Below, piece after piece: positions 1 to 64,000 of a stretch of DNA of 64,000 bases. A model generated the notes under the pieces. That model made no database searches, was not told the DNA's origin, and worked only from the letters and a program-made list of their open reading frames with translations. How positions within the stretch are numbered: the first letter of the stretch is position 1; each line of letters begins with the position of its first letter. The position numbers and the translations under genes were made by a program. Source of the DNA: Watersipora subatra (lineage: Eukaryota > Bryozoa > Gymnolaemata > Cheilostomatida > Watersiporidae); contig NC_088711.1 of assembly GCF_963576615.1 (NCBI RefSeq), positions 16,043,869-16,107,868 of the forward strand. Reading direction: 5' to 3'.

Positions 1-60
1 TTTGCTGCAGTGTTTGCTGCAGTGCTTGCTGCAATGTTTGCCGCAGTGATTGCTGCACTT
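1..60. repeat. 12-bp tandem repeat, about 5 copies
   Basis: Five imperfect copies of TTTGCTGCAGTG run from the first base of the window, so the array probably begins further left. Copies differ by single substitutions. The unit length is a multiple of three, but no reading frame extends out of it. Confidence 0.85.
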
Positions 61-1896
61 CCAATAAATCATTGAAAATGTGACATAATCGGCTGTACTG
101 TTTATAATCATCTAAAATGGGTAAAACGCTCGTAGTGGATATATTCATGTCGTTGGTAAACTCACCTATTGTAGTCAAAATCACCTTTAGTAGGTAAAGT
201 CACATGTAGCCGTTATATTAACCTGTAGTGATATTTTTAGTCTGATGTTAGTAACAGAGGAGAAAACTCCTAACTATCATTTTTAGGGTTGTAAAGCTGT
301 TTAATTGGGCTGCTTCTAATAGCCTCCTTACAAAACTCAAGTTCAACTAGCCACTGTGTAAGCTTGAAATCAAGTAATCTATATATGTATTAGATTTAGC
401 CCCTCACTATGTAAAAGGGTAACACAACTCTTGAAGTTAATTTGTTTCGAAGTAACTAAAGAATCTCTGTGTGCTGTATTGTATTTTATTGCTCCAATTA
501 TATTTTTGTTACAGCATAAGTCTTTTGTCTGGTTTTCACCCCATTGAGGTATGAGCTGCAAGTAAGCTTCATCTGAATGAGATTTTTTATCATCTTTTAT
601 GCAAATCGTCATTTTCATTATGATGTAGCCCAATGTATTGTATTTATATAATATATCATAAATATAATATATATTTATGATGTGTTATATATATTTATTA
701 TATTATATTTATTATTTAAATATAACCTATATTTACATGTATATAGTACATGTAGCCCGAGGTATCGGGTCCATGTGTTATGATAAATCGTATACCATGA
801 GTATGTTCTTTTGGTTATAGACTGAAGAGTCTTCTCAATCAGAGCTAATCTCCTATGAAACCTTTAAGCGTCTCTGCATAAAGGTAGGCTGACTTTTAGC
901 AGCTGCTGTCAGTGTATGTGGAACACAAGAAGATACAAATCATGAACAAGCTCAATTGTTATTGCTTTGACACTAAAAAATCAAACATTAGTCTTGTCTT
1001 TTGTGGGCTCATCATAATAAAAATTGGCTAAATTTGTAAGTTGCAAGGTTGAAGTCGGGTCTAAATGTTTGGTCGTTTTCAATAGATTAGAGAAAACTGG
1101 CTAAATTGAAGGATTTACCTGCAGATGTCTTGAACCAATTTGTTATTTCATTGTTTATCAGCTGTGCTTGATCTTATCGGTGCTGCCTGCTTTCTAGCTA
1201 AAAAATAAACTAAGCATTCAAAATGAGATTTTTAGTTAAGAGTCGAGAGCTTCCTTTGTAGAGCGAACATTGTTACATTCTTTTGACATCATTTCCTCTC
1301 TAACGATTGCATGCTGTTAGTATTGATTTAGTTTAACTCTGGTAGCTTGTTTCACCGCAGGTCACCGATTGCCCACAAAGCACATCAATACTTGATAAGT
1401 AATAACTATTGAATATTATTGATTTTTATTAATATTTTAGGACCACCAACCATCCAGCACATTTCATGAGTTCGCTACTGATCTACGCCTAAGGCACTGA
1501 TCACCTGACTATCAGATGTTAGCATTTCTCATAAATGTATTTTCATGTAATAATTATGCATCGTTTCACAAATTATTTTAATACAACTTTTCCTATTTGT
1601 TATAGTCTATGTAGGTTTGGGTGCTTGTGCAAAAATATTTTCCTATTCATAATTTATGAGGAGTACTTACCTTGACTGTATCTCTCGGTTTGTTGTTGTG
1701 ATTTGTTGTTACTTTTATTTACTCTTGAACAACAGTCCGTAGTTGGACACCAATGAAGTATGTTTATAAACAATACAAAGATATTTTTCTAATTTATCAG
1801 CTTATAGTGGTTTCCTAAAAGTGCTAGAAATTGCAAGGCAGTTGCTCATTCATATTTTTGGACAAAAGAAATTTACATTAGCTTCTTTTACAATCT
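61..1896. other. AT-rich intergenic DNA, no gene seen
   Basis: No convincing coding potential on either strand. Positions 640-735 are a very AT-rich, partly self-complementary stretch. I see nothing else I can name. Confidence 0.6.
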
Positions 1897-1902
1897 TTTA
1901 TT
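1897..1902 (-). promoter_or_regulatory. Poly(A) signal for the methyltransferase-like gene
   Basis: TTTATT on the plus strand reads AATAAA on the minus strand, about 165 bases past the stop codon of the minus-strand gene. Assigned by position and motif only. Confidence 0.5.
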
Positions 1903-2066
1903 GCAAACCATAGCATGAGTATTACGGTATATAAACTTGTGCACCACAGAAAAACTAGAGTAAAACTCATAAATAAATAAGATTGCATACATGTATATAA
2001 AATATATTGTATTCAAATATGTAAATGACTTCAAATAAGAAACTTGATGACAGTGTTATAGAGTAG

Positions 2067-3068
2067 TTAGTTCCAGACAGCCTTCGATCGACCAATGTTA
2101 GCCTTAGGTTTACGAGCTTTATTGTCAAGAATACCCTGAATGTCGCGAGTCACAGGCATATTGTATGTTAGGTCTTCATCCGCTACAACAGGAGGTGGTT
2201 TGTAGCCTGAACTTCCATAGCGTGTCAGCATTGGGGCTCGTCCCCGTAAACCGGGAGACGCAGAGATGAATAGGAGCCGGTCAGTAAACTGTACAATGTC
2301 TCCTTCATACTTGAACATACCCTCTGTTAGCTCCCTTATGGCATTTCGAATAACTGCATCATCAGAGCTCTCCAAATCAGCCGGATGCTTTTCTTGAAGC
2401 ATGGACAGCCACTTTACTTTAGGCATTATTATCGGACAGATTTCTATGTCCCATTTCACATCAAAACCAGCGTCTTGAAGGGCATTCAGTATGGGTCCTA
2501 TATCGACGTCCTTGCTTTCAAATTCTTTTACCATTTTCTTTGGAAGAGGTAGTGTATTTAACATACCAGGCCTATGGATGATAAGCAGCTTTCCTTCTCC
2601 ATGTAAACAAAGTTTTAGCTGAGAAAATAAACTGTACATATTGCTTGTTAGATCCTGAATGCAGTCTTTGATCAAAATTCTATCGAATAGATTTTTCTTT
2701 AAACTTGAGCATTCGCTTGATGCATTTCTAAAATAGTCATCAACTCTGGTGCTAGTAGTAACAGCTGATTGAGTACTTCCACCTTTTTGAATATTTGGCA
2801 ATATGGTAGTTACAGGGTTTACTAAACAAAATTTTCTTTCTACCAGCGGAGAAAAGGAGCCTTTTTCTTCCCCGATGTAACAAAACCGGTCTGTTGTACC
2901 AAGCTCTAAGTGAGTGTGTATGAGGCTAAACATAGCCTCTTCATAAGCTTGGCCAAATCTGTACTGGTCTTCTTCCGGATAGTTTGGTATAGCGAGTTGC
3001 TGTTGGTACTCTTCTGATATCAGAGAAAACGGTCGAGGTATTTCTGGTCCCAAATAATTCGACGCCAT
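2067..3068 (-). CDS. Methyltransferase-like protein, intronless
   Basis: An uninterrupted 333-aa reading frame starts at an ATG in good context (AATATGG) and has no sign of introns. I do not recognise a named orthologue. The order of conserved-looking segments suggests a class I SAM-dependent methyltransferase fold: a strand-loop resembling motif I near residue 63 (FCYIGEEKGSF), an acidic strand near 130 (FDRILIKDC), a strand near 160 (GKLLIIHRP) and a C-terminal strand near 268 (DRLLFISA). The glycine-rich SAM loop is degenerate (one glycine pair in IGEEKG rather than GxGxG), so catalytic activity is uncertain. The C-terminal 55 residues are basic and proline-rich and are probably disordered. 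No signal peptide or membrane segment is seen. The lack of introns, against 2-6 exons in the other genes here, could mean an old retrocopy or simply a single-exon family. The reading frame is intact, so I take it as a functional gene. Fold assignment is inference. Confidence 0.8.
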   Translation of the reverse strand: MASNYLGPEIPRPFSLISEEYQQQLAIPNYPEEDQYRFGQAYEEAMFSLIHTHLELGTTDRFCYIGEEKGSFSPLVERKFCLVNPVTTILPNIQKGGSTQSAVTTSTRVDDYFRNASSECSSLKKNLFDRILIKDCIQDLTSNMYSLFSQLKLCLHGEGKLLIIHRPGMLNTLPLPKKMVKEFESKDVDIGPILNALQDAGFDVKWDIEICPIIMPKVKWLSMLQEKHPADLESSDDAVIRNAIRELTEGMFKYEGDIVQFTDRLLFISASPGLRGRAPMLTRYGSSGYKPPPVVADEDLTYNMPVTRDIQGILDNKARKPKANIGRSKAVWN

Positions 3069-6000
3069 ATTTTCTTAAAGCTTCTGTATATGTTTAAGTT
3101 TTAAGATATAAATAATCTACTATATAAAAATAACTTCGTCTCAGGAGAAGTTCTGCCCGTCTAATTTAGATAGTTTTTACAACTAGCCGTCATCCCTCGG
3201 CTTTTCAAGGTTTCCTATTTGGTTCAGTTGTCATGGCTCCGTAGCCGGAATCAACGTTTCAGGGTGGGTAAGCTTTATCCCCTATCATTTACAAAATGTC
3301 AAGATTCTTCTGCTACTCATAACTTAGCGCTTGGTAAAACATTAATTCGGAGCGCCCAAAAAGGAGTAATAATTCGGCGCTATTTTTCAGAGGTCAAGGT
3401 ATTAACGCAAACGGTATGCTGTTGTAGGAATAACTTTTGAACATTGGTTTATCAATCTAAGCTGTTATTCAGTGCAGTTTTGGTTATAATAATTTGGAAA
3501 CCAAGCTACAATTTTTTTGTTTGATATTAGTAAGTAAGAGACTACAATTTGGGTCGATGATATGATGCTTTGATAAATAATATGAACATTTAAAACCGGG
3601 AGCATTCTCATTACCAACTACAAATAAGCTACTATTGAAAGAAGGAAATGTGTACAAAATTTTCATGATAGTGCCACAAAGACTAATGAACTGTTTTTTT
3701 TTCATATAACCACAGGTTTATGTGTTGTTACCCTCACATGCTAAATTACGTTGTTTACTTAATAGTTAATTTCACAATAAGGTTGACATTAAACTAAACC
3801 TTTGCTTGCAGTGTGTTTCAATAATGAATGAGGGGCAATTGCAGACGAAGCTCAACTATTTTAAATAAGTTGAGCTATAAATTGCATTAACATTAGCTCA
3901 CAATGAAATAAGTTGAATAAAATAAAAATTGAATTTGTACTCAAATAGCGTTACCAATATCACTAATACTTACTCGATACTTACTCGGTAGTAATAGTAC
4001 ACTTGTAATTAGCCCCAGGGGCCTGGAAAAAGTGCCTCAGAAGTAAAAATTTGGTTAATACTATGGTTTACCTAGATTCCAGCATTAGGCTGAGTTATGT
4101 TTCAGTCTGAGATTTAAGTCTTAAGTCTCTAATGGTTTTGGGTAAGAAACTGTTATGAAAGAGGCGAGTCACGGCATATATTGATGTTGGTTCACCCCGG
4201 GCAGCAGCACGTGTGATTATGGCAGTATCCTTTCTGTCAGTAGTAAGCTCATCATAAGCAGAGGCTAGCACATTATGCTTACTTTCATGTGATAGAATCT
4301 TCATCAGTAAAGCTACTCTCTGATTTCTTCTTCTGGATTTCTTCTAATGGTTCGGAAAAAAATATTTTTAAAGCAACATGAAAGCTCCTTAAAATCTTAA
4401 TGAAAGAGTAATTTTTTGATAGATGGCTACCTCCTTATATAGTGTTATGAATTTTTGTATAAATGCCTACAAATTATGTAAAGACAAAATTAAGTCAGCA
4501 TGGGAAGGGGTTTAATGTGCACTCAAATGCTGCTCTCAAATGCTGCTCTGATAAGTACTCATCATTGGACGTGCATAAAGCGTGCACATGTATTTTTTAC
4601 GTCATGTAATCCATATATGACGTACAGTTTTTCCATCACTTCGTTTATGTAAGTTTGTTTTGTATTTTAAGAATATAAAAATGCTGCTGTTGCCATGTCC
4701 AGCAGAGGCTTTTGAAATCAAGTCTTAAAAAAGTATAAAGTACGTAAAACTGTAAGAAAAGCAAGTGAATTTACTAGCAAATCTGTGAGGTTGATGCAAA
4801 TGAAGATATCTGTGAACACTATTGTGTTTGCATCCACTAGAAATGCTTAACAGCTTCGTTTGTTAATTTTTCGCAATTGGCTGCTTGTCAGTGATATATT
4901 CTTTAATGGAATTTAAAAAATTGCCATTCCAATCAGGGTTAATGGAATTTAATCCATGTTATAGTGGAACAATATTACTATACCATAGCTTGCCGCTGTT
5001 AAAAATTCTGAGTTGTTTCTTACTTGCAAAAGTGCCACTAACTTGTACTAGTGCTAGTTTATTCACATAGGAGGCTAACCTTAGTAGTATATCTATTATA
5101 AAAAGCTGTTCAGGATTTCTTTTATTAAATTTAAAGCTTACATTATCAAGTTTTTTTAAGGATAATGGTTGAGAACAATTAAAATAATATATAATTTTGA
5201 AGCAAAATGTTTTTAAATAAGACCTATACAGGAAGGTGAATCTTAATGTATTTGATGTGAAATATACGTCATGTCTCAATCAAATGAAACATAACGAGGC
5301 AATCAGATATTCGCAACTATATATATGCCTATCAGATGCCAAAGTTTTACTGTTTAAAATGCTGTAGTCACTTGCTGTCTTGTTCAAATATTTGACGCTT
5401 TTATGAAACAAATGATAGCGGAGCATTAGCAATCAGCTCAAATTTGCGTTATAAGAAATGCGAATTTAATAGTAACAATGCTGATTGTTGTGAGTTTTGT
5501 TTATTAGTTTACTTAACTATTTAACAGAGGTCATAGTTGGTGCATTGACTAATGAAACTGAAGATTCTAATGGTACCCGTAATTTTAAACCCATTCCAAA
5601 CAAACCTCTTTGGAGTGGACCGTGGAGATTTCATTCATAGGTGACTCTGTTACCGTCAAGTCAAAAATAATAATTTAATAATTCAGATAGTTGTATATGC
5701 TGTGTAGTTGTATGATTGTGTCCCTAAGTCTTCGATTGAATATTATGAAAAACCAAGTTTAATTCGGTACAGTCTTAGAATTCTAAAGAATTAACAAATT
5801 GAGAACTATACATTTGCAATGCTGAAATTTAAAGCTATCTACTATACAAGTGCAATACGTTACTTATTGAGAGGATGGTGCTAATGTTCAGCATATAAAA
5901 CAGTCTACATTAACGGTAAACAATACCCAGAGCCTTATACGCTAGAGAAGAGCCTGGTAAAAGGTAGATAATTGCTGCGGTTAGACATGTCTTGCTTCAT

Positions 6001-6364
6001 TCTCACAGTAATTGTTATGGCAAATAAGAATACTGTAGAGCTGCTACAGGCTAGTCTTCATAGAATGGTATGTGGCAGTAGTTTGCTGACAACTGGTAGG
6101 AAGGTGCTCTCTATGCTCAGCATATAAATATACCGCCAATACAAAACTGAATTAAATTAATCACTACTGAATTAAATTAATCACTATCGTTATGTCTATA
6201 AAATGACTACTGATAAATCACAGCTTCTTATTTTTTATGATTCCCAATGTTGTGCGCTTGCCTATTTATCATTCAAGTGTAAAAGTTGTCTTCTCCTGCC
6301 TGGAAGTTGCATCTGCATGGGAGGCAATTTGTTAGACTACCAGAGAGTCTATAGAAGTTATTAT

Positions 6365-6366
<2 letters not shown>
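3069..6366. other. Intergenic DNA with a possible LINE scrap
   Basis: No host gene is supported. On the minus strand at 4095-4304 a 69-aa frame contains NSFLPKTIRD, which resembles the C-terminal end of CR1/L2-type LINE reverse transcriptases (usually FFPRTIRDWN). It is too short to assign firmly. At 6145-6187 a 20-bp AT-rich unit is duplicated in tandem. The rest is unremarkable AT-rich sequence. Confidence 0.4.
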
Positions 6367-6427
<61 letters not shown>

Positions 6428-6428
6428 A
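6367..6428. repeat. (TA)n microsatellite
   Basis: A near-perfect TA dinucleotide run of about 60 bases with one G interruption. It is directly followed by a short dispersed repeat that recurs inverted beside another AT microsatellite at 51 kb. Confidence 0.9.
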
Positions 6429-6429
6429 C

Positions 6430-6490
6430 AATTTATCATAAGTAGAACTAAAACCGCAGTGCTCAACATGGAATGGAGCTGTATAAATTA
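6430..6490 (+). repeat. Dispersed repeat beside AT microsatellite, copy 1
   Basis: The stretch containing AACTAAAACCGCAGTGCTC and then GGAGCTGTATAAA matches, in reverse complement, 50964-51014, with only a few differences. In both places it borders a TA/TATG microsatellite, so the microsatellite is probably part of the mobile unit. Full element ends are not resolved. Confidence 0.7.
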
Positions 6491-8238
6491 ATAGAGAATT
6501 AAATAGAGTGCGTAACTTGATTAGTTTTCTATTTATATGTATTTTGTGTGTTTAATTTTTTTAGCAATATTTAAGTAAACAATGATAAAATACTTGAGAT
6601 TAATTAAAGCATAAGGACAAAAGGCACTCACTAGTGCAGAGAAAGCAACATTATTGCATCTGCTTATATAGAATGAAAGTTCCAAGGCACTTGTCATTAG
6701 CCAGATTAGAATAACTCACCTGAGTTTAGGGGTAGTGGAGAGGGTAGGGAATATATAAGGCAAGATAATTGCAAGAAGTCTTATATACAAGATGTTATTT
6801 CAATACTAATTTTGTACTCGGGCAAATTCTGGTTGATGAACCAGGAGGCGGGTAACCTTTGCTCGTTTGGACTAAAATGGTTGCGTATTACCTGGATGTG
6901 TCTCCAGAGGGTAAAATGCGCCAATGAGGATAACACAGATTTCCAGCAACCGTAATTGATGCTGTCAAATATTTTTGAGTGTAATAAATATGGACATAAA
7001 TATTATTACTGGCAATTCTCATTGCTAAAAGGCTTATTATGTAATGGATATTGTCCCAAAGAAGAGCTTATAGGTTAATACTAGCATTCATTTATACACA
7101 TCCACATTTACTAATGATATGTTAGTAGCGGGCATTTTAGATGAGAAATATTGTCTTACAAGAATTTATCACTCGATGGGAAAAAAAGATTTTCTTTAAA
7201 AATATTGTTTTAGATTTAGTAAATAAAATTACGCATATATTTCATTTTAATTACAAACATTTATTTTAGTTTGTGTAGGATAGCTCCCAACGCGCATGCC
7301 CATTTTCAACCTTACAATTCCCTTCGCAATGCAAACAATTTTTTAATATCCTTTTGAATATCTTTTTAAATATCTCAATAATTATACATTTAATTTCAAC
7401 TACTTGTTTAATTTGTTATGATAGATGTTGACATGTGACAACTTTGTCCAGCATTACAGTAACATTGGTATAATAGTGAGACTTTGATCGGATACCTGCT
7501 CCCTATTAGTAGAAGTTCAGTTTGTGGTGAACAAGCTAGATGGTTCTTGAGCTAGGCTTGGGATGGTGGAATATTCACAAGTGCATGCGGACTCATTCGT
7601 TCACTTAATGAGTCACATTCTGTGGTCGCTTCAGTTTAATCTTTGGTTGGGACGCGCTTAGTTTGTCTCATCCAGTTGCCATGGTGATTGGCAAGGTGTT
7701 AATATGGATTAATTATGCTAGGATATTTAGGATTGGACACTTTACATTGGCTCCGCCAGCACCGTCTGCAGAGATATATTTAGTTTGTTTAGTTTGAAGA
7801 GCTGATTGTTGAAACCTTTATGGGACTTGAGCACCTAACATTATGTTAATTATCATGACTGGTATCTTTTGAATAATAAGTGGGGAACTATGTTATCCTA
7901 TACCTGTAACTACAAGCAAAAATTGCTACACTTTTGGCCTTGGCTTGAGCGTTTTACGTTTCATAATATGGTAACTGATAGGACTGGTTTCAGACAAGTA
8001 ACTGATGCCAAATTTGGTTTTCTACTGCAAGTATTTAGTCTTTACTTAGTTGATTTAGGGATCAACCTTAGAACTTTGCATGATAAGGTTTTGGTTTATC
8101 TCTAAATTTGGTTTGTATCAAATTGTATTTACATGTACATGTTGTTTGTATATTTGGTCCTTCATGCTTGCACTTTGCCCTCTGTCTCTCTCCTATTCTT
8201 ATAAGCTGTACTTCTGACCACAAATATCATCTGTAAAA
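6491..8238. other. Intergenic DNA; possible RFX-type site
   Basis: No gene supported. At 7675-7688 GTTGCCATGGTGAT fits the RFX X-box pattern (two half sites around a short spacer) and is followed at once by ATTGG, an inverted CCAAT box. This could be a promoter fragment, but I find no exon attached to it. A 78-codon open frame at 7869-8105 looks like chance. Confidence 0.3.
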
Positions 8239-8247
8239 GGCCAAAAG

Positions 8248-8426
8248 TAGCCTGTCTTGACAAACTGTTGTTTTTGCGGAGTTGTCCCCCGTCAAGCGGG
8301 CGAGCAACACAACACATTGTGTTGCTCGTCCCCCGTCAAGCGGGCGAGCAACACAATGTGTTGTGTTGCTCGCCCGCTCGACGGGGGGACAACTCCGCAA
8401 AAAAGACAATTTGTCAAGACAGGCTA
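8248..8426. mobile_element. Foldback element, short copy, 9-bp target duplication
   Basis: A 179-bp element that is almost entirely an inverted repeat. Its ends are TAGCCTGTCTTGACAAA and the reverse complement, and it is flanked by a perfect 9-bp direct repeat GGCCAAAAG (8239-8247 and 8427-8435). The arms carry GCGGAGTTGTCCCCC and then blocks of GCGGGCGAGCAACACAA, giving several nested stems. It is GC-rich in an AT-rich setting. A 9-bp duplication with long inverted arms is typical of Mutator-like/foldback elements. No transposase is present, so it is non-autonomous. The same family recurs at 18899-19562. Confidence 0.9.
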
Positions 8427-8822
8427 GGCCAAAAGATGTCTATCAAATTCGAATATTTATATGATTCTGTTGCATTCCTGTTCATCTGGTGCTTATTTAA
8501 GGCTACATGGAGTATTACTTAGCTCTAATGCGAACCTTAGTTAGGCAGATAGAAGCCTTTACTATGTAATCAAAAAATTGCTATCTAATATCTGTTTTAT
8601 GAATTACATATTTCCTTGTTCTGGTATCTGGATGTCCCTAAACAGTATAAGATCACCGCTACCTCTGATAAGCTCAGGCTAAACCTGATCACATAGCCCA
8701 TGACTTTTCATTTCTTGTGCAGGGTACTTCCTCATTAGAACATGAACATTATGCAGTAAAACACACTTAAATACACCTCAATGCACTAAAATTAAAGTTT
8801 AGTTTCCTGATATCACACTGAG

Positions 8823-9222
8823 TTCAGTTGTACTCCTACATGCTATAGTCAAGTATATATCTCTTGCTGGTGAACAACACCATAGACATCAGCTGACACT
8901 GCTGTTGTCACAATTGGTGTCACAACTGCTGTATGGCACTTGTTACCACATGTCAGTCGTACTGCTACATGTTTTAGTCAAGTATATATCACTTGCTGGT
9001 GAACAACACTATAAACATCAGCTGACACTGCTGTTGTCACAATTGGTGTCACAACTGCTGTATGGCACTTGTTACCACATGTCAGTCGTACTAATACATG
9101 TTCTAGTCAAGTATATATCTCTTACTGGTGAACAACACCATAGACATCAGCTGACACTGCTGTTGTCACAATTGGTGTCACAACTGCTGTATGGTACTTG
9201 TTACCACATTTCAGTTTGTTAT
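8823..9222 (+). repeat. 129-bp tandem repeat, about 3.1 copies
   Basis: CAATTGGTGTCACAACTGCTG starts at 8911, 9040 and 9169, exactly 129 bases apart, and the flanking sequence repeats with it. Because 129 is 43 codons, one plus-strand frame (8905-9270) stays open across the copies and spells a repeated peptide. Copies differ at several silent and non-silent sites alike. I regard it as a minisatellite, not a gene. Confidence 0.9.
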
Positions 9223-9562
9223 CATTGCTACACGTTTTCTTCTGCCCTTGCTGCAGCAATGGTAAAGTAGCTGGATGGTGGACAAGAGCTGGCCTTTTTA
9301 TGGCATGTCTAGATGCACTACCGTCACCTGCTATCTAAGAAAGTGCTAAATGCATGAACTAGAGGCATTCAATATTCTTTATAATGTGTTCTGTTGCTAA
9401 AAGGTGATTATTGAGGCGTCTCTTAATTCAAGGTGCTTATCAATGCTAACTTGCAACCATGTGAGATTTTTCGTACAAGCTAGTACTTTATGTATACAAA
9501 TTTAAATATCTCGTATATAGCACTGTCGTATATACAGCAGGATTCTGTAGACAGCGATGGTC

Positions 9563-9895
9563 TAAAATAACAGTAGTTTATAGATGGCACCGCTGTATAG
9601 ATAGCATTGATTTATAGATAGCAGTGATCTTTAGGTAGCGTTGATCTATAGATAGCGCTGATCTATGGATAGCAGTGATATATAGGTAGCGTTGATCTAT
9701 AAATAGCACTGATCTATAGATAGCAGAGGTTTGTAAATGCAATGTTTTACAGATAGCAATTGTTTATAGGTAGCAGGATTCTATGGAAAACATTGGTTTA
9801 TAGGTAGTAGTGGTTAATAAATAGTCTATAGTTGTCTTGGTCTATAGATGTCTTTTGTCTATAGATGTTTTTGTCTATAGATTGCAGTAGCCTAT
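9563..9895 (+). repeat. Degenerate ~20-bp minisatellite
   Basis: About fifteen diverged copies of a unit close to ATAGATAGCAGTGATCTAT. The array decays at both edges, which suggests age. No open frame of interest. Confidence 0.75.
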
Positions 9896-10227
9896 AGTTT
9901 CTCTATGTTTCACAGTATTCTCTATGTTTTCTCTGTTTCATTCTAGCTGCTTGATTGTTTTGTATTCTTGTATGTTTGCCAACTCTATACAGTTAAATTC
10001 TCATCAATTATTTTACAAAAAACATTTTCCGGAATCAATTGTAATTTTTCGCAGCCCAGAAGTTCAGACTCAGTTCAATTTGGATTCATTGTTGTAAGAC
10101 AAAAGTCATCAACAAGTCAGAGTCAATACTTAACTGATTAATCTGATAAACATCTAGCCGGTCGAGTTCCAATTTGAGCCCAGACAAATCTGACTGGATA
10201 GTCTTTTGACAATGTTATTACACAACT
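9896..10227. other. Intergenic spacer, nothing seen
   Basis: AT-rich DNA between the minisatellite and the TTAA-flanked element. No gene, structured repeat or motif that I can support. Confidence 0.5.
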
Positions 10228-10231
10228 TTAA

Positions 10232-11082
10232 AGGTTGACTTGCAACAAAATTCACATTACAGTTATTTAGTATCAAAAGATTCACCATGTCTTACTCTGT
10301 TGTGTTGTAGGTGCCAAATATGTGGAAATGTGATTAAAAGCTCTTAAAAGCTCAAAAACGAAAAGCCGCCGTAGATTGGAATCTCTTTATTTCCATGACA
10401 TATCCATGAAATTTGGTTATCGTCTTGTCACGTGATGCTCTCACGTGAATTGAAAGGCCAATAAAAAGCTCAATATAAAACTTATCGTAGCACTAGTTTA
10501 TGACAAACACTTCGGGTTTTACCGAAGACCCGTATCAAATATAGATGCTAGCTACTTTACAGTTTTGTTTCGGTTTGGTCTAATCGGCAAGTCGTAATCT
10601 GATCATGTGACCCAATACTTCGCAAATAATTTTTGCAGCACTTTTCGATTATCACAAGTGACCAACAGGCTCGTCATGATTATCAGACAATGATATGTAC
10701 TCCTTCAAGCTGAGGCTAAAAAATTAAACGAATTTTTACGCTAAGTGACAGCATTACGATGACGATAAAACAGGCGCGTAAGAAATAGACATGGTTTTAT
10801 TGAATGCGTGTAGTATATTTGTGAAAATATTTCGACAAAAAAGGTTGCATGAAAGTGTAAACAGAAACCATCTCTCACAACTACGTCACATTTGAGCCGT
10901 TTTGGAAAGAGAATCTAAACTACGGCGGTCTCGTGTGGCTGCGATTTTCTGTTCGTTTTTGAGCTTTTAAGAGCTTGTTATCACTTTTTCACATATTTGG
11001 CACCTACAACACAACAGAGTAAGACATGGTGAATCTTTTGATATCAAATAACTGTAATGTGAATTTTGTTGCAAGTCAACCT
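10232..11082. mobile_element. TTAA-flanked inverted-repeat element (piggyBac/Kolobok-like)
   Basis: Terminal inverted repeats of about 150 bp begin AGGTTGACTTGCAACAAAAT and are flanked on both sides by TTAA (10228-10231 and 11083-11086). TTAA duplication is a hallmark of piggyBac and Kolobok superfamilies. The two arms match closely through TGGTGAATC, TTGTGTTGTAGG and GCTCTTAAAAGCTC, ending at CGGCGG near 10919. The 550-bp centre contains no transposase frame, so this is a non-autonomous derivative. Choosing between the two superfamilies needs an autonomous relative. Confidence 0.9.
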
Positions 11083-11664
11083 TTAACATGAGCCAAACTA
11101 GTCTCTAAGAGACAACATTTGAGTAGTTTTAACATGGTGTAAATATACATGTAGTAAAACATGAATTTCAGAAGTTTTAACAGCTTTTTCATGCAGTTTT
11201 AAGATAAAGCTAACTGTGATAAAGACAAGATATTGGAACTGTGTAATAACTAACATAAAACTCTAGCAAAATATGGCAATATCTAGTTGTTTTCTTATTT
11301 TTATTTTAACTGAAAATGTAAATTTTTAAATTTGGTTTTTTGATCACTTGACACGTTTAATTAAAAGATGAAAAGCGTTGTTTTTATATGTTATAAAAGG
11401 TGTATAAAATACGGTAGTTTGCAATGGTCGTTGTAGGTACAATAAACAAAAATCATTAAAAATTGTTACTAAAGAAATTAAAGTAACTGAGACTTCTGAT
11501 CAGCATTTAAATTTTATTCGACTATCATTCACTGAACATAGACAGTTTTATAAAAAACATAATATATGAGTTGGTGTGACTCCGTATGATGACAACTCTA
11601 GAAAGAATTGGTTCTGTACATTGTAGCAAACAATTTCTAGTATGGTTATGTTAAGTTGATAATA
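11083..11664. other. Spacer between two transposons
   Basis: AT-rich sequence with no coding signal or repeat structure that I can identify. Confidence 0.5.
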
Positions 11665-11666
11665 TA

Positions 11667-13419
11667 CAGTCATGTGCAAAAGTATGGAGCCGCTCTAAAG
11701 TATTTACAATTTCAAACTTCAAGCTGTTGTTACTCAGCTTAGAATAAAGCTACAGCAAATATATTAGTATCATTTTAATGCTGAGAGTGTCCTCTATCTG
11801 ATTATTTTAATTATTAACTTGCTAAATTAATAATTAAGACGACAAGCTGTCTTCTAATGTTTAGTGTTTGGATTTATGCAATCTACTAAATAATTTTCAA
11901 ATGTGAAAAACTTTTTGAACAAGCTGGTGGCCCTGAAAAAGGCCATTGGTTGTATAAATATTTTCTATAAGAGAGTGGAGGTGATTTCTGAAATCTGGTA
12001 GTCTCAGTACTTGATTGGTCAGCTTTTGTTCTCTGTGATAAGACAACAGCGGTTGGGCATTGATGCAACCGACTTTTCAGGTTCTGATGGCTCAATTACG
12101 CTGTGCCAAGCTCTCACAAGGCCCTTCATCAGCTCGTTTTTAGACTTGTGTTAAGTCTTGTTTAGTATAGCTGTTATATGCTGCCACACAGTTTCCAAGG
12201 GATTCAAATCTGGGCTCTGAGCTCGCCATGGTACTGCGCCGACTTTCTCTTGTTGCATTTATTTTTTGACTTTCTTGGCAGAGGGCATTGTCATCTTGGA
12301 ACCACCAATCAGTAGAACCTTCACCAAACAACGCCGTAGAACTTGGTAACACCTTACTTTGCACGGTTTTGATATATTTGTCTCTGTTCATCATGCCAAG
12401 TACAAAGTCGACCCATCCAACCCCTGATGCCGCCATACAGCCCCAAACCATCACTAATGCAGCATGCTTTACCGTGGGAGTAATACACCATGGCTTGAAA
12501 GCCTCTCCTGGTTTTCTTCTAACATACTGCAAACCAAAGTGGTTAGTAACAGAAAAGGTAGATTCATCAGTGAAAATCGCTCCCTTCCGCTGGTCCACAC
12601 TCCATGAAGCCATGGTGTCTTGTGCTGGCATGCCCACTTTAATCGATTGTGTCATTGTTTCTCTGTCACCATTAGCTTCTTTCTTGCTTTACAGCTCTTC
12701 AACCTGGCAGCAATAAGGTGTCTTCTAACGGTAGATAGTTGCACTTCGATATTGCTTGTGTCCTGCCAGTCTCTGATTAGTTCACAGCTAGACTTATGGT
12801 CTGTCAAGGAAATCCGCGCCGGAGTTCTCTTTTCTCTACAAGTCCTATTTTTTGGGCGATAAGAGTGTGGTTTATCTTCAGTACTGCCAGTCTCGTAGAA
12901 TCTTTGAATGACACCAGACACTGTTCTTTGAACAACCAACTCTTTTGACAATTTCTCGCATAGACATTCCTTCTTGATGAAGTCAAATAATGGTTGCTCG
13001 CTGTTCTGCGGTAGTTTTCATAGTGTGGATGTTACTAATGAAAATATTGTACAACGAATGCACAAAATAGTAAAAATTCTTACTTTTATATCCTTATGTA
13101 CACAAAAATAGCAAAACTTCAAAGATTTTGAAACAATGGCTTCAAGAGATTGAATTATGATAATTACTTATACTCGCTTCCTATTATTATTAAATACTAA
13201 ACTTATTTGAGTGAGAGTGTCATGTCCTTTAGGAGATAACACAAGTGAAGTAAAGTGTCTAATTATGTTTTAAATAGCACCATCGTGTGAAGGAGACTGT
13301 GAGGATTAAAATGATACTTTGCTTTGTTATATTTGAAATTGTTCTCTTTATTCTATTTGAATTTGAACTTTGAGTTCACGCAAATTCAGAGGGCGGCTCC
13401 ATACTTTTGCACATGACTG
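11667..13419 (-). mobile_element. Tc1-type DNA transposon, full length but inactive
   Basis: The ends are CAGTCATGTGCAAAAGTATG and its reverse complement, about 30 bp long with one or two mismatches, flanked by TA on both sides (11665-11666 and 13420-13421). Length is 1753 bp, normal for Tc1. A decayed transposase lies inside on the minus strand. The intact ends could still be mobilised in trans by an active relative. The good match between the inverted repeats indicates moderate age. Confidence 0.95.
12130..13021 (-). pseudogene. Tc1 transposase pseudogene
   Basis: Translation from the ATG at 13021 gives a typical Tc1 start (MKTTAEQRA), then an early TGA stop after about 12 codons. Frame changes follow: the helix-turn-helix part is in one frame (VIQRFYETGSTEDKP, ending near 12652) and the catalytic part in another (12655-12140). 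The first two catalytic aspartates are visible in IFTDES and FQDDNA. The usual DLNPIENLW box with the third acidic residue has decayed to PRFESLGN. A further C-terminal piece (SYRKYLYNQWPFSG) lies downstream in another frame around 11950. With at least three disruptions the gene cannot make transposase. Confidence 0.9.
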
Positions 13420-13517
13420 TATGTTAGCATATTAATAGGCCTATATATAATATTATTATAGTTATATATTTATACTATATAATTATATAGGCTACTTAAT
13501 TATAATATATGATATAA

Positions 13518-14688
13518 TCCCACGACCAAACGAGCGGAGTGAAGTGTGGGAGTTTTTATGATAAATGTATGTGCACACAACTTACGAAAATTATTCATCA
13601 ACAACGAGACGAACCCTCGTCAAGAAATTTCATCAACAAATTTAAGCATCGTTATGTAAAGTCGTTAAAGTATAATAACGATACAAAACACATTTAAACC
13701 TATTTAAATATGTTACCAAGTCTTTGTAAACCGTCGGTATTATTTTAAAACTTACCCATCTGATTGGATTATACACAAATAGACAGATTAATTTCAACGA
13801 AAATCGCCACAAAACACTTGAAAAGCTTGGTTTAATAAAAGTTAAGACCGAAAATTGAAACGCCGAGGGACAGATAATAGAACGATAAAGTTTTGCGCAT
13901 TTCACGAAAAGATAACGTGCACTTTTTACCAGTCTATAGCATTGTCGAATTGCCGAAGGTTTTGGCAATTAACATAGGAGTACAGAAATCGTTTCATTTT
14001 TGCCGATTTCAATTTTTTCATTTTCATTTGCCGACACATTTGAATACTTTCCCATTCTAACTGATGTCCAACGCAGTATAAGTAAAGCAAATGACGATGA
14101 TATTTTTTAACGTTTCTTATGAGATTATTACAATAATTAATTATAAGTTTGGATGACTGCAGAACAATGACTACGTAGTACAGACTTTCTAAAAATCTAA
14201 CGCAGTGTAAGTAAAGGCATGACGATGATATTTTTTCTAACGGTTCTAATGAGATTATTGCAATAATTAATTATAAGTTTGGATGACTACAGGACAATGA
14301 CTACGTAGTACAGATTTTCTAAAAATCTATATAAATATCACAACTTCGTGATATTGTTAGCTATGCCGTTTTGAAATGTAAACAAAATTGTGCATTGGTT
14401 TTTTTATTATTGCTATATAAATAATATTGGTTATTCTAATAATATCAGTGCATTTTACTTATAATATTGGCCAATATTGCATTTCTTTTTTTGCAGGAGG
14501 AGAGATATAAACATATAATCTTCTCCTTTCATTATTGCTTTTTGTTGTATATAATAACACCCAGTACATTACAGCTACCATTGCAGTTATTCTATTTGAC
14601 TGCTAATATTGCATTTCTCAACCATCAGTACCCTTTCTTTTTTCCAATATCACTTTGGTCGTGGGCTGTATGACCGTGGAATTTCTAG
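13518..14688 (+). mobile_element. Non-autonomous Helitron, family A copy 1
   Basis: Starts TCCCACGACCAAACGAGCG after an A and ends CTAG before a T, the canonical Helitron A|TC...CTAG|T arrangement. A hairpin (stem GGTCGT/ATGACC, 7-nt loop) sits about 9 bases before CTAG, as expected of a Helitron 3' end. A subterminal inverted pair CCCACGACCAAA / TTTGGTCGTGGG links the two ends. Inside, a block of about 130 bp is directly duplicated (roughly 14069-14200 and 14201-14330). No Rep/helicase gene is present. It lies in AT-rich DNA, and copy 2 starts only 84 bp downstream. Confidence 0.8.
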
Positions 14689-14772
14689 TTATATATAATT
14701 ACAATATATTATAACTATGTACATAATTATAATATAATACATATATAATATTATATTTTTATAATAATATAT

Positions 14773-16162
14773 TCCCACGACCAAACGAGCGGGAGCGAAG
14801 TTTGAGAGTTTTTATGATAAATGCATGTGCACACAACTTACGAAAATTATTTATTAACAACGTTGCAAACCCTTGTTTCAAAATCTCAGCAACAAATTTA
14901 ACCATTGTCTTGTAGAGTCGTTAAAGTATAATAACGATACAAAACACATATAAGCCTATTTAAATATGTTACCAAGTCTTTGTAAATTGTCGACAGTCTC
15001 TTAAAACTTACCCATCTGATCGGATTATACACAAATAGACAAATTAATTTGGCCGAAATTCGTCACAAAACGCTTGACAAGCTTGGTTTAATAAAAGTTA
15101 AGACCGGCAAACGAAACGCCGAGCGACAGAGAATAGAATCATTAAATCGTGCGCATTTCACAAAAAAATAACGCGCACATTTCACCCGTCTATAGCATTG
15201 TCGAATTGCCGAAGGTTTCTGTAATTAACGTAGAAGTACAGAAATCATTTCTTTTTTGCTGATTTCAAAGTAACTGACATTTTGGAAACTTTTGAGTACT
15301 TTGGCATTCTAACTGATGTCCAAAGCAGTGAAAGTAAAGGAAATGACGATGATATTTTTTTCTAACGATTCTTATGAGATTATTACAATATTTAATTATA
15401 AGTTTAGATGACTATTGAAATGTAATAGTCACACTAACAACATCGATGATGGGTAATCTGTTACTGCTATTATTTTTTGTAAATACATGTAGTTTTGTTA
15501 AATAGATTTTCTAAAAATTTATATAAATATCACAACTTCTTGATATTGTTAGCTATGACGTTTTGAAATGTAAACAAAATTGTGCATTGGTTTTCTATTA
15601 TTACTGTATTACTATATTAATAATATTGGTTATTCTAATAATATCAGTGCATTTTACTTCTAATATTGGTCAATATTCCATTTCTCCTATTGCAGAGGGG
15701 AGATATAAACATAATATTTTTCTTTCATTATTGCTGTTTGTCATGACCAAACACTTTTAAATAGATTTTCTAAAAATCTATATAAATATCACAACTTCTC
15801 GATATTGTTAGCTATGACGTTTTGAAATGTAAACAAAATTGTGCATTGGTTTTCTATTATTACTATATTAATAACATTGGTTATTCTAATAATATCAGTG
15901 CATTTTACTTCTAACATTGGCCAATATTGCATTTCTCCTATTGCAGGGGGAAAAATATAAATATATAATCTTTTCCTTTCATTATTGCTGTTTGTTGTAT
16001 ATATAATAACACCCATACCCAGTACATTACAGCTACCATTGCAATTATTCTATTGCGCTGCAGTGCCATTTGACTGCTAATATTGCATTTCTCAACCATC
16101 AGTACCCTTTCTTTTTTCCAATATCACTTTGGTCGTGGGCTGTATGACAGTGGAATTTCTAG
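14773..16162 (+). mobile_element. Non-autonomous Helitron, family A copy 2
   Basis: Same ends and body as the copy at 13518-14688: TCCCACGACCAAACGAGCGG at the left and TGGAATTTCTAG at the right, with the GTCGTGGGCTGTATGAC hairpin before it. The base before the left TC is T rather than A, a small departure from the Helitron rule. The 3' portion is duplicated: about 250 bp at 15505-15755 recurs at 15760-16010 (shared TTTTGAAATGTAAACAAAAT), making this copy longer. No coding region. A third, 3' fragment lies at 56346-56590 on the minus strand. Confidence 0.75.
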
Positions 16163-18734
16163 TATATATAATGTTTGTTAATATGATAATTTCAAAGTGG
16201 TTGCGGTTATGTTTGGTTCTTTCATAAAATATTACTCCTGGTATCAATATACACCAATGGTACAAGCACAGAGGGACAAGCACACACAAAAGTTATCAGA
16301 TAGTAGATTGTTTATAGGAACTGTTTTTTCCTATAGAATGTAGTTTCAGCGCTTTCTTTCAGCATTTGCCGTTTCGGCATTTGGGTTCCATTTTAGCTTC
16401 AACCTGCAGTCTTCAGCTGCAGTTAGACGATTTATTTCAACTTAATCTTAAATTTTGCCATTTCTACATTGAGGTGACCGGATTGGATGCATTTTAATTT
16501 AGTAAAAGAGTTCAATTCAACCCAATTTTCAAATCCAAGTTATCTCATACATACATAATAAAATTAATAAAACTATTATAAAAAGTCATTCCAAACACTC
16601 CGGTAAAAATGCTTCAGGCGGTATGAGTTTTTGAAAGCTTATTTTATCTTTATATCGTGTTACGTGACCAGTTGCGAGTCATCACTATTATCTTCATAAA
16701 TTAACTGGTTCAAGCCGCTTGGTAACACCTGTCTCAATGAGTCAGTCGGCTTTGACATACATAAGCAGATATATTGCTGGCCATTCCAGTTCAACCTCTA
16801 CTAGCACAACAAACTGTAGCAGTAACAACTTATGCAAGAGCTAACGAGGCAGAAATAATCAGCTCAGGTAAACTTGTCATGTTCTACTGAGTATGAACTC
16901 TATTTCATTCCTTTAGTTTAGACAGCGACAATGCGCTCTCAGCGTACTTGGGCTGAGAAGGCCATGTATGCTTGTGCCCATGTATCCCATGTATGAGAGG
17001 TTGTAACCCTCTTTGAATATCAGAAACTTTGATTGAGTTTAGTTTTTAGTCATTTTCCAAATGTATTATACAAGATCACAGTCTATTTCAGTAATAGCTA
17101 ACTTGCTTCTAATTTGCAATCGATCTCTGAGCTCCAAAAGAGACAATGAGCTCTGCAGATAATAAATCTTCATACGTTTAAATTACATTAAATTTCGCAA
17201 GACTAAGCTACAAAATTGTATTTTGTGGTAAAGAAAGCTCAAACGCCGCTGTTTCTTTCTGAATCGGCAAAGAACTTGCACATGTGTTTGTTTTCTAATG
17301 CAGTATTTGCAAATATGACTTTCAATTAGGCTTATGCTTAGGACCTGTACTCGCGTTATTCAGTACTTGCGTATGCGTTGGCTCTGCTAGCACTAGTTTG
17401 TAGCGAGGTCCTAGTAGTGTTTAGGGAGCTCCAAACCTGATTCAAATCCACTATACTTTTAGCAGCACAGCTATTTATTCAGATGGTAGCAGGCTATCAT
17501 GGCCACCCTAGTGGTGTTAACTGGTTTACAAAGTAATTTGGTCATAGAATTGACATACAGCAAGTTCAGGCATAGATTATTTAGGTTTTGTTCGTAAGCA
17601 GTTAATAAGTCTATTAAGCTTACTGGTTGTTAAAGGTCATAAGGCCATCGTTTCTAAAGCACACAAAACTAACTCTTCTTGGAAATCTTTGTGAGTTGTA
17701 TTAGCTGCATACTCCATTCTATGATCTGGTCACGCTGATGCCAATGCAGATTTACAGTAGTCAGAAACGAGCACCTACAATGGTGACGTACAATAAGTGT
17801 GGAGCAATGAAACGCAAGAGTTCACGCTGAGTTGTTGCTCGTCCAACATTCATAATTAAAGTTTCATCAGCCAAGTCTGAATGAGTCAATTGTTGCGCTC
17901 TGTAATGGTGTCATATTTCCCCGGTTTTGTAATAGATAAATGACAATCCTTGACATTGCACAACAGAGGTCAATACTAGCCTTGCGGTTGATAGATCTAT
18001 CTGCGGTTAATAAACAAACCTGCCACAGCTCGGAATACTATCAGTTCTCTACAAGCGGAAGTTAGAATATGTAAATAAGTTTTATATATTTACTGATTAA
18101 TGGCTAATATTGATGTTCGCTTCTATTGAAGTTCAATGTGCAAAGTATATGCTGTCAGCTATGGTCTCATTATGCACTCGGGCTGTTGAATTCAACTCTT
18201 AATAAAATCAGTTACCGGTATATAATGTTCCAGATAGGTCGATCACTTCTCCTCTCCACCAAATGAAGCTCAAATTACGGTAGCAGTAATCTATGCTCAT
18301 GCTGCTCACATGTTAGGCATGCGGTGAGCTCACATACTGCTGTATTAATAGGTAGTATTTGCGTAACAGCGTTCATAAGTCCTTTCCAAAAACTTCAATT
18401 ACGTTATTTTTAGCACATTTTTGTGCTTTGGCACGGGTGTTTAACCATAGCTTTTTATCATAGGTTGATTGAAAACCTCACGCCTTGCATTCGGCACTGA
18501 CTAATATCCAGGTCATCTCTAACCTTGGTTGAGTGGCATTGTTAGCTACCACTAGTATCTTTAACATCTTAGCAATATTGTATAAGCATTATTACAATTG
18601 CTTCTCAAATGTGTTTTTCAATTTTTTACCGTTTAATAACAAAACTAAAAGCCTAATAAAATTTGAATAAATGACCAAAGGCAAATAGGCAGACGAGAAG
18701 GTTAGCATTTCAGGGCTGAAAGAAATTGTCCCCA
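16163..18734. other. Intergenic DNA with a possible isolated 5' exon
   Basis: No coding gene. At 16738-16867 an AP-1-like site (TGAGTCA) is followed by about 120 non-coding bases ending in CTCAG|GTAAAC, a good splice donor. It could be a distal 5' exon, perhaps of the ETS gene 15 kb downstream, but nothing links them. The remainder shows no repeats or frames that I can name. Confidence 0.3.
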
Positions 18735-19865
18735 AAGGTTGGTTCCCACTATATCGCCGTATGTCGGCGTTTTTTTTCAGCGTTCATCGCCGATTATGTG
18801 AAGCGTGAACTGATGGCATCGATGAAGCAACGTGGATACGTCGGAAAAGTGCAGCGGTCAAACTTTCCCGATATTTCACCAAGCATTGACAATCACCATA
18901 GCCTGTCTCGACAAACTGTTGTTTTTGCGGAGTTGTCGAGCGGGCGAGCAACACAACAGCTTGTCACAAGACGTACTGCACCTGATGCATCAGCTGCACT
19001 TATAGGGAGTTGTTCTCTTCCGTCTATGCGGCTTAGTTGCGATGTTATATCGGCCGCTCCATTGGTAATCATAACTGATTTCGCGCAAAGATTTATGTAG
19101 AAAAAAATAAGATTACAACGTTTAACCAAAGACCGGTCTCTCTTGTAAACGTTAGTAGAATTTAAGAATAAAATAAATTAAAAATAAAATCTATAAGAAC
19201 ACATAAAACTGACTGATACAAAAACAGAAATAAAATTGACTGAACGCACAAATAACGACATGTTTAGTCGCTGTTGTTGCCTAAGTTCTCAAGTTCTACT
19301 AAAGTTTACCGAAGAAACTTGTCGCTGGTTAAACGTTGTAATCTTATTTTTTTCTACATAAATTTTTACTCGAAATCCGTTATGATTACCAATGGAGCGA
19401 CCGACATAACATTGCAACCAAGCCGCATAGATGGAAGAGAACAACTCCCTATAAGAGCAGCTGATGCATCAGGCGCAGTACGTCTTGTGACAAGCTGTTG
19501 TGTTGCTCGCCCGCGCCACGGGGGACAACTCCGCAAAAACAACAGTTTGTCAAGACAGGCTACAATCACCTGTACAATGTGAACTATTTCGGTTATAGTA
19601 ATTTGCGGTCGCAGATAGCGCGATTTATTTCTGTTCGGGATAGTCACTGCGGGACTAGTATTTGATTCAAGCACGCGAAAACAAAAAGATTTCTTTGCAA
19701 GAAATTGAAAAGAAAAATGAGAAAACTACATCTTGAAGTATTTGCCAATGCAAATGCTTCAAGATGTAAGGATGGGTTTGGGATGGTGTTATTGCTATCA
19801 TCAACGATCGCCGAAGTATCGTGTCATCAACGCCAAGATACGGCAATACAGTGTGAACCAACCTT
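18735..19865. mobile_element. Inverted-repeat element hosting a nested foldback element
   Basis: The left end AAGGTTGGTTCCCACTATAT and the reverse complement of the right end AAGGTTGGTTCACACTGTAT agree at about 30 of 35 positions, through a shared GCCGTAT. Between them lie the nested foldback element (18899-19562) and a perfect 18-bp-stem hairpin at 19727-19768 (arm TACATCTTGAAGTATTTG, 6-nt loop). I cannot find a clear target duplication outside the ends, so the superfamily stays open. The 663-bp insert splits what would be an element of roughly 460 bp. Confidence 0.65.
18899..19562. mobile_element. Foldback element, long copy, 9-bp target duplication
   Basis: The ends TAGCCTGTCTCGACAAACTG and its near reverse complement match the 179-bp copy at 8248-8426, including the inner GCGGAGTTGT block. 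The arms here are about 230 bp and run through GACGTACTGCACCTGATGCA and ATGATTACCAATGGAGCG to TAAGATTACAACGTTTAACC; a spacer of about 200 bp separates them. Flanking 9-mers are CAATCACCA and CAATCACCT (8 of 9 identical). No transposase frame. The open frames on both strands across the arms are mirror images of one inverted repeat, not genes. Confidence 0.9.
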
Positions 19866-21504
19866 AAATTATAGTAAGCTCTAGTTCATTACCTTGTAAC
19901 AATGGATCAGTAAGTCTGTAGATCTGGCATGAGCTGTTTGTTTAATAAGGCCCGGTTTGTTGGTTCCCTTCTAGCTCCCTAGCAGATCTCTCCCACTAAA
20001 TAAGACTTGTGCATGAACCAGAGAGAGTAGTGGCTATTTAGTGTGGTTATTATATGATAATCAGCCAGTCACCTTAATGCAAGGAAACTAGTACTAGGCT
20101 ACTGTAATTGATGTGTTTTAAGAAAACACAATTATGCGAGGAAAATACAGTCAACCATATGAGAATGTTGTGTTTATTTAAAGTGTAATGGCTAGGTCAA
20201 GGCCGTTTAGAAAAGTCTCTAAGATCACAAAGAGATCATTTGTTGTATCGACATCTTGATTAGATACACAATTACTTTTCTCTGACTGGTCTATCAGCAT
20301 AATATATGGCATACCTGCCTTTTGCATATTGTCAGTGAAATGGAAAAACATGGGGCTAGATTCTTAGAACATATTGGGACAACTAAAGAAAAGGAAATGC
20401 TGTGGCTTGGAAGACCTGCATGTACTTCTATAAGAAAACATTTTGAAATGACTCTTAATACACACTTCTGGTACAGACAGTTTTACAACATACATGTGCA
20501 GTTGACCTCTGAAAAGCAGTTATGAATATCAGTCAGTATAAATGCATACCTGAAAAAATAAACGCAAGAAATATTGATTTAAGCGAGCCGCCTTAACTTA
20601 TTCTATCAAGATTTTTCATACTCAACTTTGGTTTTATAAAACCTCATCTCAGCAGTATATATCAATAAAAAATAACTACAGAAAAAACCAGCTTTAGATC
20701 AGCCTTAGTTTATAGGTGGTGAGCTAGTTTGTATTTAAAGTAAAGTATAATATTTTTATATAAGTATATAAGTATAAAATATTTGGTTCACCTCCGCATC
20801 ACTTGTGTTGTTTTATTTGGTAGACCTGATGTTAGCTAGCTTGTGCTTTTCCAACTGTAAGGAAAAGCCTTTTGACAATATGAAGCTGAAACAGGTTCTG
20901 CGAAGGAAATATACCTGGTTAAGTTGAAACTTACCTGGTGGAAATTTAGGCCGGTTTAACTATGATTGTTTCCTAAGTCTAGTTATGTATGCGAAAGACT
21001 TATAGCTCGTATTTGTGGTTGCTTGAACAGTTGGAGAGTCTACATTAACTCTAGGGTCTAACTCTGTGTCTCTAAGGCTCCAGAAATGCGGCTATCATCA
21101 TGTGGGTTACATCAAGTTGTTTTGCAGCTGCTGATGGGTACAGATTGAGCGAAAGGTTGTGCCTGCTGAAGCAATTAGGGTGTATATTGTTTGGGTTTTG
21201 GCCTTGGAAACTCACGGTTGGTTGCTAAGCATGGGGAAATGTTTTGTCACGGACCTCCACAGGATTTTCAACAATTTTTAGAGTATGTATATTTATTTGT
21301 AAACATTTGTAAATTTCATTTGGTATTGTTTGCAAAGTTAAAAATTGAGCGAAACGATATACTCCAAAATAAGTATAGAGTTAATACCTAGTAATTGTTA
21401 TAGAGCATTGAGTTTTTCTATGTTGCACCTTTTATCAGTTCTCTGTAGTCATGCCAGGATGAGCTAGCCCATGCTTTTACCTTTGGAAGATCTATTCTCC
21501 TCCA
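19866..21504. other. Intergenic DNA, no gene seen
   Basis: Several short open frames (for example 67 codons at 20322-20525) show no family resemblance and no splice context. Nothing else identified. Confidence 0.5.
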
Positions 21505-21665
21505 TGTATCATGTCACTGTATCGTGTAGCTGTGTCATGTTGTGGTGTCATGTCGGTGTGTCATGTCGCTGTATCATGTGGCTGAGTCATGTCGCTGTAT
21601 CATGTGGCTGAGTCATGTCGTTGTGCCGTGTCGCTGTGTCATGTCGCTGTGTCACTTCGTTGTGT
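21505..21665 (+). repeat. ~12-bp minisatellite
   Basis: Imperfect tandem copies of TGTCATGTCGCTG and variants such as TATCATGTGGCTG, about 13 copies. The unit alternates between two variants in the middle of the array. Confidence 0.8.
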
Positions 21666-23170
21666 GAGGACATGTATGTGTTGTTCATTCCTTAATAGGA
21701 GCCTATCTGACTGTTGTTGCTGATTACTTTATCATGGAGCTATGGAACCTTTGCCAGCCAGCAACTGTGCTGTGAGGAAACAATTTTTACAAGGTTGTTT
21801 GTTCTGTAATTATTCCTGCTGCTGCTATTAATGCTAAAATGATTTGTAGAAAACAGCTGTTTGGTCTTCCCACCTGTTCACATCCACTGCTATGGTGAGC
21901 ATTGTATGAACATAGCATCTTATTGAGCATTGCGCGTACACCTACCCCCTGCCCAATTCTACCTTGGCTTTGAATGTATCAGATCATAAACAAATCAAAG
22001 TTTGAACAAAAGGTTTGAGTTTTTTTTGCTTTGGGATACTAAACAAAACTGCTGAATTCCAATATCCCTGACATAAGTGGAGAAAACCTAGCGGCGGCTC
22101 AGTTACCAACTGTTGCTTACTCATGATTTTTCGTGATTGGCTGTTGTATGCGGGCATGTTTGTTATAGTTATAAGACTATTATAAAATGTTGAGCTATTT
22201 TTACACTTTTTCATTAAAGATAAAGTATGAGGAAATTGGACTGGGGTAAGTGCAGAATCAGCTATATATTGCATATTCTATTACTACATGTAGAGTATTT
22301 ATGCAAAATTCAGTTTACTTGATATATTATTTTCTCTCCTAATCTCAATCGAAAGTTTCTAATAGAAAATGATGTATAAATGCTTAGAAAATTCATTTTC
22401 TTTTCACTTTTGGAATGGTTTAAAATTATTTACATATTGATAATAGAAAAAATAAGTTTTGAAATTCGAACAAATCGTGTTTTGATTCCCTTTCTGGGCT
22501 GGATTGCGGACGAAAACTAAAGTTGAACTGTGTTAAACTAAGATCTTGGTTGATGTCAATTTCCCTATTTCAATTAGCTTCTAGATTAAGGTGACTGTTT
22601 CTCACATATTGTTCATAATTTCACTATCAATAGATGTAAGACAGTCATTATGTGAATATGTTTTAGGCATGGCTTCATCACTTGGTCATAGAGAAGCACC
22701 ATGTGGTAGATACTTAATCGATTTATTGGAGACAAGCTTTGACATTTCTTGGATATCTACATTTAGCTGTGAACATCAAAGAGCAGACTCACAACAGGCA
22801 AGTCTCCTCAGATGTGCAAGCTTATGGATTTGTAACAAAAGTATGTTCCGTGTTTAGGCGTGTATAGTGTATCGGATAAAACGGCGACGTTGTTTGTAAC
22901 ATTGTATTTTTTTTTATATACCTCACATACTTGTCGATGTTACAAGGCACGCTCGGACTGCATCACTAATTATACAAGGTGCGAGTCTGTACTAAGTTAT
23001 AAATATTCTTATTGTAACTGTTATGTGTTGTAGGTCGAGATCCTTTATTTTGTTTTTTGTCGTAATAACATCGTGTTGTTATTGTCCTACGCTGACAGTC
23101 TTGTGAGCTGTGAGAGATCGTCACTTGTGATAACTACAGTATATGTACAATCATCTTTTCAGTTGGAAGG
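21666..23170. other. Intergenic DNA, no gene seen
   Basis: An 88-codon frame at 22591-22857 is the longest plus-strand frame but lacks recognisable motifs. A splice donor-like AAA|GTATGT near its end is the only hint that it might be an exon. Treated as unassigned. Confidence 0.4.
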
Positions 23171-23171
23171 T

Positions 23172-23316
23172 GTTGAGTAGCACAGTTGGTAGTGTTCCTG
23201 ATTGCAAAATGCAGTATCTCAGTTTGATTCTTGTGTGAGACAATTTTTTCCTAACACCTTTTTCGTGGCTTCGGACAGACAAACAAGGCCCTTATTATAG
23301 TAAAGATTTTTTTGGA
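23172..23316 (+). repeat. tRNA-derived SINE
   Basis: A box-A-like TAGCACAGTTGGTAGTG at 23178-23194 and a box-B-like AGTTTGATTC at 23221-23230 have tRNA-like spacing. The body ends in GGCCCTTATTATAGTAAAG, which looks like a LINE-derived tail. Boxes are imperfect compared with the Pol III consensus. Boundaries are approximate. Confidence 0.6.
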
Positions 23317-23529
23317 TTACTAAAAATCCGATCTTTTGATCATAGGTTATGAAATCAGCACACACAAGTCTTTGCTTTACTGCTGTACAAATTCAATCAC
23401 AAGCCAGGTGGTGGCAGATTTCAAAATTTTTTTTTACTGTAATGAAGCAGGAACAGAGAAACATTGATCTTACCCGAAATGCTTCTTTTACTTTTATATA
23501 ATACTCTAATTAACAGCTTGTAATCATAG

Positions 23530-24082
23530 GAAATGCTCCGATGAGCTACTTAAACAAAATTTTGGTCATCCAGAAACAATTGTTTAGAATAATATATCGT
23601 AAAATCTCTTATTTTCCTTCCTTTGTTTAAAAAATATCTTGTTTTGTCTATACCAACTAAGAATATGTCTTTTAGCCTTCAAACACTTTAAATCTCAAAC
23701 TAACTTGTCAACACATTACAACACTCGTCATCCTTATTTTCATTACCTCTTCTACCCACCTCTTCTACTGGTGGCTATAGACGGGTTGCCTATCGTGTGT
23801 CATCAGCGTAGAATTCTTTACCAATTTGGCTAAGGAAAATTGATAGTCATGATGGTTTTAGGGCTGCTTTGAAGCAGTACTTGCTGGACTCCCTGGAATA
23901 GATTTGTTCTGATTTCATTTCCTTAGACAACTATGTTTTCTTCTTTAACAATCTCATCTGTTAACTCGGGCTTTGTGCCTCGAATAGCCATGCTACTGCG
24001 CATATGGACCCTCATTGCACCTTAGTTTTTATCATTTTGTTATGTTATGATTTAATGCAAAATAAAACAAACAAACATGTTA
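23530..24082 (+). mobile_element. CR1/Jockey-like LINE, 3' fragment
   Basis: Translated pieces in shifting frames follow the end of a LINE reverse transcriptase: ILVIQKQLFRIIYRKISY, then YQLRICLLAFK, NTRH, and finally NSLPIWLRKIDSHDGFRAAL with KQYLLDSLE and a stop near 23900. The pattern of LP, then FKRAL-type helix, then YLL is typical of CR1/Jockey C-termini. About 180 bp of 3'UTR follow and end in an A-rich run (AAAATAAAACAAACAAAC) at about 24082, consistent with target-primed insertion. It is 5'-truncated, with stops and frame changes. Confidence 0.7.
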
Positions 24083-25349
24083 CGTTATAATATTATAATG
24101 TATTATGATATAGATTATTGTTTATACTTATATGGGAATCCATAGTAACGTATGGATTGACGTGGAGAAGGTTTTACAATAGTGCAGTAGCTAAAAATAC
24201 TTTTGTTTACTAATCGGATATGAGGTCAAAGGTACTGATGATAAAAACAGAATTTGATCTTAGTCATCTACCATCGACCTCAACCCTTGCTTCATTAGTC
24301 ATCAATACTAAGTGCTTTCACACCAATTTTGTTTCTAAAAGTTTTTACGAGTCATGCAAGTTTGCCGGAATGAAAGCTTTTGTAAAAAGCTATCCAAATT
24401 TTTGATAAAATCTGGAATTGATCAATTGGAACTTGACTAATAAGATTCAAGGAGAACTCGGCATACTGCGTATACTGAGACAAAACTGTTTTCACAAAAA
24501 TTGTCATGCGCAGTCTCAGATTTGGAAGATGACCTTCCAAGAATAAAAAACAAGACATTTAAGATAAGAATTAACCTGCTGGCCTAAACTTTAAGTCGAT
24601 GTTGTTTGTATAACTCAAAACACTCGAAGGGGATTTTATGAGGCCTGGCACCCTTAGCGTATCTCTGGTATGCCAAGGGTTGGTGTTTACATGATTTGAA
24701 AGTGCTAAAGAGAATGAGCAAAGTTTTCGTTCTCCAGACGGTCTGCAGTCAAGTGCATTCATTGAAGGGTTGCCTCACGATTTTTTATGATATTGATGCA
24801 TCTATGGTGAGCACAACAAGGTTGATTAACGTTTATATTTACCCTCTTCTCCCCTCGATTCTTTTCATACAAATTGAGGCATAAAAATAGCTCATATGAA
24901 CTTCTCTCATGTTGGTGTTAGTAAAAAAGTTAGTTCAGTTGGTTGATGTCCAGACATGATAGCTTGCTGGCATTTTGGCAGTCTGTCTGTCATCAATCCT
25001 TTAGTAGATGCCTCATGTGATGATTAGGAGTTGTGCCAAAAATATTAAAATAAGCTTTATTCAAGTCATATTCCATAGCAGCGCGTACTGCAATTCCTCT
25101 CTTAGTTTTCCTTTCTTCCTCTCGGGTCCGCAATTCTTCCATTTCTGTGCCAGCACATCTGACTTATGCTTCATTTATCCTATAGAAGTATCCATTTTAA
25201 ATTTTGAAACAAATATTTTGGACTATTTTATAATTCAAAAATTGGTACTGCCAATTTATTGTAAAGTAAGATCAGTGATGACATGTTCATGGCTATAAAG
25301 TAAGCTTACCATGTATAAGGTAATAATATATGTATTATATGCAACATAG
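24083..25349. other. Intergenic DNA, no gene seen
   Basis: No frame with family resemblance. A weak tRNA-like A box (GTTCAGTTGGTTGATG, near 24934) may be a SINE scrap. Confidence 0.4.
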
Positions 25350-25478
25350 ACATGCTGTGAATTTGTAATGCATATGATGTAAACATGTAATACATTTGCT
25401 GTGAACATGTAATAGATTTGCTCTGAACATGTTATACATTTGCTGCGAACATGTAATGCATTTGTTGTTAACGTGTGA
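25350..25478 (+). repeat. 22-bp tandem repeat interrupted by a mariner
   Basis: About six copies of a unit close to GAACATGTAATACATTTGCT. Related sequence (TGTTGTGAACATGAAAT) resumes just right of the mariner at 26781, so the transposon inserted into this array. Confidence 0.8.
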
Positions 25479-25480
25479 TA

Positions 25481-26778
25481 CAACAGTAAGTCAATAAGTA
25501 GTGAGAATTTTATCATAACATTTTATTACAATAAGATAGAGCTTTACATTTTTTTCTTTTCAAAATAGTTTCCTTTTTCTATACACTTGATCCACTTTCC
25601 TACAAGGTTTTCAATTCCTGCAGAATAAAGTTCTGGGTTCTAAACCATTTACACACCGCTTCAATGACAGCTGCATCCGAAGTGAAGTACTTGCCTCTCA
25701 TGTGGTTCTATAATGGTCCAAAAAGATAAAAATCGTCTGGTGCCAGATTTGGAATATAAGGAGAGTGTACTAACACCTCCCAGCCCAGTTCCTCAATTTT
25801 GGTCATTGTAGAGTGGGCATTATTCTCGTGGATCATGACACCTTTTGCCTGGAGGCTTCTTCTCTTGTTCCTTTTGTCACACTTCATCACAGCCAGGAGC
25901 TTACAGTAATTTTGAGCATTAACAGTGTTACCTTGGCTCCTCAAATTCAAAGTTATAGGACCCTTTCCATCCCAGAATACCATGAGCATTGTTTGCTACA
26001 TCACCCTCTGGGACTTGAACTTCTCCTTTACAGGAGTCTGTATGCTTCCACTCCATTGATTGTTTTTTTGATTTTTTTTGTAATAATACACCCAATCTTC
26101 ATCTGTGGTTACAATCTTAGATGGAAAGGCGTTCCCTTTCGGGCTGAATCTTCTCATCTACACTCTGGCAGCCACAACACGCTGTGCTTTGAGATCATCA
26201 TTCGGCATCTTGGGTACCCACAGCGTGAGCTGACATTGTTATTGGCTAGCTTCTCATGGACAATATTGTGTTGTTTGGACAATGTGTGCAGTTTTATGTG
26301 AAATGCCCATGTTCTCAGCGACATCATATACAGTGAGTCATATATCAGATTTTCTATCACTTTTCTACCGCAGCTACTGAGTGTGGTGTTGAAGCATCAA
26401 CTTGTCTGCCACTTTTTTGCTCATTGGTAATGTCTTGTCACCCATTATTGAATTCACCAACACACCTATAGCAGCTTGTTTGTGACATACAGCTTCTTCC
26501 ATACTGTTCAGTCATTATCCTGTGTATGAGGATAATGACACTTGGTTTTACACCTTCAACTATCAAAAATTTCATAACAGCTCTTTGCTCTATCATCGAG
26601 CATGTTTTCAACTTACCGGCCATTTTGAATATAATATGAAAAAGTTGAATTGCTAAAATGTTGAACTTTAGGGTATGATGACAACTCCCATTTATAGAAG
26701 TTTAAAAAATATTAAATTGCTATCTAAAATGGAATGAAAGCTATGACAACATTCCAACTACTCATTGACTGACCCTCG
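25481..26778 (-). mobile_element. Mariner DNA transposon, full length but inactive
   Basis: A 1298-bp element between TA dinucleotides (25479-25480 and 26779-26780). The right end reads, in reverse complement, CGAGGGTCAGTCAATGAGTA, and the left end CAACAGTAAGTCAATAAGTA. These are diverged but clearly related mariner termini. Length is normal for mariner. The transposase inside is broken. Confidence 0.92.
25530..26623 (-). pseudogene. Mariner transposase pseudogene
   Basis: Starts MAGKLKTCSMIEQRAVMKFL, a clear mariner N-terminus related to the SETMAR/Hsmar1-type group. The catalytic end (25989-25708) contains VFWDGKGPI, MIHENNAHS in place of MIHDNARPH, and YIPNLAPDDFYLFGPL, which carries the third aspartate of the D,D34D triad. 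The second catalytic aspartate appears to be changed to glutamate. Several frame changes and stops separate the pieces. Non-functional. Confidence 0.9.
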
Positions 26779-26780
26779 TA

Positions 26781-27235
26781 TGTTTGTTGTGAACATGAAA
26801 TAAATGTTCACAGCCCATCTATAACATGCGCTGTGAACATTTTCTAGGAAAACATGTTGCATGAGCTGTAGACACGCATTATGTGTTCAGCGAACATCTA
26901 TTTTTGAAATTCGGTAAAAAATGTTTCAGTCTAAAAATATAATTTAACTTGTTAAAGAGGCATTGCAAAAGATCAGCATAATCTAAATGTACTTACTTGT
27001 AATTGTATTAAATTATCTTACATCACGGAATTTGAACTGATGCCAACATTTGCTGCTGGCCTTCCATTATTCAGTAGCCTTTTATGCGCGACCCTTTGTT
27101 AGGCTAAACTCTTGCCAATAAATGTATCGGGTAGCACTGCACTTCATTTCATATATGTTGGGAGAAGTATTCGTAATATTCCATATCTTTATAGCAAATT
27201 TATAGCTACTGAGACACGCATATAGCAAGTGCATG
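26781..27235. other. Intergenic DNA, continuation of the 22-bp array then unique
   Basis: The first ~90 bases hold decayed copies of the 22-bp repeat described at 25350. The rest is AT-rich without features that I can name. Confidence 0.5.
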
Positions 27236-27305
27236 CAACAATGTTATTATTGTTGTTAACAATGTTATTATTGTTGTTAACAATGTTATTATTGTTGTTA
27301 ACAAT
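27236..27305. repeat. 21-bp tandem repeat, 3 copies
   Basis: Three perfect copies of AACAATGTTATTATTGTTGTT, itself nearly palindromic. It ends five bases before the start of a Helitron. Confidence 0.9.
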
Positions 27306-27310
27306 CATTA

Positions 27311-28142
27311 TCTATATATATAAATCTCAGTGTTTGTTCGTCTTTTTGTTTTATCCCTGTGTCCAGGTATAACGATTTAAGTTTAGCAATTTAAAATTCA
27401 CTCTGCAGAGGATTTCAGTTTGCAACAGTCAAATCCCTAGTCGACAAACAAGCACGCATAACTACTAGGCTAAGCTATTCTTATCATTACTAATGCTCTT
27501 ACATATAATAGGTGCGCGATTGCGACTTTATTGCACCTTATCGCGATTGCACACGCTAAATATGCACTTATTTATGCACTTATTAATTAATATTTCCATT
27601 TACTATTGTTATTTTTTAGAAAATTTTTGCTCGAAAATTTTTTTTAGGAAAGCTTATTGCTTTCACCATTACCCATTACCTTTTTTTAATACGTAATTTT
27701 CAAATGTGCCATTTAAATTTCAAATGTGCTGTTACACTCCTATTTCTGGTTTCGTTAAATCTGTAAAAGCTAAATACTTTTCACGAGGTAAAATTTATTC
27801 TCTAGTAGGAGTTGCCTTTACCTTCTGTCTCCATTCGGTCAGACAAAAACAATCCGATATCTCAGTACCAGTATCAAGTACCAAGTATGTACTATGGTAC
27901 CATCAATGTACCAGTATCGAGAGGTATCAGTATCGTCTATCAAAACTTTGAATACAACGAGCTTCTGCTGCAACGCTAAACTGTTTTATACATACACCTC
28001 TATGTACTCATTATTTATTTTTTCTCTTAATTCATTTGACCTGCACAAAAACACTTTTCTCATGATATGAAGTTTAAAAGTTAGGATGGTAAATGTTGTA
28101 TATGCTTTTTGATTACTCGGGCAACGTCGGGCATTCGACTAG
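27311..28142 (+). mobile_element. Non-autonomous Helitron, family B
   Basis: Starts A|TCTATATATATAAATCTCAG and ends GGGCATTCGACTAG|T, with CGGGCAACGTCGGGC before the end, which resembles the GC-rich 3' hairpin of Helitrons. The 832-bp body has no Rep/helicase frame. Its 5' end matches the minus-strand element at 45579-46038. Confidence 0.8.
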
Positions 28143-28298
28143 TAGTAACTAAAGCTAAGCTTAGATTGAGGATTTTTATAGTTTACAACGTCGGGCAATT
28201 ACAAGTGTAGGTGTAAAGAGGGGTTTGAGACAGATAGACAATTTAAATGTAGAAGTAAGATTCCTCGCTTCCTATTTGTACTAACCTCAGATGGTCAA

Positions 28299-29639
28299 TG
28301 CCACTGCGGACAATGTCACTGGACAATGCCACTGTGGACAATGCCACTGTGGACAATGACACTGTTTACAATGCCACTGTGGATAATGACACTGGACAAT
28401 GACACTGTGGACAATGCCACTGTGTACAAAGCCGCTGTGGACAATGCCACTGTGGACAATGACACTGTGGACAATGACACTGTGGAAAATGCCACTGTGG
28501 ACTATACCGCCATGGACAATGACACTGTGGACAATGCCACTGTGGACAATGACACTGTGGACAATGACACTGTGGACAATGCTACTGTAGACAATGCCGC
28601 GGTGGACAATGACCCTGGGCAATGCCACTGTGGACAATGCCACTGTGGACAATGACACTGTGGACAATGCCACTGTGGATAATGCCACTGTGGATAATGC
28701 CACTGTGGACAATGACACTGTGGACAATGACACTGTGGACAATGACACTGTGGACAATGCCACTGTGGATAATGCCACTGTGGATAATGCCACTGTGGAC
28801 AATGACACTGTGGACAATGACACTGTGGACAATGGCTCTGTGGACAATGACACTGTTTACAATGCCACTGTGGATAATGACACTGGACAATGACACTGTG
28901 GACAATGCCACTGTGTACAAAGCCGCTGTGGACAATGCCACTGTGGACAATGACACTGTGGACAATGACACTGTGGACAATGCCACTGTGGACTATACCG
29001 CCATGGACAATGACACTGTGGACAATGCCACTGTGGACAATGACACTGTGGACAATGACACTGTGGACAATGCTACTGTAGACAATGCCGCGGTGGACAA
29101 TGACCCTGGACAATGCCACTGTGGACAATGCCACTGTGGACAATGACACTGTGGACAATGCCACTGTGGATAATGCCACTGTGGATAATGCCACTGTGGA
29201 CAATGACACTGTGGACAATGACACTGTGGACAATGACACTGTGGACAATGCCACTGTGGATAATGCCACTGTGGATAATGCCACTGTGGACAATGACACT
29301 GTGGACAATGACACTGTGGACAATGGCTCTGTGGACAATGACACTGTTTACAATGCCACTGTGGATAATGACACTGGACAATGACACTGTGGACAATGCC
29401 ACTGTGTACAAAGCCGCTGTGGACAATGCCACTGTGGACAATGACACTGTGGACAATGACACTGTGGACAATGCCACTGTGGACTATACCGCCATGGACA
29501 ATGACACTGTGGACAATGCCACTGTGGACAATGACACTGTGGACAATGACACTGTGGACAATGCTACTGTAGACAATGCCGCGGTGGACAATGACCCTGG
29601 ACAATGCCACTGTGGACAATGCCACTGTGGACAATGACA
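28299..29639. repeat. 15-bp minisatellite with 491-bp higher-order repeat
   Basis: About 90 copies of a 15-bp unit (GACAATGACACTGTG or GACAATGCCACTGTG) fill 1.34 kb. Variant units recur in fixed order: GCCGCTGTGGAC starts at 28431, 28922 and 29413, exactly 491 bases apart, so about 2.7 copies of a higher-order repeat are present. Copies are nearly identical (for example GGGCAATG against GGACAATG at one site), so amplification is recent. The CC-variant unit contains CCACTGTGG, a small palindrome. Long open frames on both strands (up to 280 codons) follow from the 15-bp period. Because 491 is not a multiple of three, no frame survives the whole array, so coding is unlikely. Confidence 0.95.
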
Positions 29640-30117
29640 CAAGACCATTTAAAAAACTAGCTAGTTTTTGCGTAAAATATTTTAACAAAACTGTTTTTTC
29701 TATTGGTTAGTTCTGTTCAGGGTTGCTGATATATTATCCATACTTCTAGGAAAGTGTTAACATCTGATCAAAAGTGTTTTGTGCCATTCAAAACAACTTA
29801 GTTATGCTCCATTAGTTCCTCGTACTTGATCTAGATTGTGTCTATTGAGTCCTATGATCACTAACAGGGTGTTGAGACTAGCATACCCAACAAGGAGGGC
29901 TGCAGGAAGTGTCTCAAGACTAACAGGGACATTGTGAGCTCTTAAACTAACAAACAACCTTTTGTATGAAGAATATTGATTCATTGTAGACAGGAATCTG
30001 AATATTTATAGTCAACAGCTTTTGCTTTTCTTTGATTTTTTTCAAGTCTATGATGGCATCATTGACTGGCTGATACAACTGTTTAAGTAGCTAGCGGTGC
30101 AGGAAACATAGTTATTC
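29640..30117. other. Spacer, nothing seen
   Basis: Unique AT-rich sequence between the minisatellite and the next inverted-repeat element. No coding signal. Confidence 0.5.
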
Positions 30118-30730
30118 ACTAGTGTTACACGCTACGAATTTTTGAGCTTCGAAGTTGTGGTTTTCATCGTAGGAATGAGGAAGACGAATTTGCATGATAC
30201 GCAGGAGTGGTCGCACAACTCGTAATTATTTGTAGCTGACTAGTTTACGTGCTACGAAGAAGTTGTTGCACAACTCGGCGTTTTTTATATTAGTCTGTTG
30301 CGCTTTTATCTGCAACGGGGCGCATAATTTATATCGCGTCTAGCACTTCTAAAATGCGTCTAAGGTGAAATGTCAACGCCAAAGCGTGTCAGAATTTTCT
30401 CTTTCAAATTTGGAGTTAATCTTTTTTATTTCGAAGATATTATTTTTAAAACACATGCATTAAAAACAGAGCTGCGTAGGGATGATGTAAGGGCGTCACT
30501 AATGAAGACGATGAAAATCCTACCTCCGATCGCAAATATTTGTACAATAATACGAATATTAATGTTTACATCGTGCGAAGTACTTCGTTGTTGATACGAT
30601 GTTTTCAAAAATACCCCCTTGAAGCGGAGGGTTGAATCGCTTCGAAGAATTAAAGATTCGATGTTTTAAACCATTTACATGCTACGAAGATGAAAATAGG
30701 ACAAAACTTCGTAGCATGTAACACTAGTGA
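30118..30730. mobile_element. Inverted-repeat MITE-like element
   Basis: The ends are CACTAGTGTTACACGCTACG and its reverse complement with one mismatch (right arm TTCGTAGCATGTAACACTAG). A partial third copy of the end (ACTAGTTTACGTGCTACGAAG) lies inside at about 30239. The 570-bp interior has no transposase. No convincing target duplication is visible, so the superfamily is unknown; the TAGTG-type terminus would allow hAT. Confidence 0.7.
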
Positions 30731-31061
30731 TTGTAAAAGAAGAGTATTGTGAATAGCATCTCTCAAGCGCTGTCATTGACTGCTCCACAGCACTACTTGA
30801 AGCATCCGTTCTATTTAACATACTCCTTACTAAGACTGAAGCATCAGCCTTGCTGTACCAAGTACACTGGGGCACCATTTATAGAAATCGGTTTTTATGA
30901 TGATGCTTGTATTATGAACCGCATACTTTTTTAGTATTTGCTATTAATTGTTTCTCTAACAATTAACAATCTTCATTCTGAATAGCATTTCATTATTTCA
31001 GAGCAACCTAGTTTTGATTTCATTCAAAAATTTTTCAGGTTTTGTTTTAAAATGTACCCTC

Positions 31062-31214
31062 CAACGTCTGCTAGCCAATCATGAGAAAGCAACAGGCAAA
31101 AATCTAAAGCATTTCTTATACACGCGGACACCCTAGCATTCAGCAGTACTGTCAACTGTAACGTCAACACCAGTTCACTTGATGTCGCTCTAGTGTGCTT
31201 CAGCCTTCACAGAG
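31062..31214 (+). promoter_or_regulatory. Likely promoter and 5'UTR exon of the ETS gene
   Basis: A CCAAT box (GCCAATCATG near 31075), a weak TATA-like CTTATACA and then about 75 non-coding bases ending in a strong splice donor ACAGAG|GTGAGT at 31214. The next plausible acceptor is CTTGCAG at 32199, twenty bases before the ETS start codon. The join is inferred from splice motifs only. Confidence 0.45.
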
Positions 31215-32218
31215 GTGAGTTGACACGCAAAGGTACATGTGATGACAAAATCTGTGTGATATTACTAGGGCAGCACTCATCGTTACCTTTTACATAAATC
31301 TTAAGACGTAGCGTTAGATGTTGGAATGACCAGCATGGTCAGAGTTCTTTGAACCTTGACATCGTCCTTCACCTCAATGCATTTAGCATAAGACAAGTGC
31401 CTTCAATACAATAACGCTTATCATAGAAATTAGGTTACACTGTTGTGTTGCAATGATATGAAGAAAACTTCTGAAAACGACTTTGGAAAGATCGGTTTTT
31501 AATTGTTAGGAGTGGCAGCTGCACCATTCTGCTTATCCTTTTACTTATGAAGTTCGCTTTGTCATCTTTCAACAACAAACAGCACTGACAGACTTCTGCT
31601 CGTAATAGTGTATCATTTCATTGATGGATTCTTTTTATGAACTTTTACCTTCCTTGCTCTTGCATCATTGTCAGTTTTCAAACTGGGAAAATTTGGTCTG
31701 GAAAATATTGACTGGACGAACACATTGAGATTATTTGTCTGGCTACGTGACCCAGTTCCGTCTTGCTTGCGTCAAACTTAAAGAATAAACAACATGATGA
31801 TTTATCACTGCGCTCTACTTGACTATAATTTGGTCGTTCTTTGTAGTGTGATAGCCTAGTTCTTCCATTTGAGTGATAACAAAAGCTTGATGTTTGATTG
31901 GCTGAGCGATCCACCAATTAGATCTGATTGCGAAATCTGGCAATATTTTAACTATTTGTGGCTCAACAGGCAGTTAATCAGCCAGTTGACACTTGCTTAG
32001 CACAAGTTGCAGATCATTATTGTACATAGGCTAATTCATCTGACTAACACAGGCACCAAGTAAGTTTTGCTACGAACTGTCATAGTAAGAGTTTATCGTA
32101 TTATTAAACACACATGTCTCGTTGCATTTTTATAATCTCATAAGTGAATATTTTTGTTATTCTGTGCCTGTTGGTATATAACATCGAAAGCACTTGCAGT
32201 TCTAGGAGTCGAACCAAA

Positions 32219-35135
32219 ATGTTAACAATTGAGAATCCAATCTGCGAGGAAAGATCGTACCTTGATGAATGGAAACGAACAAGCACCCAACAGCCAATAT
32301 CAGAGGTTAAATCTGAGCAGCCCTGGGATAGACTCAGCTCCAGCGACACATATGAAGGCTCGCCGGTCTGGTCACCCCCTTCGAGCACTGTTGACACCGG
32401 CTATAGCTTGTCAAATGCAGCTCCAGAACGTAAGCATTTAACTATTTCCTCATTCATATGGGCATTCGTTTCTGTATCGAGGTACTCGGTGAGATAAAAA
32501 CTATATACAACATTGTGCTTTGTTTGCAGCAGTGTCCAATTGGAAGGACAAGCCTGTGCAACAGTGGTCAGTAGATGAAGTAACTCTATGGATTTGCTCT
32601 CTCATGAACAACCAATCCTCCCTAGCATTTGATCTTAATAGCTATGGTCCATCAGTCAATGTAGCCGCTTATCTCCACCTGACGGGAGCTGAACTTATGC
32701 GCATGTCGTGCAGTGAACTCCAGGATCGGGATCCTCAAAGTGGTACCTTGGTTTATCACTCGCTCCAGAATCTCCTCAGTCAGACTAGCAACCTATTTCC
32801 CTTTCCTTCTACCACCATGCCCTCTTACATGCACATGGTTAGTTGATGAGTCTCCTTTAGTCAACGCAGTAGCATTGCCGCTGTCTCCATATAGGTGCAG
32901 TGATGGGTATTCTTGGTCTGTCTTAGAATTAGACTTTGATACATTAGCATATGTCCTTACAAATAACACTCCAATTCTTTTTAGTCGTGGTACTTTAATA
33001 AATACCCAAAATCTTGTAGCCGATGTTTACATTTCTAATGTGGTCTTCATTTCAAAATTATGTAACACTAGCCGCTGTTAGAACAATACTTGTGACCCAA
33101 TCTATAGCTGATAGCCATGCTATCTCATCCATTCACGTACACTAAAAGGTCGCGACCTGAAGCCTTCATCACAGTTTTATTAAATGATTCATCATATTGC
33201 GTAGCTCATTTTGTGTTTTTTATACCTTCACAGGACACCGTGATTGAGTCTAGCCCGAGTAACCATCTAGTGGCCAATGAAAACCAGCCACGAGGTCCAG
33301 ACTTGATCAAACAAGAGCCCATGGTGAAAGGTGAGAATCTGGATATTAACTAGCAATAGAAACAGTTGTTGTTCAAACGCCTTCAAAAGCAGGTACAGCA
33401 ATGATTAATGCGGAAACAAGTAGGCTATCGCTGTGGTTAGCTTTAGAATATTACCAGCTTATAAACCCCTTTTAAATCTGCTCACTGTCATTTGCTCACC
33501 TATAAATTAGTATTAAACACGATCGTATCTCACTAAGCCTCCGGCTTATCTTCCATTACACTGCAGCCAGTTGACAAGAGTACTTGTGAACAATTGCCGG
33601 TACCATGTAGCCAGTTTTCCCTGTGAAAAACAACAGCTAAATGTGAAGTGTTGATGATAACGAAAGCCTGGGAATCTTGTTTGTTTCTAGATTGCGTGCG
33701 CGATTAAGTATTGTTCAGCTTGTTTACATTACGCTACAGTACATTGATGTATGATGATGCAACTTGTTACAGATTTCATACAGCCCCGCCTGCCGTCTCT
33801 TGATCTCAAGCTTATATCCTTCGATATTGATGACCATTTTGACAGCATCAAATCTTTAGCTAAAGAGGCAACAAATATGGACCAATTTATGAAAAGTTTA
33901 AATTCGTTGCGATGCAACGATAAACAGCGAGGCAACTTGCACAATGATCAGAATTCATTCACACCATTTGCCAGCCACGTCAACAATGGGATCACCGCCC
34001 TTCACCATCCTTGTCATCTGCCATTTCCAACAAGTGGCTCCCCGATGCTCTCACCCAGATCGGATGGCTCGATGACGCCACCAGAAGACCTCACTAGGGA
34101 CTTTGGCGGATCATACTACCAGAATGGTGAGTTGTCCTGTAATTTACTTCAGACTGCCTTTGAGCCTGCAGACGGCGTTTTTTATGCAGTGTTAAATATG
34201 CCTATAAGGAAGTAACTCTCCAATGTTAGTCTAATTAACTTACTGACCATGTAATGTTTGTATAAGGAAGCAGCTTTCACACGAAGACTTACAAAATTGA
34301 AAGCGCAAATTGAAAGCGCGGGTGGACGCAGTCGAAGCGCGTCGAGTTCAAACCTCGCTAGGCTATTTGTCATAACTAACGGTGATGACATTGTCAAGTA
34401 TGTGGCGGGGATGGTCGGTGGCTGGTACGCGTGATCATTCAGCTGTAAACACAGTCAGGGTGCTTGCCAAACTACGTAGGCCTTGCTATTAATATTCACA
34501 TTATATGCAACTGAATCCTCTGTCCTAAATTCTGGCATCCTAGATATAAGCCACTCGCGTGTTATGTAATAAATATTGCTGTTTGTAGAGGTGAAAGGCA
34601 ACCATTTATGGGAATTCATCAGAGACCTCCTATTTGACAGCCGCTACAACCCATCGCTAGTCAAGTGGGAAGACAGAGAGGAGGGAATCTTCAAGTTTGT
34701 CAAATCCGATCAGGTTGCTAAACTATGGGGGAAGAAGAAAAACAATCCAGCTATGACCTATGAAAAGCTATCCAGGGCTATGAGGTAGGCAAGCGCCGGC
34801 TCTGATTGGCTGTTGTATTTCCTTGTTGAGTATTGTGAGAATAATATTCTGGTACATATTTAGTATCTAATGTTTTTTGCGGCTTGGCTAAAACCGTATC
34901 GATATCAAGGGTATTAGCCTCTGATGCAGTTTAACTTTAACCCATTATCAAGTTTGGGTAATTGAATGATATGGTGGTTTGGAAATGATGTTTTGAAGGT
35001 CGCTGTTCCGTAAATAACAACATATCTTTTGTTCTCTTGCTTAGGTATTACTACAGAAGACAAATATTGGAAAGGATCGATGGCCGCAGACTGGTCTACA
35101 AGTTTGGCTGCATGGCCACCGGATGGAAAGCATGA
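32219..35135 (+). CDS. ESE-class ETS transcription factor (ELF3/EHF-like)
   Basis: Six coding exons join in phase: 32219-32429, 32530-32837, 33234-33330, 33773-34126, 34589-34784, 35045-35135, giving 418 aa. A pointed (PNT/SAM) domain occupies about residues 76-157 (QQWSVDEVTLWICSL onward). The Ets DNA-binding domain runs from HLWEF at 329 to VYKFG near 411, with the recognition helix LSRAMRYYY and the wing GRRLVYKFG intact, so sequence-specific binding to GGAA sites in the nucleus is expected. MTYEKLSRAMRYYY followed by ILERIDGRRLVYKFG and a short GWKA tail matches ELF3/EHF/ELF5 rather than SPDEF or ETS1. IKQE at 198-201 fits a SUMO-acceptor site (lysine 199). The middle is serine/proline-rich (PMLSPRSDG). 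The ATG is the first in frame after an upstream TAA. In vertebrates this class controls epithelial differentiation; the same role here is inference. I do not see the AT-hook of ELF3. Confidence 0.93.
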
Positions 35136-35797
35136 GCTACAATGGCTCAAACCACAAAACCAAAATCTCCCAGTAAGGGTAGATGTTTCAGTAATGTCTG
35201 TTTTAAGGCAAACATTTTTAATAACATTCTTTATCCTATTTTATATTGTTATATGTATAGCTATATAGATAAATATTCTTCAAGTCATTTTTACATCTTT
35301 TTGAATGAGTTGTTGCGCCGGCGCAATAGCCATTCCTGTACATATTTTTACATAATATTTCTTATGCACGCATATCATGAACATAGCTCAGGAACCAATA
35401 CAGAAGTTAAACCTCAATTGTCAAACACATGTTGTTTTTGCAGCATCTATTTTTAGATCATTTCAATCAGGGATGAGCAGGCAGTATAATTTATGTGAAA
35501 CCTTGACCAATTATAAGATGGTTCTTGTAGATTTTAGCATGATGAAATGCACGGTGCTATGCCAGCATTGTTTAATAGGTGATGGGTATGTTTATGCCTG
35601 CATGGCATATCACTGAGCAAAACAATTTGATGAATTCATCCTTTTTAGGCCATTATGTCTGAATGCTTGCCGAATAACAGACACATTTTTTAATTTGTCA
35701 AAATGTGTAAATATGTAGCTATTGAATTTGTCTAGGAACTTTCCTAGAATATATAGAGTGATAAAATTAATTCCAAGATTATTTATTCAAGACCAGC

Positions 35798-35803
35798 AAT
35801 AAA
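35798..35803 (+). promoter_or_regulatory. Poly(A) signal, ETS gene
   Basis: AATAAA about 660 bases past the ETS stop codon; the first canonical hexamer I find downstream of it. Confidence 0.5.
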
Positions 35804-38721
35804 CCCGATGATATCCGAGGTCTCTTTCGTTGTCAATAAGATAGGCTGCCGGTGGGTGTTTACCAACCATCTGGTTCTTCAAAACCAGAAGGAAGTTTTA
35901 TACCAAATGGTTTTAGCGGCCTGGTGAAAGGCACAGAGTGTATACATGTGAAGCTTCGATCAAATTGGCCAAACATGGAAACGCAGTGTCAGACAGACAC
36001 AATGACAAAATTGGATTTATTAATAGAACTATCGAAAGCTAGTAAGAAATGACACAAATTTTAAAAAAGAAGTGGATACATAAGTAGCTTGATAGAGGAG
36101 ACCAACAAAAATTAGATCAAAATATTTTAAATAGATCAATCCCATTGACAACATGTTGCACACAGAAGAATGTTGCTCTTCTAAAAGATTGACTATCATA
36201 TCAGAAGACCGCTGTAATGTCGTAAAGCAATATAGATGACAACTCTCGAATGATCGGGACGAGTCATCTATTCTGGCTACCAATTTCGAAACACCTGTGA
36301 CTGCTACAGTTGCTACTTTGACATTCCTTACTGCTCAGAGTAAGACGTCATAGAGTAGATTAAAAAATGGACCAATATTTTGTTTCCTGCTCCAATATTG
36401 CATCTTCACATCTTAACAAAACCAATCTGTTAAAAAATTGATCGTATCTTAGTGAAGAACTATTGACTACATGACAGACACTTTCCGCGTGTCTCTTGTA
36501 GGTTTAAAAACTGAAAGCTCGCTATGGTTATCAGAGGTAGCTAGAGTCATAGAGCTGTCGGCTACTTTGATAAAGATTGACTTGTGTACTTCTGCAAATA
36601 TTACGACCACAGTTCGCAAACAGGATTGGTGGATGATGGTGGGGTAGGAGAGGGGAACAAAGTCAGAGCTATCATGTCTCACCGGTTTATGAGATCATTT
36701 CTATTTAGAACAGCCATGTTTCTTTAATTCAAATCAGCATGAAGGTGAATGAATCATACCATTTCACAGAATATCCATTACAAGCTTATACTAAGTGGAT
36801 GGAGTGAAGGGGCGTGTCAGGAGTTATACCACAGACAGTGACATAGACTCAAAGTTGCACATCTTGATTTATGAAAAAGCAATTAATAAACATTTTTTTA
36901 ATTGTTTGTTAAAATGGTTTTGGTTGCAATTTACACCCTTTTATAAATAATGAGCTAAATTAAAAGTACCTTTTCGTTGTGATGAAATGAAACCCTCTAT
37001 ACAAAGCTGCAGAGTAGCTTATTTCCCATTTATTACCAAGAGCTGCATGTGAATGATCCGAGTGATTTCTGGCTTTCACTGAACCAGAGTCACTATTTAA
37101 ATGGGAAGGATATGGTATTCAGCAGGCAGAACAGGTCAAGACATGCTCGAGTATTTCCATCCAGTTGCAGCAGCTAGCCAATAGATAGGTTTATCCTCAC
37201 CCTCTAGATGTTGCCACGGTGCGTCACTGGTAGCCTATAGCGCTTTTACTGATGATGTTTTTGGTTCTGTAAGGGTGTCCAGTTAACCTTCCCCATTTGT
37301 ATGGAGGTTGACGGTTTAGTTTGCCGTGGGCTCTACAATAGCTTATGATAGCTTCCTATATAGGAGAATATCTTATGACAACCCTATTTAGGTACACTAT
37401 TTAAAACGTTCTTATTCTACAGTGTAATGTTGTTGTGAGGATTATTCTTATCTCATGCTGCAAGACATTCTTATCAAAATGCTGCAAGACATTTCACTTT
37501 AATTGCGATCTGATGACTAATCTGGGCTATAGAATGGCTTGAGGAGGCTCCTCTAATCCCCCTCTAATGGTCACACATTCCTCCAAAAGTTTGTTTTCCA
37601 ACTCTTATGGCACTCTCGGGCATAAAACATCTAAGCTGAAAAACTTTCTCACTTTGCTGTCTTTCAACTTTGTCATTTTTTAGTCCTTTTTCTTTAATAG
37701 TCATCAAGTCAAATTTTTTACCTATTCAGGAAGTTTTAAAAAAAGGGGGAGAACTTCACTTCCCTTCTTTGAGTGACGGATTGTTATAAAATGCTAACAC
37801 CGCATGTACGTATAAGGCTTATCAATAAATATTTCTATAAAAAGCCAGCTTATTCTAAAAATTCTGTGAATGTCTTACTTTTTCATTTTTGATATTCGAC
37901 TCTGCATACATAGACAGCAAAAACTTTTATTGGCATAATTCTCATGTGTTGTATTTTGCAATGACATTGTTTGAAGGGTTTTTAAGAATGTTTTTATAAT
38001 CTCAAATGTAATTATTATTTACCAATTGACACCTATTAAGCTTTTCATTTGTTTGACTGAATGAAAAGAGCAGATAATTCTCACACAAGTTTGCAAAAGT
38101 AACATCTATTACAATTTCAATATGACAAAAAGTAGGGTATTGGATGATCAAGACCATATAGAGTTGGTGTATGCCATGTGACAATAATACGCAAGATTTG
38201 CCTGTTACATTCCTGATTAGAGGGCTGTGGGGCGCATTTCACTTGGTGTAGCAATACAGTCGCTGCTAATATTAAGGAAAAAAGGTCATATGTCAACAAG
38301 CTCCATGTTTTTGCAGTACCGTGTACTGCTTTCACTGCAAATGAACCATTAATAGTCATTTACATTCTCTTTTAAAGCTTGACGGGTAAACCTTTGAGAG
38401 CTTTTTAACCATACCTTTTTAACCATACCATAGCTTTTTAACCATAGAGTTCATGTAAAAGCCTCCTTTAGCTGTATATGTTGTTAGTACACTTTGTTAT
38501 TGCTTTTAAATTACCGGAACCTAAGCGCGCCTGCTTATAAATTTCCTCATATTTTCTACAAATAAACAATGTATCTCATAGACTGTTCTCTAGAAGCTAC
38601 ACAGACAGCAGGGAATAAGGACAATAGATCAAAAGCTTTTTTAACTCTCTGCACTATTTGTCTTCGTAAAACAACAGTGAGCAGCTACTAGAATAGTTCA
38701 TAATTTAGCTTTATGTATTGT
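35804..38721. other. Intergenic DNA, no gene seen
   Basis: No frame above 84 codons and none with family resemblance. Short local duplications occur near 38400-38450 (CTTTTTAACCATA repeated). Otherwise nothing. Confidence 0.5.
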
Positions 38722-38793
38722 AGCCGTACCCATTGATGATAGCTCTATGCTTAGCTAAGGCTAAGTATACAGCTATCATTAATGGGTATGGCT
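38722..38793. repeat. 72-bp near-perfect hairpin
   Basis: The left arm AGCCGTACCCATTGATGATA (33 nt in all) pairs with the right arm TATCATTAATGGGTATGGCT across a 6-nt loop, with few mismatches. It could be a small palindromic MITE or the stem of a structured RNA. No target duplication is obvious. Confidence 0.75.
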
Positions 38794-38827
38794 TGCTATT
38801 TTGCTATATCTCACACACAAAAATTGA

Positions 38828-39070
38828 GGTGACTTTACTCAACACTATGTGCTAAATGGTGATCGTAATAAACCATTGAAGCAATGTAGCTCAAGAGAAC
38901 TCTTCTCCAAGCTATTCGTTCAATCTCTGGCTTATTTTGATACTGTTATCAAATGGAAACCTGGTCTTCTTGGTTTTGGTCGAACAAGTAAACAACATGC
39001 AGAGTTGGTTGAGTTGATATATATGCAGGTAGACCAGGCCTACTGCATGTCTGTAGAAGACAGGCTGTAA
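38828..39070 (+). other. Unrecognised 81-codon open frame
   Basis: An open stretch with coding-like composition (includes SSRELFSKLFVQSLAYFD and GFGRTSKQHAELVELIYMQV) runs from a TGA to a TAA. It has no ATG near its start, so it would need to be a terminal exon; TTGAG|GTGAC could be a weak acceptor. I do not recognise the family. It may equally be a decayed element fragment. Confidence 0.25.
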
Positions 39071-42000
39071 AAGACATTTAGTTCCAGGCTTGACAAGCTG
39101 TGTGTCATTATATGGTTAAGTCGTTGGGTAGATCAGTAGATGGTAAAAACTGTTCAGCTTGGCTAGTGGAAAGCTTTGTTGTAGTGTGCGTCATCGTAGT
39201 GATTATCTCAATCACATAGCTTGTTGCACAATACCTTTTAAAACACTTGATAGATTATGAAATCTTGCCCATTAGAAGTTAGTTCTAGTATTTATGGACA
39301 CTTCTAAAATTAAGGAAGAAGGATAATATAAATCAGTAGAACAATAGCTAAAAGAATCCGGAATGTTAAATAGGTTCAGATGTTTATTCCAAATACTGCT
39401 AAACAGTTCCACACAGTGATGACTCATTAAGACAAAAGAAAAAGTAGACAACTCTAAATAGATCAACAATTTTTATACCTGATATTTAGGAATAAGAAAG
39501 ATATAGCATATCATAAATTTTGTTTGTTCATTAAAAATTGCTAAAAATTTTGGATAAAATCATTACAACTGAAACTAACTTATGAACTTGAGTGCAAATT
39601 TTGTTATCGTCAAAGTCATGATAATGTAACCTGCAGCAGATCTCTTTTGCAAATTTGGTTTCAGCTACTGAAGCTGAGAAGTGTGACTTTGTTTTATTTT
39701 ATGAGATGAATAGTTAGACTGCATAATATTATCTTTACTGGCTGATCATTTTATGATTTTGAAAAATAATGAGTTGACCTTTGTCTGTGTGATAATGTGG
39801 TGATAAAGAAGTTTTTGTATGTTGTTAATATCATAACACATGTTTAAATTTGTGTAAAACAATTTGTGTAAAATCTGCAACCTGCTAAACAGAGTCAGGG
39901 AATAAATTTAAATTGGCACAAAAGCCAAATTGGACTGGCAGTGGCTAATTTGGCAAGAAATGTTAAAAACTCAATTGTTTTGTGTCTTGTAGTAAAAAAA
40001 ATTAATATTTGATAATAAATTTTTTATATAGTAATAATCTAAATGATCTAAATTAAATATGTTTGTTGCATTGCTTATGACTATGAAAAACGATAAAAAG
40101 CAAGACAGTTTTAGCTATGGTCACTATTATATTAATAAGTTTGTTTGTACTCGCTCAAACTCTACCTAACATATATTTACTTTTTACGCAAAAACAGTAT
40201 CTAGTGCCCTAACCAAGCTGGTTGGGTGTTAACCAGCTAGTATATATTCTTGCAATTCAGTTTCGACTCAAATACCGGTGAGCATTTTATTGGTTTATTG
40301 GCAAGTTCATGTGTTTATATAGATTCTTAAAATGTATCAAACTAGCTTAAGCTGAAGAATGTCATATGAAATCTTACAAATTTGTAACGTCCATCGGTTG
40401 TATAATTCTGTTGTTATGGTGGCTGCTTTGCGTTGCTACCCAAAAGAAACATGGCCGCCTTAACATTTTATCATAACACAAACATTAGGATGGATAACTC
40501 TCGAGGAAAAAATAGTTCTTTTGTTACGACCGTCTGTGTTAGTAATTATCGAGCGAGTCCATTCCCGCCGCATATTGATTTGTTTTCTCATGATATCCGG
40601 TGGCGTTTCCTCCCAATTTTGAAGGTTTTTCGATATTTATTTGTTACGAAGTTATTTTTTGGTTAGTTCGTTTCTTTTTCATTTCGAGCTTGAATATTTA
40701 TGGACGGGTTTTGTGCAAGAGTTTTTAATACCGCAAAATTGCTAATCAAACACATTTAATTTAATCTTCTTATCGTTTCATCAGTGGTATTGCTCGTAAA
40801 AACTGGTTCTCTCTTTTTTAGTTGTATTAATAAGGTTAGTATGTTTTAAGGTGTAGATTTATTCACATCGTTGAAAAACAGTTTATATGGTTGTAGTCGC
40901 ATTAGATGAATCTTCATATGTGGGTTGTTAAATAACTCACCACATAGTCAACAGACAAACACTGCCTACTGCAAACTCCTCTGAAGTTTGTTTGTCGACC
41001 TTCATTTTAAGCTTCCTGCAATCTGCAGTCAATAGTTCCTTCCTGTATTCCTAGTTTGTACAATGTGGTACAACCACACCACAATCTGAACTGTCTAAAT
41101 ATAATAGGCCTATGCCTTTTTTGAAGCCAGTTGGATTGATTTGCTTTTACACTCAGGTTGCACAATTCAGCAAGTAAAAAACAGGCCAATACTTTACACA
41201 TGGTCTCAATGGCGCTCACACATTTTCACGATCAATCAATTATGATTAATTACTGTTGAAATGATCATAGCTAATAACTATGGTACTATGACTAATACCT
41301 TGTTTTGTATTATGTAGAACATACATGTATCATTAGTCAAAAATTTTGTAGAAAGTTTTCTTTGCTGCTGATGTCACTCATCACTTTGTTGCAATCAGAT
41401 GCACAATGTTTTTGCTAACATTGCCACCAGCCAATGCATTGGGGGGACAATAGCCAATTGTCATCATAACTTGTACACCTCCAGCTTGGTCATCTTCCTA
41501 TCTCATCAAAACCTTGATTATCCCCCTTGACCATGCTTAGATCGTTACAACAACAAAGTGCCAAACACTCATAAACATAACCAAGCCAACCAGGACTAAT
41601 CATAGTTTCTTCACATTGTAAGGTTGTACTGTCCCTGTCATATTTTCATTACAAGATGCTCAAATATGCCTTTCGAACTTCAAAGAGCCTCAAAGACAAG
41701 CAAACCTCCTTAATAGACAAAATTTTATGCCAAAGCCATCACCTTACTGAATCGCCAAAAGGTTATTACCTCAACTTGCACCAACACATTTCTTCTCAAT
41801 ATATCAACTCAGATTTAAATGCGTTGTGTTTGTAATCATTTCCAACAAATTTAATTTTTTTTGTTTTTTTGATATCCAGTAAAATCTGTTTGGACCAATA
41901 ATGCACATATACAGCGGTATTAATGCACTGCATGCTTTTTCCATAGCTACTTCAGCTATAAAAATTATTTTAACATTCTGCAATCGGTTCTTTTGTAGCT

Positions 42001-44597
42001 TTAAACAAAGTTTTTGTCTCATTTTCTCAGTCACAGGGGAAATGTTAGGTCTTGTGCCAAATGTACACAGTACTTCTTTTCCATCTGAATTCACATAAAG
42101 CTCTGCATGATCTCACACTTTGACAATCAACGGCACAAACCTCACCTTGAGGGAAGACTTCTCAACCTGGTTTTACTGCAGGTTTTGTTGACACGCTCTT
42201 TTTTGCACTTTACGCAGTCAAGAACTCTTAGAAATACAGAGCACCTCCCAACCCAAATTAATTTCATTCAACTTATTACCATAACATATACCTTTTGTGC
42301 TTTCTCTTAAATAAACTTAAATAACGGCCGTTCCTCTTTTTCCGCCATTCAGGTTCCAACCTACGCTTGCAAGAGTTTTTAGAATGACTGTTAGCTCTTC
42401 TGCATTTTGCGCACAGCTACTAAGCCTTTTATTGTTATAGAAAGTACCAGAGTATTTACTAGAAATACTTTTGATTTCATTTCCATTTTCTTTCTATGCA
42501 TTAGTAACATCTACTTCTGCACCAAGCTTTTTGATTCTTGTGCTAGCTTTAGTACTCTAGGAGTTTTTCCTGAACTGCCAATCCAAATTTAAATTTGGCT
42601 TCAATTCCATTTTAATGATGAGTTTTTCGAACCATTAACAAGAATTTCCAAAACTTGTTCCCTACATTATTTGCCCAAAAAATTCACTTTACCACTGAGA
42701 TCTTGAACTCTCAACATCTAGTAAAGTTCATTTTTTTTAGTGTGATAAGCAGTGACAAACTTCATTGTTCTGGCATATGCAGTATCTTCAGTGCCATAAG
42801 TCTATCTAACTGACACAGAACTTCCTCACATGTTAAATCAGCCCTTTTATATTAAGACCAACAAAGCTTCTCGACCATTATCACCAATTTCATTCGGCAG
42901 CTCAAGAAGTTTCACCTAACCACACAATCTATCACTACCGGTTTTGTCATACCATAACTTCATCATACCCTAACTTCATTCGCATCATTTCTACCACAAT
43001 TTTAAAATTTATTAACCTTTTCACATTGACTTTTTCACATCACCACTATCCAACTTAATCAATAGAAAATTGTTAAAGTTGCAATCCGTAATTAGTGCAC
43101 AATTTAAGAAATCGCTAGGCCACACAAACGTTAAGTGTATCACATAAGACTTTGGAAACATCACTGTAGCGCTGAACACTCACAAAACACTACAAGGTCT
43201 GGAAGCCTACAAAATACATTAAAGCACCATGCACAGCATGGCACAAAATACAATAGCATAGACACAGCATTTTAACAAGTACGTGGTGGCAATCTTACTG
43301 ATTACAGCATGTTAAATAACTCACCACTTAAATAAACAGATGAACACTGTTCACCATTACCACTTTGTAAGTCCTTCTATAGGTAGGTGTTTGTTTTAAA
43401 CCTCTTTTAATCCTTAGCCAATCTCTCTGAGTTCTTGCAATGCGGTGCAGCCGCACCCGCGATCTAAATTTATGCATGTATAACATAGGCTATATGACAT
43501 ATATTGAACTTGCCCCTTTTTCCCTTTATTACCATGGGGCCGAGTTAGAATTGTACTTGATGGATGAACAAAATAATTATGCTACAATGTATTAGGATAT
43601 ACAGATATCGACGAGCTTTGTAAAAATCTATACACAATCCGTAACAATTGCCAGACAAACGCTTAGTAGTCATGAGTGGCCTGTTGATCATAAATTAAGG
43701 CAGTTTGTCGACTTATAGTATTTTAAAATATGCAATTTAGATGAAGTTTCGTCTTGACTTCTGCTCATTCAGTGGTGCAATGTAGTTTAGTCCATTCAAG
43801 AATGGACGGAATTATTAAACTAACTGTTTAGGATGCAATTTCTACAAATCCCCATGAGAATCATCCTGCAACTTGCCTGACTGAACACCCAGGCTAGAAG
43901 AGCTTTTTTTACTGATGCTAAGTTGACAATGCTTGTATTTGTTGGCTCGTTATTTGGCTATTGGCAGGTGGTTGAAAAATACTCATTTCCGATTGTCTCA
44001 ATTTTTCCAAAGTGTTAATCACTCAGCTTGACAAAATTTGAGTGACCAAATTTTATGCGAAATCAAGCAAGCTGAACACTAAGGTAATGTTGACTTTTTT
44101 CTAAACAAAAAAATTTGACTGGTCATCTTTCAATAAATTTTTGTTTCTACAAAAACACTAACACAACAGCTAAAGTTGTTGCTAAGATAATTGACGAATA
44201 CAGGAACAAACTCACTTTTGGGCCACAAAGCTGCCTTGAGGTCATGACCGTGGTGAATTTGAGTTGAGATCACATCATGATCCAACCATGCAAATAATTG
44301 TCAACATCAACACTCATAGACTTTTTTATACTTGGCTCTTGCACTAAAGTAGTTGGGGCCTTTTTTATATGAAGCCTGATGAGTGATTCAATTGAGCGAA
44401 TTAGCATAATTTACTTGATGTGTGCTACATATTTGATTCACATATTATGGCTGCTTTTTATGCTGTTTCATTATTTGTTCAAATGTTTGTTCATAAATAC
44501 CTTAACACAAAGTATATCAACAGGTATATAAACGTTGGCCCATGATACTAGGTCGTAGTAGATTTATATTTTAAAAATTTCTGGCAAGTACTACATG
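39071..44597. other. Long region without recognisable genes
   Basis: At 40433-40666 a locally GC-richer stretch contains ACATGGCCGCC, similar to a YY1 site, and could be a promoter, but no gene follows. Two direct repeats of GTTAAATAACTCACCAC start near 40927 and 43310, about 2.4 kb apart. The DNA between them is rich in CT on the plus strand with a 96-codon minus frame at 41804-42094, which I cannot assign. No clear transposon ends. Confidence 0.4.
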
Positions 44598-44599
44598 TA

Positions 44600-45357
44600 C
44601 AGGCAAACATGGATAACTCGCCCACGCATAGCTCGAACACATGGTTAACTCGAACGGTTTTTTTGGTCCGTTCCCACGTAATGATAAATTGCTATAGATA
44701 ACTCGACCTCAACTCTGTTAACTCGAACAGGTTTTTGCCCAACGGCTGCCGAGACGGTTGTTATCGCTTTAGAAAATCACTTTATTCCAAGTCATAGAGG
44801 TAAACCTCAACTTTTCGTAAATCATAGGCGTCGTTATTACCACCGTTGGCAAAATATTTTTGTCAACGACTTTTCTAAAGGTTTGGTGAATTTTGTTTCT
44901 TACCAAACATCCGCTTAGCGATCGCCTTTCGGAAGCATGGAAAAGTGAGGTGACCTTCGCATAAACTTCAAGAGAAATCGGCAAAATTGATCTTGGTTAA
45001 AACGCTCAAAAGAAAGTGATGTCTTTTCTTCTGAGCATTTCAACAACGATCAAGTTTTGCCAATTTTAATCTAAAAAACGTCCTGGCAATAACATCACCT
45101 CAAACAACAAACTAATCTCAAGTGATAGAAAAATATCTATACTTTTTGATAAAAAAAGTTTTAAACTTTACATTAGAAGCATTTAATTTGAAACAAGTCA
45201 TTTATGCTTTTGATTTATATTATAGTTTCTATATGTACATGTATCTACTAATAAATAAATACATGGACTTGTGACAGTGCTCTGATAACTTGAAGGCTCT
45301 GATAATTCGAACACTTTCGCTCGGTCCCGTGAAGTTCGAGTTATCCATGTTTGACTG
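44600..45357. mobile_element. Pogo/Tigger-like non-autonomous element
   Basis: The ends CAGGCAAACATGGATAACTC and (reverse complement of the right end) CAGTCAAACATGGATAACTC are flanked by TA (44598-44599 and 45358-45359). Internal repeats of GTTAACTCGAAC and GATAATTCGAAC lie near both ends, as in Tigger-type elements. The 758-bp length and lack of a DDE frame make it a deletion derivative. Confidence 0.85.
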
Positions 45358-45578
45358 TATTAAATTAAATCAAACGAGAGATCAAAGATATTCTACAACA
45401 ATCGGTCCCATCATCCATTTTTCTGCCCAGACATGTGATCTTTTCTACTGCTATCTCTATCCCATCAAGAGCAAGCTAGTCCAAGTATTAGCAAGATGTT
45501 GTTGTAGACTAAACCGTGGAGATAATTAATATATGTTGACTCTCCTCTAGTTAATATGTTAGTTTATTTTAGTAAGTA

Positions 45579-46038
45579 CTAGCGGAATACCCGGCCATAT
45601 AACAACATTTGTCATTGCTGGCTTGCCCGCGATGCCCGGGTATTAAAAATCAGCTTATAAACAATGAGAGATAATGTAGTTGTCTGCCACTTGCTTGGCG
45701 CATTGTCAATGGCTAATTTGAGTAAGCTTACTAATAAGAGCTGACTACTTGCTCTGAGATCAAATCTTCTACGATACGAATTCTTCATTCCAATATTTTA
45801 ATAGCTATAGCCGGACAAACTGAACTACATACACACAGACTTACACACCCACATAGCGACATATATCGCCTGGTGAATCCATCAATCTCGTGTAGCTAAA
45901 TTGGTAAGGCATTTGCCTGGCAGACAATAATACCAAGATCAAATCGTCTGCCATATGGATTCTTCATTCAAATATTTTAATAGCTATAGCCGGACAAACT
46001 GAACTACATACACATAGACTGAGATATATATATTAAGA
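45579..46038 (-). mobile_element. Non-autonomous Helitron, family B, minus strand
   Basis: Read on the minus strand it starts A|TCTTAATATATATATCTCAG at 46038 and ends GGCCGGGTATTCCGCTAG|T at 45579. The 5' end matches the Helitron at 27311. Inside, about 85 bp containing AATAGCTATAGCCGGACAAA is directly repeated (about 45749-45843 and 45939-46021). A plus-strand stretch with a tRNA-like box A (TAGCTAAATTGGTAAGGC, 45893-45910) and a B-like AGATCAAATC at 45936 suggests that the element carries a tRNA-derived piece. Confidence 0.75.
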
Positions 46039-46865
46039 TGTATATAGTTTTGCAAACATTCATGATTCGCATCCTTCATCACTCAGATGGCGCATTTCCA
46101 CATTTAAGCTTTTAAAGTGCAATATTCCATTATTGTCAATTACCTCGATATCTAAATGAATAAAAGCGTGATATGCAATAAGTGTTTGAATATGCGAAGT
46201 GTGGCAGCCAGTTTGGTGTTTCCATTTAGCATTATATTCAAATGATGAATAACAATGAGGATTAACTGAATGCTAAATAAATTAACGATATTAACATTTT
46301 CAGCAATTGCTGAGAATGTCAATATCATTATCAAAATTATTGGTTTTACGCTTTATTGAGAATTTAGTTCCACATGTAGATGTCCCCAATTTAATCGAAT
46401 GAGAAAATAATCATAGTTTCCTGTTGTTTAAAAACACACCTTCACTCCTTATTGTATCACCTTAACTGAAGTTCATCCTCATATGATGGCCTGCCAACGA
46501 ATAAACACTGTTGATCTGTGTCTTATGGTTGTTGGTTTTTACAAAATCGTTTTATTCGAAATAGCATTATTTTCATTACCTTTCAACCTGCTTTAAAAAT
46601 CTAATAGATTTGCTGTGAAGCTTCCTGAATGGTTTTGAACAAAATCCTTGCATCAACACTTCAATTCATTGCAGTTCATATTTTTTATGACATACAGTTG
46701 AAAGCTCTTTATGCAAACTTATGGCCTTCGTCGTACATCATTTGAAGGAAGCATAACTCCATAACCATAACTCGTAACTCATATACCATGACTGCTGCTT
46801 ACTGGTCATTTCAAATCATTTATGAAGCTTGTGGTGAATCCTGATGTGATTTTAATTGTTTGCAG
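46039..46865. other. Upstream region of VMA21
   Basis: No coding signal. The VMA21 5'UTR acceptor TTTGCAG ends at 46865, so a first non-coding exon should lie somewhere in or left of this stretch. I cannot place it. Confidence 0.4.
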
Positions 46866-46916
46866 CTAGCTCACAAGTAGAAGCTAATCAAGGGAACAAT
46901 ATTGAAAGATCAAATC

Positions 46917-47189
46917 ATGTCGCAACAAGCAGACCTCAACACAAGAATGAGAGTTTCGGCAAGGACTGAAACCTCTACCCTAAAAATAATGCTGACATTT
47001 ACAATCATGATGGTCACATTGCCAATATTGTCATACTTCTTGTCAAAGTATGTGATGGAGGGCGTACTTCACATGGAGTCAGCATACCTGTACGCAGCAG
47101 GCATTGCAGTTATTACAGTGCATATCATTCTAGCTTTATTTGTTGTGGCAGCTTGGAGAGAGGATACAAAAGAACTCAAAGCAGAATAA
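46917..47189 (+). CDS. VMA21: VMA21, V-ATPase assembly factor
   Basis: A single coding exon encodes 90 aa. VMA21 is a small ER membrane chaperone that assembles the membrane V0 sector of the proton-pumping V-ATPase. The sequence shows the family's plan: a short polar N-terminus, TM1 at about residues 22-43 (LKIMLTFTIMMVTLPILSYF), a short loop with EGVLHM, TM2 at about 58-80 (YLYAAGIAVITVHIILALFV) and a charged tail ending KELKAE. Human VMA21 has the same TLPI/TVPI, YFYAA and VHVVLALFV blocks, so orthology is clear. The tail lacks the yeast KKxx retrieval signal but keeps a lysine at -3, as in the human KQD ending. The start is the ATG of ATCATGTCG. A splice acceptor (TTTGCAG) 51 bases upstream indicates a non-coding first exon. 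It is convergent with CCDC59. Confidence 0.95.
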   Translation: MSQQADLNTRMRVSARTETSTLKIMLTFTIMMVTLPILSYFLSKYVMEGVLHMESAYLYAAGIAVITVHIILALFVVAAWREDTKELKAE

Positions 47190-47370
47190 CAGTTTTGTAT
47201 CAAATTTGTACTCGGTAGCTGTTTGTACTTTTATTCCTAACACTGATAGTTAAAAAGCAATCTTTGCGCAATCTGGATTTAGCTAAAATTGTATTTCTTG
47301 TATATGTACACTAAATATACAATCTAGAAAGCGATATCCATGCCATGATGTTCTAAATTTCAACATGAAG

Positions 47371-50300
47371 CTATGACATCCCACTAGAGGACGGTAAGCT
47401 ATTTTTGTCATTTTCTTTCTTTACATTTCGCTCTATCTTCTCTAGAAGTAGAGTCATCTGATTGTTGAGATAAGGTTGACCTTTTCGAGTCTTTTTGCTG
47501 AACAGCTTCTGCCGCTGCTTGCGTTTCTCTGCAGCTGCTGCCTGAGCTTCTTCCCTTTCCTTTATTTTTTGTTCCTTTTCCTGTAACCAACATACAGCCA
47601 ATCTACAACTACCTTTACTCTAAAAACCGAATGTTATAGGAGGATTTTTAATGTGAGGGTAAGAGTATATAACCAGACGTTTACCTGCTGTCTTTTTAGA
47701 TGTTCTTCAGCAGCTGTCCTCCTTTTGTTTTCCGCTGCAACGTTAATTGCAGAGTATGTATCTGTTCTAATGCCCCCTTTTTCAGCTTTCTGTCTAAAAG
47801 AGATCACAGCTATTTGTCATGGTATACAAGGAGGACGAATACATATTCATGAATGAAATTACTACTAAATGAATGAAATTATACTATACTATAGTATAAA
47901 GATAGACACCACAATATCAACTTCCTTACTTTTTGATTACTTCGTATAGGTCATCTTCTCGATGCTCTTTTCTTAAAATTTTTTTGTAGTGATTTATTGT
48001 CTTCTTTTTTCGTATGGAGGTAAATCCAACTGCTGGAACGAAACAAAAGAAGATAGAAAATGGTAATATATTCAATATTAATGCCATCTCAATAGCTCTA
48101 TAAAAAGCCCAACTGCCAATGGCTTTTATGCAGATCTATTCTATTCCACTTGTGCCAACATTAATATAAACAAACTTTTGAGCAATTTTTTCAGTGTGAC
48201 CTTTTAGGAATTGTAATTATCTCATTGGTCTGTACAGAATCACAGCAAGAGCAATCAAAAATATACTGCTACAGAAAACGCCAACAGAAAAAGAAATGCA
48301 TGAACAAAATTAATAGATAGAGACATAATCATCAAATGTAAAAGGTTTTGAGTGCAAGCATTTGAAAGTTGTATGACTAGAATGTTTCACAACTTTTGTT
48401 TCTTTTTCAATGAAGGTGGAGCTTTAAAATTCATTCCGGTGACAGAACAGTTTTCAAACAAAAATATTTAAGCATCCTATTTGGGCTGAATTATGCTGAT
48501 GCCTGTAGCAAGAGGTTTTGCAGTGAGATTTTTTTCATAGTCATAAGAATTCAGAATGAAGTATTTTCACAATGATTTTCATAAAGACGAGTGGCTTGGT
48601 GCTATCTTTGAGATGGTGGTTGTAACAGCATTTCTGACAGAAAAAGCTTACAATTGTTTGTAGAATTGAGTACATGTACATAGTAATGATAGCAAGTCTT
48701 TGGAAAGAGAGTGTTGGATACGGATGCGCTTTGAAGGTTTGGAGTACTCCAGAAAGGTAAAAATCAACAAACCAAGCAACAGTTGTCTTGATTTGCTGTT
48801 ATTCGCTGTTAGCTGTTATAGGCTTAGAGGTTGACAATGTTATACACCATAAAACCTCTAATTGAACGCCACATCTATTCGACCGCCGCCTCTGTTTGAC
48901 CACCAATATGGGAAGGTAGTTGAAAAATAAAGCCCCACCCTTTAATTGAACACCACCTCCATTTGACCGCTACTTTGACATTTTTTGATCTTTACAAACC
49001 CATAATAGCAAGTGATCAATAGAAGTGTCCACAAAATCGTATTAATAACGAATCGTTTACATAAATAATAACCATATCTCTCATTGTCCAATTCAAACGC
49101 TTTTCGCTTTTTTTCGTAAAAACTTTGAAAGCAACACCATAGAAATAATTAATAACTGGATCAGGCTAATAGTAGTTCCTTATTTAATGCAGTCTTGATA
49201 CTTTGAAGTAGGTATATAAAAATGGTTTACATTCACAATGTATATGAGCGACTAGTTTTATGCTAAAAGTGGTGCTTAACAGACATGCGGCTAAAAATTT
49301 ATCATTACATGTATTAGTGCGAAATACAATGCGTAAAAGTTTTCCTCTGCTAAAAAACTGTTTGGACGCTAATATCGCCTAGTTCAGCTGTGCAGAAGAA
49401 GAGCTGAGGTCAGAAGACATTATGGAAGGTTTTGAACAACCAAAAGATGTTCGTTCCATCGTAGGCAACAATCAGAATGCAACTTGCAATTTGTCACGAA
49501 TGTCAAATTGCTAAAATGTCAATTGACCCAAAATGACACGCAAAAATGTCAATTTTATTTCTGCTTGAAAATATGCATAGCAGCCGTAGAAGTTACGCAA
49601 CGTCACTAAAGCTTGGTCTCATACTTCTTATTAGTAAGTTCAGCAATATGGATAGTAGCTTACTCATATTGGTCATTGGCAATGTGCCAGGCTACTGGCA
49701 AGTGACAGGCGCTACATTACCTGCCACTGTTTCTAAGCTGTGTTTCAATACCTATGCAAGGTCGGTCATTCAACTAGTGTACCGTAAATACCCGCGTATA
49801 GGGCGATACCATGTATAGGACACAGTGAATATTTGACCCAAAATGATAGAAAAACTGCTTAACTGTGCATAGGATGCATCCCAATTTTAGTTCTAAATTT
49901 TTATTAATTTTTATAGAAACGGTGGTGTTTCATTTAAATTTCCGTGAAATCATTCGACATTCGTCGAATGATTCCACGACGAATGACATGACATTCGTCG
50001 AATGATTTCACAAAATCATTCGTCATGTCGAATGATTGGTGACAGCGATGAGTGCTGATGTTAGACGCCTTACCATGCCGTGTAACCAACAATGTTAAAT
50101 CAAAATTGAAGTGGCACAATACAGACCTCGTCTTCATCCCCGGCAGTGTGACCAGTATTTTGCAACCGATGGATGTCATTGAGAATAAGCCATTCAAAAC
50201 AGCATTAAAGCAGAAATGGGATGAATAGATGATTAATGGTGAGCATACTTTCACCAAGGGCGGCAACATGAGGAAAGTCGACATGCATATGATCTGCCAA

Positions 50301-53300
50301 CGGTGACCACGAGAATAAATATTGTAAGATCGAAATTTTTATAATAAATTTTTGGTATGATAAATGCATAATTTTTAAAAATAAAATTATCCATGGATAA
50401 GATGCACCTGGATTTTTAAGTCAACTTCTTAAGAAAAAAAGTGCGTCTTATACGTGGGTATTTACGGTATATAGATTATTTGATAGTATCATTGCGGTAA
50501 CCTGATCTTACAATGGATCCATGCTTGTAACTCCTCGTCTATTGCACATAAAATGCTAACTTTGATTGCAAATTGTAGCAAACATCAATGAGTGCAATGA
50601 GCCTTTATGCGACATCATTACATAAAGATATAAAATTAAAATGTCTTCCAATTTATAATGAAATAAAAATTAAAAGCTCCAACAAATTGCATAGCAGGAA
50701 GCAAGCTATAATATCATCCCAAGTTAATTGCATGCAATAGATATCAACTGATAGAGCTATTTCTCGGATTCTCAATGCAAATTTATTAAAAGCACTTTGA
50801 TAAGTTGGAGATAAGTTAGCAGATTTATTGCAACCAAAACAATCAATGTCGCTCCACCGGAAGAAGAGGGCAAAATATAGGTGGCGTTCGCCTTGCTCGT
50901 AAAAGTGTTAAATTTATCTTCCCAAAATTATCATACATAATATATATATAATATACTCATATAGTTTATACAGCTCCATTTCATGTTGAGCACTGTGGTT
51001 TTAGCTCTACCTATAATAAATCGCAATATACATACATATATATGTATATATATACATGTATATATGTGTATATATATACATATATATGTATATACATATA
51101 TATGTACATATATATGTACATATATATATGTATATATATATACATGTATATATGTGCATATATATACATATATATATATACACGTATATAGTCATTGGGG
51201 CACTGGGCACAATAATACCTGTGCATAAATGTGGCTTGCCCAGATACAGACAGCAATCAACTCAAGTGAGTTGCAGAAAATTGCACTATTAGGCGCAGCT
51301 AAGATCTTGAGGCGAGTGCCCAAACTCCCAGGTCTCTGGTAGGAGACTCGAGTTAGAGCAGAAATTACCACCCATATGGGTTAACCGGAGTGAGGAAATA
51401 ATTTATATATAAGTATATATATAAATATATATATACTTATATATAAATAACTATATAATAATTATATATATTAATATAAATAATTATATATACATGTATA
51501 TATAACTATATACATATATATAGTTATATATATATATATACGTGTAATAGTTATGCAAAACAGTTGCACTTAACTTTCAGCTACTGGCAGTTTCATGGCT
51601 TTTTCTGTCAATCTTCAGGCTGCAGCAAGCTTCAGGAGCAGCCTGAAGATTGATCAAAGAAGTCATGAAACTGTCAGTAGCTGAAAGTTAAGTGCAAATG
51701 TTTTACATAACTATCACCATTTGCTCCAATTTCTTGTAGAGCTCTTTTATTTTAGTATTACTTTACTGTATCATTTTATAATATAGTAAATTTCCATGTA
51801 TATATATACATGTATATACTACATATTATCGCTAGAGACACTAGTTTCGTAAATAATGATAAAGAAAAAGCTCTCAATACAGTAAGTGTTGAGTGAATTA
51901 AACTATAATATAAAATTAGTAAATCACTAAAGTTGGTTTTAAGTTCATATAGGTAAGTAGGATAGGTCATGTGAAATTAGAACAACTACTACAGCTCAAT
52001 ATGGCGCCTTACAGTGCCTCGCGTTGCGTGTTCACAACTCGAGTTGCACAACTCGAGTTGTGCAACTCGAGTTGTACAACTCGAGTTGCACAACTCGAGT
52101 TGTACAACTCGAGTTCATCAAAACCCAAGCCGAGTTCTTTCAACAGCAACTCGAGTTCAACAACTCGGCTTGAGAAGATGGAACGCGAAGTACTTTTTTG
52201 GTGCATCATTAAACGCCGTTACAATAACTTCTATGTTCATTTTCGGTGTTCATTCAGTTAATTGTCAGGTTCTAGAGAGATCACTCTTTTTTCATTTGAA
52301 AAAGAACTGGCCCGGCTCCTACATAGATTGTTTTTTAGTTTGTTTTTTACATTCTACAATTGTTTTTGTCTCTTTATATCTATAGAAATAAAAATGCGCA
52401 AATCTCGCCAATATATATAATTTAAATATGTATATATATTTAAATTATTATTAATAAATTTCTGTAAATGTTCTGTGAATGAGACACCCCAAATACTCAC
52501 TTTGCTTTTTTTACAAACCCGTGTTAGTTTTGCGTAACTATGGCGCCTTACAGTGCCTCGCGTTGCGTGTTCACAACTCGAGTTGCCGAGTTGTACAACT
52601 CAGCCTAAGTTTTTGATGAACTCGAGTTGTGTTTCGCAAAACTAGCACGGGTTTGTAAAAAAGCCAAGTGAGTAATTGGGGTGTCTCATTTACAGAACAT
52701 TAACAGAAAGTTAATAATAATAACTTAAATATATATACACATTTAAATTATACATATTGGCGATATTTGCGCATATATATTTCTATAAATATAACGAAAC
52801 AAAACAATTGTAGAATGTAAAAGGCAAACTAAAAAACAATCTATGTGGGAGCCGGGCCACTTCTTTTTCAAATGAAAAAAGAGTTATCTCTCTAAAACCT
52901 GACAAGAAGCTGAATGAACACCGAAAATAAACAAACATAGAAATTATGTCAACGATGTTTAATGATGCACCAAAAAAATTCCATATAAAAATATAGCTAG
53001 AGAAAATGAAATGATGAGATGTTCTCAAGCCGAGTTGTTGAACTCGAGTTGTTGTTGAAAGAACTCGGCTTGGATTTTTGATGAACTCGAGTTGTGTAAC
53101 TCGAGTTGTACAACTCGAGTTATATTTACGAACTCGAGTTGGTAAATATAACTCGAGTTGTACAACTCGAGTTGCAAACTCGGCACACTATAATTCGCCA
53201 TTTATTTCTAGTTTTACAGTACATACATACATAGTTTAATTTCTCTTAGCTAACAGGTGCCTATTGATGTACCATTGTTAATATAACTAGATCTACGGTT

Positions 53301-53705
53301 ATGCTACTGCAATACCAATATATTGCAACTTACTTTTACAAGTCGCGTTGCGTGTTCACAACTCGAGTTGTGCAACTCAAGTTGCAAACACGCAACGTGA
53401 GGCACTGTAAGGCGCCATAGCTCAAAGTATTCATGCTTGTTTTAGTGAGATTGTCAGTTGCTAGAGCTGCAAATGCCAGCCTTTTTATCCTAAACTTACA
53501 GCATGTCATGACTGCTTCTGGTGAAGAAAAAACTAACAACTGACAATGTGTAAAAAGCTGAAATTAAATACATCTGTTGCTTCATACTCCAGTGTGTGCT
53601 AAAAATTGAGCATGTAAAATAATCAATTTTTTTGTCGTTGATACCTTGCTTGCCGCGAGAAGAATCATGCCCGGAACCTTGCCTTTTCCGGCGATCTTTT
53701 GGCAT
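47371..53705 (-). CDS. CCDC59: CCDC59/TAP26-like rRNA-processing protein
   Basis: Minus-strand exons 53645-53705, 47930-48029, 47685-47793 and 47371-47580 join in phase to 159 aa. The last three are strongly supported: [19 protein letters not shown] matches the GFAFRRK..YKKLLRKEK block of human CCDC59, and [20 protein letters not shown] matches its C-terminal KKTKKGQPNLNVQMEYLLQK signature. Between them is a highly charged Lys/Glu/Arg/Ala helix, probably coiled coil. Family members act in the nucleolus in small-subunit rRNA processing (Fyv7-like) and, in mammals, bind TTF-1. The first exon (basic [20 protein letters not shown]) is inferred from phase, composition and a clean acceptor/donor pair. 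It implies a 5.6-kb intron full of transposons. An upstream non-coding exon may end at 54126 (GTTA|GTAAGT). The protein is shorter than the human one (about 240 aa). AATAAA for this strand is at 47230-47235. Confidence 0.75.
48841..49060. mobile_element. Possible end of a degraded DNA transposon
   Basis: AAAACCTCTAATTGAACGCC followed by two similar blocks (TCTATTCGACCGCC, CCATTTGACCGC) is the style of pogo/Tigger termini. I cannot find the opposite end. At 49390-49500 an open piece ([20 protein letters not shown]) might be transposase debris. Lies in the inferred CCDC59 first intron. Confidence 0.35.
49782..50467 (+). mobile_element. Pogo/Tigger element, deleted, with transposase remnant
   Basis: The ends CCGTAAATACCCGCGTATAG and (reverse complement of the right) CCGTAAATACCCACGTATAA are flanked by TA (49780-49781 and 50468-50469). 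At 50099-50229 a plus-strand remnant reads [23 protein letters not shown] and [14 protein letters not shown], the end of a pogo DDE domain including the third catalytic aspartate in QPMDV. The rest of the transposase is missing. At 49950-50040 there is a local cluster of inverted ATTCGTCGAATGAT copies. 686 bp long. Confidence 0.85.
50468..50963. other. Intron spacer, nothing seen
   Basis: AT-rich sequence inside the inferred CCDC59 first intron, with no repeat ends or frames of interest. Confidence 0.4.
50964..51014 (-). repeat. Dispersed repeat beside AT microsatellite, copy 2
   Basis: Reverse-complement partner of 6430-6490 (TTTATACAGCTCC, then GTTGAGCACTGTGGTTTTAG). It borders the microsatellite at 51016. 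Confidence 0.7.
51016..51545. repeat. TA/TATG microsatellites in two blocks
   Basis: Blocks at 51023-51190 and 51400-51545 are dominated by TATATG, TACATG and TA steps, and both strands are largely self-complementary. Open frames rich in Tyr, Ile and Met here come from the repeat. The 200 bp between the blocks look unique. Confidence 0.85.
51542..51718. mobile_element. 177-bp hairpin element
   Basis: Arms of about 80 bp: GTTGCACTTAACTTTCAGCT near the left end pairs with AGCTGAAAGTTAAGTGCAAA on the right, and CAATCTTCAGGCTGC pairs with GCAGCCTGAAGATTG around a short AGCTT-containing loop. Mismatches are few. It looks like a palindromic MITE. The transcript would form one long stem. Confidence 0.8.
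52001..53418. mobile_element. Large palindromic element built on CAACTCGAGTTG, 8-bp duplication
   Basis: The outer ends ATGGCGCCTTACAGTGCCTC and its reverse complement are flanked by AGCTCAAT and AGCTCAAA (7 of 8 identical). Just inside each end lie clusters of the perfect 12-bp palindrome CAACTCGAGTTG joined by TACA or GCA linkers. Two long arms (about 52110-52530 and 52633-53050) are inverted copies of each other; shared pieces include TTTGAAAAAGAA and AATGAGACACCCC. A third copy of the ATGGCGCC end lies in the centre at 52542, so the structure looks like two head-to-head copies. No transposase. Lies in the inferred CCDC59 first intron. Confidence 0.85.
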
Positions 53706-53711
53706 CACCAC

Positions 53712-55382
53712 CTAGATAATATAATAAGCGCCCATTAAATGAAACTTTGTACAACTCTATCTAGACAAGTATCGTTATATATCATCTGCAGAAATGACAA
53801 ACAAAGAAATCAGCAAGATTACTCATTAGCATCATAAGTAAATTGCCATGAGCGTTTTTGCAATACTCACCGATAACCACCAGATAAAAAGCAAAAAGCT
53901 GGTATTGTTCTCTTTAATATCACATTACAAAAGTACGCTAGGCAAACTTTCTCAGACAATTATGTCAAATTGGTGCAAAAAACGTATGGCTCTGCCTGGA
54001 GCGACATCATTTAATCAGCGGATATAAAATCCTTTTAATGGTGCTATTTATAATGTTTAAGGACATTAAATAATGCACAATATAAGCTTATTTCAGCACT
54101 GACCAAGTGCTTCCACGCGACTTACTAACTCGGGCTGACAGGAGCAATGGAACCAAACTCAACAATTACGGAGCTCGACGGATTCTAGCAACATGCGAAT
54201 TAACCAACTGCGTGTTTTAATGGAAACGAAATAATGCGCCTTCAGTCTTACGATTTGGTTGCCGCTTACGTATTTTTGAAGAACTCGGTCTAATCATCTG
54301 CCGTTGAACTGGTAGGTCGTTCTAGCTGACAAATCTCACAGAGTTAATTCGACGTGATTTGACAAGCTACATGTAGCTTTCGGATAACTCGTTTTGCTAA
54401 CGCATACATGTACATGTAATGACTCTAAAGTTGGTTTGCTCGCCGACTCAACTGCCCAGGGTTGATATTCCCTCAAAAGGCCAATTAGGCTCGGCACAAA
54501 ATCATGTTTTTGAGGGGGTTTCAGCAATGATATACAGCCACCATGGGGGGCTGTATATCATTGGTTTCAGACCATGGGGCACTGTCAGTGAATTTGATAC
54601 TTTAGGGGGCCCACATAAAATTTACTAAGTTTTGCTGAACAATTTCTTTCATTGATTGGCCTGATTAGGTGTTCCCCTAGATACATAGGGGATACATATG
54701 CTATAGGCCTAGTGGAAGTTATTTTTATAGCTTCTGAATCATATTGGATGTTTAGCGGGGCGTGAAACTTGGGCGCCCCCTAGGGAACTCCCAGTGTTTA
54801 GGGGGTGTATTTCAAATTGACCAACCAGGTGATTGGGGGTACAATATCCAAGTCTGGACCTAGCCAGGTGGGTGTTTTTTCAGAGTTATCAACCCTGAGC
54901 TCAACTGCTGTAGAAGACAGGTTTATCAATGAATCTATTCCCTTAATTTCAATATTAAGTTATTAAATAATTAAATATTGCAATTTAAAAATGAAATAAT
55001 GGTGGATTGTTAGAAGCTTGATTTCGCTTTTAGTTTAGGCAGAAAAGTGGGGTGATAAACAGAGGTCGTGGCATATTTTGATGATAGTTCACTGTGTCAT
55101 GCAGCTCTGTACATTCACACTAACTATTAGTGATTTTTTATGTAATCCCAGCAAGTTTTACTATTATACTAGCTTTCCCATAAGTTTAATTATAACTTTT
55201 ATCTGTCATAAAAAGTGAAGTAAGCTGGTGCAAACAATAAACTATACGAATCCGTGGTTATTACTTGTTGTGTGCGTAATCACTATATGTGTATATTAGG
55301 AGTAGCCATTATATAATTTTTTATTATGTAACTAGCCATCTTCTTTACCCTTTTAAACTTGCTAAGGCCCGCCCTCTCGGAT
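53712..55382. other. Upstream flank of CCDC59 and intergenic DNA
   Basis: On the minus strand GAGTTA|GTAAGT at 54126 could end a non-coding first exon of CCDC59, which would put the promoter near 54150-54300. The rest has no recognisable gene. A short inverted pair (ATACAGCCACC / GGGGCTGTATAT) lies near 54530-54560. Confidence 0.35.
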
Positions 55383-55796
55383 ATGAATAGTACCTCCGCA
55401 TGTATGGGTATATTCATTCTTGTGCACAATACAAGACATACTACAACCTTTGCTGGATTTTTTTACAAGCGTCAACTAGCTAAAAACCATCTGCAATGCA
55501 CCAGCCTTGACAATGCATCAGCAAGCATCATCTTAACTAAGCAACTAGGCTGGCAATTTCCTAAATTGCACAAGCGTCACAGTGCACCAGCAAATATCAT
55601 CGTCCATAAGCAACTAGGCTGGCAATCTCGCAGATTGTACCAGCATCACAGTGCACCAGCAGAACAGTTATATCTCTCTGGCCATTTCTGCTGGTCAGGA
55701 CCCACAGAAAGTGATATTTTTCCTACAAAAAGCAACAGCAAGTTTGGAGTTGCGATCTCTGTAAACAAAGGGTCGAGGATCAGACAACCTCCGTGA
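55383..55796 (+). other. Open frame over a 69-bp tandem repeat
   Basis: A 137-codon frame from an ATG spans about 2.5 copies of a 69-bp repeat (GCAACTAGGCTGGCAAT at 55541 and 55610). Since 69 is 23 codons, the repeat keeps the frame, giving KQLGWQ...HSAPA twice. No signal peptide, membrane segment or known domain. Likely chance extension by the repeat, but it is one of the longer ATG-started frames outside known genes. Confidence 0.3.
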
Positions 55797-55954
55797 CTGG
55801 TTCACATTACCCTGCTAACTAAAATCCACTTCAAAAGCCATAACTTTTTCTGTTTTGGCTCGAGTATACTGTAGAGAATGACTTTGCTATCTGTAAAAAT
55901 TATAATGTGTACAAACAAAAAGATAAACCATATTGTAGCACTGTAGTTAGTACG

Positions 55955-56024
55955 TGTCTGATTGGTAAGGTTGTGTGATTGGTCAGGTTGTGTCATTGTT
56001 GTGTCTGATTGGTCAGGTTGTGTA
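55955..56024 (+). repeat. Tandem copies of a CCAAT-containing unit
   Basis: Three copies of GTCTGATTGGTCAGGTTGTG or close variants; each includes ATTGG (reverse CCAAT). No adjacent gene start is seen. Confidence 0.6.
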
Positions 56025-56345
56025 TTCCTTTTTAATAATCAACCATCAACAAGCTTGTCGGTAATATAGAATTGAATGTACAACTGGGGCAAAAATAATT
56101 TTAGTATGTTGACCATTCAGCATCCTAGTTTTTAGTTTGCTTAGTATTTGATGTCAGTATTAGTTTTATTACTATGAAATGCATGAGCTAGGTCAGAGTC
56201 TAGCTTTGCTCTCATTAACTGTGTTAGATTTACAACTGTGCAATGTCCATACAGGACTGAGTCTGAATTTGCTGTGAAATTTATTGCGGCTGCTTCACAT
56301 AGTCAGAGAGCTAACTTTTAGAGTGGCTAATGCTGTACATATACT

Positions 56346-56590
56346 AAAAATTCCCCTGTCAGGCAGCCCACAACCAAAGTGATATTAGAAAAAAGAAAGG
56401 GTAATGATGGTTGAGAAATACAATATTAGCAGTCAAATGGCACTGCAGTGCAATAGGATAACTGCAATGGTAGCTGTAATGTAATGGGTGTTATTATGTA
56501 CAACAAACAGCAATAATGAAAGGAAAAGACTATATGTTTATATCTCTCCCCGCAATAGGATAAATGCAATATTATAAGTAAAATGTGAGT
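56346..56590 (-). mobile_element. Helitron family A, 3' fragment
   Basis: Reverse-complement match to the right parts of 13518-14688 and 14773-16162: GCCCACAACCAAAGTGATAT, GGTTGAGAAATACAATATTA and ATATGTTTATATCTCTCC. The 3' terminus has TTAG in place of CTAG. The 5' part is absent. Confidence 0.7.
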
Positions 56591-57237
56591 ACAGTACATG
56601 TAGTCGGTATGACTGTATGACAATACAGTAATACTGTTGTGGAAATCAGCGCTGACTATCCACTAGCAAGTGGGTTCTGGTTACAAGTTGTTTTATACTG
56701 AATGAGTATTAGCTCTCATGCACAACTATAATTGTTGCAAGCAAGATGACTGGTGAATGAGTATGGCTCTTTATTACGCAAGCTAATGCTGCACAGATAT
56801 GAGTTAATGTTCAAATAATCCACAAATGTCCATATATAGTTTCGTCGCTTGTAGACAGTATTTTGTGCTCTTTGTTCTTCTGTCTCACCATGGTATCTTC
56901 CTTCATTACTTATTCTTACCCATCCTGTTCTACACTGCTTTACATATCCTTATATACAGTGTTCCATTGGCTTTCCATGAAAGCTGGCTTGCATATTACT
57001 ACGCTAATCTCAAGATAGCTTGATGCATGTGGCTATTAGAAATAGCTGAGCTTAGCAAATCCATTATATTATTTATATAACAATACTATAATAATGACTA
57101 CAATAAATTGCGTTTGTGACTTGCTCTATTGGTATAAATTGATATAGAAGCGAATTGGCAATCGGGCAAATCAACCGGTAGCCGAAGAGGCTAACAATTT
57201 TAGTTTGGGAAAGTACACGTAATGTTTAGGTGTAACA
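56591..57237. other. Intergenic DNA, no gene seen
   Basis: One 65-codon frame at 56826-57023 with hydrophobic composition has no family resemblance. Nothing else noted. Confidence 0.4.
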
Positions 57238-57364
57238 TAATTCCTACCCGAAAAGTTTTTTGGGGTCGTGATATACAATATATACGGTATACACGAAACA
57301 CAAAATCTTCTACCGTATGTACTCTATTCCGTAACGCTTCCAAAACTTTTCGGATAGGAACTAT
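57238..57364. repeat. 127-bp foldback sequence
   Basis: ATTCCTACCCGAAAAGTTTT at the left pairs with AAAACTTTTCGGATAGGAA at the right; inner TATACGGTATA pairs with TACCGTATGTA. Could be a small inverted-repeat element or a structured transcript. No target duplication identified. Confidence 0.6.
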
Positions 57365-58850
57365 ATTTTACTTAATGTTTATTTCTGATTGCGCTGAGTG
57401 CGGAGCTAAATGTACACGTTTGCGAAAGTTAAAAGTTGCTCATCTCATTACTGAAATACATTGCGATGATTATTTGGTTTTGGCCTGACAAGTCTAGATT
57501 AACGTTTCTTTTTCTCGTTTTTCTTGCATGACTTGTTCAAACAGACTGTATGACCGAGGTTTTTGTAAATCAACATCCATAAAAAATGATGTTTCAGCCA
57601 TCAAGATGGTACTTTGGTTCACAATCAACATTGCTGTTACCGCGATTATTACGTGAAACTGCACAAACTATTGCCAACGATATTTTAGTGAGCATAAAGC
57701 TGTCAGATAATCAATGGTTGCAGTTTGTCATGCCATGAAGTTCTTGGAGACTAATTCGTCAGATGTCGCTGACTTACATCATAAAAAGCTGGCTAGTCAT
57801 ACGCATCTAACAAACAAATTGAACTGCAATGTTCTCTTGAATTAACAAGTTTTGGTGCTTTCTAGACTGACACAAACAACTTGAGCACCTATTAAGATAA
57901 GCTCAACAGTTTACTAACAACCAGGTTGACTTGAATACAAACTGACTGAAACTCCTATCAACTAACCAATAAAAGCAGAAAAAATAATAGCCGCTAAAAT
58001 ATTACTTTTGGACGCAGATCTACTTCATGACTGTGTTTTTAAAGATAAAACCAAATGGCTACTAACATATAGGAATAGATTGAACTCAAACTCTTTGAAA
58101 TAGGCAGGATTACACCACATGATTTGTTGAGAAAGTTTACAATTTCAAATTGCTTGCTAGTGAAGCACAAATGTTAACAAGTCTCATCAGAAGTTGATTC
58201 ATTTGCCACTTTTTGTTACCACTTTCATTTGTGCAAATCTTGGGTCACTCAATATTATTTGTTAAAAGGAAACGGAGAGACAAAATATATATTTTTTATT
58301 ACTATTGTATGGAATTTTAAGGTTCAAACATTGTTGTAGCATGTGTCAGCTTGCATTGTGATTATCAGGAAATTTGACAGGAAATAGCATCAGCAAAGTA
58401 ACTAGAATTTTTTAAATTGTGAGAATTTAAATTGTTGTTTAAATTGTGAGAATTTAAATTGTTATGTTTAAACTGTGAGAATTTAAATTGTTGTTTAAAT
58501 TGTGAGAATTTAAATTGTAATGTTTTGAATTGTGAGAATTTAAATTGTTATGTTTAAATTGTGAAAATCACTGCTCAAAATTTAAAGCTTATTGTTTGCC
58601 AATATCTTTTTAAAATAAATTTGAGCGGTTTGTTTTTAAATTGTTAAAACGGTAAAATACCGCAAAGACTGATCGAAAGCAGTACATCATCTTACATTTC
58701 AGCTATTTACTCAGTATTGTTCTTGTTAGACTATGATAATCTACTGTAGGTATTTCCTGCAATAAAAAACTATTAGGAGATTATTCTCTTCGGTGCAACT
58801 GAGCTTCATGTAATTGAGAGCATATTTTATTGTATTTTGTTTTTATGCAG
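57365..58850. other. Upstream region of DNAJB9
   Basis: Contains the AT-rich tandem repeat listed at 58415. A splice acceptor TTTTATGCAG ends at 58850, so a non-coding first exon of DNAJB9 should lie further upstream. I do not see a canonical ERSE or UPRE, but the true promoter is not located. Confidence 0.4.
58415..58566 (+). repeat. ~27-bp AT-rich tandem repeat, about 5 copies
   Basis: Copies of GTGAGAATTTAAATTGTT followed by a short variable link (GTTTAAATT or ATGTTTAAATT). Lies about 330 bp before the DNAJB9 start codon, in the likely 5' intron. Confidence 0.85.
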
Positions 58851-58891
58851 ATTTAAGCGACAGCTAAGACTCTGACCAACAAACAGAAAAG

Positions 58892-60824
58892 ATGCGCGTG
58901 ATTGGATATGTGGTATTCTTGTGCATGCTGTTCTCAGTTAATCTCGTGGCAGCAGAATCCAGTTATTATGATATTCTTGGAGTACCAAAAAATGCATCAC
59001 AAAAGGATATCAAAAAGGCATTTCGCAAACTTGCTGTGAAATACCATCCTGATAAAAATAAAGATTTGGATCCAAAAGAAGCAGAAAAAAAGTTTGTCGA
59101 AATTGGAAAAGGTTTGCATATAAACTATATAGATTAATAAAAGAACCGTCATAAATGTTATTTTTATACCAATCCGATTGCTGGTAATAGTAATGATCGA
59201 TTCACTATTTTTTGTGTTGGGTTTTGTCTTACCTCCTAGCTGCCTCATTGTATGCTTTGATATGTATTTTAGCCGTACAGCATACAGATATTCAAATTTA
59301 CCTGCTATACTTGATATGCTTTACATTGTACTGTACTTTTGTACATTCGTGATCTTGTTATGTATCTATACCATGAAAGTGATAGCATTACACAATGTTA
59401 TCGCACCCTTTCATTCTGACCTAATTCCCTTTACAATTTTAGTGTGCAAACCTATCAGTGTTAAGTGGCAATATGTGTTTCTCAAAAACGTTTAAACACC
59501 AACAAAAAAGTTCCACACCTTTGTATAAAAAATATCAGTGTGCAAGAGCTAATAACTCTTAAATCACAATTTCACTTGGAAGATTGAAAACTAAACTGAT
59601 GACTGGATTGAAATTTTTACTTTTATTTTTACTTCAAAGTTATTATATTGAAACACACTAATTTTTTTGTAATAAAAAAAATTGTAACGCAAGCTAATTT
59701 TCTCGAGCAAATATCATTATTGTATTTTCTACCAAGATTTTGACTTGTATCTACCCTAAGATTTCCCTGCTCTTTTAGCCTATGAAGTTCTATCAGATGA
59801 AAAGAAGAGACGGGACTATGACAATGCAGGCTCATCCTTCCACAGCTCATCGGAATTCGACTACAACGACTTCTACAATGAGTTTGATCACTTTGCTCGC
59901 CATAAAAAGTCTTCAGGAAGAAAAGGAAGGTTTCACTTCGATTTTGACAGCATATTTGATGATTTTGCTGATTTCGCAGAGTTTGACCATTTTGCCACTC
60001 ACTTCTCAACCTTTGGGAATGAACAAACGGATCACATGAGGCAGCATATGGAGTCTCTACACGGTAGCCATAGTCATCACCACACACACACTTTTTCCGA
60101 CGGCGACGACTGGATGACAAGTGGGCATCACATGTACAGCCACGACAGTTAGTATCTAACGGTGCTCCATGACATTTATAAAACTAGTTCTCTGTAACTA
60201 ACCATTAGCATTCGTGATATTAGATAAACAGCAGTGTTTTATATAATGGAGATGCTTACTTCTCTGCTGAATCACCTCGTGTTAAATTGCACTCGCTGCG
60301 CTGTCAAGCTAGGTCAGCCAGAGGTCTTGTAGTGATCCGAGCCTTTTATTTTAACGTTGAGATTTTGTAGATTTATGTTGGTATAAAGTGAGGCCAAGCT
60401 CTAGAGGTGAAGTGTTGTCTTCTCATTTTGCGTGTGATGCTCATTTGAAACACATTTTACTAAAGTCGCAAGAACCTTTGCATGTACGTCAGATGCTTTT
60501 TAATATCATGTAGGGAGTTTGTAGGTAAGGTAACTGATAAAAAATGTCTGTACAAAATGCTTGCTGTTATGAGAACAATTTTTGTAACATAAACTATCCA
60601 CAATGAACCAAACTTACAAACATTTTTATCAATAATTTAAGGTCGTAACTTTGAACCTTAGAATAATCAGTCAGCTTTACTTGCATTTATCATTTTTGAT
60701 AATGAGTGTTGGCAGAATAGGCACAAGCTAATACGACTGTCATTTATATACAGGCAATATGAGATGCAAGCAGGTGACCAAGCGAGAAGGCAACACCGTT
60801 TCTACTTACACAGAGTGCCACTAA
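58892..60824 (+). CDS. DNAJB9: DNAJB9 (ERdj4), ER-lumenal J-domain co-chaperone
   Basis: Exons 58892-59111, 59779-60147 and 60754-60824 join in phase to 219 aa (human 223). Residues 1-21 form a signal peptide ([20 protein letters not shown]). The J domain follows at about 24-92 with [16 protein letters not shown] and the HPD motif at 52-54, so it should stimulate the ER Hsp70 BiP. The middle is Phe/Asp/His-rich ([13 protein letters not shown]), like the human FNFDDLFKDF region. The last exon encodes [18 protein letters not shown], matching human CRTVTQRRGNMVTTYTDC, which settles orthology with DNAJB9 rather than other J proteins. In vertebrates it acts in ER-associated degradation and represses IRE1; induction by ER stress is expected but no element is seen. 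Acceptor TTATGCAG at 58850 marks a 5'UTR intron. Retention of intron 2 would give a stop two codons later. Confidence 0.95.
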
Positions 60825-60878
60825 TGTTACCCGAGTCGGCCCGTACTCACCTCTCAAGTTTCATTCTAAAATCATTCC

Positions 60879-60915
60879 ATTAAAATTCTGGCCTATCATA
60901 ATATGTTTTTTTATT
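60879..60915. promoter_or_regulatory. Facing poly(A) signals of DNAJB9 and the PAK gene
   Basis: ATTAAA on the plus strand (60879-60884) is 55 bases past the DNAJB9 stop. TTTATT at 60910-60915 reads AATAAA on the minus strand, about 207 bases past the kinase stop. Cleavage 10-30 bases after each would make the two transcripts end at, or slightly overlap at, the same point. Confidence 0.55.
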
Positions 60916-61121
60916 ATTTTTATATTTATGTTATAAAAATACAGCTCTGTTGCAATGTATTAAAAAATAACATATGTGCATTATACTATATATTATATTA
61001 TTACAAAATGAACATGCGTGAACTTATTCTTAAGATCACATTTACTCAATGTGCGTATCTCCACTGTTCATGGGTGGGCAGCTAGAGTATAGAACGAACA
61101 CTTAGTTACTGTTCAATAATG

Positions 61122-63477
61122 CTATGAATGCACCTGATGTATGCCTTCATCACTGCTCTCACTATCATACATCGCTGTCAAAACTGCTTCCATCAAAGGT
61201 TGGAGTTGTTTGGAAGGCAGAGCATTGTTCAAAATAAATGGATGCTGCAAGAGTTCTGCCGCCGAAGATCTTTTATCGGGCTTTTTGTGCAAGCATTGCT
61301 TGAGAAAGCTGTCCAACTCCTTTGAGACTGACCTATGTATTTTAGGAGCTCCCTTTTTTACAATCAGTTGACATGCTTTCTGTGGATTATGGTTCATGTA
61401 TGGAGGGTCCCCTTCCACCATCTCAATTATCAGCATCCCTAAACTCCAGACATCAGCTTTTTCATTGTATGGTTTCCTAAACAAGACCATTTAATGTTAT
61501 TCAGCGCAACAGTATAGCCCAACATAAGAGTCTATCGAAGGAGCAGGTTCAGTGAAAACTCTTTGATACAAGCATAAACATTCACATACAGCAAAAAGAT
61601 GCAACTATTAGTTTTGAAGTTAGACACAAGTGTCTTTAAAAGTAGCCCACCCCTTAATTGCTTCCGGTGACATCCAGTAAGGTGTACCAATAGTCGTCTC
61701 TCTCATCTTCTGCTCTGTGTGCAGCTGAGCACAACAGCCAAAGTCTGTCAACTTTACTTCTCCATTGCTTCCCATCAAAATGTTGTCACTCTGAAATATG
61801 TCAGCTTTCTGGTTAATTTTAAATCACTATTGTTTATAACATGCCATGCAATATTTTTCACCTGCTGTGAAACATCAGTTAACCTTATGGAACCCAAAAC
61901 TAAATATACTGGCTTAAAAATTATCTCTGCCATGTTTTCACATTACTAGGTGTTTCATAAACTAGTAATAAGGAAAATGCAAAAAAGGGTTTGTTTTCAT
62001 GACAAACCCTTTTTGCATATTTTAAAGTGCTGCATTTGCGACATTGTGTTATAAGCATGGTTAATAACATATATAACATGAGTAAGAAATAAAAAGATTA
62101 ACAAAATAATTAGATAGAGTTTTACGAGTGATCACAAACTCATGTAAAAATGTACAGTTGAAGTATGGGCACGTCAATTGTTGTATGTAGCACAGATTGA
62201 AAAAACAATTTCTCTTCTTGCTGAGGCATGACTGAACGTCGCACTTTTTTCATTGTACACTACTCCGTCCCTTTGTACAACGTTGGCATCTTCCTCACCT
62301 TTTGACCAGTACTAGCCTGTGTTCATAAATGGCCTTGAAAACAACACTAAGAAATATGCCATGAGTGGACAACTCAATTGAGTATTAAATGGATATCGTT
62401 TACATATGTTCTCAAGTGATGTCCATTTATCAAGTTACTGTGTTAATAACTGCTCGCTTGCTGACATGAGCTTACCTTTATGTCTCTGTGTACAATTCTT
62501 TTGTTGTGGAGGTAACATAATGCCTTTAGGCATTCAGCAGTGATTGTCGCTATACATAGCTCATCCAATTCCATTGCTTCAATAACACTTGTTAAACTCC
62601 CTCCTTCAACAGAACAGTTATTGGCAACTGAGACTGACACCCAAAAAATGAATACAGCGAAAGAAATAATATATTTTGCTAAAATATTTCTTGCACAGTT
62701 TGAGAACCTTATCGGCAAACAGGAAGCACGTGAACAAGAATTCACGAATTTAAGCGCATATCTACCTTCCAAATAATCCATGACTATCCAGAGAGAGTCG
62801 TTCATTCTGTAACTAGCCCTGAAGTTAATAATGTTGTCATGGCGCAGGCTGGTGAGGGCTTCTATCTCCTTGACCAACAGGCCGAGTTGCTTCTGACTCT
62901 GCATGAGGCTTACCACCTTTATGGCAACTACTTCGTCCGTCTCGTTGTCACGTGCTATGTAAACAGATCCTGTGGCCCTGCAAAGCATGCAACATTTATA
63001 GTTTAGACACTAACACGTCATTATTTCCAATTTATTCTAGTCAATATGGTTTACTTGAGGCACATTTGCTCCTAAAGGAAATCATACTTGGTTTGCTTAA
63101 ATTTTTAGTTAATCAAAATTATGATTTCAAAATTTCGGTGTTACTTGCTGATTTCATCTTGTCAAAACAATAAGTAACAAGTTTTTGAACTTTGTTGACA
63201 ACTGCAAAAGGAATGGAATTTATTGAAAATCAAATGTTTGTATAAACAGCAATTATTCAATGATAAACGCAAGTGATTGTACGTGACAGGCGAAAGTCAA
63301 ATTCACTGGGCTTATTTGAAACATTCATATGATGTCATCCGCAGAGGCCTTATGATGCATGTATTCAATTGTCAACCTGAGTCATGTCTACTTGGTTTGT
63401 GCTGACTCACCCTTGTCCAATCAGGTCACCGAGAGAATATCTTTGCTGAGGGTTTTCATTCTGGTTACTCATAGCGT
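61122..63477 (-). CDS. PAK-family (STE20) Ser/Thr kinase, C-terminal part
   Basis: Minus-strand exons 63411-63477, 62766-62977, 62476-62603, 61651-61790 and 61122-61476 join in phase. Numbering from the ATG at 63472 gives 298 aa: glycine loop GQGATGSV (19-26), VAIK lysine 41, helix C glutamate 58, HRDIKSDN (130-137), DFG (150-152), activation loop ending [12 protein letters not shown] with Thr166 aligned to the PAK1 activating Thr423, then [42 protein letters not shown] and DFGCCAQL are characteristic of PAKs rather than MST/GCK kinases. All catalytic residues are present. PAKs act downstream of Rac/Cdc42 in actin and adhesion signalling. No CRIB domain is seen in the window. The first exon has an acceptor (TTTATAG) before it, so the ATG is probably internal and the regulatory half lies further right. 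Convergent with DNAJB9. Confidence 0.92.
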
Positions 63478-63852
63478 CTATAAACATTAATAATGTTCAT
63501 TGTGATTTCTCTCAGTCTAAACAACTGTAGTGCACATTTGTAACACGTGAGGACATTGGAATTTAGGAGAGGAGAAGATAAAAGCTTATAACCAACTTTG
63601 TAACAACTTTAAATTGCTCGTACAGTTTAACTTTGCATTTAATGTGTCAACTGAAACCCTTGCCTATAATTTAATCGGGGGCAGTTGTCCACTTTTTTTC
63701 ACTGTCTACTTTATTGTGACGACATCGTTATCAGAGCTGCACGTATTTAATGGCCACCGATTCTCATATACGATTTTAACTGTTCGAACATCGATACTGT
63801 AATGAGATCACAGTTTCCTATAGTCGTAAATGGTCAGATATGTCATGTTTAC
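63478..63852. other. Probable intron of the PAK gene
   Basis: No coding signal on the minus strand. A 62-codon plus-strand frame at 63614-63802 has no family resemblance. Confidence 0.4.
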
Positions 63853-63938
63853 AAAATTGAGTGACCTCTGCTACACATTTTTCAACTTCTGTTGACCTGT
63901 CGGTTAAAATGTCATCAAAATCTCTGAGTCTCTTATCC
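63853..63938 (-). other. Possible further upstream exon of the PAK gene
   Basis: A strong acceptor (TCTTTTGTTTAG) opens an 86-base stretch coding for KRLRDFDDILTDRSTEVEKC and a few more residues, ending at a weak donor TTTT|GTAAAC. Its outgoing phase matches the incoming phase of the exon at 63411-63477. I do not recognise the peptide, so this is a guess from phase and splice signals. Confidence 0.35.
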
Positions 63939-64000
63939 CTAAACAAAAGAAAGTAGTCTGTCCAGATGAAGACTGACTCATGAAGAATAGTACACAAGAA

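Follow-up and report, generated by a model that had tools for sequence, protein, structure and literature searches.

A palindrome-rich composite element in Watersipora subatra and its probable family of foldback/MITE-type transposons

In a stretch of 64,000 nucleotides from the bryozoan Watersipora subatra (hereafter the window, meaning this whole 64-kb stretch) lies a segment that reads almost like its own reverse complement, is crowded with short perfect palindromes and carries the same terminal sequence at both ends and once more inside. The question is whether such a structure is a mobile element or a rearrangement of this one locus and, if it is mobile, how it came by three termini and two inverted halves.

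The window element and its parts

That the stretch is oddly palindromic and has recurring termini, as the initial annotation had it, proved to be real. The 22-bp terminus TATGGCGCCTTACAGTGCCTCG is found three times in the window, at 52000 (+), 52539 (+) and 53419 (-), with a shuffled expectation of 0; AACTCGAGTT is present in 17 exact copies, all of them within the element (0.08 expected); and the clustered perfect 12-bp palindrome, also correctly recognized from the start, occurs in the window in 8 exact copies and in 18 when at most one mismatch is allowed, against 0.09 expected. The boundaries, first placed at 52001..53418, had to be moved by one nucleotide on either side. The features are as follows.

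52000..53419, no strand: whole composite element, TATGGCGCC...GGCGCCATA, 1420 bp
51994..51999, no strand: target-site duplication, left copy, GCTCAA
53420..53425, no strand: target-site duplication, right copy, GCTCAA
52000..52538, plus strand: unit A, with a left end, an array of palindromes and a body, lacking its right end after GTAAC (compare L002 and L092)
52000..52045, plus strand: putative left functional end, a terminus of about 35 nt followed by the first palindrome at nt 37
52036..52115, no strand: array of six AACTCGAGTT palindromes with a 14-bp period
52194..52534, minus strand: body module, copy of unit A
52539..53419, plus strand: unit B, a full standard unit with, in order, end, palindromes, body, array, tail and second end (compare L088)
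52539..52585, plus strand: internal (third) terminus, which is the left end of unit B
52633..53025, plus strand: body module of unit B, in opposite orientation to 52194-52534
53041..53173, no strand: palindromes (P1 + P6) separating body from tail
53187..53340, plus strand: tail module, on one side of the window element only
53360..53383, no strand: two right-end palindromes, one with 1 mismatch, within a predicted hairpin whose outer stem is 14 bp long
53398..53419, minus strand: right terminal inverted repeat

The window also encodes a SAM/Pointed domain, which points to an animal genome.

Unit B can be aligned over its full length with another genomic copy, L088 (91.2% identity), and unit A corresponds to the left portion of a unit of the body type (92.6% identity to L092 over 475 bp), which breaks off at ...GCGTAAC and directly abuts the terminus of unit B. 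The window element is a right-truncated unit A (52000-52538) fused to a complete unit B, with the body inverted. The third terminus in the centre had been read as the sign of a head-to-head dimer; the terminus and the composite nature stand, whereas a dimer of two equal units is ruled out by this layout, one unit being truncated at its right and the other complete. Since the bodies of the two units are oppositely directed, the whole element resembles a giant palindrome, 52027-53182 matching its own reverse complement at 79% overall and at 84-95% in ungapped stretches. The inverted arms of about 420 bp described earlier exist in this sense, not as a single terminal repeat but as two inverted internal body copies together with palindrome arrays.

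The GCTCAA repeat lies outside both units, which shows that the present insertion is bounded by the left end of unit A and the right end of unit B. A second copy of the inner junction (52480-52600) was not found among 40 scored of 1,179 candidates; the window alone matches across it. At about 52180-52197 unit A contains letters that, compared by eye with the junctions of other copies, look like a worn internal terminus, which suggests that the same nesting gave rise to the standard units.

A genome-wide family with 6- and 7-bp target duplications

When the 784-Mb assembly (239 contigs) was searched for the 22-bp terminus with at most two mismatches, 1,227 matches were obtained (601 + 626), a number that counts termini, internal ones included, rather than copies; the reversed pattern used as a control gave 0. 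Exact direct repeats bordered 46 of 58 distinct paired copies, 29 of the 58 having 6 bp and 17 having 7 bp. Of the remainder, one had 5 bp and 11 were without a duplication, and shuffling the right flanks yielded, for 58 copies, only about 0.8 matches of 6 or 7 bp. The two lengths occupy different flank registers, and therefore neither is a chance extension of the other; GCTCAA at the window element fits the 6-bp class. Such duplications and ends are hallmarks of a cut-and-paste transposon.

The initial annotation had proposed to look in the genome for other copies with matching flanks, and the search bore this out; that recurrent 8-bp duplications would mark a real family was right in the recurrence and wrong in the length. 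A duplication of 8 bp, which at the window element had been called near-perfect where 6 bp are exact, was seen in 0 of the 58 copies and is ruled out.

These numbers also bear on the idea of a unique local rearrangement or satellite-like expansion in which no transposon took part. The inner junction seen only in the window, within the sample given above, and the variation of the arrays from 1 to 24 units would agree with it; the 1,227 termini, the recurrence of exact 6- or 7-bp duplications and the end-to-end correspondence of unit B with L088 contradict it. For the family as a whole this idea, refuted by the termini, is extremely improbable, and it still holds for the junction between units A and B alone.

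The 58 pairs were drawn from the 20 loci most similar to the left end of the window element and from chromosome C1 only, there among the first 100 termini listed; one chromosome and near relatives of that left end are overrepresented among the copies studied in detail. L021 and L023 were excluded from the 58, as were the later additions L094-L099. Pairing missed ends that carry an indel or over 6 substitutions (L018, L020), ends spaced by more than 6 kb and pairs listed as two loci (L003 + L022); where the ends of a locus could be paired in more than one way, the pair giving the longest duplication was taken. The flanks of L013 and L016 are mutually reversed, so that these two probably represent one event that was duplicated. 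The catalogue of 54 copies used below omits L016, L040, L045 and L051. Six further left ends on C1, out of 20 such places without a listed partner, yielded four closed copies; L094 and L096 are closed copies with 7-bp duplications, and L095 and L098 had no right end within the 1.5 kb fetched. For L009 and L010 there was no second end within about 8-9 kb, and for L035 it was not reached in the stretch examined. When ends that lose their similarity beyond about 30 nt were looked for by pattern, solely L004 matched.

Outside the duplication both flanks, read towards the cut, show the symmetrical preference TGNANAS-N, in the 6-bp and in the 7-bp class alike. Among 92 half-sites there was a G at -7 in 45 (p = 6e-11), a C at -2 in 41 (p = 1e-8), an A at -3 in 49 (p = 9e-6) and a T at -8 in 43 (p = 1e-3), the p values being uncorrected for 32 base-by-position tests. 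The duplicated sequences themselves vary among insertion sites.

Duplications of 6-7 bp are also given for the Dada superfamily (PMC3706591), and one could ask whether the copies are non-autonomous Dada elements. The agreement ends with the length, for Dada elements are described there as lacking terminal inverted repeats and as located in small RNA genes, whereas the terminal repeats here are strong and the duplications differ from site to site; in the window and in L004, the two sources scanned, there was no Rfam match at threshold. The strong repeats and the differing targets largely refute this affiliation, which we regard as very unlikely.

Modules, palindromes and composites

The 54 catalogued copies, from 101 bp to 3.9 kb in size and with or without foreign inserts, are assembled from a terminus, a palindrome array, a tail of about 155 bp and a body of about 390 bp. 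In the smallest, of 101 and 110 bp, a terminus, palindromes and a second terminus are all there is. The 101-bp copy has no duplication; the 110-bp copy (L070) folds end to end and has one of 7 bp, which indicates that two ends with palindromes between them suffice for movement. Other forms contain only a tail, only a body, or both (about 780-1,070 bp), the last reaching about 1,250-1,450 bp where the body holds a foreign insert of about 390 bp. The form with a double tail measures 611 bp, or 3,863-3,903 bp with a 3.3-kb foreign insert, and two copies of about 2.1 kb carry other inserts. The tail includes a weak terminus-like match (6-8 mismatches), which was left out of the terminus counts.

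Divergence from the module consensus amounts to 0.8% for the 3.3-kb insert n33 (n = 4, a rough figure), 1.7% for the 390-bp insert m400 (n = 18), 3.2% for the tail (n = 47) and 4.8% for the body (n = 20). On account of the lowest values, the insert-bearing subfamilies look youngest. The insert n33, bounded by TAGTCTGGTGGCCACAGGG, sits inside the tail of the four 3.9-kb copies (L054-L057) and of a 5.1-kb copy joining L022 and L003, which has the duplication AATATC (by eye) and stands outside the 58. The ends are also able to carry captured DNA: in L004 they enclose 733 bp with 98.4% identity to a stretch that lies at a distance of about 0.8 kb and has no terminus, and the element has a 7-bp duplication.

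Internal termini were found in 5 of the 54 catalogued copies, the window element included. Another junction of this kind (body, terminus remnant, array) has identical text in L086, L091, L097 and L099 and is worn in L060. Whereas they share this junction, L060, L086 and L091 have exact 6-bp duplications that are all different (GGCCTG, GATTGT and GCTGGA, respectively), which indicates that composites can move as units; L097 and L099 are composites without an exact duplication. L081 contains yet another internal terminus, distinct from that of the L086 type.

The position of the first palindrome is nearly constant. With at most one mismatch it begins at nt 37 in 52 of 54 ends on the left and in 49 of 54 on the right. 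Of 533 spacings from one exact palindrome to the next, 295 measure 14 bp. Conservation of the outer 22 nt is a biased measure, since these were used to find the copies; nt 23-47 are free of this bias, and there the commonest base is present in 0.89-0.99 of the ends at most positions and in 0.52-0.84 at three. The fixed position fits palindromes that are putative transposase-binding sites, by analogy with Galileo, for which several THAP sites within the repetitive ends are reported (PMC3688188). Being the same site in either orientation, a palindrome would help to pair any two ends.

Alternatively, the palindromes might form hairpins or cruciforms that serve replication or excision, rather than bind a protein. 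Hairpin formation appears physically possible: the 110-bp copy is predicted to fold end to end with -69.7 kcal/mol (z -21), strong folding is also predicted for the right end (z -4.8) and the left array (z -12) of the window element, and hairpin-based models would accommodate the fixed position as well. Yet the short palindromes, with their constant offset and a period of mostly 14 bp, resemble binding sites; a single palindrome is present in the first 60 nt of 14 of 54 copies; and L004, whose right end is without a palindrome, nevertheless has its 7-bp duplication. We consider a role as hairpins unlikely and continue with the palindromes as presumptive binding sites.

A transposase was sought in the copies themselves. 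No transposase was recognized in the frames of the window, L021-L023, L054-L057 and L094-L099. Frames overlapping the window element reach at most 134 aa and run across palindrome arrays. In the four 3.9-kb copies, with frames of at least 80 aa listed, the longest has 135 aa and none was recognized as a transposase; seven fragments of long copies gave no credible match in Pfam, the best two (E 0.016-0.017) falling far under the cut-offs. L054-L057 and the 5.1-kb copy were considered as autonomous elements and rejected, as they contain the n33 insert without a recognized transposase. Frames of at least 150 aa in L021-L023 number two, one of 177 aa outside the copy and one of 165 aa, of low complexity, in L023, where the left end of the copy was not found. 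The longest frame is 103 aa in L098; in L095 a frame of 235 aa is presumably a piece of a Copia element. Since the examined copies contain no recognized transposase, we infer that they are mobilized in trans.

The 19-nt end sequence had no exact match in viral_contigs and genome_contigs, in which records near the window's genome are possibly absent. The family was not recognized in the literature searched, sequence letters included, letter matches being judged by title among the matches listed.

Proposed mechanism and comparison with known systems

Taken together, the copies probably form a young family of cut-and-paste transposons of the foldback/MITE type, non-coding and mobilized in trans as non-autonomous elements, with the palindromes as putative transposase-binding sites. 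A functional end would comprise a terminal repeat of about 35 nt and, from nt 37, a perfect palindrome that is usually repeated with a 14-bp period. A transposase encoded elsewhere would probably bind the palindromes, pair two ends, excise the DNA and insert it with a stagger of 6 or 7 bp at sites like TGNANAS-N-[6/7 bp], read inward from both sides. Two good ends would carry any DNA lying between them, so that members could nest in one another, lose ends and be mobilized again as composites.

For the window locus, known from one haplotype, the order of events may have been that unit B (52539-53419) landed inside a body-type unit A, the right end of which was subsequently lost, either by recombination of two similar right ends or because the left end of unit A and the right end of unit B were mobilized together. 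The outcome would be the single GCTCAA-flanked element of 1,420 bp, with the left end of the one unit and the right end of the other.

A more far-reaching proposal is that the transposase represents a superfamily not yet described, or a deviant branch of the P/hAT/Dada group. It would recognize perfect palindromes lying 37 nt inside the ends and would cut a palindromic motif of about 22 bp with a stagger that can be either 6 or 7 bp, so that nested copies would readily become composite transposons. This is speculative and quite doubtful. What the family offers in any case is a natural gradation, starting with a minimal unit of 110 bp that has a duplication and leading to the 3.9-kb carriers of inserts, in which the brick-by-brick assembly of a foldback element and its minimal end can be seen. 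Two duplication lengths and a fixed outer motif in one family make flexibility in target cutting testable, given the transposase. Otherwise this is a repeat family of recognizable type.

MITEs in general are short, non-coding and numerous and have terminal inverted repeats. The present family is likewise short, numerous and, in the copies whose frames were listed, without a recognized transposase; its terminal inverted repeats are conserved across loci (1,227 termini, 58 distinct paired copies), and its target duplications are of set length, albeit of two lengths. Its palindrome arrays and repeated composites are unusual. An 8-bp duplication was seen in 0 of 58 copies, which speaks in part against hAT, in which lineages with shorter duplications exist; the 8-10 bp of MuDR/MULE elements were likewise seen in 0 of 58. 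The hAT duplication is given as about 8 bp (PMC3706591) and that of the wider IS256/MuDR group as 4-10 bp (PMC10045372), a range that includes the 6-7 bp observed. KolobokP elements (PMC9587614) are DNA transposons that likewise form composite-like and multimeric insertions with flanking target duplications; unlike the copies here, with terminal inverted repeats and 6 or 7 bp, they have long terminal direct repeats and duplications of 3-5 bp.

Could the family be a foldback of the P superfamily that resembles Galileo, with long repetitive inverted ends and several binding sites for a THAP domain? Galileo of Drosophila (PMC3688188, PMC4168063) is characterized by long ends with internal repeats, several binding sites in subterminal position (putative here), other elements inserted within it and a palindromic target motif, all of which find a counterpart here, and by duplications of 7 or 8 bp with a GTANTAC-type consensus, which do not: 6 bp is the commonest length, 8 bp is absent from the 58 copies, and the 17 sites with 7 bp have no GTATTAC-like consensus. 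Membership in the P superfamily is unlikely on this evidence.

In structure the window copy has the long inverted repeats containing tandem repeats that are typical of foldback elements, long arms not being universal among the members. Tetris, a foldback element of Drosophila virilis (PMC4079207), is similarly modular and non-autonomous, has tandem repeats within its inverted repeats and exists in many rearranged forms; compared by structure only, it differs in that its repeats are about 220 bp long, whereas here they are perfect palindromes with a 14-bp period. Judged by structure, this is a foldback-type MITE family, with Tetris and Galileo as its nearest counterparts.

Inserts carried by family copies

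The conserved ends of this non-coding foldback/MITE-type family enclose two internal modules, a body of ~390 bp and a tail of ~155 bp, and both carry inserts in some copies. The tail of the copies in the loci L054-L057 and L022 holds an insert of ~3.3 kb with the ends TAGTCTGGTGGCCACAGGG, which has spread together with the family; Pfam searches with the tested fragments gave no credible match. The insert in the body, of ~390 bp with the ends GCGAATTTCTTTTTCCCAAAC, is found in L005 and L017 (about 2120-2530), in L006 and in further copies. It is MITE-like and marks a young subfamily of ~1.3 kb.

Captured DNA and paired copies

Between family ends in L004 (1500-2398) and L100 there are 733 bp of captured DNA, which share 98.4% identity with a terminus-free stretch 0.8 kb away. 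Related copies are clustered on chromosome C8 at 4.4-6.2 Mb.

The copies L013 and L016 are both located on chromosome C5, separated by 270 kb. The flanks of L013 are the reverse complement of those of L016, and in neither copy do the two flanks share a target duplication. The arrangement is probably an inverted segmental duplication or the product of ectopic exchange.

Other repeats and transposon remains

Three further features were found in the window:
12140-13017: broken transposase of the Tc1/mariner type
28292-29640: minisatellite, 91 copies of a 15-bp unit
51544-51717: hairpin, arms of 2 x 80 bp (89% complementary), loop of 14 bp

The minisatellite contains a higher-order repeat of 491 bp (98%) and is the reason for the long spurious frames at this position. 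The hairpin, which is probably another MITE, lies a little to the left of the palindrome-ended element (52000-53419) and is separate from it. Within the transposase remains PF01498 was matched at 12652-13017 with an E value of 6.6e-7, which narrowly misses the curated threshold of Pfam; for the neighbouring frame (12140-12688) Pfam gave no match. A frame of 235 amino acids in L095, inside a family copy or beside one, is presumably Copia-like.
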